Assembly (NCBI RefSeq): GCF_005887635.2 | Contig: NZ_CP040818.1 | Coordinates: 1,456,501-1,520,500 of the forward strand | DNA: 64,000 bases | Direction: 5' to 3' | Source: Paroceanicella profunda | Lineage (GTDB): Bacteria; Pseudomonadota; Alphaproteobacteria; Rhodobacterales; Rhodobacteraceae | Part shown: one piece after another, positions 1-64,000 of the stretch | How the letters are laid out: the number at the start of each line of letters is the position of its first letter | How positions within the stretch are numbered: the first letter of the stretch is position 1 | Made by a program: the position numbers and the translations under genes | The notes under the pieces: model-generated | The model's database searches: none | What the model was told of the DNA's origin: nothing | What the model saw: only the letters and a program-made list of their open reading frames with translations

Positions 1-411
<411 letters not shown>

Positions 412-648
412 GCGCGGGCGCTCCATGAGTTCATGACGGTTTGCGGGAAGCCTTACGCGCTCGCGGCCAGCGGGGCAAGGGCAGGGCTGCCCCGGAGCGA
501 CGGCGTGCCGCCATGTGGGCGCCGGTGCAGAACGGCCGGTGCCGGAGCCCGCGCCCGCGAGGCGGGGCCCCGGGGCGCCGCCCCGCGGCGGGCCGCGGTG
601 CCGCCTGCACGGCGGGCGGCTGCGCCGGTGCGGACGGCCAGAGGACAG

Positions 649-712
649 CGGGCAAGGGGTACGACGGGCAGGGGGCACAACGGGCAAGGGGTACGACGAG
701 CAAGGGCCAAGG
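649..712 (+). repeat. Four tandem 16-bp G-rich repeats
   Basis: Four consecutive 16-base units. Units 1 and 3 are identical (CGGGCAAGGGGTACGA), unit 2 is CGGGCAGGGGGCACAA and unit 4 is CGAGCAAGGGCCAAGG. The runs of three to five G could form G-quadruplexes. The function is unknown. Confidence 0.7.
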
Positions 713-794
713 AGGGGGAAGGGCCGAAGAGGGCCAGGGGGAGCAGCAGCGGGCAAAGGGACGGCAGGCGGGGGTGCGGGGGGCGAGGGGACGG

Positions 795-854
795 TGGGCA
801 AGGGTGCGACAGGCAAGGGGGCGACGGGCAAGTGTGCGGCAGGCAGGATGGCAG
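795..854 (+). repeat. Four tandem 15-bp G-rich repeats related to the block at 649
   Basis: Four 15-base units built on the same GGCAAGG core: TGGGCAAGGGTGCGA, CAGGCAAGGGGGCGA, CGGGCAAGTGTGCGG and CAGGCAGGATGGCAG. They look like a diverged continuation of the upstream block, and further degenerate GGCAAGGG copies occur between the two. Confidence 0.6.
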
Positions 855-1072
855 CGGAGAGGGGGGCGGAGGGAGAGGCGGCGAACACGGGGCGGCGGGC
901 GTGATGGCGGGCAAGGGTCGGCGGGCAGGGCGGCACCACGGGGGCCCGTCGGTGCGGGGTGGCCCTGCTCCGCGGGTCCGGCGGGGCGGCCACGCCGCCG
1001 CGGGCTGGAAATGTGCGGCGGCCTCGCCTATGGCTGGGCGCACCCCTGCCTTCGCGCCGAAAGGACATGCGC

Positions 1073-2320
1073 ATGACCGATTTCGCCGCTGCCGCCGAGG
1101 AGGCCGCCACAGCGCTCAGCGCGGTGATGGAGCAGACCCCGCTGCAGCGCAACGCCTTCCTCTCGGAGCGCTACGGCGCCGACATCTGGCTGAAGCGCGA
1201 GGACCTCTCCCCGGTGCGCAGCTACAAGCTGCGCGGGGCCTTCACCTTCCTGTCCATGGCGCTGAAGCGCAACCCGGGGCAGGCGCGCTTCGTCTGCGCC
1301 TCTGCCGGCAACCACGCCCAGGGCTTCGCCTGGGCCTGCAGGCACTTCGGCCGCCACGGCACCGTGTTCATGCCGGTGACCACGCCGGAGCAGAAGATCA
1401 TGAAGACCCGCGTCTTCGGCGGCGAATACGTCGAGGTGGTGCTGACGGGGGATTTCTTCGACGCCAGCCTCGCCGCCGCGCAGGACCACGCCGCGCGCAA
1501 CGACGCCATGTTCGTGCCGCCCTTCGACGCGGATGACACCATCCTGGGCCAGGCCACGGTGGCGGTGGAGATCCTCGCCGCGCTGCCGGACCCGGACCTG
1601 GTGATCCTGCCGGTGGGCGGCGGCGGGCTCGCGGCGGGGGTGACGAAATACTTCGCCGCCAGGGGCGTCTCCGCCGGCTTCCGCTTCGTGGAGCCCGAGA
1701 CCGCCGCCAGCCTCCACGAGGCGCTCACCGCCGGCCAGCCGGTCACCCTCGCGAAAGTGTCGAGCTTCGTCGACGGGGCGGCGGTGGCGCGCATCGGCGC
1801 ACGGCCCTTCGCCGCCCTCCACGCGGTGGCGCCCTCGCAGGTGATCCGGGTGTCGGAGGGCCGGCTGTGCCGCACCATGGTGGAGATGCTGAACGTGGAG
1901 GGCGTGGTGCTGGAGCCCGCCGGCGCGCTCTCCATCGACGCGCTGGCCGACCTGCCGCCGGACGTGCTGCGCGGCCGCACCGTGGTCTGCGTGGTCTCGG
2001 GCGGCAACTTCGATTTCGAGCGCCTTCCGGAGGTGAAGGAACGCGCCATGCGCCACGAGGGCCGGAAGAAGTACTTCATCCTCCGTCTGCCGCAGCGGCC
2101 CGGCGCGCTGAAGGACTTCCTCGGCCTGCTCGGCCCGGAGGACGACATCGCGCGTTTCGAATACCTGAAGAAGTCGGCGCGCAACTTCGGCTCCATCCTG
2201 CTCGGGATCGAGACGAAGGACCCCGCCGGCCTGCCCGCGCTCTACGCCCGGATGGAGGAGAACGGCATCGTCTACGAGGACATCACCGGCAACGATACGC
2301 TGATGAGCCTGATCGTCTGA
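1073..2320 (+). CDS. ilvA: Threonine ammonia-lyase (short form with C-terminal ACT-like domain)
   Basis: PLP enzyme that deaminates L-threonine to 2-oxobutanoate, the entry step of isoleucine synthesis. The 415-residue protein has the PLP lysine in RSYKLRGAF (about K52). It also has the phosphate-binding glycine loop VGGGGLAAG near residue 185 and the SGGNFDF segment. A short C-terminal regulatory region after about residue 325 ([18 protein letters not shown]) is typical of the ACT-like form that responds to isoleucine. The ATG at 1073 is preferred because AAGGA at 1061-1065 sits 7 bases upstream; an in-frame ATG at 1067 is too close to that site. Confidence 0.95.
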
Positions 2321-2395
2321 CCCCCCGGGGGCCCGGCAGGTTTGCCGGGCCACAGGCGTTCCGCGCTTGCATCCGGTTCGTCCTCCGGCACGCTC

Positions 2396-2485
2396 CCTCA
2401 GCCTCAGCCTCAGCCTCAGCCTCAGCCTCAGCCTCAGCCTCAGCCTCAGCCTCAGCCTCAGCCTCAGCCTCAGCCTCAGCCTCAG
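2396..2485 (+). repeat. Perfect hexanucleotide microsatellite (CCTCAG)x15
   Basis: Fifteen uninterrupted copies of CCTCAG (CTGAGG on the other strand) lie between the convergent ilvA and tetR 3' ends. The TGA stop of the tetR-type gene is formed by bases 2482-2484, inside the last unit. The array is therefore just 3' of that gene, and copy-number change would not alter the protein. Confidence 0.97.
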
Positions 2486-3378
2486 CTCCCGGCCGTGCCC
2501 GCGGGGCCTTGCGGCCCGCGTGGCAGGGCGCCGTTCAGGAACAGGTCGATGCACAGGCGGATGTGGTGATCGCGCTCGGCGAGGTCGGGCCAGTTCTCCA
2601 CGTCCGGCGGCCCGACGCGCCCGCCCCGCGTGACCCCGAAGACCATGTTCATCAGCATGCCGGACACGAGCATCGGGTCCAGCGGGCGCATCCGCCCGGC
2701 GGCCTGCTGTGCGCCCAGCCAGTCGGCCAGGGCGCGGCGGGAGGGCTCGGCGCCGTGATCGCGCACGATCGCCGCCAGCTCCGGGACGGATTGCGCCTCC
2801 ATCACCACCAGCCGCAGCACGGCGATTCGCTCCAGGTCCTCCTCCGCGCTGATGTCCACGCGCAGGATGCGGGCCAGCGCCTCGGACAGCGGCAGCCCGG
2901 AATAGTTCCCCGGCAGGGCCAGCATGGCCGGGCGGTGCGCCTCGATAATGGCCTGGAACAGCGCGCTTTTCGCCGGGAACAGCCGGTAGAGCGTGCGCTT
3001 GGACACCCGGCAATGCGCGGCGATGTCATCCATCGTGGTACGGGCATATCCCCGCTCGATGAACAGCTTTCGTGTCTCGTTAACGAGTCTGGCGGCAAGA
3101 TCCGGGTCCGGTGTCACCTTGGGCCGGCCGCGCCGGCGCGGCTTCGCGGCGTCGGGGGCCGTGGCCGTGCCCCCGGCGGTGACCGGGGCCGTGACGGGGG
3201 CGGTGCCGGCCGGGGTGCGCGGCGCAGTATCGGTTTCGGTATCGGCTTCAGTACCGGCCTCCCGGTCAGACGTGGCCCGCGCTCCGGTGACAGGCGTGGC
3301 GGCGGGCGTATGGTCGGCGTCCGGGTCGGCCGCCCCGTGGCGTGGCGTGTCGGGGGCGGCCTCGTCGTGCTCGCTCAT
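2482..3378 (-). CDS. TetR/AcrR-family repressor with long disordered N-terminus
   Basis: Likely local repressor of the divergent RND efflux operon at 3502. The TetR DNA-binding domain begins only at about residue 85 (RRRGRPKVTPD, then ETRKLFIERGYARTTMDDIA and VSKRTLYRLFPAKSALF with the helix-turn-helix). A C-terminal AcrR-like ligand/dimer domain follows to residue 298. The first ~80 residues are a low-complexity Thr/Ala/Asp/Pro tail, which is unusual in a family that normally starts close to the HTH. The start at 3378 has a strong GGGAGG site 9-14 bases upstream, and no better internal start was seen. The stop codon lies in the hexanucleotide repeat. Confidence 0.88.
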   Translation of the reverse strand: MSEHDEAAPDTPRHGAADPDADHTPAATPVTGARATSDREAGTEADTETDTAPRTPAGTAPVTAPVTAGGTATAPDAAKPRRRGRPKVTPDPDLAARLVNETRKLFIERGYARTTMDDIAAHCRVSKRTLYRLFPAKSALFQAIIEAHRPAMLALPGNYSGLPLSEALARILRVDISAEEDLERIAVLRLVVMEAQSVPELAAIVRDHGAEPSRRALADWLGAQQAAGRMRPLDPMLVSGMLMNMVFGVTRGGRVGPPDVENWPDLAERDHHIRLCIDLFLNGALPRGPQGPAGTAGS

Positions 3379-3427
3379 GTGATTTTTCCTCCCGCCGGCG
3401 CCGGAACCGCACCGGTCGTCCGTACAC

Positions 3428-3469
3428 GTCAATTGTGAGTTGACAAAATTCCGATGGTGAGAATATGGG
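3428..3469 (+). promoter_or_regulatory. Operator and promoter between tetR and the efflux operon
   Basis: A 17-bp inverted repeat, GTCAATTGTGAGTTGAC (3428-3444, arms GTCAA/TTGAC), overlaps a perfect -35 box TTGACA (3440-3445). A plausible -10 (GAATAT or TATGGG) lies at 3461-3469. A TetR dimer bound here would block the promoter of the membrane fusion gene and could also autoregulate. The match to the tetR product is inferred from position. Confidence 0.6.
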
Positions 3470-3501
3470 TAATCGAGAGTTTTGTAAATATGAGGCATGA
3501 G

Positions 3502-4767
3502 ATGCCAACGCCCCCTGCGATCCCCGCGCCCCCGGCCGGGACCCGCCCTTTCCACACCCGCCGCCGCCGCCAGCTTTGCGTGGCGGCGTTCGCGTTGGGG
3601 GTGCTCGCCCTGGCGGGCTGCCGGGAGGAGGCCGCCCCCGGCGCAGGCACCGCGGCCGCCCGGCCGGAGGTGGGCGTGGTGGTGCTGCATCCGCAATCCG
3701 TGGCCATCACCGCCGAGCTGCCCGGGCGCACCAGCGCCTCGCTGGTGGCCGAGGTGCGGCCCCAGGTGGGCGGGCTGATCCAGAAGCGCCTGTTCCGCGA
3801 GGGCACCGAGGTGGCGGAGGGCGATGCGCTCTACCAGATCGACCCGAAGAGCTTCGAGGCCGCCTATGACGCCGCCCGCGCGGCGCTGAAGCAGGCCCAG
3901 TCGCAGGTGCCCTCGGCAAGCTCCAGGCTGGAGCGCTACAAGGGGCTGATCCGCCAGAACGCCGTGTCCAAGCAGGACCTGGACGATGCCGAGGCCACGC
4001 TGGAGTCCGCCCAGGCCTCCGTTGCCGCCGCCGAGGCGGACGTGCAGACCGCGAAGATCAACCTCGACTACACCACCATCCGCGCGCCGATCTCCGGGCG
4101 GATCGACAAGTCCGCCCTCACCCCCGGCGCGCTGGTGACCGCGAGCCAGGACACCGCGCTCACCACCATCCGCCGGCTCGACCCGATCAACGTCGACATC
4201 CCCCAGTCCAGCACGAATTTCCTCAACCTCCGCCAGGCGGTTCAGGAGGGGCGGTTGCGCACCGAAGGGCCGGACGTGAGCGTGAGCCTGTTGCTGGAGA
4301 ACGGCACCGAATACCCGCTGAAGGGCCATCTCGAATTCGCCGAGGCGAACGTGGACGAGAGCACCGGCACCTTCATCCTGCGCGCGGAATTTCCCAATCC
4401 TGACAGGCTCTTGCTGCCCGGCGTCTTCGTGCGGGCGGTCATCGGCGAGGGGGTGGCGGACAACAGTTTCCTCGTGCCCCAGCGCGCGGTGACCCGCAAC
4501 ACCAAGGGCCAGCCGGTGGCGCTGTTCGTCTCCGCCGAGGGCAAGGTGGAGCAGCGGGTGGTGCAGACCGGGCGCTCCGTGGGCAACAACTGGCTGGTGA
4601 ACACCGGCATCTCCGATGGCGAGCGGGTGATCGTCGACGGCTTGCAGCGCGCCTCGGACGGCCAGCAGGTGAAGGCCGTGGAGGTGACGATCGACGAGAC
4701 CACCGGCGAGGTGATCGACCGCAAGACCGCCGAGACCGCCCCGGCGCAGCCGGGCAGCGAGGGCTGA
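3502..4767 (+). CDS. RND efflux membrane fusion protein (AcrA/MexA type, lipoprotein)
   Basis: Periplasmic adaptor linking the inner-membrane pump to the outer-membrane channel. The 421-residue protein has an N-terminal signal with lipobox ALAGC near residue 36. The adaptor domains follow in order: lipoyl half (GRTSASLVAEVRPQVGG), alpha-hairpin (about residues 115-190), second lipoyl half (TIRAPISGRIDKS), beta-barrel and membrane-proximal domain. The ATG at 3502 is chosen because GAGG lies 6 bases upstream and the signal peptide follows directly. It is six bases upstream of the pump gene, so they are one operon. Confidence 0.93.
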   Translation: MPTPPAIPAPPAGTRPFHTRRRRQLCVAAFALGVLALAGCREEAAPGAGTAAARPEVGVVVLHPQSVAITAELPGRTSASLVAEVRPQVGGLIQKRLFREGTEVAEGDALYQIDPKSFEAAYDAARAALKQAQSQVPSASSRLERYKGLIRQNAVSKQDLDDAEATLESAQASVAAAEADVQTAKINLDYTTIRAPISGRIDKSALTPGALVTASQDTALTTIRRLDPINVDIPQSSTNFLNLRQAVQEGRLRTEGPDVSVSLLLENGTEYPLKGHLEFAEANVDESTGTFILRAEFPNPDRLLLPGVFVRAVIGEGVADNSFLVPQRAVTRNTKGQPVALFVSAEGKVEQRVVQTGRSVGNNWLVNTGISDGERVIVDGLQRASDGQQVKAVEVTIDETTGEVIDRKTAETAPAQPGSEG

Positions 4768-4773
4768 CGCGTC

Positions 4774-7700
4774 ATGAGCCGCTTCTTCATCAACCGTCCC
4801 ATCTTCGCATGGGTGATCGCGATCTCGATCATGCTTGCGGGGCTGCTGGCGCTCATCTCGCTGTCGATCTCGCAATATCCGCAGATCGCGCCGCCCACGG
4901 TGCGGATCTCGGCCTCCTATCCGGGCGCGGACGCCGCCACGGTGGAGAATTCGGTCACCAAGGTGATCGAGCAGGGCATGACCGGGATCGACAATCTCGA
5001 CTACATGACCTCGACCTCCAGTGGCACCGGCCAGGCCCAGCTCACGCTCACCTTCAACAACAAGGCTGACCCGGACGTGGCCCAGATGCAGGTGCAGAAC
5101 AAGCTGCAGCTGGTCGAATCCTCGTTGCCCCAGGCGGTGACCAGCACCGGTGTCACGGTCACCAAGAGCTCCGCCGGCTTCCTGATGGTGATCGCCTTCG
5201 TGTCCACCGACGGGAAGATGAACTCGAACGACCTCGCGGATTACGTGGACAGCTCGCTCAACGACACCATCCAGCGCGTGGAGGGCGTGGGTGAGACGCG
5301 GCTGTTCGGCTCCGGCTACGCGATGCGCATCTGGCTCGATCCCTACAAGCTCACCAAGTACAAGCTGATGCCCTCGGACGTGTCCGCCGCCATCGAGGCG
5401 CAGAACAGCCAGGTGTCCGCCGGCAGCCTCGGCGCCATTCCGGCGCGGCCCGGCCAGCAGCTCAACGCAACCGTCACTGCCGGCAGCCGGCTGCAGACGC
5501 CCGAGCAGTTCCGCAACATCATCGTGCAGAGCAACGGCGACGGCGCGGTTGTGCGGCTGAACGATGTCGCCACCGTCGAACTGGGCGCGGAGAGCTACAC
5601 CACCTCGGCGGCCTACAACAACCAGCCGGCGGCCGGGCTTGCCATCAACCTCGCCACCGGGGCCAACGCGCTCGACACCGCCTCCGCGGTGCGCAAGGCC
5701 ATCGAAAAGCTGAGCGCCACCATGCCCAGCGGCGTGAAGGTGGTCTATCCCTACGACACCACGCCCTTCGTGGAACTGTCCATCGAGGAGGTGGTGAAGA
5801 CGCTGGTCGAGGCCATCGTGCTGGTGTTCTTCGTGATGCTGCTCTTCCTGCAGAACTGGCGCGCCACGCTGATCCCCACGCTGGCGGTGCCGGTGGTGCT
5901 GCTGGGCACCTTCGGCGTGCTCTCGGCGGCGGGGTATTCCATCAACACGCTCACCATGTTCGCCATGGTGCTGGCCATCGGCCTGCTGGTGGATGACGCC
6001 ATCGTGGTGGTGGAGAACGTGGAGCGCGTGATGGAGGAGGAGGGCCTCTCCCCGCGCGAGGCCACGGTGAAGTCCATGGGGGAGATCACCGGCGCGCTGG
6101 TCGGCATTGCCGTGGTGCTCTCGGCGGTGTTCGTGCCGATGGCCTTCTTCGGCGGATCGGTGGGCATCATCTACCGGCAGTTCTCGGTGACGATCGTCTC
6201 GGCGATGGTCCTCTCGGTGCTGGTGGCGCTCATCCTCACGCCCGCGCTCTGCGCCACGCTTCTGCGCAAGCCAGCGGAGCACGGCAAGACGCGCGGCTTC
6301 TCCGGCTGGTTCAACCGCAATTTCGAGCGCGGCACCCGTGCCTACCAGAGCGGCACGCACGCGGTGCTGAACCGCTCCTGGCGCTTCCTCGTGCTCTTCG
6401 TGCTGATGCTGGGTGCCACGGGCTGGCTGTTCAACCGGCTGCCGAGCGCCTTCCTGCCGGAGGAGGACCAGGGCGTGCTCATCGCCTCCGTCACCCTGCC
6501 GGCCGGCGCCACGCAGGACCGCACCCTGCGCACCCTCTCCGCCGTGGCGAGCTATTTCCTGGAGAAGGAGCCGGACGCGGTGGAGGGCGTGATGTATTCC
6601 GCCGGCTTCGGCTTCGGCGGCTCGGGGCAGAACGTGGGCACCGCCTTCATCCGCCTGAAGGATTTCGCCCTGCGCAGCGACCCGCGCCTCGCCGCCTCCG
6701 CCGTGGCGGGCCGGGCGATGGGCGCGCTGTCGAAGCTGCGCGACGGGCGGGTGTTCGTGCTCTCGCCGCCCGCGATCCAGGGCATGGGCAACTCGAACGG
6801 CTTCGATTTCTTCCTGCAGGACGTGGGCGGGAAGGGCCATGCCGCGCTGATCGCGGCGCGCAACCAGCTCCTCGGCCTCGCGGCCCGGGACCCGTCGCTG
6901 ACCAGCACCCGCCCGAACGGCCAGGAGGATACGCCGCAATTCTCCGTCGACGTGGACCAGGAGCGCGCCAGCGCCCTCGGCCTCGCGATGTCGGACATCA
7001 ACGCCACGCTCTCCACCGCCTGGGGCAGCTCTTACATCGATGATTTCATCGACCGCGGCCGGGTGAAGCCGGTCTACCTGCAGTCCGATGCCGAGGGGCG
7101 GATGCAGCCCGACGACCTCGACAAATGGCACGTGCGCAACGCGGATGGCGAGATGGTGCCCTTCTCCGCCTTCGCGGACGGAAGCTGGTCCGTCGGCTCG
7201 CCGCGGCTGGAACGCTACAACGGCTCCCCGGCCGTCGAGATCCAGGGCGCGGCGGCAAGCGGCGTGAGCTCGGGCGACGCGATGGACCGGATCGACGCGC
7301 TGGTGGGCCAGCTTCCCGGCGGCTTCGCCCATGAGTGGACCGGGCTCTCCTATCAGGAGCGCCTCTCGGGCGACCAGGCTATGGCGCTCTACGGCATCTC
7401 GGTGCTGGTGGTGTTCCTCTGCCTCGCCGCGCTCTACGAGAGCTGGACCATCCCGCTCGCGGTGATGCTGTCGGTGCCGATCGGCGTGCTGGGAGCGCTT
7501 GCGGCCGCCAGTCTCTTCGGTCAGAACAACGATGTGTATTTCAAGGTGGGGCTTCTGACGACCATCGGTCTCGCAGCCAAGAACGCCATCCTCATCGTGG
7601 AATTCGCCATCGCGCGGCTGGCGGCCGGGGAAGGGATGATCGAGGCGACGCTGGAGGCCGCACGGCAGCGGCTCCGGCCCATCCTGATGACTTCGATCGC

Positions 7701-7908
7701 CTTCATCCTCGGCGTCACGCCGCTCGCCATTGCCAGCGGAGCAGGCTCCGGTGCGCAGAACGCCATCGGGATCGGGGTCATGGGCGGCATGATCGCGGCC
7801 ACGGTTCTCGGCGTGTTCTTCGTGCCCCTGCTCCTCGTCGCGGTGCTGCGCCTGTTCCGGCGCCGCCCGGCCCCCGACCAGGCCCCGAGCGCGGCGCCGG
7901 CCGGTTGA
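4774..7908 (+). CDS. RND multidrug efflux pump, AcrB/HAE1 family
   Basis: Proton-driven inner-membrane pump that expels hydrophobic compounds. The 1044-residue length is typical of HAE1 pumps. Signatures include the N-terminal [16 protein letters not shown], the periplasmic porter [15 protein letters not shown], and TM4 with the proton-relay Asp pair ([20 protein letters not shown], near residue 405). The second half repeats the fold with TM10 [14 protein letters not shown]. It lies between its adaptor and its outer-membrane channel. The substrate cannot be read from sequence. Confidence 0.95.
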
Positions 7909-7973
7909 AACACGCCAAGACATGCGGCGCGCCGGGCCCCGGCGCGCCTGCCTCATCCTTTCGAGTGGACAAG

Positions 7974-9464
7974 ATGATTTCCGTGAGCCCCGCACCCCTT
8001 TCCGTCGCCCGCCCCCGGCGGGCCGTGCTTCTCCTTCTCGCCTGCACCGCCCTTGCCGGCTGCGTGGTCGGCCCCGATTACGAGACCCCGAAGATCGACG
8101 TGCCGGACCGGTTCGGCGCCGACACCGCCACCACCCCGCGCCCGGCTGAACTGTCGCGCTGGTGGACCCGGATGGACGATCCGATGCTCGACGCGATGAT
8201 TTCCGAGGCCGTGGAGGGCAACCTCGACGTGGCGAGCGCGAAGGCCGCGATCCGCGAGGCCCGCGCCACCCTGCGCCAGACCGGCGGCACGCTGGCGCCC
8301 CAGGTGGACGCCAGCACCTCCGCCACCCGCCAGGACGGCGGCTCCAACACCTCCGCCGGGCAGACCTCGAACTCGAACTTCCAGGCCGGGTTCGACGCGA
8401 GCTGGGAACTCGACCTCTTCGGCGCCAACCGCCGCAGCATCGAGGCGGCGCGCTACGGGCTCGACGCCGCGAACGAGGACCTGCGCGCCACGCTGCTCAC
8501 CCTGGTGGGCGATGTCGCGACCTATTACGTGCAGGCGCGCGGCTTCCAGGCCCGCATCAAGCTGGCCGAGCGCACCGCCCGCTCGCAGCGCGAGACGGCC
8601 GCCCTCACCCGGGCGCAGTTCGAGGCCGGGGCCTCCTCCGCGCTCGACGTGGCGAATGCCACCGGGCAGGCCGCCAGCACCGAGGCCGCGATCCCCACGC
8701 TGCAGATCTCCTTCGCGGAATCCGTGCACCGGCTGAGCATCCTCACCGGCAAGCCGCCGGCGGCGCTGATGGGCCGGATGGCCGAGGACAAGCCGATCCC
8801 GGAGCCGCGCCTGCCGATGCCCGCCGGCGTGCCCGCCCAGGTGCTGATGGCCCGGCCGGACATCCGCGTCGCCGAGCGCCAGCTTGCCCAGTCCACCGCG
8901 CTGATCGGCGTGGCCGAGGCGGCGCGCTGGCCTGACGTGAGCCTCTCGGGCACCATCTCCACCTCCGCATCGACCTTCGGAAACCTGTTCGAGGCCTCCT
9001 CGATCGCCTGGTCCGTCGGGCCGTCGCTCAGCGTGCCGATCTTCAACGGCGGGCAGCTGAAGGCCGGGGTCGAGATCGCGCAGGCGCAGCGCGACCAGTC
9101 CTACATCGCCTTCCGTTCCAGCATCCTCACCGCGCTGGAGGACGTGGAGAACTCCCTCTTCGGCCTCACCCGCGAGCAGGAGCGTTACGACAAGCTCGAC
9201 ACCTCGGCCCGGGCCTACCGCCGCGCCGCCGCGCTGTCGCGCTCGCTCTACCAGACCGGGTCCTCGAGCTTCCTCGACGTGCTGGACGCCGAGCGCTCGC
9301 TCTACTCCGCCGAGGACACGCTGCTGCAGAGCCAGATCAACATCGCCACCTACTACATCGCGCTCAACAAGGCGCTGGGCGGCGGATGGGACGGGCAGAT
9401 CGATTCGACCCGCCCGGAGATCGTGGACACCTACTCCGGCCCGCGCCTCGCCTATCAGCCCTGA
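7974..9464 (+). CDS. Outer-membrane efflux channel, NodT/OprM family lipoprotein
   Basis: TolC-like channel completing the tripartite pump. The signal peptide ends at a lipobox (CTALAGCVVGPDY, typical NodT family start), followed by two structurally repeated outer-membrane efflux domains with long coiled helices. The 496-residue length is normal. The ATG at 7974 is chosen because it precedes the signal peptide; its ribosome binding site is weak (AAG), suggesting partial translational coupling to the pump gene that ends 65 bases upstream. Confidence 0.93.
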   Translation: MISVSPAPLSVARPRRAVLLLLACTALAGCVVGPDYETPKIDVPDRFGADTATTPRPAELSRWWTRMDDPMLDAMISEAVEGNLDVASAKAAIREARATLRQTGGTLAPQVDASTSATRQDGGSNTSAGQTSNSNFQAGFDASWELDLFGANRRSIEAARYGLDAANEDLRATLLTLVGDVATYYVQARGFQARIKLAERTARSQRETAALTRAQFEAGASSALDVANATGQAASTEAAIPTLQISFAESVHRLSILTGKPPAALMGRMAEDKPIPEPRLPMPAGVPAQVLMARPDIRVAERQLAQSTALIGVAEAARWPDVSLSGTISTSASTFGNLFEASSIAWSVGPSLSVPIFNGGQLKAGVEIAQAQRDQSYIAFRSSILTALEDVENSLFGLTREQERYDKLDTSARAYRRAAALSRSLYQTGSSSFLDVLDAERSLYSAEDTLLQSQINIATYYIALNKALGGGWDGQIDSTRPEIVDTYSGPRLAYQP

Positions 9465-9476
9465 GGACCCTGTCTC

Positions 9477-10670
9477 GTGACGATTGAAACCCTCCCGGCC
9501 CTGCGCGCCGGTCGGCTGACCGTCGTGCTGGGCGCGCTGACCGCCTTCGCGCCCTTCGCGACCGACATGTACCTCTCCGGCTTCCCCGCGATCGAGGAGA
9601 GTTTCGGCACCGGTGCGGGGGAGGTTCAGTTCAGCCTGTCGGTGTTCTTCCTCGGGGTGGCGATCGGCCAGCTCATCTACGGGCCGGTGATCGACCGTTT
9701 CGGGCGCAAGCTGCCGCTGTGCTGCGGCGTGGCGCTGTTCTCGGTCGTCTCGCTGGGGCTGGCGGCGGCGCCGGACATCGGCAGCTTCCTCGCCGGGCGC
9801 TTCCTGCAGGCGCTCGGCGGCTGCGCCGGGATGATCGTGAGCCGGGCGATCATCGCGGACCTGTTCGGCGCGCAGGACTCCGCCCGCGTGCTCTCCATGA
9901 TGATGCTGGTGCAGGGCCTCGGCCCGGTGCTCGCGCCCATCGCCGGGGGCTACCTGCTGGCCTTCGCCGGCTGGCGGTCGATCTTCGTGGCGCTGGCGCT
10001 CTTCGGGGCGGCCTGCCTCGTCGCGGCGTTGCGGGTGGTGCCGGAAACCCTGCCGCCGGAGAGGCGCAGGAAGGCCGGCCCGGGGGAGATCCTGCGCACC
10101 TTCCGCGCCCTGCTCACCCGGCGCGCGCTGATCGTGCCGGCGCTGGCCAGCGCGCTCGCCTTCGGGGCGCTGTTCTCCTACATCTCCGGGTCTCCCTTCG
10201 TTTTCATCGATTTGCACGGGGTGGACCCGCAGGTCTACAAGTGGCTCTTCGGCCTGAACGCCCTGGGGATGATCCTCGCCTCGCAGGTCAACCGCCTGCT
10301 GCTGCGGCGCCTGCGGGCGGAGCGGATCTTCCTCGGGGCGATCGGCATGAACATCCTCTGCGGCCTGGCGCTGCTGGCGCTCTCGGGCACGGCGCCGCTG
10401 GCGGTGATGATGGTGCCGCTGTGGCTGTGCATCTCCACCATTCCGCTGATCGCGGCCAACGGCATGGCCATCGCGATGTCCCACAGTGGCCGGCACGGCG
10501 GCTCCGCCTCCTCGATCATCGGGGTGCTGCAGTTCGGCCTCGCGGCGCTGTTCAGCGCCCTTGTCGGCATCCTGCACAACGACACCGCCTTCCCGATGTC
10601 GGGCTGCATCCTCGCGGCCGGCGTGTCGGCGGGGCTGGTGCTGGTGATCGGGCGCTTCGGCCGCGCCTGA
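9477..10670 (+). CDS. Bcr/CflA-family drug resistance MFS exporter
   Basis: Twelve-TM major facilitator of the drug:H+ antiporter DHA1 Bcr/CflA type. Recognisable segments are FAPFATDMYLSGFPAIEESF at the N-terminus, the motif-A loop GPVIDRFGRKLPL, and the motif-C region LVQGLGPVLAPIAGGYLL. It starts with GTG at 9477, with TGAGGA seven bases upstream. It begins 12 bases after the channel gene, so it is the fourth gene of the TetR-controlled efflux operon. The protein is 397 residues. Confidence 0.92.
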   Translation: MTIETLPALRAGRLTVVLGALTAFAPFATDMYLSGFPAIEESFGTGAGEVQFSLSVFFLGVAIGQLIYGPVIDRFGRKLPLCCGVALFSVVSLGLAAAPDIGSFLAGRFLQALGGCAGMIVSRAIIADLFGAQDSARVLSMMMLVQGLGPVLAPIAGGYLLAFAGWRSIFVALALFGAACLVAALRVVPETLPPERRRKAGPGEILRTFRALLTRRALIVPALASALAFGALFSYISGSPFVFIDLHGVDPQVYKWLFGLNALGMILASQVNRLLLRRLRAERIFLGAIGMNILCGLALLALSGTAPLAVMMVPLWLCISTIPLIAANGMAIAMSHSGRHGGSASSIIGVLQFGLAALFSALVGILHNDTAFPMSGCILAAGVSAGLVLVIGRFGRA

Positions 10671-10966
10671 ACCCTCCCGGGCGGCGCGGTGCACGTCCCG
10701 CGACAGTGCGGCGCGCCCGGGGGGAGCCAATCAATCAATCGGTTTAACGTCTTGACGCGCCGACAGGTCTCGGCCGATGCTTGAACCATGCGGCGTGCCG
10801 GGAAGGCCCGCCGGAATTTCCGCTTTTGCAACAACAGTTTTTTGGCTTCCGTGATTCGCGAATTTCACGTCCCTGAAGTCGCGTCATCACATCCGATATT
10901 CAGAGCGTCGCGTGACCGGGTGTTTCTGTGAATATTCCCCTATTCAAAAGATCCGGAAAATGAACA
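10671..10966. other. Intergenic interval with an 18-bp palindrome
   Basis: No gene is seen between the exporter and the GMC oxidoreductase. The second half is AT-richer than its surroundings. It contains the near-palindrome GTGATTCGCGAATTTCAC (10851-10868; TTCGCGAA centre, GTGA/TCAC ends), a possible regulator site for the downstream gene. Confidence 0.45.
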
Positions 10967-12676
10967 GTGATTGCAGAAGATTTATCCTTCGGCGATGGCG
11001 CGGATAGTGATGTCTGCGTGATCGGGGCCGGCCCCGTGGGGCTGGCCGTGGCCCTCACCCTCGCGCGGGGCGGACGCCGGGTCCTCGTGCTGGAGGCCGG
11101 CGGCGCAACGGCCGGCAGCCGGAGCGGCGGGCCGTTCGACCTCGACGTCGTGAACCCCGCCACGCATGGCAGCGGTGCGATGGTGTCCCGTCAGGGCCTC
11201 GGCGGCACCGCCACGGCCTGGGGCGGCGCCTGCACGCCAATGGCCGAGGGCGACCTCGCGGCCTGGCCGCGGCTCTCGCTGCCCGGCGCGCCCGCCCGTT
11301 TCGATGAGCTGAGCGGCTGGCACGCGGCGGCCGGTGAGATCCTCGGCGTTCACGGCGCGTTCGAGAGCCAGGGCCCGGAGGACGACCACGGCGCCGAGGT
11401 GCTGACCCATCAGCTCATCCGCCATTGCCGGGTGGCGGACACCGCGGCCCTGCACCATGAGGAGATCGCGCGCAGCCCCACGCTGCGCATCAGCCTCGAC
11501 ACGCGGGTGAGCGGGCTGGATTTCGCGCCGGGCAGCGGCGCGGTCACCAGCCTGGAGGTGATCCGCGGCACGGAGCGGCACATCCTGCGGCCGAAACGCA
11601 TCGTGCTGGCCTGCGGCGGCGTGCAGGCGACACGGCTGCTGCTGCTGATCCGCCGGGTGCATCCGGGCTTCCTGGGTGGCGAGGGCGGGCCGCTGGGGCG
11701 CTACTACATGGGCCATCTCTCCGGGGCCGCGGCGCGGGTGCAGTTCCGGCGGCCGGACATGGCGCGGCACTTCCTGGTCCGGCCGACGCCGGACGGGGCC
11801 TCCGCCCGGCACAGTTTCGTCCTCGCGCCCTGGCTGCGGCGCCGGGAGGGGCTGCAGGACGCCTATTTCGCCCTGATGAACGTGCCGCTGGATGATCCGT
11901 TCTACCTGAGCGGCGCGCTCTCGGCGGTGCATCTCGCGCTGGCGCTGCGCCACCGCACGCCGGAGTACATGCTGCAGTATCACCCGGGGCATCGCATCAC
12001 GCCCTTCGCCTTCGGCCTGCAGGCGCGGCGCCACCTCGGCAACGTGCTGTGCGAGCCGCTTGCCACGGTCGCCGGGCTGGTCCGGATCGCGCGGATGCGG
12101 ATGGCGGTGCAGGGGCGCCACCCGTTCTTCCAGTTCTACAATCCCCACGGCGTCTACGCCCTGCGCTACCACGCCGAGCAGGCGCCGGACCCGCAGAGCC
12201 GCATCACCCTCTCCGCCCGGCGCGACGCGGACGGTGTTCCGCTGGCGCGGGTGGACCTGCGCTTCGCGGCGGGGGATGTGGACTCGGTCCTGCGCTCGCA
12301 CCTGGCGCTGGCCAGCTGGATGCGCGCCTCCGGGCTGGGCGAGGTGACCTGGCATCATCCGGAGCCGCAGCGCGCCGCGCAGGTGCTGGCGCAGGCCTCG
12401 GACGGCTATCACCAGATCGGCTCCACCCGGATGTCCCACAGCGCCCGCACCGGGGTGGTGGACCGGAACCTGCGGGTGCATGGCGTGGCCAATCTCTTCG
12501 TGGCGGGGCCCTCGGTGCTGCCCGCGAGCGGGCGCTTTCACCCCACCTTCCCGGCCGTGGCGCTGGGGGTGCGCCTCGCGCATCACCTCATGGCGCCGGC
12601 CGAGACGCGCCCGCGCACCCGCGCGCGAAGGCCCGCCCCGGTGCCGATGGCCCGCGGCCCGGCCGCCTCGGGGTGA
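10967..12676 (+). CDS. GMC-family FAD-dependent oxidoreductase
   Basis: FAD enzyme of the glucose-methanol-choline oxidoreductase family, about 569 residues. It has the dinucleotide-binding VCVIGAGPVGLAVALTLARG near residue 15, then GGTATAWGGAC in the FAD-binding region. The C-terminal GMC domain has HQIGSTRMS and NLFVAGPSVLPASGRFHPTF, the latter with a likely active-site His. It starts with GTG at 10967 and a weak upstream GGAAAA. The last ~25 residues are Arg/Pro-rich and probably disordered. The substrate is unknown: an alcohol or sugar is usual. It stands alone on this strand. Confidence 0.85.
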   Translation: MIAEDLSFGDGADSDVCVIGAGPVGLAVALTLARGGRRVLVLEAGGATAGSRSGGPFDLDVVNPATHGSGAMVSRQGLGGTATAWGGACTPMAEGDLAAWPRLSLPGAPARFDELSGWHAAAGEILGVHGAFESQGPEDDHGAEVLTHQLIRHCRVADTAALHHEEIARSPTLRISLDTRVSGLDFAPGSGAVTSLEVIRGTERHILRPKRIVLACGGVQATRLLLLIRRVHPGFLGGEGGPLGRYYMGHLSGAAARVQFRRPDMARHFLVRPTPDGASARHSFVLAPWLRRREGLQDAYFALMNVPLDDPFYLSGALSAVHLALALRHRTPEYMLQYHPGHRITPFAFGLQARRHLGNVLCEPLATVAGLVRIARMRMAVQGRHPFFQFYNPHGVYALRYHAEQAPDPQSRITLSARRDADGVPLARVDLRFAAGDVDSVLRSHLALASWMRASGLGEVTWHHPEPQRAAQVLAQASDGYHQIGSTRMSHSARTGVVDRNLRVHGVANLFVAGPSVLPASGRFHPTFPAVALGVRLAHHLMAPAETRPRTRARRPAPVPMARGPAASG

Positions 12677-13024
12677 GAAGGGGCCGCCGGGCAGCGGGGC
12701 CGTGCCGCCGCGGGCCGTGATCTTGCGCTCTGCCGCCCGGAGCCGGAGCGCCCGGCGCCGTGCCTGGTCTGTCACACCGCGCCCGGCTGCGGCAGCGGCG
12801 GGCCGCGTGTGAACTCACCGGCCCGTGTCGGCACCATCGGGGCCGCCTCCGGCCTTACCGGGCTGGCGTCGGGCCCGGGTGGCGCCCCGGCCGGTGCCCG
12901 TGGTCAGGGGGGAGCTGCCGATGGCGCGGCCGCCTGCGCAGCGTTGCGGGAGGGCGATGGGAGCGGGGGGCCGCGGTGCCGCGCCCCGGGGAAGGAGGCA
13001 CCCGCCGTGGGGCGGGTGCGGGGG
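12677..13024. other. Intergenic, nothing recognised
   Basis: About 350 GC-rich bases between the convergent GMC and MFS genes. No coding frame with a supported start and no clear terminator hairpin with a T tract was seen. Confidence 0.5.
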
Positions 13025-14314
13025 TCACTCGGCGCTCACCATCGGGCCTGCGCCGGGTGCCGGGTCCGCGGCGGCGCCGCGGATCAGCCAGACCAGCGCG
13101 CCGAGAAACAGCACCTCGATCACGATGAAGGCGACGAAGGCCGTGGTGAAGCTGCCGCCGGAGCGGTGGATGATCAGCCCCATCAGGGCCGGGGCCACCG
13201 CGCTCGACAGGATGCCGAAGATCTCCGCATAGCCCACCGCCGCAGGGGCGATCCCGGCCGCGAAGCGCTCGCTCATCAGCGAGAAGATCGCCCCGCCGCC
13301 GATCACGGCGATGCCGCTCACCGCCGCCAGTGCCAGCATGGCGCCGAAGCTCACCTGCATGTCCATGCTCAGGGTGAAGCCGATCGCCACCAGCACCGCC
13401 ATCACCGCGCTGGCGATGATCATCCCCGGCTTCGACATGCGGTCGGCCATCAGGCCGCCGATGACGAGGAACACCACCTGCGACAGGCCCATCAGCATGC
13501 CGATCAGCCCGGCGTCCTCCACCGGCATGGCCTGGGTGGTGATCCAGCCGGGGATCACCCATGTGGCGGTTCCGGCAATGGCGAAGGTGCAGGCAGCGAT
13601 GCCGAACCCGCCCACGTAGAGCCAGCGGCTGCGGAAGATCGGCAGCAGCGGCGCGCTGTGCGGGTCGGCCGGCGCGGGGGCGGTGTCCCAGCGGAAGCCG
13701 CGGTAGCCGATCTCCTCCGGCGTGTTGCGCGCCAGCAGCAGGTCCAGCACCGCGATGATCAGGGTTCCGGCCGCCAGCACGCCGAAGAACACCCGCCAGT
13801 TCGTGGCCAGTGTGAGCGGCACGCCGAGCGCGAAGACCAGGGTGATCGCCAGGCTGTAGGCCGCCAGGATCAGCCCGACCATGAACCCGTGGCGGCGCTG
13901 CGGGAACCAGCCGAAAATGAGCTTCATGTTGCCCAGGAAGATCGCGGCGTCGAAGAAGCCGATGATCAGCCGCAGCAGCAGGAGCTGGGCATAGCTTTCC
14001 ACGAACACCTGCAGCACCATGCCGATGCCGGTGCCCAGCAGGCCGACCAGCAGCATGCGCCGCGCCGTCATCCCGCGGGAGAGCCAGGACCAGCCGACCA
14101 TGCCGATCCCGTAGGTGAGCGCGAAGATGCCCTGCGCGGTGCCGGCCTGCTCCTCGTTCAGGCCCAGGTCGGGCGAGATGAACGGGATGACGGCCGCGAG
14201 ACCGTACCAGTCCGCGGCGAGGAAGAGTTCACAGGCGAGCGCGAGGATCAGCATGCCCCATTGCCAGGAGCTGATGCGGTCTCGGTCCGCCTGGGGGAGA
14301 GTGTCCCATGTCAT
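13025..14314 (-). CDS. Major facilitator superfamily transporter
   Basis: 429-residue, twelve-TM MFS permease. The N-terminal half shows paired TMs with the loop WSWLSRGMTARRMLLVGLL (motif A-like), and the middle cytosolic loop carries RNTPEEIGYRGFRWD. It is the last gene of a minus-strand group with cupin, hydrolase and flavoenzyme genes. It probably imports the substrate of that putative catabolic pathway, an inference from context only. The start at 14314 follows AGGGACC upstream. Confidence 0.85.
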   Translation of the reverse strand: MTWDTLPQADRDRISSWQWGMLILALACELFLAADWYGLAAVIPFISPDLGLNEEQAGTAQGIFALTYGIGMVGWSWLSRGMTARRMLLVGLLGTGIGMVLQVFVESYAQLLLLRLIIGFFDAAIFLGNMKLIFGWFPQRRHGFMVGLILAAYSLAITLVFALGVPLTLATNWRVFFGVLAAGTLIIAVLDLLLARNTPEEIGYRGFRWDTAPAPADPHSAPLLPIFRSRWLYVGGFGIAACTFAIAGTATWVIPGWITTQAMPVEDAGLIGMLMGLSQVVFLVIGGLMADRMSKPGMIIASAVMAVLVAIGFTLSMDMQVSFGAMLALAAVSGIAVIGGGAIFSLMSERFAAGIAPAAVGYAEIFGILSSAVAPALMGLIIHRSGGSFTTAFVAFIVIEVLFLGALVWLIRGAAADPAPGAGPMVSAE

Positions 14315-14491
14315 GATGTGAGGTCCCTGTCGGAATGGCGGGGGGCCGCTTTCTGGCGCGGTCTCTCCCCGGAATGGAGGTGCACTGGCTGCCGCGCGGG
14401 AAGCCGCGCGCGGGGCGGGGCGCCCGGGCGGGGCGCGGGAAGCTGCGGCGGCGCCCGGGAGCGGGGCGACGCCACGGGTCAGGGGCCGGGA

Positions 14492-14938
14492 TCAGGCCGC
14501 CGGGGGCGGCAGGAACTCCAGCTCGTACTGCGAGGCGATGCGCACCACTTCGGCAGGCTCGCTCTGGTTGTGCATCAGCTTGAAGGCGTCGAGCAGGCCC
14601 CGGGTCGGGGTGACCCAGAACAGGCAGGTCACGTCGGCGCCCGAGCGGTTGAAGATCCCGTGCGGAACGTTCCTGGGCAGGCGGGCGAGGCTGCCCGGGC
14701 CGGCCTGGAACTCGGTGCCGTCGAGCCAGAAGGTGAGCGTGCCGGTGAGCACGTAGACGAACTCCTCCTGGGTGAAGTGGATGTGCGGCGGCACGAAGGT
14801 CCCGTCAGGGAAATGCGCGTGCCAGGACATGGAATCCTCGGAAACCTGCTTGAGCGTGTAGGTCTGTCCGAGGATGTTCCAGACGGTCTGGTCGAAGGCC
14901 TCGTCGGGGCCGGTGATACCGGCGGGCATGGGGGTCAT
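14492..14938 (-). CDS. Cupin-domain protein
   Basis: Single-domain cupin of 148 residues. The first cupin motif is visible in PPHIHFTQEEFVYVLTGTL (two His and a Glu as metal ligands) and the second in PRNVPHGIFNRSG. Small cupins of this form act as dioxygenases, isomerases or non-catalytic metal-binding proteins, and the sequence does not discriminate. AAAGGA sits 8 bases before the ATG. It lies in the catabolic-looking minus-strand cluster. Confidence 0.8.
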   Translation of the reverse strand: MTPMPAGITGPDEAFDQTVWNILGQTYTLKQVSEDSMSWHAHFPDGTFVPPHIHFTQEEFVYVLTGTLTFWLDGTEFQAGPGSLARLPRNVPHGIFNRSGADVTCLFWVTPTRGLLDAFKLMHNQSEPAEVVRIASQYELEFLPPPAA

Positions 14939-15171
14939 TGTCAGGTCCTTTCAGGCGGTCGGTGAACGGGGGGCGGCGCGGCGCCGGCGGTCCGGACGTG
15001 CCGGCGGGACGCCCTGCCGGCCCGGTGGCCGGCTTCCGGGCATGCCGGGCAAGGGGCCGCTCTCCGCACGGGCCGGCCGGGACGCCGGCACCGGGGGCAT
15101 GCCGGCGCGCGGGGCGGGACGCGGGGGCGCGGCCGGGCCGGTGGGGCGTGTCAGGCTGCGCCCGGCGCGGT

Positions 15172-15978
15172 TCATCGCGCGGCCAGGAAATCGGCCACGC
15201 GCGCGGCGGTCTCGGGCTTTTCCTCGAAGACCAGATGCCCCGCGCCGGGCACCAGCAGGGTCTGCGCGTCCGGCAGGCCGGCGGTCCAGGCGGGGGCCTG
15301 GGCGGCGGGGATCATCCGGTCCTCCGCGCCCCAGACCAGCAGCACCGGCATGGTGAGCCGCCGGCGCCAGCGCGCCAGCCGGGCGGAGCCGCCGGGCGCC
15401 GCGGCAACCAGCCGGCCGAGGGCGCCCATCTCGCGGCCCAGCCGGGCGCCGAACTCCGGGTCCGGCCCGTCGGGGAAATAGCGCAGCGCCACCGCGGGGT
15501 CATGGGCAAGGTAGCCCGGCACCTCCGCCGGCCCCACGCCGGAGAGATCGGCCGGAGGCGCCCCGGCCACGCCCAGCCCGGCGGGCGCGGCCAGCACGAG
15601 GGCGCGGATGCGCGCCGGCTGGCGCAGGGCGATTTCCGCTGCCATCCAGCCGCCGACCGAGAACCCGGCCAGCGCCGGCGCGTCAAGCTCCAGCGCGTCG
15701 AGAAAGGCGAGGTAGTGCAGCACGTAATCCTCGATGGCGCCTGCCTCGGGGTCATCCGCGCTCTCGCCGAACCCGGGGTGGAAGGGCAGGATCACCCGGT
15801 GCGAGGCCGTCCAGGCCCGGGCCATCTCGAAGCCGGTGAAGGTGCCGGTGCCGTGCAGGAACACCAGCGGCGGCCCGTCGCCCGCCTCGTGCCAGACAGT
15901 GTCGATCCCGCCGATCACCCGGCTGTGGCGAGTGAACCCGGCGAGCCCGGGGAGCGGGGGCGTGGAGCGGTCAGTCAT
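15172..15978 (-). CDS. Alpha/beta hydrolase
   Basis: 268-residue alpha/beta hydrolase. It has the oxyanion segment FLHGTGTF, the nucleophile elbow GFSVGGW (Ser), a late Asp in VWGAEDRMIP and the C-terminal His in VPGAGHLVFEEKPE, so the catalytic triad is complete. Proteins of this shape include C-C bond hydrolases of aromatic meta-cleavage pathways and simple esterases. The start at 15978 has GAGG 9-12 bases upstream; the frame stays open further but without a supported start. Confidence 0.85.
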   Translation of the reverse strand: MTDRSTPPLPGLAGFTRHSRVIGGIDTVWHEAGDGPPLVFLHGTGTFTGFEMARAWTASHRVILPFHPGFGESADDPEAGAIEDYVLHYLAFLDALELDAPALAGFSVGGWMAAEIALRQPARIRALVLAAPAGLGVAGAPPADLSGVGPAEVPGYLAHDPAVALRYFPDGPDPEFGARLGREMGALGRLVAAAPGGSARLARWRRRLTMPVLLVWGAEDRMIPAAQAPAWTAGLPDAQTLLVPGAGHLVFEEKPETAARVADFLAAR

Positions 15979-16370
15979 CTGCGGAACCTCGGGGTCTGGG
16001 GCGCCGGGCGCCCGGGAAGCGGGGCGCGCCCGGTGCGGGAAGGCAGGGCTGCGGGCCGGGGAGATGCCGGTGGCCTCCCGGCGCTCCGGAGCGCCGCAGG
16101 GCATCGCGTACCGGGGGCCGCGACCGGACACCGGCCGCTCCGGGCAGGGGGATTGCACGGGAGGCCCCCCGCGCGCGCCCCGACGACTCCGTGCGTGGCC
16201 CCGCCGGCGCGCCCCGGCAGGGTAGCGTGCCGGTTGGCCCGACGGGTGCGGTTCGCCGGCAGCCCGGGACGGCGCGGCCACCGGCCCGCCGAGCGGCGCA
16301 TCCCGGCGGGCGGGAGCCTGCGCGGCGTGGCCCGGGTGCGCGGGGCGGAGCGACGGGTCACGCCGCGGCC
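15979..16370. other. Intergenic, nothing recognised
   Basis: About 390 GC-rich bases between two co-oriented genes. The frames that stay open are Arg/Pro/Gly-rich by composition only. No repeat, terminator or promoter was identified. Confidence 0.45.
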
Positions 16371-17600
16371 TCAGCCGGCAATGCCGAACACGGTCCAGGG
16401 CGCGTCGGGCGGCGCGATGCCGAGCAGGCCGCGGCCGCATTCCTCCACCATCTGGTCCGCCATCAGCACGTGCTGGGTGCCGGCGTGGATGTCGCGCCAG
16501 CTCCGCTGCAGCACTGTGTCGCGCAGGCCGGCGCCCCGGGCCTGGCGATAGGCGAAGGTGCCGGTCTCCGACACCACGTCATGGATGTGGCGCAGGGCCA
16601 GCTTCACGAGGGTGAGCTGGTCCTGGCTGTGGGTCTCGCCGCGGGCATTGGTGTCGGAGATGTCCTGCCAGGCCTCGTGGGCGAAGGCGGTGGCGGCGCG
16701 GTAGCGGGCCTCCGCCTGGGCGTACTGGAAGCGGAACGAGGCGCTGTCGGAGGATTTCCCGAAAGCATCCACCCGGGCCACGATGACCTTCTTCAGCTCG
16801 TCCAGCGCGCGCCGGCCGACACCGATTGCCCAGCTCGTATGCGCCAGCGCGCTGAACCCGGCGAGGCCGAGCGCCCCCTGCGGCCCGCCGCGCAGCGGGG
16901 CGGAGATGTCGAAGTCATAGGCCATGCAGGCCGGCAGGAACAGCTCGTCCATCCCGTCCAGCACATAGTCGTAGCTGCCCGTGGCGCGCAGGCCCAGAAC
17001 GTCCCAGTTGCCCAGCAGTCTGATCGTCTCGCGCGGGTGATGGCAGACGATGATCTTCGGCTGGCCGGCCTCGCCGAACTGCATGTTGCCGTCCTGGTCG
17101 GTGACGAAGCAGCCGGAATGCACCCATTCCGCGTGGTGGATGCCCGAGCCGTAGGACCAGTTCCCCTTGATCATCCAGCCGCCCTCGACCGGCCGGGCAT
17201 AGCCGCGCGGCACGCCGTTGCCGGAGATGGTGATGTCCGGGCCCTTCGCGAACACGGTGTCCACCCCCTCCTGGTCGATGTAGATCGACATGGTGGTGCC
17301 CTCCATGTTCGAGCCCATCATGCACCAGGCGGCGGAGCCATGCGCGTAGGCGATGCGCTCGGCCAGGCGCATGGCGTCGATCGGCAGCAGCTCGGCGCCG
17401 CCCACCACGCGCGGGTAGAGCATGGTGTAGAGCCCGGCGGCGCGCATGGCGGCCACCACGTCGTCGGTGAGATGGCCCTGGGCCTCGGCCTCCGCCGCCC
17501 GGCTCTCGATCAGCGGCAGGATGCCGTCGAGGCGGGCGTGGAAGGCGGCCGGGCTGAGGTCGTCTGCCGCGGCGGCGGGGGTGGCGAACATGGTGGTCAT
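16371..17600 (-). CDS. Acyl-CoA dehydrogenase-fold flavoenzyme (monooxygenase type)
   Basis: 409-residue member of the acyl-CoA dehydrogenase superfamily. N-terminal helical domain, a beta-domain with GGWMIKGNWSYGSGIHHAEW and LRATGSYDYV, and a C-terminal four-helix domain are recognisable. The match is closer to flavin-dependent two-component monooxygenases (HsaA/DszC-like) than to CoA dehydrogenases, because the usual catalytic Glu region is not apparent. It is the first gene of the minus-strand group and divergent from a LuxR regulator. The start at 17600 has GAGGA 6-10 bases upstream. Confidence 0.8.
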   Translation of the reverse strand: MTTMFATPAAAADDLSPAAFHARLDGILPLIESRAAEAEAQGHLTDDVVAAMRAAGLYTMLYPRVVGGAELLPIDAMRLAERIAYAHGSAAWCMMGSNMEGTTMSIYIDQEGVDTVFAKGPDITISGNGVPRGYARPVEGGWMIKGNWSYGSGIHHAEWVHSGCFVTDQDGNMQFGEAGQPKIIVCHHPRETIRLLGNWDVLGLRATGSYDYVLDGMDELFLPACMAYDFDISAPLRGGPQGALGLAGFSALAHTSWAIGVGRRALDELKKVIVARVDAFGKSSDSASFRFQYAQAEARYRAATAFAHEAWQDISDTNARGETHSQDQLTLVKLALRHIHDVVSETGTFAYRQARGAGLRDTVLQRSWRDIHAGTQHVLMADQMVEECGRGLLGIAPPDAPWTVFGIAG

Positions 17601-17751
17601 GGTGAGTCCTCGTGAGTCTGCGAACTGTCCTCCGGGCGCCGTGCCGGCCGGCAGGACCCGGGAAACTGCCGCAAGGATGGGCAATGGGGAGCGCCTCGTG
17701 CGAAGGAACGCGGCGCCGTCACCGCCCATGCTTCCCCGGAGGGCAGTTTCC

Positions 17752-17813
17752 GGCAATCCCCGCAAACGGGGGGATTGCCAAGCCCCGCAATGTGGCGAAT
17801 AATTTTCGAAAAT
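17752..17813. promoter_or_regulatory. Two palindromes in the flavoenzyme/LuxR divergent region
   Basis: A perfect 10-bp inverted repeat GGCAATCCCC-N8-GGGGATTGCC spans 17752-17779. A perfect 12-bp palindrome ATTTTCGAAAAT lies at 17802-17813 in a local AT-rich patch. Both lie between divergent genes, so they are candidate operators for the adjacent LuxR-type protein; a hairpin in the leader RNA is the alternative for the first. Confidence 0.5.
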
Positions 17814-17941
17814 GCGGTCTGCCCGGAGACCGGATGCCCCCGTGCTGCCCGACATCGCTGCGCCGCCGCCCGTGGCCGCGCGCGCTGGCTCGCAGTCGAA
17901 CGGAGCGGGGGTGGCGGGATCGGGCGCGGGCCGGGCGCAGG

Positions 17942-17969
17942 GGGTGTTGCAATGAGGGTGTTGCAATGA
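17942..17969 (+). repeat. Tandem 14-bp duplication over the luxR start codon
   Basis: GGGTGTTGCAATGA occurs twice in direct tandem (17942-17955 and 17956-17969). Each copy carries an ATG. The first ATG (17952) opens a five-codon frame, MRVLQ, that ends in a TGA overlapping the start of the regulator gene (ATGA coupling). Confidence 0.85.
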
Positions 17970-18730
17970 ACGCGGGCGGCCTCGGGGCCGGCCCGGAGAC
18001 CGGCCTTGCACAGGGGGTGCTGGCCGTTGCCTCGGCGCGCTCGCCCGAGCGGCTGGGCCACGCGGTGCTGGAGGCGCTGGGCGGACCGGACTGCCCGCTG
18101 GCCCTCGGCCTCTACCTCGATGACCCGGCCCAGCCCCGGCTGGTGTTCTCCGCCCGGGCGCCGCAGCGCTTTCTGCGCGAATATGACGACGAGCTCAGCG
18201 CCAGCGACCCGGTGATCGGCGCGATGCGCGACGCGCCGCGGGTGATCGACGGCGCCGTTCTGGTCGGCGCAAGCCACTGGCGCCGCAGTCCGTTTCGCGA
18301 CCACTTGTTCCGCTGGGGCTTCACCCAGAGCCTGTGCGGCCCGCTCTGCGTGGGCGACAGGCTGGTGGGGGTGCTCTACGCCGCATCCCACGAGGGCCGG
18401 GTACGGCAGGACGGGCTGCGCGACCGGGTGGGGCTGATCTGCCGGGCCGGCTCGCTCGCGCTCACAACCATGGCCGAAACCGGCCGGCTGGAGCCGCCCC
18501 CGGTGCGCCGGCCCCTGGGCACCGCCGGCCTGCCGCCCCGCTCCGCCGAGGTGGCCACGCGGCTCTGCGCCGGGGGATCCAACAAGCAGATCGCCCGCGA
18601 CATGCAGATTTCCGAACATACGGTGAAGGAACACGTGGCCAACCTGTGCCGCCGTTTCGGCGCGCGCAACCGCACCGATCTGGTCGGCTGCCTGCTGCGC
18701 GACCCGGGCGAGGCGCTGCCCCGCGCCTGA
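17966..18730 (+). CDS. LuxR-family transcriptional regulator
   Basis: 254-residue regulator. The N-terminal ~180 residues are a GAF/autoinducer-binding-like sensor domain (with LYLDDPAQPRLVFSAR and SHWRRSPFRDHLFRWGF). The C-terminal ~60 residues are a LuxR HTH (LCAGGSNKQIARDMQISEHTVKEHVANLCRRF). The start at 17966 is preceded by GAGGGTG. It is divergently placed against the flavoenzyme operon and probably controls it. No LuxI-type synthase gene is in the window, so the signal is unknown. Confidence 0.85.
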   Translation: MNAGGLGAGPETGLAQGVLAVASARSPERLGHAVLEALGGPDCPLALGLYLDDPAQPRLVFSARAPQRFLREYDDELSASDPVIGAMRDAPRVIDGAVLVGASHWRRSPFRDHLFRWGFTQSLCGPLCVGDRLVGVLYAASHEGRVRQDGLRDRVGLICRAGSLALTTMAETGRLEPPPVRRPLGTAGLPPRSAEVATRLCAGGSNKQIARDMQISEHTVKEHVANLCRRFGARNRTDLVGCLLRDPGEALPRA

Positions 18731-19078
18731 GCCCACAATGCGGGCACCCCGTCGGGAGCGGCCTGCGAACCCCGGGTGAACCGGCGGGGGGATGGTCGCC
18801 GGACGGCCGGGCGCGGGAGGTTCGAGTGACCGGATGCGTTTCGGCGAGGCCGCGATCACCGAAGACCAGCGGAGCCGGACCGGACGGCCCTTGCCACCGG
18901 AACGGCCCCGGGCCGGACCTCCCGCAGGCGCTGCGCGACCTGCGTGTCCGGCGGGGGGGTGGCGTGCCGGAGGAACAGGCGCCAGCCGCGTCCGCCGCTG
19001 GCCCCATGCGAACTGCTCCGGCGCGCCGATGGCGGGCCGGTGCTCGCGCGTGGTGGCGCGACCGACAGGGCTGTGCTT
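18731..19078. other. Intergenic, nothing recognised
   Basis: About 350 GC-rich bases between the convergent luxR-type and dehydratase genes. No supported gene was found. Confidence 0.45.
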
Positions 19079-19110
19079 GTGATCACAGGGGGCGCCGCGC
19101 CTGTGATCAC
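19079..19110 (-). terminator. Inverted repeat at the 3' end of the dehydratase gene
   Basis: GTGATCACAGG (19079-19089) and CCTGTGATCAC (19100-19110) form a perfect 11-bp stem with a 10-base loop, overlapping the TGA stop of the minus-strand dehydratase. Each arm also contains the palindrome GTGATCAC. There is no T tract, so this may be a stabilising 3' hairpin or a protein site rather than a classical terminator. Confidence 0.45.
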
Positions 19111-20813
19111 GCCTCGGGCGGCGGGAGGAGGAAGTCGAAGTCGCAGCCTTCCTCGGCCTGCAGCACCGAGCGGGCGTAGAGCGCGCGGTATCCGCGCCGG
19201 GGCCGGGGAGGCGGCGCGATTGCGGCCAGGCGGCGGTCGATCTCCTCCTGCGGCACCAGCAGATCGATGCGCTTCTCGGCCACGGACAGGCGGATGCGGT
19301 CGCCGTTGCGCACGGCGGCGAGCGGGCCGCCCACCCCGGCTTCCGGCGAGACATGCAGCACGATGGTGCCGAAGGCGGTGCCGGACATGCGCGCATCGGA
19401 GATCCGCACCATGTCCTTCACCCCCTGCTGCGCCAGCTTGCGCGGGATGGGCAGGTAGCCTGCCTCCGGCATGCCCGTGGCCACCGGCCCGGCGTTCTTC
19501 AGCACCAGGATGTCCCCGGCCGCCACGTCGAGGTCCGGCGCGTCAATGCGCGTCGCGAGGTCTTCCAGCCCGTCGAACACCACCGCGCGGCCCTCCGTCT
19601 CGAACAGCGCCGGCGTGGCCGCCGCGCGCTTGAAGATGGCCCCGTTCGGCGCCAGGGAGCCCCGGAGCGCGATCAGCCCGCCCAGCGGCGAGACCGGGTC
19701 CTGCGCCGGGCGGATGAAGGCGCGGTCCACCCAGGCGGGCGGCGCGGAGAGCAGGTCGCCGAGGCTGCGGCCCTCCACCGTCCGCGTGTCGAGGTGCAGC
19801 AGCGGGCGCAGCTCGTGCAGCACCGCCTCGATGCCGCCGGCGGCGTGCAGGTCCTCCATGTAGCCCTCGCCCACGGGCTTGAGGTTCACGATGGTGGGGG
19901 TCTCGTCGGAGATCGCGTTGAGCCGGGCCTGCGATATGCGGATGCCGGCGCGCCCGGCGATGGCGGTGAGGTGGAGGATGGCATTGGTCGAACCGCCGAT
20001 GGCCATCAGCCCGCGCAGGGCGTTCTCCACCGATTTCGCGGTGACGATCTCGCGCGGGGCGATCGGGGTGCGGATCAGCTCCACCGCCACCTCGCCGCAG
20101 CGCTCCGCCATGGCCAGCCGGGCGGAATCCACCGCCGGGATCGTCGCCGAGCCGGGCAGTGCCACACCGAGGATCTCCGCGATGGCGGCCATGGTCGAGG
20201 CGGTGCCCATCACCGAGCAGGTGCCGGCGGTGGCCGCGAGCCGGGTCTCGATCGCGCCGATCTCCTCACTGTCCAGCGTGCCGGCGCGGAACTGGCCCCA
20301 GTAGCGCCGGCAGTCGGTGCAGGCGCCCACCCGCTCGCCCCGGTGGCGCGAGGTCGACATCGGCCCGGTGACCAGCTGCACGAAGGGCCGTCCGGCGGAG
20401 ACCGCGCCCATCAGCTGGGCCGGCACGGTCTTGTCGCAGCCGCCGATCAGCACCACCGCATCCATCGGCTGGGCGCGGATCATCTCCTCCGTGTCCATCG
20501 ACATCAGGTTGCGGAACATCATCGAGGTGGGGTTCAGGTTCACCTCGCCCAGCGAGATGGTGGGGAAGGCCCGGGGCAGGGCGCCCGCCGCCAGCACCCC
20601 GCGGGACACGGCCTCGGCAAGTTCGGGCATGTAGCGGTGGCAGTTGTTGAAATCCGATCGGGTCGTAGCGATGCCGACGATGGGCTTCTCCAGCATCTTC
20701 TCGGAGAGGCCGGTGGAGCGGGCGAAGCCACGGCGCAGGTAGCGAGAGAAGCCGGTGTCGCCGTAATCGGTCAGGCCGATGTCATAGCCGTGCGGGGGCG
20801 TGCGGTCCGTCAT
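19107..20813 (-). CDS. IlvD/Edd-family dehydratase
   Basis: 568-residue Fe-S dehydratase of the dihydroxyacid/6-phosphogluconate/sugar-acid family. Signatures include GGCDKTVPAQLMG (cluster Cys) and the ACTDCRRYW and AGTCSVMGTASTMA segments, then GGSTNAILHL and SDARMSGTAFG. The length and the SRYLRRGFARSTG start suit sugar-acid (arabinonate-like) dehydratases as well as IlvD, so the substrate is left open. GGAGGA precedes the ATG. It is divergent from the Rieske oxygenase. Confidence 0.85.
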   Translation of the reverse strand: MTDRTPPHGYDIGLTDYGDTGFSRYLRRGFARSTGLSEKMLEKPIVGIATTRSDFNNCHRYMPELAEAVSRGVLAAGALPRAFPTISLGEVNLNPTSMMFRNLMSMDTEEMIRAQPMDAVVLIGGCDKTVPAQLMGAVSAGRPFVQLVTGPMSTSRHRGERVGACTDCRRYWGQFRAGTLDSEEIGAIETRLAATAGTCSVMGTASTMAAIAEILGVALPGSATIPAVDSARLAMAERCGEVAVELIRTPIAPREIVTAKSVENALRGLMAIGGSTNAILHLTAIAGRAGIRISQARLNAISDETPTIVNLKPVGEGYMEDLHAAGGIEAVLHELRPLLHLDTRTVEGRSLGDLLSAPPAWVDRAFIRPAQDPVSPLGGLIALRGSLAPNGAIFKRAAATPALFETEGRAVVFDGLEDLATRIDAPDLDVAAGDILVLKNAGPVATGMPEAGYLPIPRKLAQQGVKDMVRISDARMSGTAFGTIVLHVSPEAGVGGPLAAVRNGDRIRLSVAEKRIDLLVPQEEIDRRLAAIAPPPRPRRGYRALYARSVLQAEEGCDFDFLLPPPEA

Positions 20814-20944
20814 GTGGTCCTCCGTCGCGCGGGAGCCGGGTTGCGCGTGCCCCCGGAGAGGCCCTGTTTCCCCCCGTGCTGCCCGCTTGACGTCGCGGCG
20901 CGGCTCCCCTCTTGTATACGCAGGTCGCCAGGAGGAGCCCAGCC

Positions 20945-21946
20945 GTGAAGAACCTCAGCCCCGTCAACTACATATCCCCGGAGATCCACGCCTCGGACGT
21001 GCGCCGCATCTTCTCGGAGAGCTGGCAGCTCATCGGGCCGTCCTCCCGGCTGGCGCAGCGGGGTGACTATATCGCCACCGAGATCGCGGGCAACAAGGTC
21101 TTCGTGGTGATGACCCGCGACGGGCTGCGCGCCTTCCGCAACGTGTGCCGGCACCGCGGCGCACGCCTGCTGCCGGAGGGCGCCGGGCGCTGTTCGACCA
21201 TCCGTTGCCCCTACCACCAATGGGTGTGGGGCGAGGACGGGGCGCTGCTCAACGTGCCCTGGTGGGGCGACGACCCGGACTTCCGCATGGAGGACTGGGC
21301 GCTGGAGCAGATCGCCTTCAGCACCTGGCGTGGGCTGCTCTTCGTCGCCCTGGCGCCGCAGGGCACGCTGGAGGAGCAGCTGGGCGCGCTGATGGCCGAG
21401 CTGGCCGACGAGCCCATCGAGCGCTACCAGTGGGTGCGCGAGGAGCGGCTGGTCTTCGACGCGAACTGGAAGCTCTACACCGACAATTTCGTGGAGGGCT
21501 ACCACATCCCCGGCATCCACCCGGCCTTTCACCGCGCCATCGAGTTCGACCGGTTCGAGACCGTGGCGCTCGACGGGCTGGTGCGGATGACCGCGCCGCC
21601 GCGCCCGGGGCTGTTCTACCGCGGCAAGTGGATGTGGATGTGGCCGAACTGGACCCTGTCGCTGTTCGAGGGCGGCATCAACACCTCGCGGATCAACCCG
21701 ATCGACCACCGGCGCACCGAGCTGATCTACAACTTCTACTTCGAGGATGTCTCGCCCGAGGGCGCCGCCGCGCGTGAGAGCACCATCCAGGGCAATCTCG
21801 ACGTGGTGCGGGAGGATTTCGAGGTCTGCCTCGAAACCCAGAAGAATTACGAGAGCGGCGGCTACCAGGCCGGCCCGCTCTCCCCGCGTCACGAGCAGGG
21901 CGTGGCCTATTTCCAGGAGAGACTGCGGCAGGTGGGCGCCGTCTGA
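20945..21946 (+). CDS. Rieske-type aromatic-ring-hydroxylating oxygenase, alpha subunit
   Basis: Large subunit of a Rieske non-heme iron oxygenase, 333 residues. The [2Fe-2S] motif is CRHRG...CPYHQW (near residues 69 and 89). The mononuclear iron site is DNFVEGYHIPGIHP (two His), with a late Asp in the C-terminal half. No reductase or small subunit gene is adjacent. The GTG at 20945 is preferred because AGGAGG lies 9 bases upstream. The next recognisable element, 220 bases downstream, is the prophage left end. Confidence 0.85.
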   Translation: MKNLSPVNYISPEIHASDVRRIFSESWQLIGPSSRLAQRGDYIATEIAGNKVFVVMTRDGLRAFRNVCRHRGARLLPEGAGRCSTIRCPYHQWVWGEDGALLNVPWWGDDPDFRMEDWALEQIAFSTWRGLLFVALAPQGTLEEQLGALMAELADEPIERYQWVREERLVFDANWKLYTDNFVEGYHIPGIHPAFHRAIEFDRFETVALDGLVRMTAPPRPGLFYRGKWMWMWPNWTLSLFEGGINTSRINPIDHRRTELIYNFYFEDVSPEGAAARESTIQGNLDVVREDFEVCLETQKNYESGGYQAGPLSPRHEQGVAYFQERLRQVGAV

Positions 21947-22166
21947 GCACCGCCCGACGGCCCGGGCCCCGCATCCGCCGGCGGGCCCGACCGGCCCGGG
22001 GATCCTCTCCGGGGCCCCCGCCCGAGCGGGCGGCATCCGCTTCGCGCGGAGGCGCTGCCATGACCTTCCAGCCACCCCCGGTTCCGCGCCCGGGGCATCA
22101 TCCGCTCATCGGAAGCCCCGCCCGCGCGGCGCCCGCCGGAGGGCCCGCGGTGCCGTGCATCGGAGA

Positions 22167-22191
22167 GGGCTGCTGCCGGATGAGAGGCTCG
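22167..22191. other. Putative attL (remnant of tRNA-Thr 3' end)
   Basis: GGGCTGCTGCCGGATGAG (22167-22184) matches 60305-60322 at the tRNA-Thr 3' end at 17 of 18 positions, with partial similarity for seven more bases. The exact core is TGCCGGATGAG. Composition falls sharply just to the right. This marks the left end of the prophage, as expected for integration at a tRNA 3' end with the integrase beside the intact copy. Confidence 0.7.
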
Positions 22192-22359
22192 TCAGGTGAT
22201 ATTTTTCAGTGTGTTGGTGAACATATGGGGAACTTGCGGGGAATAACCCCCCCGGACCAGATGGTCCGCACGTGCCTCGGAAATACAGACCGATCACCGT
22301 GAGGTCGCCCGATTCGCCCGGAAGCACCGGATCCGGACAGGCGTACCCGGCAACACGGA

Positions 22360-22390
22360 AGGTCCCGCCGCAGGATTGGCGGCGGGACCT
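22360..22390 (-). terminator. Strong GC-rich hairpin after the left-end lipoprotein gene
   Basis: AGGTCCCGCCGC (22360-22371) and GCGGCGGGACCT (22379-22390) form a perfect 12-bp stem with a 7-base loop, 54 bases past the stop of the minus-strand lipoprotein gene. The T tract is weak (TTCCGTGTT), but the stem strength and position fit an intrinsic-like terminator of the leftward prophage transcripts. Confidence 0.6.
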
Positions 22391-22444
22391 CCGGCAGGTT
22401 TGACAGAAGAGCCGGGCTTCGGCTTTCGGATCGCAGCAGGTCCG

Positions 22445-22786
22445 TTAGCGGACGATCACGGTCAGTTTCCCCGCCTCGTAGACGTTGGTCTCCTCTCCGA
22501 TCTGCACGCCGGTTGCGAGAATGCGCCGACCGGGGGCAGTGCCGCCACACCGGCGACTGGTCCGCTCTCCGACACCGCCATCCGAGTAGGAAATGATCTG
22601 GGATGCCGGAAGCCGTCCCTCGATTTCCTCGAAAGTCGGTACCGCACCACACTTGTCGCCGATGTAGACGGTCAGGTGTTTCGTTTCACCCACCGCGATC
22701 ACTTCTTGGTTCCGCCCCGCGCCGCCACCGGCGCACGCCGCCAGAAGAAGCGTTGAAAATACAAGGCCATGTTTGAATGTACGCAT
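22445..22786 (-). CDS. Small prophage lipoprotein, unknown function
   Basis: 113-residue predicted lipoprotein. The signal MRTFKHGLVFSTLLLAACAGG has a clear lipobox (LAAC, Cys near 18). The mature part has two further Cys (GDKCGAVP and RRCGGT) that could form a disulfide; I do not recognise the family. The ATG at 22786 has AGGTGG 9 bases upstream. It is the last gene before attL, downstream of the lysis genes but separated by 182 bases, and AT-richer than them, so it is a likely moron rather than a lysis gene. A spanin-type role cannot be excluded. Confidence 0.7.
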   Translation of the reverse strand: MRTFKHGLVFSTLLLAACAGGGAGRNQEVIAVGETKHLTVYIGDKCGAVPTFEEIEGRLPASQIISYSDGGVGERTSRRCGGTAPGRRILATGVQIGEETNVYEAGKLTVIVR

Positions 22787-22968
22787 CTTTGATTCCACCT
22801 ATACTAAAGGGTGAACCAAAATTCCGGATTATGTGGCTGCATGAAAGCAAATTCGCATCTCCTCCGGAAAAATGTCGCAGGATTTGTTTCCGGCTGAGTT
22901 TCGCCACATCCCCCGATGATACCCGGGCGGAAGTGAGGCGGGTGTATGTCGAATGACCTCCGCTCACG

Positions 22969-23316
22969 TCACCCCGCCCCACCGAGTGCTGCGGCGACCT
23001 TGGCGCGCAGCACGTCCTCGGAGGCGCGGAGCCGCTTCACCGCATCAGGGACGGAGCGTTTCACGTAGTCGACGGCGGTGTCGATCTGCGCGGCATGGGG
23101 CGGGGCCCCGGCCGGGGGCGGTGCCACGCCGACCCGGCGCAGTGCGAGCCGCACGCCGGTCATGATCGCGGCGTCGAGGGCGGCGCGGTGCCTTGCCTCG
23201 ATGTCGAGGCCGAGGCGCTGTTTCGCGACCAGGGCCAGCCAGGCGACCAGCGCGGAGGCGAGCGTGCCGGCGAGCTCGAGCGCCACGGGGGCGAGGGTGT
23301 CGAGGAGGGTCTGCAT
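22969..23316 (-). CDS. Putative holin-like membrane protein
   Basis: 115-residue protein with one strong transmembrane segment near residues 12-32 (LAGTLASALVAWLALVAK). An amphipathic cytosolic helix with GLDIEARHRAALDAAIMTGVRLALRR follows. This layout, next to the endolysin gene, matches holin-like proteins of alphaproteobacterial prophages. It would release the endolysin across the inner membrane. Identification is by position and topology, not by a defined motif. Confidence 0.6.
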   Translation of the reverse strand: MQTLLDTLAPVALELAGTLASALVAWLALVAKQRLGLDIEARHRAALDAAIMTGVRLALRRVGVAPPPAGAPPHAAQIDTAVDYVKRSVPDAVKRLRASEDVLRAKVAAALGGAG

Positions 23317-23317
23317 G

Positions 23318-23956
23318 TCAGGATCCTTTCAGCCATGCGATGAGACGGGAGAGGACGGACGGCCGGGGCGCGGGCGGCTCCGGCTCCGGTTCAGGCTCCG
23401 CCGGCCCGGGGGCGACCAGCGCCAGGAGCTCGGGCACGGGCATGGCGCGGAGCACGCCCCGCAGGCGGCCGGACGTGTCGGCGCGCCAGACCGGCACCGG
23501 CGCCTCCGGGTAGCGGCCGGTGCGGAACAACTCGCGCTCGGCATCGCGGCGCGGGATGATCTCGGGCGGCTTGTGCCAGGTGTCGAAGGCGCGCGCCGCG
23601 CCCTGCCGGTCGCCGGCGTTGAGCCGCGTGACCAGGTGGGCGCGGTCGATGCCGCCGGTGTTGAAGTCGAAGGACACCAGCGCGTCGAACTCGTGCGGGG
23701 CGAGCGGCACCGGGACCGCCGCCAGCACCCGCGCCTCGCAAAGGGCGAGGTCGGCGCGGAAGGTCTCCACCGCCCGGCGCAGGGCGGCGTCGAGATCCGC
23801 CGGCATGCCGCGCGGCAGGGTGGCGGGGTCCGGCCCACCGGCGGAGGCGGTGTGGCCGATGCCGAAGGTCCAGACGCCGGCGCTGTCGCGGTAGGGCGCG
23901 GGCACAATGCCTTCGTGCGCGGCCAGGGCGGCCACGCCGTGCAGGGATGTTCTCAT
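23318..23956 (-). CDS. Endolysin, GH24 lysozyme
   Basis: T4-type muramidase that cuts peptidoglycan. The catalytic triad is visible as E15-x8-D24-x5-T30 in HEGIVPAPYRDSAGVWTFGIG, followed by the usual NTGG segment. The enzymatic domain covers about 155 residues. A Pro/Glu-rich linker (PAEPEPEPEPPAPRPS) then leads to a basic amphipathic C-terminus (LSRLIAWLKGS) that may bind membrane or wall. There is no signal peptide, so export depends on a holin. Confidence 0.9.
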   Translation of the reverse strand: MRTSLHGVAALAAHEGIVPAPYRDSAGVWTFGIGHTASAGGPDPATLPRGMPADLDAALRRAVETFRADLALCEARVLAAVPVPLAPHEFDALVSFDFNTGGIDRAHLVTRLNAGDRQGAARAFDTWHKPPEIIPRRDAERELFRTGRYPEAPVPVWRADTSGRLRGVLRAMPVPELLALVAPGPAEPEPEPEPPAPRPSVLSRLIAWLKGS

Positions 23957-23986
23957 GCGGGGGATCTCCGGTGGAGGGCGGCGCGC

Positions 23987-24250
23987 CTAGCGGTTGCGCG
24001 CCTCGATGCTGGCCTTGAGCTCGCCGATGGCGGCGAGGATGTTGTCGAGCTTCTGGCGGTCGCCGGCGGCGGTGATCTCGGCGAGGCGCATGCGGTCGGC
24101 GAGCTGCTCGATGCGCCGGGTGCGCTCGGTGCCGGCGGTCTCCACCGCGCCGATCCGGGCATTCATCGTGGCGTAGGTGGCGGAGACCACGACGATCATC
24201 GTGCCGATGGAGATGAGATTGCCGACACTCACGGTGCGGTCGAGGCGCAT
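23987..24250 (-). CDS. Small membrane/coiled-coil protein of the lysis region
   Basis: 87 residues: one transmembrane segment near residues 10-30 (NLISIGTMIVVVSATYATM), then a charged coiled coil (RRIEQLADRMRLAEITAAGDRQKLDNILAAIG). It probably belongs to the lysis module or is a holin partner. The start at 24250 has an excellent GGAGGAGGAG site 7 bases upstream. An alternative ATG at 24298 would add MTAPVPEDPAQEEEKP but has no site. Confidence 0.6.
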   Translation of the reverse strand: MRLDRTVSVGNLISIGTMIVVVSATYATMNARIGAVETAGTERTRRIEQLADRMRLAEITAAGDRQKLDNILAAIGELKASIEARNR

Positions 24251-24309
24251 GGGCTTCTCCTCCTCCTGCGCGGGGTCCTCCGGGACCGGGGCGGTCATGG
24301 GGGACACGG

Positions 24310-25116
24310 TCACGCGATGGCGGCGCCCTTCCGGCCGGTGACCCACTCGGCATAGCTCGCCACCTGCGCGAAGCTGGTGGGGTCGGCGCGCAGGTCGGTG
24401 CCGAGGGCGAGGCGCGCGGCGTAGGAGAGCGCCTGCGGCTCCGGCGCGCCGCCCAGCCAGCCCAGCTTGTCCATGCCCGGGAGCCCGGCGAGCCCGGTGT
24501 CGGTCCGCTCATGGAACCCGTTCGGCGCGTAGTGCCAGTAGCGGTCCCCCTCCCCGTCGGCCGTGACCGTGCCGCCCACCATGATCCAGGTGGCGCGGTT
24601 GTAGACGGCGGTGCTGGAGAAGTAGCCGTAGGCCCGGCCCTCGATGGCGGTGGGCACCTGCGGCGTGGCCGCGAACTCCAGCGCGGTGAAGGCGGGCGTG
24701 CCGGTGCCGATCATGATGCGCGGCCGGGCGCCGGCGGTGGAGAGCGGCATCATCGCGGTCTGTGCCGTCGCCCCGTTGCCGGCGAAGATCAGCAGGACGG
24801 TGAAGGCGAGGCAGGGCTGGGCGAGCACGATGTCCTGCATGTGGCTCGCGGCCAGCACCTTGATGCCCGGGAGGCCGCCGACACCGTCCTTGCTCCAGGT
24901 GATCGTGGAGCCCGCCGCCGGCAGCGAGGCGGGCGCCACGCCGGCCCGCGTCTCGTTCGCGACGAAGATGTCGGTGTCCCGGCGCACCACGCGGCCGTTG
25001 GTGAACTCCTCCCAGAGCAGCAGGGTGCCGCCGTAGCCCGCGAAGATGTCGGCGAAGTCCGGCGGGCCGGCGAAGCCGGTGGGGATGGCGGGCACGATGG
25101 GGATGCGTCGGAGCAT
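24310..25116 (-). CDS. Phage tail-associated protein, unknown
   Basis: 268-residue protein located between the fibre genes and the lysis module. It has a beta-rich, jelly-roll-like pattern of alternating hydrophobic strands (for example KVLAASHMQDIVLAQPCLAF and YNRATWIMVGGTVTADG) and no known catalytic motif that I can see. Its place suggests a fibre or receptor-binding accessory protein. AAGGA lies 7 bases before the ATG. Confidence 0.6.
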   Translation of the reverse strand: MLRRIPIVPAIPTGFAGPPDFADIFAGYGGTLLLWEEFTNGRVVRRDTDIFVANETRAGVAPASLPAAGSTITWSKDGVGGLPGIKVLAASHMQDIVLAQPCLAFTVLLIFAGNGATAQTAMMPLSTAGARPRIMIGTGTPAFTALEFAATPQVPTAIEGRAYGYFSSTAVYNRATWIMVGGTVTADGEGDRYWHYAPNGFHERTDTGLAGLPGMDKLGWLGGAPEPQALSYAARLALGTDLRADPTSFAQVASYAEWVTGRKGAAIA

Positions 25117-25127
25117 GGTGTGTCCTT

Positions 25128-27155
25128 TCAGACCAGGCTGAGGGTGTCGGTGAAGGGGGCGAGCCAGCGGTGCACGGTGTTGCCGGTCCACTGCGAGACC
25201 ATCGACCAGTCGGCGCGCACGTTGCCGCGCTGGCACCCCCGGCCGTCGCCCCAGGCCTCGGCCTGCGCCGAGTAGCGCACCACGAGGCTCGGGTCCGCCC
25301 CGGTGTCGAGCCCGGAGAGCGGCGCGGCCGGCTCCCAGATCAGCCGGCGCGGCTCGCAGCGCGGCGTCAGCGGCAGGCTCACGCCGTTGTGGAACAGCTC
25401 CAGCCCGGCCTGCGGGACCGGCAGGAAGGCCGCCTCGCTGCCCGGGATCGGGGCGTAGGTCTCCGTCTCCGCGTCATGGGCGCCGCCGACATAGTGGCGG
25501 TCGGTCACCGGCGGCGCGGGGTCGATGAGCACGTCATGCGCGCCGCGCACGTCGCAGACCACGGTGCCGCCCTCGATGCGCGCCGGGCCGAGCGAGGGCG
25601 CGTGCCAGCGCTCGCCCGCCAGCGCCTTCACCGCGCACATTTGGGCCAGCTCGCCGATCTCGGCGCAGGTCTCGCGGTGCATGTGCAGGGCGTCGCTCAT
25701 GCGCATCCCGCTCGGCGCGGCCACGAACACGCCGTTGTCGCGGGCCATGCAATAGTCGACGCAGGCGCGGAAGATCGGGTTGTCCCCGCCGCTCGGGCCC
25801 ATCATCGGGGCGATCATCAGCAGGAACGGGTCGAAGGTCTGGCCCGGGAGCTTCGCGCGGACCTCGGGGAAGAACAGGTCGTCGAAGTAGTGGTCGAGCG
25901 CGGCGGTGAACGCTTCCGGCGTGTCGCCCAGCCCGATGTTGCCGTGCCCGATGCAGAACAGGTGGAACATGTACCGCATCTCGATGCCGAAGTCGGCGAA
26001 GCGGGCGATGGCCGCGTCCATCTTCGTGAAGAAGTTCGCCCAGGGCGCGCCCACGGTCTCGGGCGCGCCGGTATTGCCGGCGTACATCACCTCCGGGTCG
26101 CTGGCCGGGTAGAGGTCCTGCACCGGGCAGCCGCCGCGCGCCTCGTTGTTGGCATAGATCGCCATGCTGCCGCCGGTGCGGGTGATGTGCTCGGCGAGGG
26201 AGCAGGCGAAGGGGCCGGTGACCGACTGGCTGGTGGGGTTGGTGTCCTCGCCCGGGGCGAAGTCGTCCGGGGTGGCGGTCATCACGATGCCGCCCCAGCC
26301 CCGGAAGCCGCGGCCGTCGTTCGTGGTGAACACCATCTCCGGGCGCGGCGCGCCGTCGAGGAAGCGGCCGTTCGAGGCGTTCCCGTCCATCCACGACTGC
26401 CCGGTGCCGCCGACCATCATCGCGTGGCGGCTCGGCATCATCATGTCGTAGCCGGCGGTGTGGATGTAGGAGGCGCCGAGGCTCTGGAACACGGTGTAGC
26501 CCGTTCCCGTGGAGGGCTGGCGCTTGGCGAAGCCGCTCTCCGCCACGATCTCGTCGTCACCGGCGACACCGCCGGCGGGGACATTCTGGTGCAGCACGCC
26601 GTCGGTATCGTAGTAGGCCGCCACGCTGCCGTCGCCGTAGAGCGCCTCCACGCGGGCCATCCAGAGGTTCTCCTCCTGGTCGCGCAGCGCGGTGGCGACC
26701 ACGGCCCCGGTGCCCGCCTCCCGGCTCAGCGTCTCCACCAGCCGGCCGCCGGGATCGCGGAGCGCAGTGGCGCTGCCATCGGCGAACTGCACGGCCTCCG
26801 CGCCCTGCGCCACCAGGTCCCCGGTGAGCTCCGCGAGGGTCTGCCCGCTGCCGCCCGCGCGCGACAGGTGCACGAGGGAGCGCCCGTCGCCGTCCGTCAT
26901 CTCCAGCGGAGCGCCCGCGCCATCCGCGTTCAGGATCCGCAGGTCGACCAGGTTCTCCCCGGTGCTGACCGCGCCGATCCGCAGCTCGGCCGAGGCCCGG
27001 GCCTCGCCTTCCTCCACCAGGCCCGCTTTCGTTGCCGCGATGTCGGTCCGTTCCCCGGCCGTCATGACCTTGAGGTCCGGGGTCTCCTCGATCTGACTGG
27101 TGTCCGCCGCGGGTCCGCCGTCGCTGACCTTGAGCTTGGTGTTGATTGTGGCCAT
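25128..27155 (-). CDS. Tail fibre/spike protein with SGNH-type esterase domain
   Basis: 675 residues. The N-terminal ~200 residues are a fibre-like stalk. The middle to C-terminal region carries an SGNH/sialate-O-acetylesterase-like signature: GGTGQSW with the likely nucleophile Ser254, and a downstream DALH (Asp488, His491) matching the DxxH block. A capsule or LPS O-deacetylase acting at the tail tip during adsorption is the likely role. Start and upstream stop share a base (TGATG), so translation is coupled to the larger fibre gene. Confidence 0.7.
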   Translation of the reverse strand: MATINTKLKVSDGGPAADTSQIEETPDLKVMTAGERTDIAATKAGLVEEGEARASAELRIGAVSTGENLVDLRILNADGAGAPLEMTDGDGRSLVHLSRAGGSGQTLAELTGDLVAQGAEAVQFADGSATALRDPGGRLVETLSREAGTGAVVATALRDQEENLWMARVEALYGDGSVAAYYDTDGVLHQNVPAGGVAGDDEIVAESGFAKRQPSTGTGYTVFQSLGASYIHTAGYDMMMPSRHAMMVGGTGQSWMDGNASNGRFLDGAPRPEMVFTTNDGRGFRGWGGIVMTATPDDFAPGEDTNPTSQSVTGPFACSLAEHITRTGGSMAIYANNEARGGCPVQDLYPASDPEVMYAGNTGAPETVGAPWANFFTKMDAAIARFADFGIEMRYMFHLFCIGHGNIGLGDTPEAFTAALDHYFDDLFFPEVRAKLPGQTFDPFLLMIAPMMGPSGGDNPIFRACVDYCMARDNGVFVAAPSGMRMSDALHMHRETCAEIGELAQMCAVKALAGERWHAPSLGPARIEGGTVVCDVRGAHDVLIDPAPPVTDRHYVGGAHDAETETYAPIPGSEAAFLPVPQAGLELFHNGVSLPLTPRCEPRRLIWEPAAPLSGLDTGADPSLVVRYSAQAEAWGDGRGCQRGNVRADWSMVSQWTGNTVHRWLAPFTDTLSLV

Positions 27156-29386
27156 CAGGATACCTCCACCGACATGGCGCCGGCTGCTGGGGCGGGGGAA
27201 CGAAGGACGATGTAGTCGGCCGTGTGACCGGCGGCCGTGGTGACGGAGACCGTGGTGGACACCGGGTCCTCGTCGAAGCCGAACAGGCGATACAGGGACG
27301 GCGCCCCGAAGCTGGCCGGGTAGGCAAAATAAGCGTAGCCGCCCGCCGTGGCGATGCTCTCGAAGAGGGTCTTGTTGCTCTGCAGGCGGCTGCCGGAGAG
27401 GGTGATGATCCCGGCAGAATTGAGCGAGGAAGAGGCCGAGGCCCCCCAGAACACCCGGGGCTGGAAGGGCACCGTCACCGAGCGGCTGTCAGTCCGCCCC
27501 AGCGTGTCGGTGACCTGCACAGTATAGCTGGTGCCGGCCGTGATCGGCGCCGGGGCGACGTAGCTGGTTGCCGCGGCGGAGATCGCCGTGCCGTTCACGC
27601 TGACGGAGGCAATGCTGCCCTCGCCGGCATAGGTCCATGTGAGCGTCGGAGTGACGCTGGCGCCCAGCTCCTGCACCCCGGACGGCGTCACGGTGAGCGT
27701 GGCGATGGAGAGGGTCTCCAGCGCCGCCAGCCGCGCGGCAACCCCCGCCTGCGCCAGGGCGGCGAGATGCGCCTCCGTCACGTCCTGCCAGGAGAAGAAG
27801 GCGAGGCCGGTGGTGAGGTCCGATCCGTGGGTGCGCACCAGCGGCGTGCCGTAGCGGGTCGGGGCCGGCGGCAGGTAGTCCACGCCGGCGATGGACGCGT
27901 CCCGGCTGAGCAGCAGCTCCACCACCTGCAGCCCGGCCTCCGCCTGCGGGTTGCTCCATGTCGCGAGGGTCACGAGGGAGACGGCCGCCTTGGCGAGGTC
28001 GAGGTTCTGCCACAGCACCTCGACCGCATCGCCGTCCGGGTCCACCGAGTCGGAGAGCCGCTTGATCCCGATGCGCAGGCGATAGACCCGGCCGACCCGT
28101 TCCATCGCCAGCGCCCGGCGCCAGGCAATATCCCGCGCGTCCGCGACGCAGAGGATCGCGCCCAGCTCGGCATCCACCACGATCTCGCCGAACTGCAGCG
28201 GGCCGCGGCTGACCGGATCGCCGGTGCGCGTGGAGGAGAACTGCCCCGGCGCCTCGCCCGGCCGGGCAAGGTCGGTCACCCCGAAGGCGACCATCCGGCC
28301 GTCGAGCGCCGCGAGACCGGCCGCGGCGCCGTCGATGCGCGTCCCGAGCGCGGTGTCGGCCGCGGCGCGCGCCGCGGCCTCCGCCGGGATGGCGCCGGTC
28401 GCGGTGTCGATCCGCGCACCGAGACCGGTGTCCGCCGCGGCCCGGGCCGTGGCCTCGGCGCTGACCGCGGCGGCCCGGGTGGTGGCCTCGTCCGTCACGG
28501 CCGCCTCCCGCGCCGCGGTCTCCGCCGCGACGGCCGCGGCCGCCGCCGCCCCGGCATCGAGGAGCGCCGCTTCGAGGGCGGTGTCGGCCGCGCGGCGCGC
28601 GGCGGCCTCTGCCGCGGTGGCCGCGGCGGCGGTTTCCTGCGCCTCGTCGATCCTGCCCTGCAGGAGCGCGTCATTGTCGGCGCGATAGGTGTTCGCGTTG
28701 TCGATCCGCGTGTTGAGCGCGGCGACGGCATCGGCCCGGGCCGTGTTCGCGGCCGCGATGGTCGCCTGCAGCGTGGTGTGGGCCGCAGCGCGCGCCGCGG
28801 CTTCGGAGGCGATGGCGGCGGTGCGCGCCGCGGTCTCCGCCGCGATGGCCTCCAGCGCCTCGGCGATGTTCGCCCCGATCTCGGTGATGTCGCTGCGCGG
28901 CGTGCCGATCAGGCGGTAGGAGTCAGGCCCCTCGCCGAGGGACATGAGCATGACCACTTCCCCGGCGACGATATCGCCCGGATCCAGATCCGCGCTGCCG
29001 CGCTTGAGGATGACGGTCGATGTTCCGTTCACATAGTTCGCGCCATCGTAGCGCCGGATCCGGATGTACGTCCCGCCGCCCACGTTGGTGTGCGCGGCGA
29101 CGAACAGGTAATGCCCGCGCAACGGCATCGCATCGAGCGTGAACGTCGCCGGGATATCGTAGACCAGCGAGTTGGGCCCGCCCTGCGGGTTGATCAGCCG
29201 GTAGGTCAGCGTGGCTTCGATCGCGGAGGCACGGCCGGCGAGATCCGCGGCCGCGACCGCATCGGCGTTCACGGCGATGATCGCCGCGCGGATCGCGTCC
29301 AGCCCGGCGATGAAGGGCACCTGGTCGACAGGCGCGCCGTCCTGCACGAGATCCGCGCCGCTCGGGATGCCCGATACGTCTGCCAT
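27155..29386 (-). CDS. Tail fibre protein with Ala-rich coiled-coil repeats
   Basis: 743 residues. After a ~165-residue globular N-terminus comes a long trimeric-coiled-coil-like region (about 170-360) of repeated A-A-A-E/R-A-A-A-D-T-A-L blocks (AARAAADTALGTRIDGAAAG type). This is followed by beta domains including an Ig-like segment (TLTVTPSGVQELGASVTPTL). This is the usual design of a side or central fibre. It is coupled to the esterase-bearing gene by TGATG. Confidence 0.8.
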   Translation of the reverse strand: MADVSGIPSGADLVQDGAPVDQVPFIAGLDAIRAAIIAVNADAVAAADLAGRASAIEATLTYRLINPQGGPNSLVYDIPATFTLDAMPLRGHYLFVAAHTNVGGGTYIRIRRYDGANYVNGTSTVILKRGSADLDPGDIVAGEVVMLMSLGEGPDSYRLIGTPRSDITEIGANIAEALEAIAAETAARTAAIASEAAARAAAHTTLQATIAAANTARADAVAALNTRIDNANTYRADNDALLQGRIDEAQETAAAATAAEAAARRAADTALEAALLDAGAAAAAAVAAETAAREAAVTDEATTRAAAVSAEATARAAADTGLGARIDTATGAIPAEAAARAAADTALGTRIDGAAAGLAALDGRMVAFGVTDLARPGEAPGQFSSTRTGDPVSRGPLQFGEIVVDAELGAILCVADARDIAWRRALAMERVGRVYRLRIGIKRLSDSVDPDGDAVEVLWQNLDLAKAAVSLVTLATWSNPQAEAGLQVVELLLSRDASIAGVDYLPPAPTRYGTPLVRTHGSDLTTGLAFFSWQDVTEAHLAALAQAGVAARLAALETLSIATLTVTPSGVQELGASVTPTLTWTYAGEGSIASVSVNGTAISAAATSYVAPAPITAGTSYTVQVTDTLGRTDSRSVTVPFQPRVFWGASASSSLNSAGIITLSGSRLQSNKTLFESIATAGGYAYFAYPASFGAPSLYRLFGFDEDPVSTTVSVTTAAGHTADYIVLRSPAPAAGAMSVEVS

Positions 29387-29428
29387 GTCTTACCTCTTGT
29401 GATGGTTCGGAAGGGGCGCTCGCGCGCC

Positions 29429-31546
29429 TCAGTCGCCGCCGCCGGTGGTGACGGTGACGCGGATCCGGGCGGAGGCGCCGGAGAGATCGCCGAGGGCGTT
29501 CCGCGCCCGGGCGGTGTAGCTGTAGACGCCCGCGCCGAGGGCCTCGCTGAAGGTCACCCGGTCGCCCGGCGCGGCCGTGATCTCCTCGAGGAGCCCGGAG
29601 CCCACCCGGTAGATGTTGAGCCCGGCCGCGTTGGGCGGCACGATGAAGCTCACCGCCGCGGTGCCTGCGCCGCCATGCTCATCGCGCCCGCCATAGGGCG
29701 GCGAGAGGGTGGCGGCCTCGGGCGTCACGGTGACGGCGCCGGTGTTCGCCCAGGGCGAGGCGCCCACGTCCGACACCGCGCGGGCGCCGGTCTCGTAGGT
29801 AAAGCCCAGCGTGGCCGGCAGGATCACCTCCAGCACGCCGCCCTCGAACTCCACCGCCTCCACCTCGAGGACCACGCGCCAGCGCCCGCCCAGCTCACGC
29901 TGGCGGATCTGGTAATGGTCCACGAAGGGCGCGGGGCTGGCGGTGAGCTGCAGCGCGAGCACCGGGTCGTCGATGGCCGTGCCCCCGGTCTCCACCTTGC
30001 GGAACACCGGCGCCGCGGCGACGCCCGGCGGCGAGACGGTGATGTCCACCTGCCCGGCGCTTTCGCTCACCGTGTAGGGCATCTCGTCGGTGGCCGGGGT
30101 CCAGTCGAACACCTCCTCGCCGGTCTCCGCCAGCTCCAGCCCCACCACCAGCATCGCCGAGCCCTGGTCGTTGCGGATCACCTGCGGGCGCTTGGAGAGC
30201 ACCTCGTAGACGCCGTCCGCGATGCCGAAGTCCGGGATGGCGAGGGTGACGAAGTCCCCCACCCGCACCCGCATGGCCGAGGCCGGGAACAGCGCGTCGG
30301 AGAAGCGCGCCTGCCGCAGGCTCGCGCGCTGCGCGATCTGCTGCAGCCGCTCCACCTGCCGCCAGTCGGTGACCAGCGGGAACTCCAGCCGGTCGCGGTC
30401 ATCGCCCGCGCCGGTCACATACTCGGGCACCTGGTCGGCGACGAAGCCGAGGTCCGCCGAGATGAAGGTCGAGCTGACCCCGGAGGCGCGCGCATAGGCC
30501 GGGCCCTGCTCGGTGAACTCGAAGCTGTCGCCCAGCGGGGTGGTGAGGGTCACCACCGGGGCGCGCCAGCGCGCCACCCGCAGCCGGTGCACCCCGCCGT
30601 CGCGCGAGAGCCGGCCGCCGCAGGCGGTGAGCACCGGGTCGAGCAGCGCGTATTCCCGGGTCTCGAGGGTGACGACACCGTTCACGCGGTATTCGCGCCC
30701 GGGGGTCTCGCACTCCTCCGCCGCCTCGGCGAAGCTCGCCCGGTCCACCAGGAAGGCGGCGCGCCCCAGCGCGCGCGGGTGGCGCAGCAGGTCGAGCGTG
30801 ACCAGCGCCGCGTTGTCCGACCAGCCCCAGGTGGCGGCGTCGTCGGGGTCCTGCGCCGGGTCGCGGGGATCGTGGAGGCGCGACCAGTAGCCGAACACCC
30901 GGAGGGCCGGGAAGCGGCCCTTCCAGAGCCGCGAGGCGGTGGTGGCCCCGCCGTAGCGCAGGCGCACGAACATCAGCGTCATGCCGGCCCAGACATCCGT
31001 CGCCGCGATGGCGTCGGGGATCTCCGCGCGCCACTGCGCCGGCGGGCCGGTGTGGTCGCCGCGCGAGAACCACACCTTGATCGGCCCGTCGCCGTCCTGC
31101 GCGCCGTACTTGCCGGTGGCGACCAGCCCGCCCGCGTCGAAGTCATAGGGGTCCGCCCCGCCGGCGGCGCCGAGGGTCTGCACCTCGTCGTTCACCTTGA
31201 GCACGAAGCCGCCCTCGGAGGGCCGGGAGTTGAGCAGGTAGACCCCGTACCAGGTGGCGCCGTCGACATGCCGGAAGATCTGCACCGGCACCACGTCGCA
31301 GGCGCCATAGGCAAAGCGCAGGCTCGGGTTGGTGACCGCGGCCTCCGAGGAGACCCTGGTCTGCGGCACCAGCTGCGAGGGGGTCTCGGCCAGCGCCATC
31401 GCGGCCAGCCCGCCGGCGACCGAGATCCCCGCCGCCGCGATGGCGCCGTAGGCGACGGTCGCGCCGAGGATCGGGATCGTGCCCGGGATGAACACCGCCG
31501 CGGCGATGGCCGCAACGGAGGTGATGATCGGGACTGCCTTCGCCAT
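29429..31546 (-). CDS. Tail tip / host-specificity protein (gpJ-like)
   Basis: 705-residue tail hub protein. It opens with hydrophobic, Gly/Ala-rich helices (MAKAVPIITSVAAIAAAVF) usual in this class. A conserved body follows (SLRFAYGACDVVPVQIFRHV, EEVFDWTPATDEMPYTVSES), and fibronectin/Ig-like repeats lie near the C-terminus (YSYTARARNALGDLSGASAR). It sits after the cysteine peptidase-like gene, as J follows K in lambda and gp15 follows gp14 in gene transfer agents. Start coupling is by TGATG with the upstream gene. Confidence 0.8.
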   Translation of the reverse strand: MAKAVPIITSVAAIAAAVFIPGTIPILGATVAYGAIAAAGISVAGGLAAMALAETPSQLVPQTRVSSEAAVTNPSLRFAYGACDVVPVQIFRHVDGATWYGVYLLNSRPSEGGFVLKVNDEVQTLGAAGGADPYDFDAGGLVATGKYGAQDGDGPIKVWFSRGDHTGPPAQWRAEIPDAIAATDVWAGMTLMFVRLRYGGATTASRLWKGRFPALRVFGYWSRLHDPRDPAQDPDDAATWGWSDNAALVTLDLLRHPRALGRAAFLVDRASFAEAAEECETPGREYRVNGVVTLETREYALLDPVLTACGGRLSRDGGVHRLRVARWRAPVVTLTTPLGDSFEFTEQGPAYARASGVSSTFISADLGFVADQVPEYVTGAGDDRDRLEFPLVTDWRQVERLQQIAQRASLRQARFSDALFPASAMRVRVGDFVTLAIPDFGIADGVYEVLSKRPQVIRNDQGSAMLVVGLELAETGEEVFDWTPATDEMPYTVSESAGQVDITVSPPGVAAAPVFRKVETGGTAIDDPVLALQLTASPAPFVDHYQIRQRELGGRWRVVLEVEAVEFEGGVLEVILPATLGFTYETGARAVSDVGASPWANTGAVTVTPEAATLSPPYGGRDEHGGAGTAAVSFIVPPNAAGLNIYRVGSGLLEEITAAPGDRVTFSEALGAGVYSYTARARNALGDLSGASARIRVTVTTGGGD

Positions 31547-31935
31547 CAGAACACCCGCCAGATCACATCGGGCGCCGGCACCGCGACCATGCCGCGCCCG
31601 CCCTTCGCCCACCACCGGCGCCCGTCGCTGATCGCGAGCGTGGCGCCGGCCCCGATGTCGCCCGGGCGGGCCTCCGACACCCGGGGCCAGCCCTGTTGCA
31701 CCGCCACGCCGCCGATCAGCCCGGCGAGCCCGCCGGCCCCGGCCACCGCGCCCTCGGCCCGCTCGCGGTCATAGCCCGCGCGCCACAGCCCGGCCGGGTC
31801 CGGCAGGCCCAGGGCACAGAGCGCGTCGGCCACGGCGAGGCAGCAATCCGCCTCGCCCCAGGCGAAGCGGCGGGCGAACACCCGGGCCACCACGCGCTGC
31901 ACCGCCTCGGGGGTGGGTGTCCCTGCCGCGCTCAT
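31546..31935 (-). CDS. Tail assembly protein, NlpC/P60-like (DUF6950-type)
   Basis: 129 residues. The segment RFAWGEADCCLAVADALCALG carries the Cys pair seen in tail-associated peptidase-like proteins. I do not see a fully convincing His partner, so activity is uncertain. Position between baseplate proteins and the tip protein matches lambda K or GTA gp14. The ATG at 31935 overlaps the upstream stop (ATGA). Confidence 0.65.
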   Translation of the reverse strand: MSAAGTPTPEAVQRVVARVFARRFAWGEADCCLAVADALCALGLPDPAGLWRAGYDRERAEGAVAGAGGLAGLIGGVAVQQGWPRVSEARPGDIGAGATLAISDGRRWWAKGGRGMVAVPAPDVIWRVF

Positions 31936-32513
31936 TCCGCCACCCCCGGCCATTGCTGCGGATCCTTCGACATGTCGGTGAGCTTCCCCCAGCCGGTGTC
32001 CGCCGCGGTCGCGTCCTGCGGCACGTGGCGCTGGGAGATGCGCGAGGCCGGGCGCTCGCCGGTGGTGAGCGTGACCGCCACCTCCACGGTGAGCCCGTCA
32101 GCGGAGCGCGTCACCCCGATCTTCCGGCCGTCGAGATAGCCGTTGAAGGAGAACACCGGCGCCGGGATCGGCAGCCCGTCATCGCCCAGCAGCGTCCAGC
32201 CGAGCGCGGCCCGCCGCCCGGTCAGATCCTCGCGCCCCTGCGCCGCGAGGAAGGAGAGCGGCATGCCGCGCAGCCGGGCGGTGACGGTCTGCACCGCACC
32301 CGCGTCGCTGTCCTCCGGGTGCTCGATCTCGCCGAGCGCGCCGGAGCCGTGGAAGGTGCGGCCGCCCAGGGTGAGCGGCCCGAGCCCGGACCAGAGCAGC
32401 ACCTCGCCATCCGGCCAGTCGAGATGCGCGAGCTGGATCACGTGATGGAACGGCCGGTCCAGCGCCGCGAGCAGCCCGGGCGCGTGGTCGATGGCGAACA
32501 CCGGTTCAAACAT
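31932..32513 (-). CDS. Minor tail/baseplate protein
   Basis: 193 residues, beta-rich, with FHHVIQLAHLDWPDGEVLLW and a C-terminal RISQRHVPQDATAADTGWGK. In order and size it corresponds to the baseplate hub component between the distal tail protein and the peptidase-like protein of siphophages (GTA gp13 position). It overlaps both neighbours by 4-8 bases. Confidence 0.65.
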   Translation of the reverse strand: MFEPVFAIDHAPGLLAALDRPFHHVIQLAHLDWPDGEVLLWSGLGPLTLGGRTFHGSGALGEIEHPEDSDAGAVQTVTARLRGMPLSFLAAQGREDLTGRRAALGWTLLGDDGLPIPAPVFSFNGYLDGRKIGVTRSADGLTVEVAVTLTTGERPASRISQRHVPQDATAADTGWGKLTDMSKDPQQWPGVAE

Positions 32514-33234
32514 GGGTGAGGGTCTCCGTCTGCTCCTCCGGGAAGACCTCCCGGAAGGTCATCGCCCAGGCGCCGAACCGGTCCTGGTCGTAGTTCGGCA
32601 CGCTCCAGGTGATCGGCTGGAACAGGCCGATGTCGCCGGGATAGGTGACGGGCGTGTCCGCCGCGACATCGGCGCGGAAGTGCGGCGCCACGCGGATCTC
32701 CACCCGGCCGTTCGCCGCCACCGTGCCGCCCTGCGCGATCGCATGGCGCCGCCGGCCGATGCGGACCTTCTGCCCGGGCCCGAGCACCGCGCCGGGGGAG
32801 AGCCCGGCGAGCCCGATCAGCCGCGATCCGGCGGCCCCGCCCGAGACCACCCGCGCCCCGGCCGACCAGGCGAGCAGCGCGCCCGTGCCGGAGCGCCAGT
32901 ACTGCGGGGCGCCGTCCGAGGCGCGCCAGGTCACCGGGCCGGCCCCGGCCATGCTGTCGATGTACTGCGGCCCGTAGCCGTAGAGCGGGCGGTCGAAGTC
33001 CGCGAGCAGCGCGAGGTTCTGCCCGGCGTCGAGATCGGCGAGCCAGACCGCGAGCGCCGCGGCCTGCGCGCCGTTGGCGATCTCGCCGGAGAGCGCCACC
33101 TGCGCGCGCTGCTCGCCGGAGCCGCCGAAGGGCGCGTTGTTCATCGTGCCCGCGATGATCACCGGGTCCGGCGTGTCGCGCCACCGGCAGAACTGCAGCG
33201 GCAGCGCCGCCGGCCACTTGTGGACGTAGCGCAT
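32506..33234 (-). CDS. Distal tail / minor tail protein
   Basis: 242 residues. The N-terminal MRYVHKWPAALPLQFCRWRD is followed by an all-beta body. Located directly after the tape measure gene, the slot of the distal tail protein (Dit, lambda M/L, GTA gp12). Its C-terminus overlaps the next gene by eight bases. Confidence 0.65.
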   Translation of the reverse strand: MRYVHKWPAALPLQFCRWRDTPDPVIIAGTMNNAPFGGSGEQRAQVALSGEIANGAQAAALAVWLADLDAGQNLALLADFDRPLYGYGPQYIDSMAGAGPVTWRASDGAPQYWRSGTGALLAWSAGARVVSGGAAGSRLIGLAGLSPGAVLGPGQKVRIGRRRHAIAQGGTVAANGRVEIRVAPHFRADVAADTPVTYPGDIGLFQPITWSVPNYDQDRFGAWAMTFREVFPEEQTETLTHV

Positions 33235-33237
33235 GCA

Positions 33238-36200
33238 TTACTCCCGGAACTGGCGCGGATTGGTGTAGGCCCTCAGGGCGTCGCGCCTGGCGCGCTGCCG
33301 CTCGATGGCGCCCAGCTCGCTGCGCAGCCGCGCCATCATCTCGTCGGCCGAGCCGGTGGGGTTGTTCACGGTGATGGCGTAGCTGTCCCCGCCGCGGGGC
33401 TGCTGGCCGAAGGCGGCGGCGCTCTCGATGTCCGGGAAGATCGGCTCGCCCACCTTGCCGATGAACGGCACCTCGCCGTGCTTCAACCCGAGCGTTCCGC
33501 CGGTGTGCCAGCGCTCCGCGCCCTCGAAGACGCGGGGGTCGACCCGGGTCGTGCCCGAGGCGCGCACCCCGATCACCGCGCCCGCGTGGCCGGTGGGCAG
33601 GATCGCGGTCATGCCGGCGACCGGGGCGGTGTTGGCCGAGACGGCCGGAGCCGCCGAGGTGCCGCCGAAGAGCCCGAGCAGGCCCGAGCCGAGCGCCCCG
33701 CCGACGCCGGTCGAGGCGCCGCCCGCGAGCGCGGTGAAGAAGCTCCCCGCGTTCGCGCTCACGATCTGCGCGATCACGTCGAGGATCACGTCGCCGGCGG
33801 AGCGGGTCTCGTCGGCGAGGCCGCGCAGGCCATCGGTGAGGGTCGAGACCATGTCCTCGCCGGCCCGGCTGCTGTCGGCATAGGCACCGTCCACCTTGCT
33901 GATCGCGCGGGCGAGCACCTCGTTGGCCGCCGCCTCGTCGCCCAGGTACCGGATGAGCGCCGGGCGCAGCGCCTCGATGTCGGCCTTCCGCTGCCCGCGC
34001 GTCTCCTCCGGCGTGCGGGTGTCGGCATAGAGCGCCGCGGCGGCCTGCAGGTCATCGAGCCCGGCCTTCGCCTTGCCGTAGGCCTCCGCCTGCGCCTCGA
34101 GGACCTCGCGCACCGTCTGCCCGCCGGCGGCGGTGCGCGCGTCGAGGTCGATCCCGGCCGCGCGCGCCTCCGAGAGCAGGCGCACCCGCTCCTCGAGCGC
34201 CGCGGTGTCGGTGTCGAGCCGGCGCACCCCCGCGCTCTCGTCGCGCAGCGCCGCGATGCGGTCGGCCGAGCCGGCGAGGAGATCGGAGAGGCTCCCGGGT
34301 GTGCTGCCCTTCGCGGTGCTCGGGGTGTCGGGCGTGTCGGTCCCGCCGCCGCCGTTCCCGCCGCCGCCACCGTCGCCACCGCCGCCGGTATCGCCCGGCG
34401 GCAGGTCGGCCGCGTCGGGGAACACCCCGTTGAGCGCGCTGCGGGCCTCGGCGATCTCGCGCGCGACCTCCTCGGTGCGCACCTGCAGGCGCAGGCGCTG
34501 CTCTTCCAGCGCGCGCATCTTCTCGCGCTGCGCCCGGGCGTACGCGCCGCCCACCGAGCTTTCGATCTCCTCCTCGCCGGCCCCGCCGGCGCGCAGCTCG
34601 GCCGCGATCCGCTCGGGGTCGTTGCGCGCAACCTCGCTGTCGAGGCGGCGGATCTCGTCAACGCGCCCGGACTGTTCCTTCTGCGCGCGCAGCGTCTCGA
34701 TCTGCAGCAGCTTGCGCTTGGCCTCGTACTCCTGCCGGCTGGCGGCGATGATCTTGCCCGAGGCCTGCACCTGCGTGTCGCCGGTCGTGGCGATGGCCTT
34801 GCGGTAGGCCTCCTGCGTGTCCCGCAACCCGCCCACCGCCTCGCGCAGCGTGCCGGTGCTGCCCGAGAGCCGGTCGATCCGCTCCTCCGCGCGCTCGGTG
34901 TTGGCGGAGAGCGCCGAGATGCCGACCGCGGCGGCCGTGATCGCCAGCCCGACGGGTCCGCCGAAGAAGGCCATCGCCCCGCGCAGCCCGGTCATCACCC
35001 CCTGCGCGATGCGCGTGGTGGCCGACAGGCGCGCGACGGCGGCCGCGGTCGCATTGGTCGCCCGGGTGGCGGCCTCGGTCGCACGGGTGAGACGGGTGCG
35101 GGCGTTGGTCGCCGCGCGCTCTGCCTTCTCAAGCTCCTTCGTGCTCTCCTTCGTCGCATTGGTCGCGTTCTGCAGCTGCCGCAGCACGGCCGCCTTCTGC
35201 GCTGTCTTCACCACCTGCGCCTCGGCGGCGGCCACTTCGGTCTGCGCGATGCGCACCTGCGCCGCCGTGGCCGTGGTCGCGTCCCGCGCCGCGGCCGCCG
35301 AGGCCTTCGTGGCAGCGATCAGGGCGCCGAGGCCCCGGGCACCGGCAAAGGCGGCCGCACCTGCCGCCACGGCCGGGAAGTTCTCCTGCAGCGCGGTAAG
35401 CGCCTCGGTGAGGCCCTGCACGGCGACGGTCGCGGCCGCGAGCCCGCCGCCCTCGCCGAGCGAGAGCAGCACGCCCTCCCAGGCGGCGGCCAGCGCCTTC
35501 AGCTTGCCCTCCAGCCCGGCCATGCGGGCCTCGGCCTGGTCCTGCGCCGACACCTTGGCGATGGAGGCGGCGAGCGTGTCGAAGCCCGCCGCGCCGGCCT
35601 CGGCCAGCGTGGCGGCGGTGCGGATCGCGTCGGTGCCGAAGATGGTCTTCAGCGAGACGGTGCGCTGCTGCTCGGAGAGGCCGGCGAGCGCGCGGCGCAA
35701 TTCCTCCGCCACCGCCGACATCGGCCGCAGGGTGCCGGTCGCGTCGTAGAACTCGAGCCCCAGCCGCGCGATCTCGGCGCGGGCCTCCTTCGAGTTGCCC
35801 GAGAGCGAGGTGACGAAGGTGTTGAAGCTGGTGCCGGCATCGGAGCCCGAGGAGAAGGCCTGCGCGGTGAGCGAGAGCGCGGTGGCGAACTCGCCGAAGT
35901 CGAGCCCGCCCTGCGCGGCCACCGCGCCGCCCTGCGCGATGGCGCCCGCGAGATCGTTGAAGCCGAACTTGGAGTTCACCGCGGCACCGGTGACGATGTC
36001 GACCACCTGCGCGAGATCGCGCGCGGTGAGCCCGAACTGCGCCATCACGTCCGTGGCGAGGTCGGCGGCGCTGGCGAGCTGCCCGCCGGTGGCCGCGGCC
36101 AGCGTCAGCGAGGCGTCGAGCGCGCCGCCCAGGATCTCCTGCACCGAGACGCCGTTGCGCACCAGCACCTCGGCCGCATCCGCCGCCTCGGAGGCGGAGA

Positions 36201-36552
36201 AGGCGGTGGTGCGGCCCAGCTCGCGCGCCTTCGCGGCGAGCCTGTCGAGGTCGGCCTGTGCCGCACCGCTCGCCGCGCCGATGCGGTTCATCGCCGCCTC
36301 GAAGTCCTTCGCGGCGGTCACGGCGTCCCGCACGAAGCTGCCGATGGAGAAGCTCACCGCCAGCCCCGAGAGCACGCCGCGCACGCCGTGCATCACCCGG
36401 GCCGAGCGCTCCCAGCGCGCGTCGATCCTGTCGAGCCGCGACCTGACCGAGCCGTCGAGCTGCGCGAGCCGCCGGTCATACTGCGACGTGGCGCGCAGGA
36501 AGCCGGTCACGTCGCCGGTGTAGCGCGTGAGGATCTCGTCATGGGTGGGCAT
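33238..36552 (-). CDS. Tail tape measure protein
   Basis: 1104 residues, setting tail length. The N-terminal part matches the TIGR01760-type core (FSASEAADAAEVLVRNGVS, and GNSKEARAEIARLGLEFYDA with KTIFGTDAI). Hydrophobic segments (for example AAGAAAFAGARGLGALIAA) and long Ala-rich coiled coils (about 440-530, 640-760) follow. At ~0.15 nm per residue, a tail near 165 nm would be expected. The start at 36552 (MPTHDEIL) lies 7 bases after the frameshifted chaperone stop. Confidence 0.92.
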   Translation of the reverse strand: MPTHDEILTRYTGDVTGFLRATSQYDRRLAQLDGSVRSRLDRIDARWERSARVMHGVRGVLSGLAVSFSIGSFVRDAVTAAKDFEAAMNRIGAASGAAQADLDRLAAKARELGRTTAFSASEAADAAEVLVRNGVSVQEILGGALDASLTLAAATGGQLASAADLATDVMAQFGLTARDLAQVVDIVTGAAVNSKFGFNDLAGAIAQGGAVAAQGGLDFGEFATALSLTAQAFSSGSDAGTSFNTFVTSLSGNSKEARAEIARLGLEFYDATGTLRPMSAVAEELRRALAGLSEQQRTVSLKTIFGTDAIRTAATLAEAGAAGFDTLAASIAKVSAQDQAEARMAGLEGKLKALAAAWEGVLLSLGEGGGLAAATVAVQGLTEALTALQENFPAVAAGAAAFAGARGLGALIAATKASAAAARDATTATAAQVRIAQTEVAAAEAQVVKTAQKAAVLRQLQNATNATKESTKELEKAERAATNARTRLTRATEAATRATNATAAAVARLSATTRIAQGVMTGLRGAMAFFGGPVGLAITAAAVGISALSANTERAEERIDRLSGSTGTLREAVGGLRDTQEAYRKAIATTGDTQVQASGKIIAASRQEYEAKRKLLQIETLRAQKEQSGRVDEIRRLDSEVARNDPERIAAELRAGGAGEEEIESSVGGAYARAQREKMRALEEQRLRLQVRTEEVAREIAEARSALNGVFPDAADLPPGDTGGGGDGGGGGNGGGGTDTPDTPSTAKGSTPGSLSDLLAGSADRIAALRDESAGVRRLDTDTAALEERVRLLSEARAAGIDLDARTAAGGQTVREVLEAQAEAYGKAKAGLDDLQAAAALYADTRTPEETRGQRKADIEALRPALIRYLGDEAAANEVLARAISKVDGAYADSSRAGEDMVSTLTDGLRGLADETRSAGDVILDVIAQIVSANAGSFFTALAGGASTGVGGALGSGLLGLFGGTSAAPAVSANTAPVAGMTAILPTGHAGAVIGVRASGTTRVDPRVFEGAERWHTGGTLGLKHGEVPFIGKVGEPIFPDIESAAAFGQQPRGGDSYAITVNNPTGSADEMMARLRSELGAIERQRARRDALRAYTNPRQFRE

Positions 36553-36559
36553 GGGGGGA

Positions 36560-37059
36560 TCAGCCTTGGCGGGAGCCCTGCCGGGCGCGGAGATGGGCGA
36601 GATGCGCGTCATGCGCCGCCCAGAACTCCTGCGGGGTCGCCGACCAGAGATCGGCCAGCGACCAGCGCAGGTGCACGGTTGCGAAGGAGGAGACGGCGGT
36701 CAGCCAGTCGGATCGGCCGCGCCGGTCTCCTCGAGCCACTTTTTTCGGGCGGTCTCCGGCGACCAGAGCAGCGCGAGGAGGAAGAGGCCGATGGCCTCGC
36801 GCAGCGCCGGGTCGGTGATCCGCACCATGAACACCGCCTCGGCCACGTCATCGACGTTGAAGCGCTCGCCCGCCGCCTCGGCGCCGGCCCAGATGATGGT
36901 GGCCGCCTCCTCGTACTTCAGCCGGCCGGCGCGGTGCACCTGGCAGAGCTCGGCCAGCGCGAAGTCCGTGCGCCGCTCGATCTCGCGGGCGGCGCCGAAG
37001 GTCGGGCGCAGCGCATAGCCGCGCCCCGCGAGCGTGATCGCGATGTCCCCGTGCGCCAT
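36560..37059 (-). CDS. Tail assembly chaperone gpGT-like fusion via -1 frameshift
   Basis: Predicted long product: 107 codons of the zero-frame chaperone to the AAG at 36741-36739, then a -1 slip and 59 further residues ending at 36560. The -1 frame has no stop and reads VARGDRRGRSDWLTAVSSFA and then RWSLADLWSATPQEFWAAHD, the small W/P-rich domain normally found just upstream of tape measure genes. No good independent start with a ribosome binding site exists for this second part, which supports frameshifting. gpG/gpGT pairs hold the tape measure during tail assembly. Confidence 0.8.
36700..37059 (-). CDS. Tail assembly chaperone gpG-like (zero-frame product)
   Basis: 119 residues (MAHGDIAITLAGRGYALRPT...), related to the GTA gp10-like tail chaperones: GAAREIERRTDFALAELCQV followed by AATIIWAGAEAAGE. 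Start and the upstream tail-tube stop share a base (TGATG). It ends ARKKWLEETGAADPTG; the ARKK codons contain the slippery site. Confidence 0.85.
   Translation of the reverse strand: MAHGDIAITLAGRGYALRPTFGAAREIERRTDFALAELCQVHRAGRLKYEEAATIIWAGAEAAGERFNVDDVAEAVFMVRITDPALREAIGLFLLALLWSPETARKKWLEETGAADPTG
36739..36745 (-). promoter_or_regulatory. Slippery heptamer A AAA AAG
   Basis: On the minus strand the zero-frame codons are CGA AAA AAG TGG, so the heptamer A AAA AAG is exactly in X XXY YYZ phase, the most efficient bacterial -1 slippery class. It lies 36 bases before the zero-frame stop, as in lambda G/GT-type systems. Confidence 0.85.
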
Positions 37060-37481
37060 CACGGGGCCGGCGTGACGGTCTTCGCCGGCGCACCGTCGAA
37101 GGTGACGGTGACCGGCACGTCCACGGTCTCGCCCGAGGTGCCGGAGGCCTCGTCTCCGAGCACGATCATCGCCGTGCCGGTCCACACCTCGCCGCCCGGG
37201 CTCTGGTCGGCGATCTTCACCTGCACCAGCTCCCCGGACTCGTGCGCCGCGTAGGCCAGCGACTGGCCGGGGAACAGCGGCCGGGTCTTGGTGAAGGTGG
37301 TGGTGAAGCTCATCCCCGCCTCGGTGCGGATCGGGGTCTGGCCGACCTTGTGCTTCTTGCTCGACGCGCTCACGCCGGGCGAGAGCGTGCCCTCGTTCTG
37401 CTTCTCCAGCTCCACGAAGCCGGAGCCGTCGTTGATGGACATCCTGCTGTCCTTGCCCTTCACCGCGACTTCATTCGCCAT
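37059..37481 (-). CDS. Major tail tube protein
   Basis: 140 residues, immediately before the tail chaperones, the fixed place of the tail tube gene. MANEVAVKGKDSRMSINDGS, an internal SSKKHKVGQTPIRTEAGMSF and ENG-type beta pattern resemble TP901-1/GTA gp9-like tube proteins. It would polymerise as hexameric rings. Confidence 0.82.
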   Translation of the reverse strand: MANEVAVKGKDSRMSINDGSGFVELEKQNEGTLSPGVSASSKKHKVGQTPIRTEAGMSFTTTFTKTRPLFPGQSLAYAAHESGELVQVKIADQSPGGEVWTGTAMIVLGDEASGTSGETVDVPVTVTFDGAPAKTVTPAP

Positions 37482-37484
37482 GAC

Positions 37485-37907
37485 TTATCCTCCTGCATGG
37501 ATGCGGAACCGGCTCACCGCGTGGTGGGTGGCCGGGTTCTGGTCGGGCGCGTCCGAACTGCTCACGTGGTCAACCCCGGTCGCGCCCGGGATGGGTTGCC
37601 AATCCTCCAGGGCCGCGAGCGCGAGCCCCTGAATGCGGGTGGCCTCGGCCGCCGGCGTGGTGCCGGGCACGGCCGAGGCGAAGACATGGACCATGAAGCT
37701 CTGCACGCTGTCGGCCGTGGCGCCCGGCCCGGCCCGACGGCGGGGCAGGACCGCCCAGCCGTCGACGCGCAGGTGCACCGCCGGCCGCTCGGCCGGGGGT
37801 GCCGTGTGCACGTCGAGGTCGGTTCCGCCGGGGCCCATCCCGGTCAGCGCGGCGCGCAGCCGGGCGACCACGGCGACCTGCAGCGCCCAGCGGCGCGCGA
37901 AGCTCAT
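37485..37907 (-). CDS. Tail completion/terminator protein (DUF3168-like)
   Basis: 140 residues with the DUF3168 pattern: MSFARRWALQVAVVARLRAA, then central PAVHLRVDGW and HVFASAVPGTTPAAE. It caps the tail for head joining. Coupled by ATGA to the HK97 gp10-like gene. Confidence 0.75.
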   Translation of the reverse strand: MSFARRWALQVAVVARLRAALTGMGPGGTDLDVHTAPPAERPAVHLRVDGWAVLPRRRAGPGATADSVQSFMVHVFASAVPGTTPAAEATRIQGLALAALEDWQPIPGATGVDHVSSSDAPDQNPATHHAVSRFRIHAGG

Positions 37908-38317
37908 CGGACCCTCCGGGCGCGCCCGCCGCCGGTGCGTGCGAGCTCGGAGGGCGACGCCCGGCGCATGCGCTGCGCATGGTCCGGGGCCACCTCCTCG
38001 ATGGCGGTGTCGTGCCAGGGCCGGGCCGCCATCTCCTCGGTGCCGTCATGCACGAAGCGGGCGTAGAAGGCCGCGTCGCGCCCCTTGGCGGAGATGTAGC
38101 CCACCAGCCCTTCGAGCGTCCCGCGCCGGAAGGCCTTGCGGTAGTAGCGCCGCAGCCGGCCGGTGCGGCGGGTCACCATCGCGTCGAGGTTGGCAAGGCC
38201 CGCCGCGTGCACCTGGTCGATGGTCTCGTTGATGCTGTCGGCCACCTCCTCCTGCAGCGCGGTGGTGAGCCGCTTCACCCGGACGCGCTGCGCCCGGATC
38301 CCGTCAACCCTGCTCAT
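37904..38317 (-). CDS. HK97 gp10-like head-tail joining protein
   Basis: 137 residues, strongly basic. VKRLTTALQEEVADSINETI and TRRTGRLRRYYRKAF, then FYARFVHDGTEEMAARPW, are typical of the HK97-gp10/phage virion morphogenesis family. ATGA overlap with the upstream head-closure gene. Confidence 0.82.
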   Translation of the reverse strand: MSRVDGIRAQRVRVKRLTTALQEEVADSINETIDQVHAAGLANLDAMVTRRTGRLRRYYRKAFRRGTLEGLVGYISAKGRDAAFYARFVHDGTEEMAARPWHDTAIEEVAPDHAQRMRRASPSELARTGGGRARRVR

Positions 38318-38688
38318 GAGCCTGCCTCCCCCGGGGCGTTCCAGACCACGCCCAGCGTGATCGACGTGGCGCCCGGCAGCGCGGGCGACACGTTGCGGAT
38401 CGCGAGCACCCTGCCCGGCGCCCCGCGGCCGATGTCGCGGATGCGCCAGCCGTCCTGCACGGCCCGTGTGGCCGCGGCGGCGCGCACCGTCACCAGCCCG
38501 GCGACGGGGGCGGCCACCGCCCCGGCCGAGACGCGGTCGCCCAGCTCGGCGCTCTGCGGCGGCGTCATTGCCACCGAGAGCCCGGCGCGGCAGGTGAACA
38601 CCTCCTCCCAGCCCTCGATGAAGCCACCGCCCGGCGCGGGGCTGCGCGTGGGCCGGTCGAAGGCGAGGCGCGCGCGGCGGGCACTCAT
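38314..38688 (-). CDS. Head closure / head-tail adaptor protein
   Basis: 124 residues. RLAFDRPTRSPAPGGGFIEG then VTVRAAAATRAVQDGWRI and GRVLAIRNVSP show the SPP1 gp16-like stopper pattern. It closes the head after packaging. Overlaps of four bases (ATGA) with both neighbours. Confidence 0.75.
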   Translation of the reverse strand: MSARRARLAFDRPTRSPAPGGGFIEGWEEVFTCRAGLSVAMTPPQSAELGDRVSAGAVAAPVAGLVTVRAAAATRAVQDGWRIRDIGRGAPGRVLAIRNVSPALPGATSITLGVVWNAPGEAGS

Positions 38689-39254
38689 GCGCAGACCTGC
38701 GGGCGCCGGTAGCGCAGCTGGTTGATGAGCAGCTTCGCGCCGAACTGCAGCGCCGGCAGGTCGCCGTCGCCCGGCTCCAGCCCGGCGAGGTACCAGTCGC
38801 GCACCACCAGCTGGATGGCCTGCAGGAGCTGGGCCGGGAAGGCCTCCGGGTCCGCATGCCCCACCTCGGCCGAGATGCGGATCGGGGAGCCCGGCAGGCG
38901 CGCGGGCCAGGCCACGCCCTCGGCGAGGGCGAGGCGGGGCTCCTCGGCCCCGTTCAGCAGTCGCACGGCGCCCTCGGGCAGTGCCGCCCAGGCGCCGTCC
39001 GGGGCCATCACCGCCACTTGCGTGACCGAGATCACGGGGGCGACCGGCGCCCACCACACCCGCCAGCCGGTCTCCTCGGCCATGAAGGTGACCGCCCGCG
39101 GCGCGAGGGCCCGGCGGGCGGCCGTCTCCACGAAGCCGGTCGCCGCGCGCAGGCAGGCCTCCAGCAGCACGTCATCGTCGCCGAAGTCCTGCCGGGTCGC
39201 GCGCCTGACCGCCTCGAGGCTGAGCGGCAGCGCCGCCACGCCCTGCGCCAGCAT
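38685..39254 (-). CDS. Head-tail connector (HK97 gp6 / phiE125 gp8-like)
   Basis: 189 residues. LEAVRRATRQDFGDDDVLLE gives the usual helical start, with ATGFVETAARRALAPR, and the C-terminal helix PAQLLQAIQLVVRDWYLAG. It forms the adaptor ring under the portal. Confidence 0.78.
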   Translation of the reverse strand: MLAQGVAALPLSLEAVRRATRQDFGDDDVLLEACLRAATGFVETAARRALAPRAVTFMAEETGWRVWWAPVAPVISVTQVAVMAPDGAWAALPEGAVRLLNGAEEPRLALAEGVAWPARLPGSPIRISAEVGHADPEAFPAQLLQAIQLVVRDWYLAGLEPGDGDLPALQFGAKLLINQLRYRRPQVCA

Positions 39255-39255
39255 C

Positions 39256-39594
39256 TCAGCCCGCCTTGCCGGTCCTGGCCGCGGCGGCCTTGCCGGTGTC
39301 GGCGGTCTCGGGGGTGTCGCCTCCGGGCGTCTCGGCCGGGGGCTGCGGGGCGGGCGCCGGCGCGGCGAGCCGCCTCTCGAGCTCGGCCTGCACCCGGGCC
39401 TCCACGGCGGCCTCGAAGCGCGCGCGCCCGGCCTGCTCGGCGGCGGCCTGCGCGGCGCTCTCGTCGATCTTCCGGTAGAGATCGGCGATGCCCTTCGCGA
39501 CCAGCCGGTCGGCGGCGGGCTTGTCGAAGCCGGCCACCTCGCCGCGGTTGTAGCGCCCGTGCGGGCGGGAGAACGTCACTGCGATGCGCGTCAT
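39256..39594 (-). CDS. Conserved-position small phage protein
   Basis: 112 residues between the capsid and connector genes. The first 45 residues (MTRIAVTFSRPHGRYNRGEV...) resemble a small domain often found beside capsid genes. The rest is a charged helix then a low-complexity Pro/Ala/Thr tail (APAPAPQPPAETPGGDTPET). The function is unknown. AAAGGA lies 9 bases upstream of the ATG. Confidence 0.65.
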   Translation of the reverse strand: MTRIAVTFSRPHGRYNRGEVAGFDKPAADRLVAKGIADLYRKIDESAAQAAAEQAGRARFEAAVEARVQAELERRLAAPAPAPQPPAETPGGDTPETADTGKAAAARTGKAG

Positions 39595-39662
39595 GTCCGC
39601 GGTCCTTTGCGATGAGGGAGAGGGGAGCCCGCGCGGCCGCTCACCGGCCGGGCGGTGAGGGG

Positions 39663-40970
39663 TCAGAGCGACCAGCCGGTGCCGTTGAAGCCGGCGAGGG
39701 CCTGGTCGTGCATCGGCGCGAGATCGTGCTCGCGGATGGCGCGCACCAGCGTGAGGTCGCGCTGGAAGGCGGAGATCGTGTCGCCGCTGGTGTCCACGTA
39801 GCTCGCCTCGCTCGACAGGGCGATGGAGAGCGCCATGCTGTCGCCGATCATGATCTCGGCCGCGTCGAAGAAGGTGATCTCGGTCTCGTCGCCCCCGGCC
39901 CCGAGGTTGTCGGGGATCTGCGAGGAGGTGAGGATCGGGTAGCCCATCAGCGTGCCGGACTGCTCGATGCCCGGGAACACCAGCGCGCCGGAGGCGGGAT
40001 GGCGCAGCGAGGCGAGGAAGTTCTTCGTGCTCGCCCGCATGGCCCAGGTGCCGCGCGCCAGCGCCACGTCCGCGTCCTCCACCAGGTTCACCGTGCGCCG
40101 GATCCGGGCCTCCACCGCCTCCGGCGTCTTCAGCGCCTCCACGGCCCAGTTGGCGGCGAGCGCCCAGTTGCGCAGGCCGGTGGGCGTGCCGCCCGAGCCG
40201 TCGCCGCGCAGGAAGGCGAGATCCTCGCGCGTCCCCATCACGTTCACCAGGTCGTCGCGCACCACCCGGGCGACCGGGGTCGAGGCATGGCGCAGCAGCG
40301 CGTTGCCCACCGGCACCAGCCCGCGCAGGGTCTTGAACGACATGTCGACCTGGTCGAACTCCGGCGCGCTCTCCACCGCCGGGGCGTTCTCCGCGCCGTA
40401 GCTCGCGGTGGCCGAGGCGGCGAGGCGGGCCTGCCGCATCTGGCCCGCCGGCATGTCGATCACCGGGCAGCCGGCGTTCGCCACCACCACGCGCGGGCGC
40501 AGCAGGTCGATCACCTCGGCGGCGAGCGGCGCGGGGATGTTCACCCCGCCGGCGGCATCGACCGCCCCGGTCAGCGCGGCCACGGCGCCGGAATGCCCGT
40601 TCGCCTCGCCCCAGCGCACCGCGCGCTCCACGTCGCCGCCCCCGGCGGCGAGCGCCATCACGCAAAGCGCGGCGCCGATGCCCCGGTCGGCCGGGGTCCT
40701 CGCCGTGGCGGGCGCGGTGGGGCCGGCGGCCGGGGCCTCCGGCGTGGCGGCGGCGGCGGCCTCGGCGGCGGCGGCGCTCTCGGCGCGCTTCACCCGGCGG
40801 TCGGCGGCCTCGAAGGCGGCCTCGGCCGCGGCGAAGCCGGTCTCGGCCGCGGCGATGGCGGTGGCGTCCGGGGTCTCGGCCGCTTCGAGGCCGTCGATGG
40901 CGGCGGAAGCCGCCTGCAGGGCGTCGGACGCGGCGGCGCGCGCGCGGCGCAGATCGTTGAGGTCGGGCAT
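39663..40970 (-). CDS. Major capsid protein, HK97 fold
   Basis: 435 residues. The first ~100 residues are an Ala/Glu-rich helical delta-like scaffold region likely removed by the S49 protease. The capsid domain begins around GIGAALCVMALAAGG and includes FDQVDMSFKTLRGLVPVGN, WAMRASTKNFLASLRHPASG and the C-terminal SYVDTSGDTISAFQRDLTLV. AGGAG precedes the ATG. Confidence 0.9.
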   Translation of the reverse strand: MPDLNDLRRARAAASDALQAASAAIDGLEAAETPDATAIAAAETGFAAAEAAFEAADRRVKRAESAAAAEAAAAATPEAPAAGPTAPATARTPADRGIGAALCVMALAAGGGDVERAVRWGEANGHSGAVAALTGAVDAAGGVNIPAPLAAEVIDLLRPRVVVANAGCPVIDMPAGQMRQARLAASATASYGAENAPAVESAPEFDQVDMSFKTLRGLVPVGNALLRHASTPVARVVRDDLVNVMGTREDLAFLRGDGSGGTPTGLRNWALAANWAVEALKTPEAVEARIRRTVNLVEDADVALARGTWAMRASTKNFLASLRHPASGALVFPGIEQSGTLMGYPILTSSQIPDNLGAGGDETEITFFDAAEIMIGDSMALSIALSSEASYVDTSGDTISAFQRDLTLVRAIREHDLAPMHDQALAGFNGTGWSL

Positions 40971-41067
40971 GTCGGTCTCCTGAGGATGGTCGGCCGCCGT
41001 GCGGGCCGAAGGGGTCGCGCGCGCCCTTCGGCCCGCACGGCAGTGAAGCGTCGGTGATGGGAGAGGC

Positions 41068-41991
41068 TCAGGCCCGGGCGCGCATCTCCGCGAGCCGGGC
41101 ATGGCGGGCGCGGGCCCGGCCGGCGGCGGGCCGGGGCGCGGGCGCATGGGTGGCGAAGATCCGGGCATAGGCCGCCGCGGTGCTCTCCACCCGGTCGGCG
41201 AGGCCGCGGGCCACGGCGTCGGCGCCGGTCCAGGTGGCGCCGCCGTCCTGCGGGTCATCGGTGATCGAGAGCCGGCTGCGGATCTCGCCTTCGGGGATGC
41301 CCCGCCCGGCGGCCACGGCCGAGAGGAAGGTCGCCTCCGAGGCGTCGAGCCCGGCGCGGATCGCGGCCATGCCGGCTTCGGTGTTCGGGTCCGGGTTCTT
41401 CGCGCGCGCCGAGCCGGAGCGGATCTCGTGCGCCTGCTCGCCCGACTGGCCGGGGCCGACCGGCGAGGAGGCCCGCGCCATCGTGCCGATGGAGCCCGCC
41501 ACGCCGCCGGCCGGGATCGAGATCTCCCGCGCCCCCGACACCAGCCAGTAGCCGGCCGAGGCCGCGAGCGGCGCGATCACCCCGTAGACCGGCTTCACCG
41601 CCGCGAGCTGCGCGATGGCGGCGGCCGCGTCCGCGCAGCCCAGCACCAGCCCGCCGGGCGTGTTCACGTGCAGCGCCACCGCCGCCACGTCCTCGGCGGC
41701 GGCGAGCTCGGCCGCCGCCTGCTCGATCCCGGCATAGGTCGACCAGCCCAGCCACTCCGAGATGACGCCCGGCGCGGGCGTGAGAATGCCGGTCACCGGC
41801 AGCACCGCCACCCCGCGCGAGACGGCGAAGCGCTCGCCGCGCCCGAGCGTGAGCCCGGCCTGCGCGATGCTCACCGGCCCCGCGGCATGGTCCGGCGCCG
41901 CCGCCTCGGCAAGGAACAGCCCGGCTCGGTCGCCGTCCCACGCAAGGTCGGCACGCGACATCGCCGCGCGGATCTCGTCAATCAGCGGCAT
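41068..41991 (-). CDS. Prohead maturation protease, S49 (SppA-like)
   Basis: 307 residues. ClpP-crotonase-like fold with VALHVNTPGGLVLGCADAA and the nucleophile Ser145 in PLAASAGYWLVSGA. PAGGVAGSIGTMARAS is the S49 family segment. It precedes the capsid gene, as expected. GGAGG is 6 bases before the ATG. Its 5' region faces the antiporter gene, so the late transcript is interrupted by a divergent gene here. Confidence 0.88.
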   Translation of the reverse strand: MPLIDEIRAAMSRADLAWDGDRAGLFLAEAAAPDHAAGPVSIAQAGLTLGRGERFAVSRGVAVLPVTGILTPAPGVISEWLGWSTYAGIEQAAAELAAAEDVAAVALHVNTPGGLVLGCADAAAAIAQLAAVKPVYGVIAPLAASAGYWLVSGAREISIPAGGVAGSIGTMARASSPVGPGQSGEQAHEIRSGSARAKNPDPNTEAGMAAIRAGLDASEATFLSAVAAGRGIPEGEIRSRLSITDDPQDGGATWTGADAVARGLADRVESTAAAYARIFATHAPAPRPAAGRARARHARLAEMRARA

Positions 41992-42202
41992 GTGGATCCT
42001 CCAGAGGGTTGAAAGCTGCACGGACGGCGTCGGACCACCTGCGAAAGCGCGGGACGCGGCGGGGAGGTGGCGTGGGCCCGCACGCGGCCGGAAAGGCCGC
42101 CGCGAGGTATTTTGCACCGCTCGCGCGGCGGTCATCTTGCATTCGCGCGGCGGCTCGCCATCTCCCGCAACACCCGCCAGATGGCGCGAGGGAGCATCCG
42201 AA
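41992..42202. promoter_or_regulatory. Divergent leader between protease and antiporter genes
   Basis: 211 bases with no gene. A direct repeat, TTGCA followed by CGCGCGGCGG, occurs twice near 42108-42165. A promoter for the antiporter is expected here, but no confident -35/-10 pair can be named. Confidence 0.4.
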
Positions 42203-43177
42203 ATGGTTGAAGTATGGGGTCCGCTCATCGGGGGGCTGTTGCTCCTCGTGGCAGGGGGCGAATTGCTGGTGCGCGGCGCGGTCCAGGCGGCGGAGCGGCT
42301 GGGTGTCTCGCCCCTGGTGATAGGGCTGACGCTGGTCGGCTTCGGCACCTCCATGCCGGAACTGGTGACTTCGGTGCAGGCGGGGCTCAGCGGCTCGCCG
42401 GGCATTGCCTATGGCAACATCGTGGGCTCGAACATCGCCAACATCCTGCTCATCGCCGGGGTCTCGGCGCTGATCTGCCCGGTGGTGGTCGCCCGCTCGG
42501 CGCTGCGGCGCGACGCGGTGGTGATGCTCGGCGTTGCCCTTGTCTTCGCCGCCCTCGCGCCGCTGGTGCCGATGGGGCGGGCCGTGGGCGGTGCGCTGGT
42601 GCTGTGCCTGCTGGGCTACATCTGGTTCGTCATCCGGCAGGAACGCACGACCGCCGGGGGCGGGGCGCTGCATGACAAGAGCCGCGCGCTGGCCGAGGCC
42701 GATCCGGCGCTGGCCCCGTCGCGGTCCGAGCGCCCGCTGGCGCGCGCGGTGATCATTGCCGTGGCCGGGCTGGCGCTGGTGGTTCTGGGCGGCTCGCTGC
42801 TCGTGAACGGCGCGGTGGCGCTCGCGCGGGGCTTCGGCGTGTCGGAGACCATCATCGGCCTCACCATCGTGGCCGTGGGCACCTCGATGCCCGAGCTCGT
42901 CACCTCGGTGATCGCGGCGCTGAAGCGGCAGGGCGACGTGGCGTTCGGCAATGTCGTGGGGTCGAACATCTACAACATCCTCGGCATCGGCGGCACCACG
43001 GCAATCATCGCGCCCTCCCGGGTGCCCGAGGAGATCATCGCATTCGACGCGCCGGTGATGGTGGGCGTGTCGCTGCTGCTCGTGGTCTTCGCGGCAACCG
43101 GGCTGCGGATCGCCCGTTCCGAGGGGCTGGCACTGGTGGCAGGCTATGCCGGCTATGTCTGGCTGCTCTGGCCCTGA
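42203..43177 (+). CDS. Na+/Ca2+ antiporter (CaCA family, YrbG/CaxA-like), prophage cargo
   Basis: 324-residue, ten-TM cation/Ca2+ exchanger. Both alpha-repeats are intact: GFGTSMPELVTSVQAG with GNIVGSNIANILLI, and AVGTSMPELVTSVIAA with GNVVGSNIYNILGI. It exchanges Ca2+ for Na+ across the inner membrane. It lies on the opposite strand from all neighbouring head genes, between portal and protease, and its last 25 bases overlap the end of the portal gene. GAGGGAG precedes the ATG and it has a 210-base leader of its own. This layout marks it as a moron. Confidence 0.9.
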   Translation: MVEVWGPLIGGLLLLVAGGELLVRGAVQAAERLGVSPLVIGLTLVGFGTSMPELVTSVQAGLSGSPGIAYGNIVGSNIANILLIAGVSALICPVVVARSALRRDAVVMLGVALVFAALAPLVPMGRAVGGALVLCLLGYIWFVIRQERTTAGGGALHDKSRALAEADPALAPSRSERPLARAVIIAVAGLALVVLGGSLLVNGAVALARGFGVSETIIGLTIVAVGTSMPELVTSVIAALKRQGDVAFGNVVGSNIYNILGIGGTTAIIAPSRVPEEIIAFDAPVMVGVSLLLVVFAATGLRIARSEGLALVAGYAGYVWLLWP

Positions 43178-44460
43178 GAGCCGGAGGGGCTGTCCCCGTC
43201 CTCCTCTCGGGTCATGTTGGCGGGCGGGTAGAGCCTATCCCCCTCGGGCACCGGGGGCAGGCCATCGGCGCGGCGGGCCTCGTTGGGGGTCATGATCGGG
43301 CCGCCGGTGGCCTTCACCAGGGCGTCGTAGCGCTCCTTCGTGGTGGCGCGCAGCAGGGCGTCGAGGTTGTGGCGCAGGAAGAAGCCGGCGCGGCGCTCGG
43401 CCTCGGTGAGCAGCGTGAGGGCGTACTGGCCCTCGATCAGCGTCGCCCAGGTCTGCAGGCAGTCGACGCGGTAGTCGATGGCCTGCTGCTCGCTGTTCGC
43501 CTTCACCCCGTGCTCGAGCATCTGCAGCTTGGCCGGCGGCATGCGGTAGATGGCGGCCACCTGCTCGCGGTTGAACTTCATCAGCTCGAGGAGCTGGGCG
43601 TCGGCCGGCGACAGGTCGAGCGATCTGATCATGGCGCCCCCTTCGAGCATCGGGATGCCGCGGGCGTCCTCGTCGTTCAGCGCCCGGCGCACGGCGCGCG
43701 AGGTGCGCTCGGCCGTCTCCTCGTCGCGGAAGAAATCCGGCATCGCGACATAGGCCTTGAGCGCCACGCCGGCCACGCCGCGCGCCGCCATGTCGTGGCC
43801 ACCCAGGGCGAGGGACACGCTGTCGGCCGCCACGCGGATCGGCGAGCGCCCGCGCCAGCCGTCCAGCGAGCCGAAGCGCAGGTGCACCATGTCGCGGTGC
43901 ATCACCCGGCGGCGCGCATCGTCGGCGTCGGTGAACTCGTAGAAGCGGCGACGGCCGTTGCGCAGGGGCGTGACGGACTGCACCAGCTCCAGCGCCTCCA
44001 CCTCGCCCCGGCCGGAGCGGCGCGCCCAGGCGAAGGCCTCGCCCTGCAGGGCCAGCGCATAGGCCTGCGCGTAGCGCACCACCGGGCCGGCGAGGCCCTC
44101 GGAGGCTTCGACGTTCAGCACCGTCTCGACCGGGTGGCCGGCCGCGCGGCGCTCGATCCCGTCCGCGTCCCGGCGCATCACGTGCACCCGCACCTTGGAG
44201 AGATCGCCCGCGATGATGTTGCAGCAGGCGAACACCGTCGCCTGCCGCTCGGCCGAGGCCGGGCTCGCCGCGGGCAGGTTCTTCACCCGGGAGCGCCCGC
44301 CGTCGAGCGGGATCCAGCCGGCATCCGAGACAGTGCCCATGCGGCCCGCCGGGCCGCCGGCCGTGCTGACGGCGACAGGCCCGGCCGCGGAGAGCACCGG
44401 CTCGAGGCGCGGCGCAGCGGCACCGGCGCCCCGGCCGAACAGTCCCGACAGAATGCTCAT
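43153..44460 (-). CDS. Portal protein, HK97 family
   Basis: 435 residues. ERQATVFACCNIIAGDLSKV near residue 70 and LELMKFNREQVAAIYRMPPA near 285 are the HK97-portal signatures, as is TPNEARRADGLPPVPEGD near the C-terminus. It forms the dodecameric packaging vertex. Coupled to terminase by ATGA. The 3' end overlaps the convergent antiporter gene. Confidence 0.93.
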   Translation of the reverse strand: MSILSGLFGRGAGAAAPRLEPVLSAAGPVAVSTAGGPAGRMGTVSDAGWIPLDGGRSRVKNLPAASPASAERQATVFACCNIIAGDLSKVRVHVMRRDADGIERRAAGHPVETVLNVEASEGLAGPVVRYAQAYALALQGEAFAWARRSGRGEVEALELVQSVTPLRNGRRRFYEFTDADDARRRVMHRDMVHLRFGSLDGWRGRSPIRVAADSVSLALGGHDMAARGVAGVALKAYVAMPDFFRDEETAERTSRAVRRALNDEDARGIPMLEGGAMIRSLDLSPADAQLLELMKFNREQVAAIYRMPPAKLQMLEHGVKANSEQQAIDYRVDCLQTWATLIEGQYALTLLTEAERRAGFFLRHNLDALLRATTKERYDALVKATGGPIMTPNEARRADGLPPVPEGDRLYPPANMTREEDGDSPSGSQGQSSQT

Positions 44461-46127
44461 GCGAACCTCATTTCCCCGCGCTCGCGCACGGCAGATGCGC
44501 CCACCTCCGCCCGGCCCACCGCCATGATGGCGGCGACGGCGGGGTCGATCCGGCCCCAGCTCTTGCGCTTGTTGGGCTTGATGTTCTCCGCGGCGTCCTC
44601 GTCGCGGAAGACGTTGCCCACCCCCCAGGCGAGCGTGGGGTTGCCCCGGTGGTGAATGCGGCCCTGCACCACCAGCTTCTCGACCGCCTTCATCGGCGCC
44701 GACATGGAGGCGAAGCCCTGTCCGTGCTCGACCAGCGGCAGGCCGCGCTCCAGGATCCGCCGCCGCATGCTCGCCATGCCCCAGCGGTCATAGGCCAGCT
44801 CCTGCAGCCGGAAGTGCTCCTTTATCCAGGCGAGCCGCTCAAGGATCTTCTCCTCCTCGATCGCCCCGCCATCGTCATGCACCTCCAGCCAGCCGGCATC
44901 GCGCCAGGCGATGAAGTCCTTGTTCTCGCGCTGCGCCCGGGCGATGAACCCGTCCGCGCCCGCCGGCAGGAAGGTCCAGACATGCAGGCGGATCGCGCCC
45001 TCATGCGGAATGGCGAGGGCCAGCGCCGAGGTGTCGACCGTGGACGACAGGTCGAGCGCGGCCCAGGCCTTCATGCCGAAGCACGCCTCCAGCGCCCAGG
45101 GCATGTCGCCCCTGCGCCAGGTGTCGTCGGCGATCCAGGTCTGCATGCCCTCGGTCCAGAGGTTGAGGTGCAGGCGCCGGAAGTTGGGCATGCGCCCCGG
45201 GATCTCGACCGCCTCCGCATGAAGCCGCGCCAGCTCGCCGCGCGGCACCGACACGTCGAGGTTCGGGTTGCCCATCTCCCAGGTGGCGGGGGCGCCCGGG
45301 TCCGCGTCCGGCGGGGGCTCGGCGACATAGGCGAACAGGCTGTCGTCGCGCACCGAGCCGCGCAGCACCTTCTCCGCGTAGGTGCGCACCTCGCCGCAGT
45401 AGCTCAGGCGGCTGGCGCCGGCGGTGGTGATCATCCATTCGAGCGGCTGGGCGCGGGCGATCATCGAGTTGCGCACGATCTCGGCGAGCTCGCGGTCGGC
45501 CCAGCGGTGCAGCTCGTCCATGCTCACGAAGTGCGGGTTGATCCCGTCGGCCGACTGGCCGTCGCGCGAGAGCGCGGAGATGGTGCCGCCCGAAAGCGCG
45601 CAGGTGATCTCGTATTTCTGCGCGTCGAGCAGGGCCGCGAGCACCGGCGCGCCGGCGATCATCCGCTTGATCTCCTTGAACAGCAGCCCCGCCTGGTCGC
45701 GCGTGGTGGCCGCGCAGTAGACCTGCGGCGCCGCCTCGCCGTCGAGCGCCGTGCAGTAGATCGCCGGGATGCCGGTGTCGGTGGTCTTGCCGTTCTTCTT
45801 CGCCACCTGCGTGTAGCTCGAACGGAAGCGGCGCCGGCCGTCCGCGCGCTTCCAGCCGAACACCGAGCCGAAGCGGAACTGCTGCCAGGGCGAGAGCCGG
45901 ATCGGCTCGCCGGCCAGCGGCCCGGTGGTGTGCTTCACCATGCCGGCGAACTTCAGGATGCGCGAGGCGGCGGCACAATCGAAGCCGAGCCCGCGCTCAT
46001 GCCCGGTGTCGAGATCCGAGAGGTGCCGCTCGCAGGCGAGCCGCACCAGCTCGCCCGCCGCGACCGTCCCCGCCACCACGTCGCGCGCATAGAGCGCGGT
46101 CGGGTGCAGGCTCGCATCATCGCTCAT
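44457..46127 (-). CDS. Terminase large subunit
   Basis: 556-residue HK97/Terminase_1-type packaging motor. Walker A variant QVAKKNGKTT (residues 107-116), Walker B and catalytic Glu FVSMDELH (D204-E205), and C-terminal nuclease domain with AALDLSSTVDTSALA and YDRWGMASMRRRILE. It cuts concatemers and pumps DNA into proheads. Start overlaps the small subunit stop (ATGA at 46124-46127). Confidence 0.93.
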   Translation of the reverse strand: MSDDASLHPTALYARDVVAGTVAAGELVRLACERHLSDLDTGHERGLGFDCAAASRILKFAGMVKHTTGPLAGEPIRLSPWQQFRFGSVFGWKRADGRRRFRSSYTQVAKKNGKTTDTGIPAIYCTALDGEAAPQVYCAATTRDQAGLLFKEIKRMIAGAPVLAALLDAQKYEITCALSGGTISALSRDGQSADGINPHFVSMDELHRWADRELAEIVRNSMIARAQPLEWMITTAGASRLSYCGEVRTYAEKVLRGSVRDDSLFAYVAEPPPDADPGAPATWEMGNPNLDVSVPRGELARLHAEAVEIPGRMPNFRRLHLNLWTEGMQTWIADDTWRRGDMPWALEACFGMKAWAALDLSSTVDTSALALAIPHEGAIRLHVWTFLPAGADGFIARAQRENKDFIAWRDAGWLEVHDDGGAIEEEKILERLAWIKEHFRLQELAYDRWGMASMRRRILERGLPLVEHGQGFASMSAPMKAVEKLVVQGRIHHRGNPTLAWGVGNVFRDEDAAENIKPNKRKSWGRIDPAVAAIMAVGRAEVGASAVRERGEMRFA

Positions 46128-46558
46128 CCGTCGAGGGTTTCCTTCAGCATGGCGAGCAGGTCCTTCTGGCCGTCCGGGCCGAAGCGGGCCTCGTCGAGCG
46201 GGGTGAGGCCGAAGAGCGCGCCGATGCGCGTCATGTTGGCGATGGCGTCCTGCCGCTGGCCCCAGGCGGCGCGCTTCTTCTCCTGCAGGCCGTTGCGGGT
46301 CTCGGTGCGGAAGTAGTCGCCCATCGTGTGCAGGTCGTAGGTGAACTTGAGCACGTCCGAGAAGGCCTCGCACCAGACGCGGAACATCGGCCGGTAGGCG
46401 GGCTTGAGCCGGCCGCGCATCGCGAGATCCGGCGCGAGCTCGCGCCAGGTCGCCGCGGCATCCACCGACATGTCGTCGTAAGGCTCCGGCGCCGGGGCGC
46501 TCGCCGCGCCCTCGCGCAGCGGCACCACGTTCGGCGCCTCCGGTTTGCGTCCCTTCAT
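46124..46558 (-). CDS. Terminase small subunit, P27 family
   Basis: 144 residues starting MKGRKPEAPNVVPL, the hallmark N-terminus of P27-family small terminases. Helices with MFRVWCEAFSDVLKF and RQDAIANMTRIGALFGLTPL follow. It recognises the packaging site and recruits the large subunit. Confidence 0.88.
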   Translation of the reverse strand: MKGRKPEAPNVVPLREGAASAPAPEPYDDMSVDAAATWRELAPDLAMRGRLKPAYRPMFRVWCEAFSDVLKFTYDLHTMGDYFRTETRNGLQEKKRAAWGQRQDAIANMTRIGALFGLTPLDEARFGPDGQKDLLAMLKETLDG

Positions 46559-46673
46559 GGGCTCGATCCTCTCTCGACATGGGCTTTTTTCCCCAATTTC
46601 CCGCGAGCGAAAGGTCATCTGGGGACGGCGGCAGGCAGGGCCGAAGCGCAGAAAATCGACCACCCCCGGGGGC

Positions 46674-47063
46674 TCACCGGTGCGGGCCGGCGAACCCGAC
46701 CTCACGCGCGGTCTTGCGGGAATGGCAGGGCCGGCAGAGCCCCTGCCAGTTGCGCGGATCCCAGAACAGGGCGGCATCGCCGCGGTGCGGCGTCACGTGG
46801 TCGACCTCGGTCGCCGCCTGCACCAGCCCGAGCGACCGGCACTCCGCACAGAGCGGATGCGCGCCGAGGAACCCGAGCCGGGCCCGCTTCCACCGCGCCG
46901 TGCCGTACCACTCGCGCCCCACCATCCCGCGCCGCGCCTGGTCGACCCGGGCCTTGCGGTGCTGTTCGGTGGTCCTGTCGGTGCGGGTGTGCTCGGCGCA
47001 ACGGGCGCAGCCCTCGGCCGCCAGCGACTGGCACCCGGGCGCCCAGCAGATCTTGCGGAGCAT
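46674..47063 (-). CDS. HNH endonuclease (packaging-associated)
   Basis: 129 residues. Zinc Cys pairs CAECRSLG and CRPCHSRKT surround the HNH core EVDHVTPHRGD and NWQGLC. Additional Cys pairs at the N-terminus (CWAPGC, CARC). HNH proteins beside P27/HK97 terminases are known to be required for cos cleavage, so this is a packaging component. First gene of the late leftward operon. Confidence 0.9.
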   Translation of the reverse strand: MLRKICWAPGCQSLAAEGCARCAEHTRTDRTTEQHRKARVDQARRGMVGREWYGTARWKRARLGFLGAHPLCAECRSLGLVQAATEVDHVTPHRGDAALFWDPRNWQGLCRPCHSRKTAREVGFAGPHR

Positions 47064-47079
47064 GAGACCTCCCGAAAAC

Positions 47080-47112
47080 GCGAGCGCCCGGCGCGATCTC
47101 TCGCCCGGGCGC
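47080..47112 (-). terminator. Hairpin between the lipoprotein operon and HNH
   Basis: GCGCCCGG (47084-47091) and CCGGGCGC (47105-47112) make a perfect 8-bp GC stem with a 13-base loop, and on the minus strand it is followed by TCGCGTTTTC. It could stop transcription from the lipoprotein operon before the late genes, or be the start of the HNH leader. The T tract is imperfect. Confidence 0.45.
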
Positions 47113-47181
47113 AGGTTCTAGAAGTTATCGATCTGCTACTCTGAAGCCGGATTAAGCGTCAAGAGGGGGAAATCCGACGGC

Positions 47182-47598
47182 TCACACGTTGTGCGGCTGC
47201 AGGAACAACGACTGGGAAAGAGAGTCATAGAAACTCTCGAAGGCCAACGGGTCCGATATCTCCGTTTGGTTCGTCTGACCGGAGGCGCGCACGATAGTGA
47301 CGTTAGAGGCCTCTCTCACCGAGACGGTAAGGCGCGACAGGTCCCTACCATAGCGTGTCGCAGAAACTGTGCCCAGGACCGGGTCGACGCGATCAATGAC
47401 GTATTCGAGGTCCTGAAGTGTGGACACAACGGCCTGAAGAACGGCAGCGCGGTCAGTCGTCTCATACTCGCGAGTCGAGATGACGCGCTGCGCTGCCTGA
47501 CTGCGTGTCGACTGCAGGACCTGCTGCGTGCTGTTCATCTGGCAACCGGTGATCAGGAGTGCAGCACCGGCAAGAAACAGGGCATTGAAAGTGTTCAC
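47182..47598 (-). CDS. Lipoprotein 5 of the five-gene operon (shared LQDL domain)
   Basis: 138 residues. The signal ends at lipobox LITGC (Cys19). The mature part has the shared domain: YETTDRAAVLQAVVSTLQDL, then GTVSATRYG and a C-terminal FYDSLSQSLFLQP. The GTG at 47598 is preferred because AGGAG lies 7 bases upstream; a TTG at 47613 lacks one. Last gene of the operon. No known function. Confidence 0.78.
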   Translation of the reverse strand: MNTFNALFLAGAALLITGCQMNSTQQVLQSTRSQAAQRVISTREYETTDRAAVLQAVVSTLQDLEYVIDRVDPVLGTVSATRYGRDLSRLTVSVREASNVTIVRASGQTNQTEISDPLAFESFYDSLSQSLFLQPHNV

Positions 47599-47609
47599 AA
47601 TCGGTCTCC

Positions 47610-48065
47610 TCAAATCGAATGGGCGGTCAGAAAGGCAGACTGAGCAACACGCTCGAAAAATTGCTGGTACAGGGCCGGGTCCGTCAGGGTTTGCCCCGTC
47701 GACAGCATGGCGCCGGGACGGTTCACGACCCGCTGGAAGATCGCTCGCACGATCGTTCCACTGGCCTCGGGAAGGGCGCGTACGGACACCTGAACCCGCA
47801 GTTGCGCTCCCGCACGTTTCGAACCCACGATTACGCCGGTCTGGGTGCTGCTTTCATCGATGCCGAAGCCGAGATCCTGCAGGGCACCCAAGGCCGACTG
47901 CATCATCAGCTCCCGGTCATCAGTCTCAAACCGGCGCGACTGCTGCGATCGGGCAGAAACCGCGCTTGAGCTCGGGCTCAGTGATGCCAGTTGTTGCTCG
48001 GGCGTTGCGGCGCAACCGGCCATCAATGCTGCGAGACCGCACAGAAGGGAACGGCGCCCCAGCAT
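47610..48065 (-). CDS. Lipoprotein 4 of the operon (shared LQDLGF domain)
   Basis: 151 residues. Twin-basic-free signal MLGRRSLLCGLAALMAGC with lipobox Cys18, a short Ser/Ala linker, and the clearest copy of the shared domain: FETDDRELMMQSALGALQDL GF, TGVIVGSKRAG, TIVRAIFQRVVN and YQQFFERVAQSAFL. Start shares a base with the upstream stop (TGATG). Probably outer-membrane anchored, facing the periplasm or surface. Confidence 0.8.
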   Translation of the reverse strand: MLGRRSLLCGLAALMAGCAATPEQQLASLSPSSSAVSARSQQSRRFETDDRELMMQSALGALQDLGFGIDESSTQTGVIVGSKRAGAQLRVQVSVRALPEASGTIVRAIFQRVVNRPGAMLSTGQTLTDPALYQQFFERVAQSAFLTAHSI

Positions 48066-48481
48066 CAGAACGACGATTGGCGATAGCTGAAGTCGCTTAC
48101 CCTGCCGGTTGCGTCGTACTTGATGATCACGGTCAGAGTGCGCTGGGTCGTCGCCGACGCCGCAGCATTTGCTCCGACTCCCGCCAGAAACAGGGCGTTC
48201 ACGCCTCCCGAAGAACCGGAGTAGGCATTCTGCGTGGAGATCTTGTCGTAGATCCAGGTCTCGCCGCCGCCGGAATTGCTGGTGACGACGTTCGGCGAGC
48301 CAAGAACGGACGCAACGTCCGAACCCGTCATGCCGACGTGAATTTCACGCTGCACAACCCCGACGGTGAGCTTGTCGTCGGCGCTGTTCGCGGCGGCCAC
48401 ATCGCGGGCATGTTCACTCGCGGGCGTGCATGCGGCCAGGGCGGCGGTAGCGGTGATGCAGAGAAGGGCGAACCGGTACAT
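48065..48481 (-). CDS. Lipoprotein 3 of the operon, BamE/SmpA-OmlA-like
   Basis: 138 residues. Lipobox LAAC (Cys18) after MYRFALLCITATAA. The mature part has the SmpA/OmlA pattern, VQREIHVGMTGSDVASVLGS PNVV followed by GGGETWIYDK and a final strand LTVIIKYDATGRVSDFSYR, although a Gly/Ala-rich hydrophobic insert (NALFLAGVGANAAASATT) splits it. BamE-like folds bind outer-membrane assembly or transport partners. The ATG at 48481 has GGAG 5 bases upstream. Confidence 0.78.
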   Translation of the reverse strand: MYRFALLCITATAALAACTPASEHARDVAAANSADDKLTVGVVQREIHVGMTGSDVASVLGSPNVVTSNSGGGETWIYDKISTQNAYSGSSGGVNALFLAGVGANAAASATTQRTLTVIIKYDATGRVSDFSYRQSSF

Positions 48482-48483
48482 AG

Positions 48484-48996
48484 TCACTCCGTGGTGTTCA
48501 ATTTGGCCTGCGCTTCGCGCTCGGCCAATGTGTTGAGCTCGGCTACCGGTCTTGCGGCGTCGGGCGCTTCATCGGTCTGCGACAGGGTGGTCAGTGACCG
48601 CCCCATCGTGTCGCCGAGCGGGACGAAGAAGTCCCTCTGATAGAACTCCGGACTGTCGACCTGAGCTTCCTGGATCTGGGAAATGACGGATGCGTTTGCG
48701 CGCACCGCGCTCTCCTCGGCACCCCGGCTCTGCACGACAACGGCGAGACGAAGCGAGGATGAGCGCGTTCCGCTGATCACACCTGCCTCCGGTGCAACGC
48801 GCGTTATGCGGTAGCCCAGATCATGCATGGTCTCGATAACCGAGCGCATCGTGCTGTCGAAATCACCTGGCACGACGCGCGTCTGGATGGTGCGCAGCTC
48901 CACCGCGCTCTTCTTGCTCGGAACATACTGCAGGGCAGGCTGGGCGCACGCGGCTACGGCCAGAACCGCGACAATTCCATAAGCTCGCCAATGCAT
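48484..48996 (-). CDS. Lipoprotein 2 of the operon (diverged shared domain)
   Basis: 170 residues. Signal with lipobox VAAC (Cys17). Shared domain present but diverged: VVPGDFDSTMRSVIETMHDL GY, then AGVISGTRSS and FYQRDFFVPLGDTMGRSL. It has an extra ~35-residue polar tail (QTDEAPDAARPVAELNTLAE). Start shares a base with the upstream stop (TGATG); GGAG lies 7 bases before the ATG. Confidence 0.78.
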   Translation of the reverse strand: MHWRAYGIVAVLAVAACAQPALQYVPSKKSAVELRTIQTRVVPGDFDSTMRSVIETMHDLGYRITRVAPEAGVISGTRSSSLRLAVVVQSRGAEESAVRANASVISQIQEAQVDSPEFYQRDFFVPLGDTMGRSLTTLSQTDEAPDAARPVAELNTLAEREAQAKLNTTE

Positions 48997-49598
48997 CACT
49001 GTTCTCCCGTTGCCAGTCCGGCGCGGACCCTGTCGAAAAAGCCCGTCGAAAATTCCGGTGCAGTCAGATCTTCGGCCCGGGAAAGGCCGTTGTTGCGTGT
49101 CACGATCCGCTCAAAGGAAACGCGGAGCTGCATGTCGGAATCGCTTACGGGTCTGGATGTCACCGTCGCTCGAATCACCTGATCCTGATCCCAGGTGGCG
49201 TTGTAGGACGCTCCCAGCAACGCGAACGCCACGGCCAGCGCTATCTGTCCGGCCACCTCTCCGGTCTCGACCGCATCACGATCTTTGGAGCCGGCGAGCA
49301 CGCCGTAGGTCGCCACGCTCTCCTCAATCGTAAAGCCGAGATCCTGCAGAACCTGCGTGGTTTCAATGAGAAGCTGCCGCTCCGTCACATCGTGAAAGAC
49401 GGCCGTCTGGCGGTCGCGGATGGCAGCCGCGTCGGCTCTGGGAGCACCTACCAACAGAGCGGTTTTGTTTGCCCAATCGGGATCGGTACATCCGGACAGC
49501 GAAAGGGCTAATACAGCAATTGCAGCCGCGGGGACTGCCCTCTGGCGGGGCGCAATCGAGAGCGGCCTCACTGAGGCGAGCAAGGGGAAAAGGCGCAA
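48996..49598 (-). CDS. Lipoprotein 1 of the operon (shared domain with hydrophobic insert)
   Basis: About 200 residues; first gene. Lipobox LSLSGC after a long basic signal region. Shared domain: FHDVTERQLLIETTQVLQDL GF, then YGVLAGSKDRDA, then an extra hydrophobic stretch (AGQIALAVAFALLGASY) not seen in its paralogues, then VIRATV...RVSFERIVTRN and FSTGFFDRVRAGL. The TTG start at 49598 has TAGAGG 8 bases upstream; an in-frame GTG at 49571 gives a more normal signal peptide but no site. The start is therefore uncertain. Confidence 0.75.
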   Translation of the reverse strand: MRLFPLLASVRPLSIAPRQRAVPAAAIAVLALSLSGCTDPDWANKTALLVGAPRADAAAIRDRQTAVFHDVTERQLLIETTQVLQDLGFTIEESVATYGVLAGSKDRDAVETGEVAGQIALAVAFALLGASYNATWDQDQVIRATVTSRPVSDSDMQLRVSFERIVTRNNGLSRAEDLTAPEFSTGFFDRVRAGLATGEQ

Positions 49599-49632
49599 AT
49601 CACAAACCTCTAAACAAAGTGTTACCAAATAC

Positions 49633-49661
49633 CCTATCGAGCGAAAATAAGTTTCTGTCAA
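49633..49661 (-). promoter_or_regulatory. Sigma-70-like promoter of the lipoprotein operon
   Basis: On the minus strand a perfect -35 TTGACA (49661-49656) is followed after 17 bases by GATAGG (49638-49633). It lies 35 bases before the TTG start of the first lipoprotein gene, in an AT-rich patch. An operon-specific promoter would let the lipoproteins be made in the lysogen while the late genes are silent. Confidence 0.65.
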
Positions 49662-49791
49662 CCAGATCGCTGATTTGCCGGACAGATTCCGAAGGGTCGC
49701 AAGTAGAGGCACGAGGGTTCGGCGATGCCGAACAATTCTGAGGCACGCCATGTATTCAGCGGTGCTGATCGGGCTGGTGGTTTGGCGCCGC

Positions 49792-50517
49792 CTAACGAGC
49801 GTTTCCTCGAGCGACACCATTACTCCAGGTCGCCGCAACCGCGTCCAGACCTGCGAGAAGAGCGACATTCGCCTTTGCGCGAGCTTTGCCCCCGCTGACC
49901 CAGCCGTGCTGCTGAAGGACGGCACCCAAGCTGCAGCCCTCCATGCATACGAGATCGAGCAGAGCGCGTGGTGTGATGGGCAAGGGGCGCGCCATTCCAG
50001 ATTGCCCTGTGGCGAGGCTCTCACGTCTTTTGTCCAGATCCGCCACGGCTTTCGGGGCTCCTGGTCGAGCGACGTGTCGCAGTGGGGTGAGCCCCTCTAC
50101 TGCTTTGAGGGCAAGATAAGCCTGGTCCAGCTTCCTCCGGATCGCGATGCGCCGCAACGCCGCCCGCAGTTGCCGCACCTGCGGGCTCTCGGAGGTGCTG
50201 CCATTGCCCTCCCGCACCAGACTGTCCACCGAAGGCGAGGCTGACGCGAGCTCGCTCAGCGCGCCGTACAGCACCCCCACCTCCACCAGATGCGGCGGCA
50301 GGTTCATCGCCCGGAGCGGGCGCACCAGCGTCACGTGGCCGGCGAAGGTGATGCGCTCGCCGCTCTCCCATATCTCGATGGGCACCCACTCGCCGCGTGC
50401 GCCGCCGTCCTGGCGCCGGGTGCGGCGGGGGCTGATGCGCCGGGAGCGGGTGGTGGGGCCTCCCTCGAGGCCGGCGCGGATCTCCGCTGCGGTCTGCTTG
50501 CGTCTCGGTTTAGCCAT
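49792..50517 (-). CDS. Early phage protein, possible DNA-binding regulator
   Basis: 241 residues. A basic N-terminus (MAKPRRKQTAAEIRAGLEGG) is followed by a central SH3-like strand pattern, then a C-terminal helical block RALLDLVCMEGCSLGAVLQQ HGWVSGGKARAKANVALLAG. That block resembles the DUF6456-type helix-turn-helix of alphaproteobacterial regulators; the match is weak. It is the last gene of the early leftward operon, so a late regulator is possible. Confidence 0.55.
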   Translation of the reverse strand: MAKPRRKQTAAEIRAGLEGGPTTRSRRISPRRTRRQDGGARGEWVPIEIWESGERITFAGHVTLVRPLRAMNLPPHLVEVGVLYGALSELASASPSVDSLVREGNGSTSESPQVRQLRAALRRIAIRRKLDQAYLALKAVEGLTPLRHVARPGAPKAVADLDKRRESLATGQSGMARPLPITPRALLDLVCMEGCSLGAVLQQHGWVSGGKARAKANVALLAGLDAVAATWSNGVARGNAR

Positions 50518-51116
50518 CACAGGGCCTCCGCTTCGATCTCGCCGCGCACCAGTTGCGCGGCCATGCGTTCGCGTCGCTCCCAGGAGGCCCGGAAGGCGGC
50601 TTCGTCGGGGGTGAGCACCTGGCCGGCGGCGCGGCGCTCGGCGATCACCTGCAGGCGGCGGCGCTCCTCGGTGGCGGCCTCGCGGAGCTGGCCGAGGGCG
50701 TAGTCGCCCGCGGGCACGCCGGGGCGGCGCAGGAGGCAGGTGAGGAGCGGGCCGGCCCAGCCCTCGGCCACCGCCTGCCGGCCCACCGCGCAGCGCATGA
50801 AGCGCACCACCTTGCCGGAGAAGCCCGGCGGCGGCTGGCGCAGGGTGCGGGCGAGCTTGAGCACGCGCACCTCGCGCGGCCAGCGGTCGCCCGCCCGGCC
50901 CTCGCCCATCTCCAGCAGCGCCTCGGCCAGGGTGGCGAGCTCCCCGGCGTCGAGATAGGCGATGCGGGCGGCGATGCGCTCCAGCTCGGCCCGGTGCGCC
51001 TCCACCGTGCAGCCCGCCGGGCGCCGGAAGCCGGCCCGGGTGAGCCTGTCGATCACCAGCGCCCGCGCCGCGGCCCTGCCGGCCAGCCCTTCGGGCGTCT
51101 CGCTGTCGGGGGTCAT
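50517..51116 (-). CDS. Early phage protein, unknown
   Basis: 199 residues, helical, Arg/Ala/Leu-rich. MTPDSETPEGLAGRAAARAL opens; no motif identified. It follows the replication-like gene and iteron-like array, so a replication accessory role is possible. A perfect GAGGAGG site precedes the ATG at 51116; stop shares a base with the next start (TGATG). Confidence 0.6.
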   Translation of the reverse strand: MTPDSETPEGLAGRAAARALVIDRLTRAGFRRPAGCTVEAHRAELERIAARIAYLDAGELATLAEALLEMGEGRAGDRWPREVRVLKLARTLRQPPPGFSGKVVRFMRCAVGRQAVAEGWAGPLLTCLLRRPGVPAGDYALGQLREAATEERRRLQVIAERRAAGQVLTPDEAAFRASWERRERMAAQLVRGEIEAEAL

Positions 51117-51213
51117 CGGCTCCTCCTCTCTGCATGTCCTGAAAGTATCCACAGGGCGATGTGTTGCGGGGCTTTGGGGAAGGTTCTGTTCTGTTGTGTC
51201 CTGTCCTGTAGGT

Positions 51214-51282
51214 GCGAAACAGTTTCGCGAGTGTCTCGAACTGTCTCGCAACTGTTTCGCGAGTGTCTCGCGAGACAGTTTC
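51214..51282. repeat. Iteron-like array of ~11-bp units, candidate phage origin
   Basis: Read on the minus strand, six near-tandem units follow GARACWSTYGC: GAAACTGTCTC, GAGACACTCGC, GAAACAGTTGC, GAGACAGTTC, GAGACACTCGC, GAAACTGTTTC. They include a perfect 15-bp palindrome GCGAAACAGTTTCGC (51214-51228) and a 16-bp exact direct repeat (51223-51238 and 51255-51270). The period is about one helical turn. The array begins at the stop codon of the replication-like gene. Confidence 0.65.
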
Positions 51283-51916
51283 ATCGGACGGCCCCGGGCA
51301 TGCGCAGCGCGCCGACCACGTTGCGGAGCTGGCCACCGGCCTCCGAGCGCAGCGACACCTCGTCCATCGCGATGCGGACATTGGGGACGGTCCAGCGCAC
51401 CTCCGCCGCGCGGAGCGCCGCCTGCACCGCGATCACGAAGTCCTCGCGCTCGGTGAGCCCGGCATGGGCGCCGGCCTCGCGCATCTTGCGGCGCAGGCGG
51501 GAGATCAGCGAGCGGTCCGCGCCGTCCTTCCCCTCGCGCAGCTTGCGCTCCATGTGGCCGAGCGCGTCGAGCACGAACTCGGTCACGAAGGGGTTCTGCA
51601 GCCGCACGACGGTCTCGCCGCGGATGTCGCACAGGCAGGGGGCCCATTCGAACAGCGCGCCCTCGCGCACCGCCCGCCAGCCCGCGAGGTTCTGGCCGAG
51701 GCCGGCGAGGCGGGCGAGCTCCACGTCGTCGTCCGGCAGGGTGCCCGGCGGGTCCTGGTCGCAGGCCTCGGACCAGAGCAGGATGCCGTGGAAGCCCGCG
51801 GCGGGCTGCACATGGGCGACGAAGCGGGATTTCAGCACCCGGCGGAAGTGCCAGGGCACCCAGTTGCCGCGCAGCACGGTGCCGTGCGGCACCGGGTAGC
51901 TCGGCAGCTCATCCAT
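51281..51916 (-). CDS. Replication initiation-type protein (DUF1376-like)
   Basis: 211 residues. The first ~75 residues match the DUF1376 pattern of phage replisome organisers: PWHFRRVLKSRFVAHVQPAA then GILLWSEACDQDPPGTLPDD DVELARLAGL. The C-terminal half is helical and basic (LISRLRRKMREAGAHAGL). It probably binds the adjacent repeats to start replication. Its start overlaps the previous gene by eight bases. Confidence 0.65.
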   Translation of the reverse strand: MDELPSYPVPHGTVLRGNWVPWHFRRVLKSRFVAHVQPAAGFHGILLWSEACDQDPPGTLPDDDVELARLAGLGQNLAGWRAVREGALFEWAPCLCDIRGETVVRLQNPFVTEFVLDALGHMERKLREGKDGADRSLISRLRRKMREAGAHAGLTEREDFVIAVQAALRAAEVRWTVPNVRIAMDEVSLRSEAGGQLRNVVGALRMPGAVR

Positions 51917-52301
51917 CGGCCTGTTCCAGCTCGGCCCGCAGCGCGTCCACGCGCTCGGGGCTGAGGCCGGTGAGCCGGGCCACCGTGCCGGGCAGCGCGC
52001 CGCGGCGCAGCTCGAAGAGCGCCTTGCGCACCGCCACGTCGCGCGGGGCGAGGGGCTCGGCGTGCGGCCTTGCCCGGGGAGAGCGCCGGAAGAGCGCGCG
52101 CAGCCCCGCCTCACGCGGGCCGACGCGGCGCAGGTCGCGCACGCGCACGCCGGAGGCGCAGAGCCAGGACTCGAGGCGCTTTGCGTCGCTCGGATCCGCG
52201 CTCGCCTTCGCGACGGAGGCGCCGGCGGCGATGCCGAGGATCGGGGCGCGGAACACGTCGAACGAGCGGGTGCGCCGGCGGCGCGTGTCGCGGGCCTCCA
52301 T
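51909..52301 (-). CDS. Early phage protein, unknown
   Basis: 130 residues, strongly basic. MEARDTRRRRTRSFDVFRAP followed by a small helical C-terminus with LPGTVARLTGLSPERVDALR that looks like a helix-turn-helix. The ATG at 52301 shares a base with the upstream stop. Part of the early leftward operon. Confidence 0.55.
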   Translation of the reverse strand: MEARDTRRRRTRSFDVFRAPILGIAAGASVAKASADPSDAKRLESWLCASGVRVRDLRRVGPREAGLRALFRRSPRARPHAEPLAPRDVAVRKALFELRRGALPGTVARLTGLSPERVDALRAELEQADG

Positions 52302-52801
52302 CACCGTGCCCCCGCGACGGTGTGCAGCCGGGCGGGCGCCTCGCGCCGCTCCTGCACGATGGCGGTGAGCCGGTGCATGGCGTCGTAGAGCCGGGTGAGA
52401 TCGGTGTGCACGCCCTCGGCCTCCTCCGGCGTGAGATCGCCGGGCAGCTTCGAGCCCTGGCCGAGGGCGGCCATGATGCCCGCATTCGCCTCGGCGAAGC
52501 GCATCACCACCGCGGCGGAGGCCTCGGAGACATCCCCGTCGCCGGTCTCGATCGGCACGTAGATGCCGCCGGCCAGCGAGGCGAAGTGCCGGGCCGCCAC
52601 CGGCGCGCCGTCCGGGAACATCCGGCAGAGCAGGTCGAGGTCCGGCGCGGGCATGCGCCGGCCGTTCTCCTCGCCGGGGTCGGTCCAGCGGCTGATGATC
52701 GAAAGCGAGCGGCCAAGCTCGGCCTCAACGTGCTTGCGACCGCAGGTGTCGAGCAGGTCGGCCAGCATGGCGTGGAAGGAATTGGGGCGCTGCGGGCGCA
52801 T
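52301..52801 (-). CDS. Phage regulatory protein, CII-like
   Basis: 166 residues. The N-terminal SFHAMLADLLDTCGRKHVEA ELGRSLSIISRWTDPGEENG is the helix-turn-helix pattern of phage CII/regulatory proteins, with a helical C-terminal part. GGAGG lies 8 bases before the ATG at 52801. It is second in the leftward early operon, after the Cro-like gene. Confidence 0.65.
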   Translation of the reverse strand: MRPQRPNSFHAMLADLLDTCGRKHVEAELGRSLSIISRWTDPGEENGRRMPAPDLDLLCRMFPDGAPVAARHFASLAGGIYVPIETGDGDVSEASAAVVMRFAEANAGIMAALGQGSKLPGDLTPEEAEGVHTDLTRLYDAMHRLTAIVQERREAPARLHTVAGAR

Positions 52802-52945
52802 GGGAAAACCTCCGGGGGCTGTTTCCTTGTCCTTCCTCACCCCTGTGTGCAGGTTTCAGCGGAAGGCATTTTGCTTGGATGGAACATCGGCGCTTGAGGC
52901 GCGGGCTGCGCGCCTGTCTCGAGCTTGGATGCTCCGCGAGGGGGG

Positions 52946-53152
52946 CTAGGCTGCCACCTCCTTCCAGGCGAAGGCCTCCAAAGGGGGCTCTCCTGCATCT
53001 TGGGCCGAGTAGAGTGTGCGAATGATCAGATACCAACGGGCCGAAAATCTGCCGGCGGAGATGCCGTCGCTGATGGATTGGGAAGAGACACCGAGTGCCG
53101 TGCGCAAATGCTCTCGTCCGATCCGCTCAACGATGGAGTGTGCGTGGTTCAT
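52946..53152 (-). CDS. Cro-like repressor
   Basis: 68-residue single-domain HTH protein (RIGREHLRTALGVSSQSISD GISAGRFSARWY), of the YdaS/Cro-like class. It is divergent from the CI-like gene across an operator. Its -10 box ends only four bases before the start codon, so its mRNA is probably leaderless. Confidence 0.7.
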   Translation of the reverse strand: MNHAHSIVERIGREHLRTALGVSSQSISDGISAGRFSARWYLIIRTLYSAQDAGEPPLEAFAWKEVAA

Positions 53153-53156
53153 AGCG

Positions 53157-53186
53157 ATAAGATACGGATTTTCCGTATTACGTCAA
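53157..53186 (-). promoter_or_regulatory. Cro promoter with repressor operator O1 inside
   Basis: Minus-strand -35 TTGACG (53186-53181), an 18-base spacer and -10 TCTTAT (53162-53157). The spacer contains the perfect 7-bp inverted repeat ATACGGATTTTCCGTAT (53162-53178). A repressor bound there must exclude RNA polymerase. The same 17-mer recurs at 53669 and 53699. Confidence 0.75.
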
Positions 53187-53237
53187 TTGGGAAGTTACCA
53201 ATGGCCCATCCGGCATCGCAAGGGCATACCTTGAGCC

Positions 53238-53513
53238 ATGAAGAGATCGTCCGAGAGCCACCCACACCAAGACATCGGCAGCCGCCTGATGGCGGTGCGC
53301 AATCATTTTGGCATGGAGCAAGCGCAAATGGCGACTGCGCTCGGCGTGAGCGGAAGCACCTATAACAACTGGGAAACCGGTCTCTCGCGCCTGTCCCTCG
53401 ATGGCGCCAAGAGGTTGAGGGAAAAATACAGTATCTCCCTGGACTTTATCTACTTCGGCGACGTCTCCGCCTTGGCAACCAACTTGGCCAAAGTCCTCTC
53501 GGACAAATCCTGA
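53238..53513 (+). CDS. CI-like repressor, short HTH_3 protein
   Basis: 91 residues. Standard XRE-type HTH: IGSRLMAVRNHFGMEQAQMA TALGVSGSTYNNWETGLSR. A short C-terminal helix follows. There is no LexA/S24 peptidase domain, so classical RecA-stimulated self-cleavage cannot drive induction. It probably binds the three 17-bp operators. Confidence 0.78.
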   Translation: MKRSSESHPHQDIGSRLMAVRNHFGMEQAQMATALGVSGSTYNNWETGLSRLSLDGAKRLREKYSISLDFIYFGDVSALATNLAKVLSDKS

Positions 53514-53602
53514 GTCACACCTTCCCACCAGTCCATTGACAGGCCAGTTGCCCGTCGAAGGCGTAGGAGAAGGTCAAGCCTGCCTCCCGCATACACTTGC
53601 AT
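53450..53602 (-). CDS. Small leftward gene antisense to the end of the repressor gene
   Basis: 50-residue frame MQVYAGGRLDLLLRLRRATG... ending 64 bases inside the convergent repressor gene. A good AAGGA site (53614-53610) lies 7 bases before the ATG, and a strong promoter (TTGACG-N16-TATTAT) lies just upstream. No family is recognised. It may be a small anti-repressor, or the transcript may act as antisense RNA to the repressor mRNA. Confidence 0.5.
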   Translation of the reverse strand: MQVYAGGRLDLLLRLRRATGLSMDWWEGVTQDLSERTLAKLVAKAETSPK

Positions 53603-53636
53603 CTGCGAATCCTTGCGGAATGTTCTACTTTTGTTC

Positions 53637-53664
53637 ATAATACCGTGCCATACGAGAACGTCAA
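53637..53664 (-). promoter_or_regulatory. Leftward promoter facing the repressor gene
   Basis: Minus-strand -35 TTGACG (53664-53659), 16-base spacer, -10 TATTAT (53642-53637). It reads into the 50-codon small gene and antisense into the repressor. Operator O2 starts 5 bases upstream of the -35. Confidence 0.65.
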
Positions 53665-53668
53665 TGAA

Positions 53669-53715
53669 ATGCGGATTTTTCGTATTTTAATGTCGACGAT
53701 ACGGAAAATCCGTAA
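53669..53715. promoter_or_regulatory. Operators O2 and O3
   Basis: ATGCGGATTTTTCGTAT (53669-53685) matches O1 at 15 of 17 positions. ATACGGAAAATCCGTAA (53699-53715) matches O1 at 16 of 17 in reverse orientation. They lie between the leftward promoter and the rightward operon starting at 53748, so both are probably repressor controlled. Confidence 0.75.
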
Positions 53716-53747
53716 TAGCCTCCTGCTCGAACGCTATGGAGGCCATC

Positions 53748-53960
53748 ATGCCCGGACCCTACGACACGCCCCACCTTAGGTCGGAGGCTCGCGCCATTCT
53801 GACCGGCTCCACCCGCCCGAGCGCCTCGCTCGCGAGCCTTGCCATCCTTGCCCTGAAGCATCCGCGCGGCCTTCCCGCCCTGCGCATGGTCACCGCCGCT
53901 GACGGCTCCGCCCGCTACGTCCCGGCTCGCGCGACGTCTGCCGCACGAGGCGCCCGATGA
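53748..53960 (+). CDS. Small early protein, unknown
   Basis: 70 residues (MPGPYDTPHLRSEARAILTG...). GGAGG is five bases before the ATG. First gene of a rightward operon whose genes overlap by ATGA throughout. No motif seen. Confidence 0.6.
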   Translation: MPGPYDTPHLRSEARAILTGSTRPSASLASLAILALKHPRGLPALRMVTAADGSARYVPARATSAARGAR

Positions 53961-54178
53961 GGATCGGCTACCCCTCCGGCCGGGTTGCCGAACTCATCCA
54001 TGACGGCATGATGCACGCCCATAGCGGCCGCGCCGACAGGGCCGAGGCCACCTTCGAGGCGGCGGATCATCTCGCGCTCGAGGCGGAGCATCGGCTGACC
54101 ACCGAACTGCGCACCCTGTCCCGCCTGCGGGAGGAGATCGCCCGGCATCGCAGCGGCCTGCGGGAGGGGGCACGATGA
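53957..54178 (+). CDS. Small helical protein, unknown
   Basis: 73 residues, largely helical and charged (EAADHLALEAEHRLTTELRT LSRLREEIARH), probably a coiled coil. ATGA overlaps at both ends. Confidence 0.6.
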   Translation: MRIGYPSGRVAELIHDGMMHAHSGRADRAEATFEAADHLALEAEHRLTTELRTLSRLREEIARHRSGLREGAR

Positions 54179-54369
54179 CCCTTCCGGGCACTCTCCCCTT
54201 CGTGCTGGCAGCCTGCTGCGGCGCCGCGGCGGGCATGCTGCTGCTGACGCTTGCGGCCGACGCCTCCGGGCGCCGGCCAGACGGCCTGCGGCCCTTCGTG
54301 CTGGCCGCTGGCTTCGGGGCCCTCGGCTGGCTGCTCATGGCAGCACTCTGCCTGTGGTGGCTGGCATGA
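54175..54369 (+). CDS. Small membrane protein, unknown
   Basis: 64 residues with two transmembrane helices (LPFVLAACCGAAAGMLLLTL and PFVLAAGFGALGWLLMAALC) joined by a short basic loop. ATGA overlaps both neighbours. No family is recognised. Confidence 0.6.
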   Translation: MTLPGTLPFVLAACCGAAAGMLLLTLAADASGRRPDGLRPFVLAAGFGALGWLLMAALCLWWLA

Positions 54370-55028
54370 GGGAGATGCGCGTTCTGGTGGCCTGCGAGTT
54401 CTCCGGCACCGTGCGTCGCGCCTTCGCGGCCCGCGGGCATGACGCCTGGTCCTGCGACCTGCTGCCGGCCGAGGACCGCTCCAACAGGCATATCACGGGC
54501 GACGCCCGTGACCTGCTCGACGCCGGCTGGGATCTGCTCATCGTCGCGCATCCGCCCTGCACCCGACTGTGCAACAGCGGCGTGCGGTGGCTCTCGCAGC
54601 CGCCGGTGGGCCGCAGCCGCGCCGAGATGTGGGCGGAGCTGGACGAGGGCGCCGCCCTGTTCTCCGCCTTCTGGAACGCCCCCATCGAGCGCATCGCCGT
54701 CGAGAACCCCGTGATGCACCGGCACGCTAAGGTGCGCATCGCGAACTACGCCCCGCCGGCGCAGAGCGTGCAGCCGTGGCAGTTCGGGCACGGCGAGAGC
54801 AAGCGCACCTGCCTGTGGCTGAAGAGCCTGCCGCCGCTGCGGCCTACCGAGATCGTGGAAGGCCGTACGGCGCGCGTGCACCGCATGCCGCCGGGGCCCG
54901 ACCGCTGGCGCGAGCGATCCCGCTTCTTCCCCGGCATCGCCGCCGCGATGGCCGATCAGTGGGGCGGGCCGGCCGTGACGCGCGGCGCTTCAGCAAATCA
55001 GGCCCGTGAAAGGAGGGAGACCGCATGA
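54366..55028 (+). CDS. C5-cytosine methyltransferase-like phage protein
   Basis: 220 residues. MRVLVACEFSGTVRRAFAAR GHDAWSCDLLP is a SAM-binding motif I as in C5-methyltransferases. AHPPCTRLCNSG carries the PPC of motif IV (nucleophile Cys) and IERIAVENPVMH the EN of motif VI. The target-recognition domain and a clear motif VIII-X are short or missing, so it is smaller than classical enzymes. It could modify phage DNA against restriction. No cognate nuclease is adjacent. Confidence 0.65.
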   Translation: MREMRVLVACEFSGTVRRAFAARGHDAWSCDLLPAEDRSNRHITGDARDLLDAGWDLLIVAHPPCTRLCNSGVRWLSQPPVGRSRAEMWAELDEGAALFSAFWNAPIERIAVENPVMHRHAKVRIANYAPPAQSVQPWQFGHGESKRTCLWLKSLPPLRPTEIVEGRTARVHRMPPGPDRWRERSRFFPGIAAAMADQWGGPAVTRGASANQARERRETA

Positions 55029-55261
55029 GCCGGCCCATGATCCTGGTGGACGCGGAAGCGCTGGCCGCGATCCAGTCCGAGCTTGCGGCGATACGCCGTT
55101 CCCTCGAGGCAGTGCAGATGTCACCGCGCCCGGAGTGGATCCCGGTGCCGGAATACGCGAAAGGGGTGGGGCGCAGCGTGACCACCGTCCAGCGCTGGGT
55201 TCGTGAAGGGCGCATCGAGACCCGCCGCGAGGGCGGAGTGCGGATGGTGAAGCGTCGGTAG
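55025..55261 (+). CDS. Excisionase-like HTH DNA-binding protein
   Basis: 78 residues. An N-terminal helix then a MerR/Xis-type winged HTH: WIPVPEYAKGVGRSVTTVQR WVREGRIETRREGGVRMVK. Such proteins at the end of an early operon usually act as recombination directionality factors with tyrosine integrases. GGAGGGAG precedes the ATG. Confidence 0.65.
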   Translation: MSRPMILVDAEALAAIQSELAAIRRSLEAVQMSPRPEWIPVPEYAKGVGRSVTTVQRWVREGRIETRREGGVRMVKRR

Positions 55262-55460
55262 CACGGAGGCGGATGTCAGCTCAAAGCCGCCATTCGTGCT
55301 AGGCCCAGCGGGTGACTAATCGCAGCCTCAAGCCAAATTCCGCGCCCACCGCGTTGAAAGCCAGCAGTGAACCTGAAAAATCGCATACTGGGGGATGCAG
55401 GCCAGACGCCTTTGGTCGAAGTGTGGGGCCAGAACTGAGCTGATGTTCGCGTGATCAATG

Positions 55461-56057
55461 TCAGCCGGCGCGCGGTTCGATGATGAATGCTCGATACAAA
55501 GCCCAAGCTGATTCGTCTTCTCCCAACGCAATCTGCTCCAGAATATTCAAAAAAACCGTAGAGCCTGGCGTCACTTCTTCCAATTCGATATCCACATTAT
55601 CGGAATCATAAATATTAGACACATAAACATTAAAAATCCACCAACGGTCTATCTTCGTGACCAATGCGACCAATACTGGAAATAGCGTGCCGAAATTTGG
55701 AAGAAATTCACCCGAAATTATCTTTCTGTTTTCGTGAGCGAACGAATTTCGCGCTTCGGTGATTTCATAAAATTTCATGACGTCCCCTGCGTCAATAACT
55801 CCCATTCGCTCAAGCCACTGAATTGAGCCTCGAAGAATATCCTCTTTGCCCTTTGGGTCCAGGGCGAGGACCTCCCTACGGTACTCTTCGTTGAATTGCG
55901 AACCCCCTGATGCACTCCACTTTTCTGAGAAGAAACCCAATATGGGCTCCTTGATTGAGGCCACAAGCACTTCGTACGCAAGCAAGTAGAGCCCTGAGGT
56001 TGTAAGGCGCCTGCGGACTACATCCGGATTGAGAAAGTCTTCCCACTGCTTATGCAT
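55461..56057 (-). CDS. Putative HEPN-domain protein in the GC-poor island
   Basis: 198 residues, all-helical. FYEITEARNSFAHENRKIIS contains R103-N-S-F-A-H108, the Rx4H active-site pattern of HEPN ribonucleases. The flanking helices have the right spacing. HEPN proteins often act as defence or toxin RNases. GC content and codon choice differ strongly from the phage core. The start at 56057 (MHKQWEDF) has only a distant AAAGG. DUF4145-like non-catalytic HEPN is an alternative. Confidence 0.6.
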   Translation of the reverse strand: MHKQWEDFLNPDVVRRRLTTSGLYLLAYEVLVASIKEPILGFFSEKWSASGGSQFNEEYRREVLALDPKGKEDILRGSIQWLERMGVIDAGDVMKFYEITEARNSFAHENRKIISGEFLPNFGTLFPVLVALVTKIDRWWIFNVYVSNIYDSDNVDIELEEVTPGSTVFLNILEQIALGEDESAWALYRAFIIEPRAG

Positions 56058-56598
56058 CGGTCTTGGATAGCCTTTATCACTAGCTGCGTCCACCGCACAG
56101 CGGGGCCACCACTGTTGTGGGGTATCCACAGTTATGCGAGATGGAAAGCCGCGAGCTCTCTGCGCTGAGTATTTTCCACAAGATTCGGAGTGGGGTTCAT
56201 TCACAAGTGGCGCACCCCTCGCTCCATCCGTCCTCGGTGGCGGCAGAGTTCCACAGCCTCTATGGCGGGATACAGCCCCAAATATCTGGATGTGATTGGC
56301 GCGCCAGGGGGTATAAGCTGGCTATGAAGGGTCGAAAGCCTACCGATGGTAACGCAATGTGGCGGTCGCAGCAATTCCAGCGAGGCAGGCGCTCATGCTA
56401 CGTCGTAGCCGGAACATCGCCCTGCGCCCCCAACAGACGGAGAGCAGTCGTTCGCCGCGCACGTTGTGAACAATAGTAAGCACAAAGAGGCGGCGCCAAA
56501 ATGCTTGCTGCTCTAGCGACTGCGAGGTGCAGATAGGGTTTTTTTGTGTATGGGCGTCAATTTTAGAAAATCAGGAAATTGCCATACGGCGCATTCGC
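56058..56598. other. Non-coding gap in the GC-poor island
   Basis: About 540 bases without a supported gene. A plus-strand frame near 56323 begins MKGRKP, like a P27 small-terminase N-terminus, but diverges at once, so it is at most a remnant. No terminator was identified. Confidence 0.45.
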
Positions 56599-58803
56599 TT
56601 ATACCCTTGAAACAACATTCCAAAGTTCGTCGTCACAGTTTCGCAACAATGATCGAATTCTTCCCATCCGGCGTGTGAACTTCCTGTTGGGGATATAGAG
56701 CTTCCCATGATCTCCGGGAGCTTCAGTTATTATGTCATTGGTGAGCATATATCGAACTGCTTCGGTCGCCGCCGCACGGTCCCAATAGCTCGACGCACCG
56801 CGAAGAAGTGCTTCTTCTTTCCGACCGCTGCCCGGTTGAAAAAATAGTTTTCGAATGATGGCCACAAGTGTCTTATGACCATTCGAAAGTGGGAGTTCGC
56901 TAATTCTCGCAACGTTGTCCGCACTGGAAAAACCATCAAAATCGCAATCATCGGAAAATGCCGACGGCAATCGAACTTTATCTGACACACCTATAATTTG
57001 CTGAAACGCGCAGTTAGAAAAATTAGAATCTATAAAAAATGCTCCGTCCAAGTGCAGAACTTCAAAAAAAGTACCAGACACATGCAGGCCGGATATCTTA
57101 AGATCTGAAAGCTCGAGTCTGTCTATTGAGGCGTTTCTGATTGTGACCTGAGAGAAATCTATGGATCCGGATGCAGCCTCAATAGCCGAGCACAAATAGT
57201 CAGCCGCAATTTGCATGTTTCCTCTTGAGTTGCACAGTCTGCAATACTTCTCTGCCTCAGACCCGATTAGAGCATGAGCAAATAAAAACTTCGCGCCAAA
57301 TGGGCCGACTGGCTTCCTGTAGAGATCCTCGGCTACGGCCTTGTCAGAAGTTCTGAATGCTTCGACCAAAGCCACCCCTCTCAGTCCACTTTTGGCGTAG
57401 TCATCTACAAAGCGGCGATTTCCGCTACCAGAACTAACACGCCCTAAATAGGGAAGTCGTTGTAGAATACTCGACGCTTCGTCAAGCGGCATGAAGCCAG
57501 ATACCTGATGAAAGGCTTCATTGATCTCCAATGGCGATATTTCTTCGTTGAATTCATTCTTTCGGCGGCTGGCTTTCGCGATTTCAAGCAAAACCTTCCG
57601 CAAAACTTCAGCATCTATACTGGGATGAATTCTTGTTTCGCGCTCACAAATCGCTTGAAATGTGTTTTCAAAGAACTGGACTTCACCAGTCGAGTCCTCT
57701 ATGAGCTTGCGCATGGTTTCCGGTTCAAGCTTCGAAAAGAGTTGGCAAATTAGCGGCTTTCTGGGGCTCCATTCCGGAAACTCCGTTAGCCCGGTGTTCA
57801 GTCTTAAGTAATCAATGGCTTGATCTTCAGTGAACTCATCAGGGCAATTTAGCAGTATTGTATCAATGTCCAGCCCGAGACAACTGAGCATCTCCTCGTC
57901 GTCGCTGAAGTAATGTGCACGTCCACACAGAAGCACACCCTTTCCGTCAAGCTTTGAAACAATGTCTCTTACACCCTGAAGGCTGCGGCGTCGGATTTCT
58001 CTAAGTCTTTCAGGTTCGCCGCTCCACGATTGTGATCCGATCTCGTCAATTCCGTCTAGGATGAAAGCAAGCGCACCAGACCTTACAAGCCGCACCGCGG
58101 AGTCTTCCAGGCCGCTAAGTCCCAGAGAAGACAAATGGCTTCGTACAATTAAGTCGAAGGACTGATGGCCCCAATGCTCTCGGAGGTTTATCGCGAGAGT
58201 TGGAAAGAGAATATTCCTGCGACTGACCCTCTCGAAGACTTCCCTGGCACAGCGGGACTTCCCTGTGCCAAACTCCCCTAGCAGTATTATCCTTCTTCCA
58301 TTTGAGAGAAGATCGGATATTTCATCAACGTTGTAAGTAGTTCCCGAAGATTTATCGAGGTATCCTGTCTCAATGAAGGCGCCAGTGTCGCTCTTATTTG
58401 TATATGGATCTAGGGCGCTCCCGAACTCGACCGATTTTCGCGCAAATTCATATGACTCTTTTCCAACAAATTTCTCCCTAAATTCCTTGACGCTTAATAC
58501 CTCAACCTTTTGCGCCTTGCCGGTCTCGCGGAGAGATGAAACTTTGCGCGCCGATATAAAGAATGATCGCACAACAACGCCTTCGGGTACGAGTGCAGTT
58601 CGTATGCTCGCAAACTTCGCCAAGTCTAGTCTTAATTTTGCGAGGTTGTCTTCTTTTGTTATTTCTATGACTACTATTTCATCCGATGACACCCTAATCA
58701 CCGCATCGCATCGGATACCGGCAATTTCCTCTGCCTTGGCAGGGGCATTCCAATGGGACGAGGCAATCTGCCGGACGCTTTCTTCGAAATCTTGCCAATT
58801 CAT
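56599..58803 (-). CDS. Nuclease-NACHT STAND NTPase (bacterial NLR-like defence protein)
   Basis: 734 residues. N-terminal ~110: restriction-endonuclease-like fold, with E8, D33 and E47-I-T-K50 in CDAVIRVSSDEIVVIEITKE. The canonical Lys is shifted by one, so activity is uncertain. NACHT module: Walker A GEFGTGKS (176-183), Walker B FILDGIDE (247-254), then winged-helix-like helices. C-terminal ~190: pentapeptide-like repeats (IDFSQVTIRNASIDRLELSD). Proteins of this architecture (Avs/bNACHT) sense phage proteins and kill the infected cell. Much lower GC than the phage. ATG at 58803 or GTG at 58806 with AAGGA. Confidence 0.8.
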   Translation of the reverse strand: MNWQDFEESVRQIASSHWNAPAKAEEIAGIRCDAVIRVSSDEIVVIEITKEDNLAKLRLDLAKFASIRTALVPEGVVVRSFFISARKVSSLRETGKAQKVEVLSVKEFREKFVGKESYEFARKSVEFGSALDPYTNKSDTGAFIETGYLDKSSGTTYNVDEISDLLSNGRRIILLGEFGTGKSRCAREVFERVSRRNILFPTLAINLREHWGHQSFDLIVRSHLSSLGLSGLEDSAVRLVRSGALAFILDGIDEIGSQSWSGEPERLREIRRRSLQGVRDIVSKLDGKGVLLCGRAHYFSDDEEMLSCLGLDIDTILLNCPDEFTEDQAIDYLRLNTGLTEFPEWSPRKPLICQLFSKLEPETMRKLIEDSTGEVQFFENTFQAICERETRIHPSIDAEVLRKVLLEIAKASRRKNEFNEEISPLEINEAFHQVSGFMPLDEASSILQRLPYLGRVSSGSGNRRFVDDYAKSGLRGVALVEAFRTSDKAVAEDLYRKPVGPFGAKFLFAHALIGSEAEKYCRLCNSRGNMQIAADYLCSAIEAASGSIDFSQVTIRNASIDRLELSDLKISGLHVSGTFFEVLHLDGAFFIDSNFSNCAFQQIIGVSDKVRLPSAFSDDCDFDGFSSADNVARISELPLSNGHKTLVAIIRKLFFQPGSGRKEEALLRGASSYWDRAAATEAVRYMLTNDIITEAPGDHGKLYIPNRKFTRRMGRIRSLLRNCDDELWNVVSRV

Positions 58804-59205
58804 CACTTTTCGTCCTTGCGCCCGCTTAAGAAGGAACGTTCTTTCAAATTTAGCTAGGGATCAAGAAGGAAGTCGCTCCACGAACCGCATCGAAGTAGTC
58901 TCACAGTGGGCGGGCCCTCCCGCCGGATCGGTCGAACACTGTGGGTTATTCGGCTTAGGTCGGCGCTGCCTATCCAGCCAGTGCATCGTGGCACTGGGGC
59001 CATGGCAGTGTCGGCGACCAACCGTTCACGAAGGTCGACTTCGGGTAGAGCCCAGACTTTGCCGCACTTCGCATGAACGGCCGCTATGGCTCGGGAAGGC
59101 CTGACGGTTAGAGCGGGGCGGGCCCGCCTAATACGTCCGCTTTCTGCGCTTCGCCGACGCCCATGTATGACGTCGCGAACGGCAGAAAATCGCCGCTTCA
59201 GATCC
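58804..59205. other. Intergenic between NACHT and integrase
   Basis: About 400 bases; the promoter of the NACHT gene should lie at the left end (AT-rich near 58830-58865, with a near-palindrome around GAACGTTC at 58837-58844). No gene or repeat was recognised in the rest. Confidence 0.45.
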
Positions 59206-60171
59206 CTAGCCCAGCCGCTTCGCGAGATCCTCGGCGCTCTCGTTGTAGTACACCTGCAACATCTTGAGGTCGCGATGCCCGACCATCCGGGCGAGCGCCA
59301 GAACGTCCAGCTTCGCCGCCAGCCGCGTGATTGCCGCGTGGCGGCTGTCGTGGAAGGTGAGGCCCTCTACTCCGGCACGGCTCCGCAGCTTGCGCCACAG
59401 CGCGTCCAGGCTGCGGGGTGTCAGGCCGAAGACCGGGTCTGCCTTCGGCAGGGCTTCGAGCAGCCGTGCGGCTTCGGATGACAGGGGCACCTGGCGCGAG
59501 CGGCCGTTCTTGGTGATCTCCAGATGCACGGTGCGGCGGGTGAGGTCCACCCGGTCCCAGGTCAGCCCGCAGATCTCCCCGGCCCGCATCGCCGTTTCCA
59601 GCGCGAACAGCCAGGCATGATAGGCGCGGGCCGTGGCGTGCTGCAGGTCGTCTCCAGCGGAGAGCGCAAGCCGCTCCATTTCGGCGGCGGTTGGCAGGCG
59701 GTCCCTTGCCGGTGGGGCCGCGGGGCGCCGTACGTCCGTCAGGGGGTTGGTGCTGAGCAGCCCCCATTCCTTGATGGCCACGTTGATGGCGGAGGACATG
59801 GTCTGCATCTCGCGGATGACCGATGCCGGGCCCACGTCCTTCAGGCGCCGGTCGCGCCAGGCGGCGAAATCCGCCGGGCGGAGATCGGCCACCTTCAGCC
59901 AGGCAATGTCGTCCCGCCGCATGCGGTTGATCCGGAGGATTTCCACGCGGGCCCCGCGCTTGGAGACGGTCACCTCGCGCGCGTAGCGGTCGAGCAGGTC
60001 GCCGAACGGGGCCTGTGAGGCGATACCTTCGGAGTTGAGGATCAGATATTCCTGCCGGGCGGCCCAGTCCTTCGCCGCCTGGCGACTCGCGAAGACCTGA
60101 GATTTCCGCACACCCTTCCGGGCAACCTGAGCCCGGAACCGGTTTGCGCTGAGTTTCGCGATGCTGGCCAT
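59206..60171 (-). CDS. int: Tyrosine integrase
   Basis: 321 residues. N-terminal arm-type region and SAM-like domain, then a catalytic domain with all residues visible: Arg in AMRAGEICGLTWDRV, Lys in LEITKNGRSRQVPL, HxxR in TFHDSRHAAITRL, His in ARMVGHRDLKMLQVYY with the Tyr nucleophile at the end. The start at 60171 (MASIAKLSANRF) follows GTGGGGA. It lies 138 bases from the tRNA-Thr 3' end that serves as its target. Confidence 0.93.
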   Translation of the reverse strand: MASIAKLSANRFRAQVARKGVRKSQVFASRQAAKDWAARQEYLILNSEGIASQAPFGDLLDRYAREVTVSKRGARVEILRINRMRRDDIAWLKVADLRPADFAAWRDRRLKDVGPASVIREMQTMSSAINVAIKEWGLLSTNPLTDVRRPAAPPARDRLPTAAEMERLALSAGDDLQHATARAYHAWLFALETAMRAGEICGLTWDRVDLTRRTVHLEITKNGRSRQVPLSSEAARLLEALPKADPVFGLTPRSLDALWRKLRSRAGVEGLTFHDSRHAAITRLAAKLDVLALARMVGHRDLKMLQVYYNESAEDLAKRLG

Positions 60172-60304
60172 TTTCCCCACGTGTGTAAATTGTGGGTAAA
60201 GTCGTGGGCCAAAATGGGCACGCGGGCAAGCATCCTGAGGTGCGTGGCAGGCCAAGGCCCTTGTTTTGCTCACTTTTGAGCGTCAGGGCGCTCACTATGG
60301 AACG

Positions 60305-60329
60305 GGGCTGGTGCCGGATGAGGGATTCG
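60305..60329. other. Putative attR at the tRNA-Thr 3' end
   Basis: GGGCTGGTGCCGGATGAG (60305-60322), including the encoded CCA and acceptor stem, is repeated at 22167-22184 with one mismatch. The intact tRNA is kept at this end. Confidence 0.7.
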
Positions 60330-60383
60330 AACCCCCGACCTTCGGTTTACAAAACCGCTGCACTACCACTGTGCTAATCCGGC
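60309..60383 (-). tRNA. tRNA-Thr (anticodon TGT)
   Basis: 75 bases with encoded CCA. Acceptor stem GCCGGAT/ATCCGGC, D-loop TAGCACAGTGGTAGTGCA, anticodon stem-loop GGTTTTGTAAACC with TGT, and T-arm GGGGGTTCGAATCCC. All four stems pair well. The 3' end is the prophage attachment site. Confidence 0.96.
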
Positions 60384-60444
60384 CCTTCTGCGCTGATTAG
60401 CACACCTGACGGCAAGCTCAAGCCGGTTGGCGCGCCGGGCGGGA

Positions 60445-63400
60445 CTATTCCGCAGGGTGGCCGAGCACCCGGGCCCGGGCGATTTCGGCCTCCAGCCTTG
60501 CGTCCTCGTCCCGCCGCGGGGAGGAGAACCGCGCCAGCAGCAGGTAGCACACCGGGGTGAGGAACAGCGTGGCGAGCGTGGCCAGGCCAAGGCCGCCCAC
60601 CACCACCCATCCCAGCGCGATGCGAGCCTCGGCGCCGGCGCCGCTGGCCACCACCAGCGGCGCGCCACCCAGGACGGTGGAGATGGCGGTCATCGCCACC
60701 GGGCGCAGGCGGATGAGGCTCGCGGTCTCGATGGCCGCGCGCAGGCCCAGGCCGCGCTCGCGCAGCTGGTTGGCGAATTCCACGATCAGGATGCCGTTCT
60801 TGGCCATCACCCCCACCAGCATCACCAGCCCGATCTGGCTGTAGACGTTCAGCGACCCGCCGGTGAACAGGATGGCGAACACCGCGCAGGCCAGGCCCAG
60901 CGGCACGGTGAGCAGGATGATCAGCGCCGAGATGAAGCTCTCGAACTGTGCCGCCAGCACCAGCAGCACCACGATGATCGCCACCGCGAAGGTCATCACG
61001 AGGCCCTGCGAGGTCTCGCCCACCGTGGCGGCCTCGGCCAGCGGGATGATGCGCGCGCCCGGCGGCATCAGCCCCTCGGCGAGGCGCTGCACCTCGCGGT
61101 AGGCGTCCTGCAGCGCGAGCGAGCCGCCGAGGCTGGCGGTCACCGGCACGGAGCGCAGCTTGTCCTCGCGGCGCAGGTCCGCGGGGGCGGCGGCCTCGGT
61201 GAGCGTGGCGATGGAGGACATCGGCACGATCTTGCCCGAGGCGGTGCGCAGGAAGATGTTCTCCAGGTCCGTCGGGTCGTCCACCGGGGTGCCGGTGGAG
61301 AGCAGCTTGATGGGCGCCGTACGGTCCGGCAGGTAGACGGTGCCCACCTCCCGCCCGTCCAGCAGCGCCTGCATGGCGTTGGCGAGGCCGGTCACATCGA
61401 TGCCGAGGTCGGAGGCGCGCTCGCGGTCCACTTTCACGGTGAGCTGCGGCTGGGTGAGGTCGAAGCTCAGGCGGATGTTGCCGAAGCGCCCGTCCTCCTG
61501 CATGCGGTCCATGAGCTGGCTGGCGGCATAGGCGAGCTTGTCGTAGCTCGCCCCCGCCACCGCGAACTGCAGCCCCTCGCCGCCGCCGCGGATGCCCAGC
61601 GAGTTCGGCTGGATGGCGAAGGCGCGCGCGCCGGGCAGGGCGCCCATGCGGGTGTTGATCTCGTCGGCGATCTGCTGCTGCGAGCGGTTCCGGTCCTCCC
61701 AGGGGGCGAGGGTGAGCACCATGAAGCCGCGGTTCACCGCGCCGCGCCCGGCGATGGCGAAGAGGTTCAGCGCCTCGCCGCTCTGCAGGTAGGGGGTGGC
61801 GATGTCCTCGATCATCCGCATCTGCTTCGCGGTGTAGGCGAGGCTGACGCCCTGCGGCGTGCTCACCGAGAACAGCAGCACCGAGCGGTCCTCCGGCGGG
61901 GTCAGCTCCTGCGGGATCTGCCGGAAGGCCAGGCCGGCGCCCAGCGAGAACACCACCGCGATGGTGATGGCCACCAGCGGCGCGTCCAGCGCGGCGTGCA
62001 GGATGCGGGCGTAAAGCCCCTGCAGCCCGGCGCCGAGGCTCTCGAACACCCGGCCAAGCAGGCCGCGGCGGGCGGCCTCGGTCTCGGCCGGGGCCGGCAG
62101 CACCCGGGCCGCGATCATCGGGCAGAGCGTGAGCGTGACGACGGAGGAGATCACCACCGAGATGGCCAGCACGAAGCCGAACTCGCGGAACAGCCCGCCC
62201 GCGGTGCCCGGCAGGAAGGAGATCGGGATGAACACCGCCGCCAGCGTGGCCGTGGTGGAGATGACGGCGAAGAACACCTCCCGCACGCCCACCAGCGCCG
62301 CGGCCCGGGGCCCGAGGCCGAGCGCGCGGCGGCGCATCACGTTCTCCAGCACCACGATGGCATCGTCCACCACCATGCCGGTGGCGAGCACGAGTGCCAG
62401 CATGGAGAGGATGTTGATGGAGAAGCCGGCGAGGTAGATGCCCCCGAAGGTGCCGATCAGCGCCACCGGCATGGTGACCGCCGGGATCAGCACCGCGCGC
62501 AGCGAGCGCAGGAACAGCAGGATCACCCCGATCACGATCACCGTGGCCAGCAGCAGCGCGCCCACCACCTCCTTGATGGAGCCGCGGATGAAGGTGGCGT
62601 CGTCGCTGGTCACCCGGATGTCGGTGCCTTCGGGAAGGATGTCGCGCATGCGCTCCACCGCCGCGTGCACGTCGCGCGAGATGTTGAGCGTGTTGGACTG
62701 TGCCTGCCGGATGATGCCCATGCCCACGCCGGTCTGGCCGTTGGCGCGCAGGATGGCCTCGTTCACGTCGGGGCCGAAGCTCACCTTCGCCACGTCGCCC
62801 AGCCGGGTGTGGGCGTCCAGCATCAGGGCGGCGTATTCTTCCGGTGTGGTGAGGCCGGAATTGGCACGCACCACGATTTCCTGCGTGTCGGAGGTGATGG
62901 TGCCGGCCGGGCTCTCGCCGGAGACGGCAGAGAGCAGGCCGGCGATATCGGCGATGGTGAGCCTGCGCCCGGCCAGGGCGGCCTGGTCGATGTCCACGCG
63001 CAGGATCGCCTCGCGGTCGCCGTAGACCTGCACGTCGGCCACGCCGTCGATGGCCGCGAGCGTGTCGACCACCTCGTCCTCCACCAGCCGGGTGAGGTCC
63101 TGGATCTCCAGCCGGTCGGAGGTGACGGCGACGCGCATCACCGCGGAGGCGTTCGCATCCGCCTTCACGATGCGCGGGTCGTCGATCTCGTCCGGCAGGT
63201 CGCGTTCGATGCGGCTGATCGCGTCGCGCAGGTCGTTCGCGGCCACGTTGAGGTCGGTGTCGTCGGTGAATTCCACCGTCACCCGGCTGCGGCCGAAGCT
63301 GGAGCTGGAGGCGATGGACTTCACCCCCGCCACCCGGGTGGCGGCGCCCTCGATTTCGTCGGTCACCTCGGCGTCGATGGTCTCGGGGGCGGCGCCGTCA

Positions 63401-63651
63401 TAGGTGGTGGTGACGGTGATCACCGGGCGGTCCACGTCCGGCAACTCGCGGATCTCCGCGCCCCAGAGCGCGGCCAGCCCGGCCACCACGATGAGCAGGT
63501 TCACCACGATGGCGAGCACCGGGCGCTTCACGAAGGTGGCGGTGAAGGCGGCGGCGCCGTCGTCCATGCCCGGGGGCAGGGCGCGGGCGGCGGCTTCGGC
63601 GTCCGCGCGGGCAGCGGCGTCCGCGTCCGTCCCGGTGCGGGGGGGGGCCAT
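60445..63651 (-). CDS. RND efflux transporter permease
   Basis: 1068-residue inner-membrane RND pump of a type distinct from the pump at 4774. TM1 FVKRPVLAIVVNLLIVVAG, porter ELPDVDRPVITVTTTYDGAA, TM4 ATGMVVDDAIVVLENVMRRR with the Asp pair, and TM10 VGVMAKNGILIVEFANQLRE. Partner gene lies immediately upstream. The annotated ATG at 63651 is followed within four bases by a run of nine C; an internal ATG at codon 29 (MDDGAAAF) is possible. The host gene resumes directly after the tRNA. Confidence 0.9.
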   Translation of the reverse strand: MAPPRTGTDADAAARADAEAAARALPPGMDDGAAAFTATFVKRPVLAIVVNLLIVVAGLAALWGAEIRELPDVDRPVITVTTTYDGAAPETIDAEVTDEIEGAATRVAGVKSIASSSSFGRSRVTVEFTDDTDLNVAANDLRDAISRIERDLPDEIDDPRIVKADANASAVMRVAVTSDRLEIQDLTRLVEDEVVDTLAAIDGVADVQVYGDREAILRVDIDQAALAGRRLTIADIAGLLSAVSGESPAGTITSDTQEIVVRANSGLTTPEEYAALMLDAHTRLGDVAKVSFGPDVNEAILRANGQTGVGMGIIRQAQSNTLNISRDVHAAVERMRDILPEGTDIRVTSDDATFIRGSIKEVVGALLLATVIVIGVILLFLRSLRAVLIPAVTMPVALIGTFGGIYLAGFSINILSMLALVLATGMVVDDAIVVLENVMRRRALGLGPRAAALVGVREVFFAVISTTATLAAVFIPISFLPGTAGGLFREFGFVLAISVVISSVVTLTLCPMIAARVLPAPAETEAARRGLLGRVFESLGAGLQGLYARILHAALDAPLVAITIAVVFSLGAGLAFRQIPQELTPPEDRSVLLFSVSTPQGVSLAYTAKQMRMIEDIATPYLQSGEALNLFAIAGRGAVNRGFMVLTLAPWEDRNRSQQQIADEINTRMGALPGARAFAIQPNSLGIRGGGEGLQFAVAGASYDKLAYAASQLMDRMQEDGRFGNIRLSFDLTQPQLTVKVDRERASDLGIDVTGLANAMQALLDGREVGTVYLPDRTAPIKLLSTGTPVDDPTDLENIFLRTASGKIVPMSSIATLTEAAAPADLRREDKLRSVPVTASLGGSLALQDAYREVQRLAEGLMPPGARIIPLAEAATVGETSQGLVMTFAVAIIVVLLVLAAQFESFISALIILLTVPLGLACAVFAILFTGGSLNVYSQIGLVMLVGVMAKNGILIVEFANQLRERGLGLRAAIETASLIRLRPVAMTAISTVLGGAPLVVASGAGAEARIALGWVVVGGLGLATLATLFLTPVCYLLLARFSSPRRDEDARLEAEIARARVLGHPAE

Positions 63652-63665
63652 CTCCCGGCGCCCGC

Positions 63666-64000
63666 TCAGCCGGCGTCCGGGGGCGTCGTCACTTCGGTGA
63701 CGGTGCTCCCCGGCCGCAGTTTCTGCACGCCCTCGGTCACCACCACCTGGCCGGCGTCGATGCCGGAGAGCAGCACCCGGTCATCCTCGCGCTCCAGCAC
63801 CTCCACGGAGACCTGCGCCGCCTTGCCATCGGTCACCGTCCAGACGAAGGGCCCGTCCGCGCGCCACTGCACCGCCAGCGCCGGCACCGCCACGTGCGAT
63901 TCCCCGGGGAAGGACATCACCACGTTGAAGGAGAAGCCGGGGCGCAGCATGTCGTCGGAATTGTCGATGGCCGCGCGCAGGCGCAGGGTGCGGCTCTCGC
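63666..64000 (-). CDS. RND membrane fusion protein, C-terminal part
   Basis: Runs off the right edge; 111 codons and a stop are visible. LRLRAAIDNSDDMLRPGFSF, VPALAVQWRADGPFVW and VLLSGIDAGQVVVTEGVQKL RPG are the beta-barrel and membrane-proximal domains of HlyD/MFP adaptors. It ends 14 bases before the pump gene, forming an operon. Confidence 0.85.
   Translation of the reverse strand, partial: ESRTLRLRAAIDNSDDMLRPGFSFNVVMSFPGESHVAVPALAVQWRADGPFVWTVTDGKAAQVSVEVLEREDDRVLLSGIDAGQVVVTEGVQKLRPGSTVTEVTTPPDAG

Follow-up and report, generated by a model that had tools for sequence, protein, structure and literature searches.

A prophage-borne lipoprotein gene cassette in Paroceanicella profunda and its possible role at the outer membrane

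A prophage of Paroceanicella profunda carries five tightly packed lipoprotein genes, four of which (A, B, D and E) have a domain in common, while the fifth (C) is, at borderline strength, BamE-like. Our leading explanation, held tentatively, is that they encode an accessory, horizontally moving hetero-oligomeric lipoprotein complex of the outer membrane, with outer-membrane stabilization or help in beta-barrel assembly as the likeliest role. The literature search found no account of this gene set among the matches listed.

The operon and its prophage

Positions refer to the window, the whole 64,000-nt stretch of DNA that we analyzed. The features are as follows.

Intergenic stretch upstream of A, 49599..49791, minus strand: GC 0.518; contains TTGACA at 49661-49656; promoter presumed
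Gene A, 48996..49598, minus strand: lipoprotein with a long-type shared domain and a 35-residue hydrophobic insert
Gene B, 48484..48996, minus strand: lipoprotein with a short-type shared domain
Gene C, 48065..48481, minus strand: candidate BamE-like lipoprotein; long beta-hairpin whose tip is rich in Gly
Gene D, 47610..48065, minus strand: lipoprotein with a long-type shared domain; four residues at the site of its relatives' insert
Gene E, 47182..47598, minus strand: lipoprotein with a short-type shared domain

The first-pass annotation of this DNA described five consecutive minus-strand lipobox genes linked by overlaps or gaps of at most 11. We recover these open reading frames with spacings of -1, +2, -1 and +11 (A/B, B/C, C/D and D/E) for the chosen starts, and 5/5 proteins pass a lipobox screen. 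The TTG at 49598 is one of several candidate starts for A, and the screening script placed this start 9 codons further in. The annotation also gave the operon its own TTGACA promoter. The hexamer is present, but a consensus promoter scan found no promoter-like pair there.

The operon (49598-47182) sits between the early genes and the packaging genes of the prophage, in agreement with the earlier placement inside one. CII-like (52301) and replication-like (51281) genes lie on one side and HNH (46674), TerS (46124), TerL (44457), portal (43153), protease (41068), major head (39663) and tape measure (33238) genes on the other. A direct-repeat search for att sites gave no convincing pair (best 20 of 27 repeat families). 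The GC content of the cassette is 0.617, compared to 0.71-0.74 in adjoining phage genes, and because of this lower GC the operon is probably acquired cargo within the prophage. Its GC3 is 0.68-0.77, versus 0.86-0.96 in 8/10 phage-region genes measured. Given its base composition, its place and how rarely it occurs in the host family, the cassette may be lysogen cargo that the prophage bears.

The same position, just upstream of the packaging genes, could instead suit a late phage function such as spanin-like lysis or virion release, and a Mu-like contig also bears the cassette. However, the GC3 is sharply unlike that of most phage genes measured, and relatives occur on many genome contigs whose flank families are mostly non-phage among the matches listed. 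We therefore consider a late function highly improbable.

Genes A-E are under purifying selection. Measured against the copy in Oceanicella, dN/dS was 0.17 for A, 0.09 for B, 0.02 for C, 0.06 for D and 0.12 for E. These values and the recurrence of the gene order on other contigs speak against a chance arrangement.

Gene C and the domain shared by its partners

As a protein, C scores 24.2 bits against the Pfam family BamE/SmpA/OmlA (PF04355; cut-off 23.2, E 3e-5), and in a six-frame genome search it scores 22.7 bits, under the cut-off. A profile of C relatives matches PDB BamE chains (E about 2e-5), and a protein search with C returned at least 8000 matches. The AF2 model (mean pLDDT 80.3) contains helices at 36-46 and 53-60 and strands at 74-90, 106-122 and 127-137, the two-helix part followed by three strands that is found in the BamE superfamily. 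Strands 74-90 and 106-122 form a long hairpin around an additional Gly-rich stretch, which, along with the borderline score, sets C apart from BamE; the hairpin tip is modeled with low confidence (block mean pLDDT 52 and 63). These data agree with the prior view of the fifth gene as BamE-like, at borderline strength. The genome encodes a better-scoring BamE elsewhere, and C should therefore not be needed for BAM itself. This other BamE is unmatched by the operon C profile at E ≤ 1e-3.

A, B, D and E have one domain in common, as had been proposed for these four members. In an 8-row alignment that includes plasmid relatives, C18, R39, D64, G77, R107, P130 and F136 (D numbering) are invariant, and D-type and E-type profiles match each other with 99.9% probability. 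A protein search with the domain scored 8000 candidates. In a tree built by a quick method, the A clade (24 rows) falls on one side of a single branch (SH-aLRT 99). Long and short types lie on opposite sides (support 95 each), the exception being five D-labelled rows with the short type.

The description of this domain as unrecognised stands: searches of Pfam, NCBIfam and PHROGs yielded nothing convincing. PHROG matches had unknown function in all but one, at E 0.1. Profile searches reached best E values of 0.54 and 0.57, and we rejected solved structures as sequence relatives of the domain.

We compared the domain with BamC/NlpB (PF06804). In profile alignments, A, B, D and E lie on the BamC helix-grip domains in the same register along their helix and the strands after it, but not significantly: windowed hhalign gave a best probability of 35.5%, below significance. 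When A/D served as query, the highest score of a small null (24.2; 32 pieces, of which 23 were reversed profiles) exceeded every BamC score except the best, 26.7. Profile comparisons beat 60/60 shuffles in 3/4 cases and 59/60 in the fourth. Of 28 comparisons between single sequences, only 2 outscored the full set of 100 null pieces, and most lay within the null. At E ≤ 1, none of the five proteins matched PF06804, and the family was absent from the best 25 of 44 families for 78 relatives. BamC has two helix-grip domains and a long N-terminal lasso, whereas A, B, D and E each have one domain after a short stretch following the Cys, and A and D carry a hydrophobic insert. On the absence of a PF06804 match, the one-domain build and the missing lasso, we rejected membership in BamC; a BamC-like helix-grip fold for the four proteins is only suggestive. 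Passages of a 2012 survey (PMC3359395) report that BamC was not found in Alphaproteobacteria.

Co-inheritance and distribution of the cassette

We surveyed co-occurrence outside the prophage, as had been recommended, in 80 genome contigs, many of them metagenome bins, which are the top 80 of the 419 relatives that C retrieved. C is adjoined by at least one domain gene in 79/80, and in the single exception C lies at a contig end. The order C-D-E was found in 44/80 and the full A-B-C-D-E in 24/80, including the Oceanicella copy. Intergenic gaps fall within -12 to +25 nt in 182/202 cases. The cassette core is C-D-E, in which a BamE-like protein would be joined by a paralogous single-domain pair, and the five-gene form is most simply explained by duplication of the D-E pair, which would have given the A-B of this prophage. 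Conserved joint occurrence and the tight spacing of paralogs with a BamE-like partner support the earlier suggestion of a multi-subunit envelope complex. From this co-inheritance and paralogy, we infer that the proteins may form a hetero-oligomer at the inner leaflet of the outer membrane.

The cassette is missing from most genomes sampled (it occurs in 1/61 genomes of its own family), yet its order is fixed in contigs of several phyla. It is also present on the Mu-like viral contig, on other viral contigs (set L089-L091) with tail-fibre and reverse-transcriptase matches among the first 25 families listed, and on plasmids, one of them an 8-kb Acinetobacter plasmid. A second viral scan gave only contigs that had already been recovered. 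C and domain genes were fetched from many genome contigs, and we rejected a prophage-only system.

For the neighbor scan, we hand-picked 98 proteins from the 158 nearest in the flanks for a gap below about 400 nt and moderate length, some viral-contig flanks included; the flanks are approximate, as our gene calling passed over the cassette in many contigs. Flank families were mixed, with integrase matches in two and head-protein matches in about one (the best 25 of 107 families in one scan and the best 25 of 38 in another, in tables that give family totals rather than individual matching proteins). OMP_b-brl was matched by 3/98 flank proteins. Genes of this type lie 32 nt (L059, under the family cut-off) and 4 nt (L068) upstream of the cassette; the barrel neighbor occurs in few contigs, whose domain gene falls in a divergent clade. 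No recurring neighbor able to name the cassette function was found among the flanks scanned.

TraT forms an alpha-helical barrel in the outer membrane, and T5 Llp, a small lipoprotein, acts by blocking the receptor of a phage. By analogy with these, the first-pass annotation took superinfection exclusion or envelope remodelling to be the likeliest role. Under exclusion, lysogen lipoproteins would mask receptors or block entry of rival phages and plasmids, and mobile elements would spread the cassette for that benefit. Exclusion is a possible role, because the cassette is found on several mobile elements, and its patchy distribution also fits. Passages of PMC11733297 describe TraT, too, as a chromosomal lipoprotein family with several plasmid uptakes and membrane-inserting parts in the outer membrane; TraT, however, is one homodecamer, whereas the cassette encodes several different subunits. 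At E ≤ 1, the five proteins matched 0 PADLOC families and gave no Pfam match to TraT, and both a known anti-phage defence family and TraT membership were rejected. The cassette is not bound to prophages, few of the mixed flank families are phage families among the matches listed, and a tblastn search of 50,697 phage records gave no match for D (E ≤ 1e-2) or C (E ≤ 1e-4). The very slow change of C shows no sign of an arms race. Exclusion thus loses its place as likeliest role, and we consider it unlikely.

The cassette might instead confer immunity to a periplasmic toxin that targets the envelope, or protect its own bearer from one, a role that would suit its mobility and patchiness. Passages of PMC12419801 describe BamE-like immunity proteins of Lipocone toxins, which resemble C in being mobile, membrane-anchored and BamE-like. 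According to the same passages these proteins evolve rapidly, and C does not. C is also accompanied by a paralogous pair, and the flanks revealed no toxin family among the matches listed (98 proteins; best 25 of 107 Pfam families), although a RelE/ParE gene lies nearby on the Acinetobacter plasmid. An immunity role seems improbable to us.

Hydrophobic inserts and a model for a proposed complex

The lipobox screen was passed by 252/282 cassette genes, and the +2 residue was never Asp (281 proteins passing the screen). On these lipoboxes and +2 residues, all five proteins are predicted to be exported, lipidated and routed to the outer membrane. The inserts of C and A/D are largely uncharged and Gly/Ala-rich, with none such in B/E. 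In alignment A6, which leaves out 8 D and 3 A rows of five-gene operons for length, doubtful start or redundancy, the insert is 29-43 residues long in 74/81 A/D rows. It is absent from seven D rows, while A rows keep it (22/22 aligned, from 25 five-gene operons). A 19-residue hydropathy peak >1.2 was found in 25/25 A, 75% of 60 D3, 40% of 25 D5 and 47% of 92 C proteins, and in just 4-8% of B and E.

These patterns, and the long C hairpin built around its insert, would fit a hetero-oligomeric outer-membrane pore or channel in which the C and A/D inserts form a membrane-spanning ring and B/E do not insert. However, an insert of ~30 residues has room for no more than one short hairpin, there is a charge in the window's own A insert, and just 47% of C proteins exceed the hydropathy limit. 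The C hairpin tip is poorly modeled, and no recurrent cargo gene appears in the flank families (best 25 of 107). We regard a pore as quite unlikely.

For the accessory complex that we favor, the sequences suggest that the inserts of C and A/D may pack into the membrane, and BamE-like and possibly BamC-like parts could point to outer-membrane stabilization or aid in beta-barrel assembly. A more specific version, which we offer as speculative and rather doubtful, is a "satellite" module beside BAM. Here a ring of BamE-like and single-domain BamC-like lipoproteins would place hydrophobic hairpins in the outer membrane, move between phyla and be taken up by phages and plasmids, which would use it to alter the envelope of their host.

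Strict co-inheritance and patchy spread mark a real envelope system. The cassette looks like a mobile outer-membrane module whose main domain has no convincing Pfam, NCBIfam or PHROGs entry. If the cassette helps BAM, then accessory parts for outer-membrane assembly would ride on mobile elements, Alphaproteobacteria included.

An operon of five lipoprotein genes in the prophage

The window prophage carries five adjoining genes:

Gene A: 49598-48996, minus strand, lipobox screen passed
Gene B: 48996-48484, minus strand, lipobox screen passed
Gene C: 48481-48065, minus strand, lipobox screen passed, BamE-like
Gene D: 48065-47610, minus strand, lipobox screen passed
Gene E: 47598-47182, minus strand, lipobox screen passed

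The first-pass annotation described five adjoining lipoprotein genes separated by at most 11 nt. Coordinates, gaps (-1, +2, -1 and +11 nt from A to E) and the lipobox screen agree with that description. It also placed one unrecognised domain in four of the proteins. When A, B, D and E were aligned with four plasmid relatives, seven columns were invariant, and the D-type profile matched the E-type profile at 99.9% probability. These data indicate that A, B, D and E are paralogues with one common domain. These proteins had no weighty match in Pfam, NCBIfam or PHROG (best E 0.0034, far under the family cut-off). For 78 relatives, the best Pfam E-value was 0.0037 among the matches listed (25 of 44 families).

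The BamE likeness of C is borderline in Pfam: as a protein C scored 24.2 bits (cut-off 23.2), but the six-frame genome search gave only 22.7 bits. A profile of C relatives matched BamE chains (E ~2e-5). AF2 modelled C (mean pLDDT 80) with a long hairpin of strands 74-90 and 106-122, whose Gly-rich tip is of low confidence.

A CII-like regulator and a replication-like gene flank A-E upstream; the opposite flank holds HNH, small and large terminase, portal, protease, major head and tape-measure genes. From these neighbours, the operon was rightly placed inside a prophage and outside its structural modules. The promoter assigned to it was not recovered: the TTGACA hexamer is present at 49661-49656, but a promoter scan gave no pair there. 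GC content is 0.617 in the A-E region versus 0.71-0.74 alongside. GC3 is 0.68-0.77 in A-E and 0.86-0.96 in 8 of 10 phage-region genes measured, the exceptions, at 53994 (0.69) and 56599 (0.47), both lying further upstream. The latter is a long ORF (56599-58806) near tRNA-Thr (60309-60383), and GC drops to 0.50-0.59 within 56001-60000, a stretch that may mark the end of the prophage or another foreign insertion. The ORFs scanned included no integrase, and a direct-repeat search gave no recognisable att repeat among the repeats listed.

A-E look like functioning genes. Oceanicella sp. SM1341 has a 3606-base contig (L008) whose full length aligns to the window at 85%. Comparison of the two copies gave dN/dS values of 0.17 for A, 0.09 for B, 0.02 for C, 0.06 for D and 0.12 for E. 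These values, all ≤0.17, indicate purifying selection; the best-matching ORF upstream of the operon gave 0.24.

Distribution and history of the cassette

When the window's own genome was searched with D, only the four copies in this operon were found (fifth match E 0.88). Searching genome contigs with C gave 419 relatives, and the 80 best were fetched. In 79 of these 80 contigs C adjoins one or more domain genes; the remaining C sits at a contig end. The genes co-occur outside the window prophage, and the cassette is co-inherited in the contigs fetched. Its forms among the best 80 of 419 were C-D-E (44), A-B-C-D-E (24), C-D (7) and other (5, lone C included). Most gaps between cassette genes (182/202) fall within -12 to +25 nt. 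Of the others, 7 lie below this range and 13 above it, some of these outliers stemming from doubtful starts. The lipobox screen was passed by 252 of 282 cassette genes. The gene order varies in one contig, where C precedes four domain genes (L058:7956-10387), and in another five-gene operon gene A appears short (L043:3143-3493; 117 aa) and lies 210 nt away from B.

Record titles, many of them of metagenome bins, name Acetobacteraceae, Azospirillum, Magnetospirillum, Gammaproteobacteria, Desulfobacterales, Omnitrophota, Nitrospira and Kapaibacterium. The cassette is rare across the genomes sampled: 1 of 61 in its own family (E≤1e-25), 11 of 289 in its class (E≤1e-20, 4 of the 11 better than 1e-40) and 6 of 299 in its phylum (E≤1e-30).

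A quick-method tree of 219 domain proteins separated a long type (A, D) from a short type (B, E), either side supported at 95. The short side also took in five rows labelled D; four of these (L059, L068, L080, L085) belong to a divergent clade, and the fifth is from contig L084 (doubtful calls). A single branch (99) separates all 24 A proteins from the rest. In the five-gene form, B, D and E each make a group of their own, joined only by the corresponding row of L011, a contig starting inside a five-gene operon. A single duplication of a D-E pair would be the simplest history of the five-gene form rather than a demonstrated one, since this tree gave no clear branching order for A, five-gene-form D and other D.

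The long type has an insert of 29-43 residues in 74 of 81 rows, among them 22/22 aligned A rows; the other seven rows, all five-gene-form D and including window D, have four residues at this site. The insert tends to be hydrophobic, judging by 19-residue hydropathy peaks >1.2 in 25/25 A, 75% of 60 three-gene-form D and 40% of 25 five-gene-form D proteins. Such peaks occur in 47% of 92 C proteins versus 4-8% of B and E.

Mobile elements and superinfection exclusion

Mobile elements carry the cassette. Plasmid records with a C relative come from Acinetobacter (one, 8 kb), Azospirillum (two) and Vibrio (three), the latter two groups being replicons of 0.6-1.8 Mb; the Vibrio record inspected pairs C with just one domain gene. 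C-D-E occupies about one-sixth of the Acinetobacter plasmid (L002:4892-6277; CP061710.1, 7989 bases), where its neighbours are genes for a SulP transporter and a RelE/ParE-family protein. Ten viral contigs matched, nine having C by profile and five of these C-D-E. One of the viral contigs is Mu-like, with transposase, terminase and portal genes (L088). Flank proteins of three others (L089-L091), scanned as one set, gave tail-fibre and reverse-transcriptase matches; the phage reverse transcriptase matches are strong and the tail-fibre families many, as in diversity-generating retroelement regions. Deposited phage records had no tblastn match to D (E≤1e-2) or C (E≤1e-4).

The first-pass annotation proposed an envelope complex, most likely for superinfection exclusion or envelope remodelling. 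Carriage by unrelated mobile elements is in keeping with exclusion, and TraT is described as a chromosomal lipoprotein adopted for exclusion several times (PMC11733297). We nevertheless consider exclusion unlikely, because A-E have no match to TraT (Pfam) or to a defence family (PADLOC), the cassette is widespread in genome contigs, and the flank families listed are mostly not phage.

A proposed role at the outer membrane

We instead propose that A-E would reside at the outer membrane, possibly as a hetero-oligomer with inserts touching the membrane, and may support outer-membrane or barrel assembly. Asp at +2 is an inner-membrane retention signal in E. coli; it occurs in 0 of 281 proteins passing the lipobox screen.

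A BamC-like fold of the A/B/D/E domain is a lead from profile comparison. A/D, E and all-domain profiles place a helix and the following strands on BamC helix-grip domains in one register. Against 60 column shuffles per comparison, the real score was higher than every shuffle in three comparisons and than 59 in a fourth. Of 28 BamC domains compared singly, however, only two scored above the full set of 100 null pieces. The best scores from a larger BamC set (A/D 26.7, E 26.2, all 23.6) exceeded the top of 32 null scores (24.2, 20.6 and 21.7, respectively), most A/D windows scoring not above the best null. The best BamC probability was 35.5%.

Among the Pfam families listed for 98 neighbour proteins, a beta-barrel family was matched by three proteins and ankyrin repeats by four. 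In three C-D contigs (L059, L068, L080), a gene lies 32, 4 and 17 nt upstream and another 6, 6 and 11 nt downstream. Barrel matches fall upstream in L059 (26.2 bits, under the cut-off of 28.7) and L068 (29.2 bits). The downstream gene of L059 encodes an ankyrin protein; its counterparts in L068 and L080 share 73 and 58% identity with it. Other neighbours include a transport receptor, metallo-beta-lactamase/rhodanese, alcohol dehydrogenase, two creatininases, DNA glycosylase, TauE and CoA-enzyme activase; singly inspected neighbours gave no pointer to function.

As BAM-type outer-membrane lipoproteins, the parts belong to a known kind; neither the combination nor the main domain is named in the libraries used. 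We found no description of this gene set in literature, mostly outside subscription journals, on BamE-like proteins, prophage lipoproteins and exclusion. In E. coli, BamB, BamC and BamE are reported to have a partly redundant role around orienting BamA-BamD, BamC loss having little effect and BamE loss reducing OMP assembly (PMC13067283). A 2012 survey (PMC3359395) did not find BamC in alpha-, delta- and epsilonproteobacteria, and reports that the alpha group has BamF as an alternative lipoprotein. A search of the window's genome gave no match to PF06804 (BamC), and this genome encodes a separate BamE elsewhere that scores better than C. Therefore, the cassette would be an addition in this genome.
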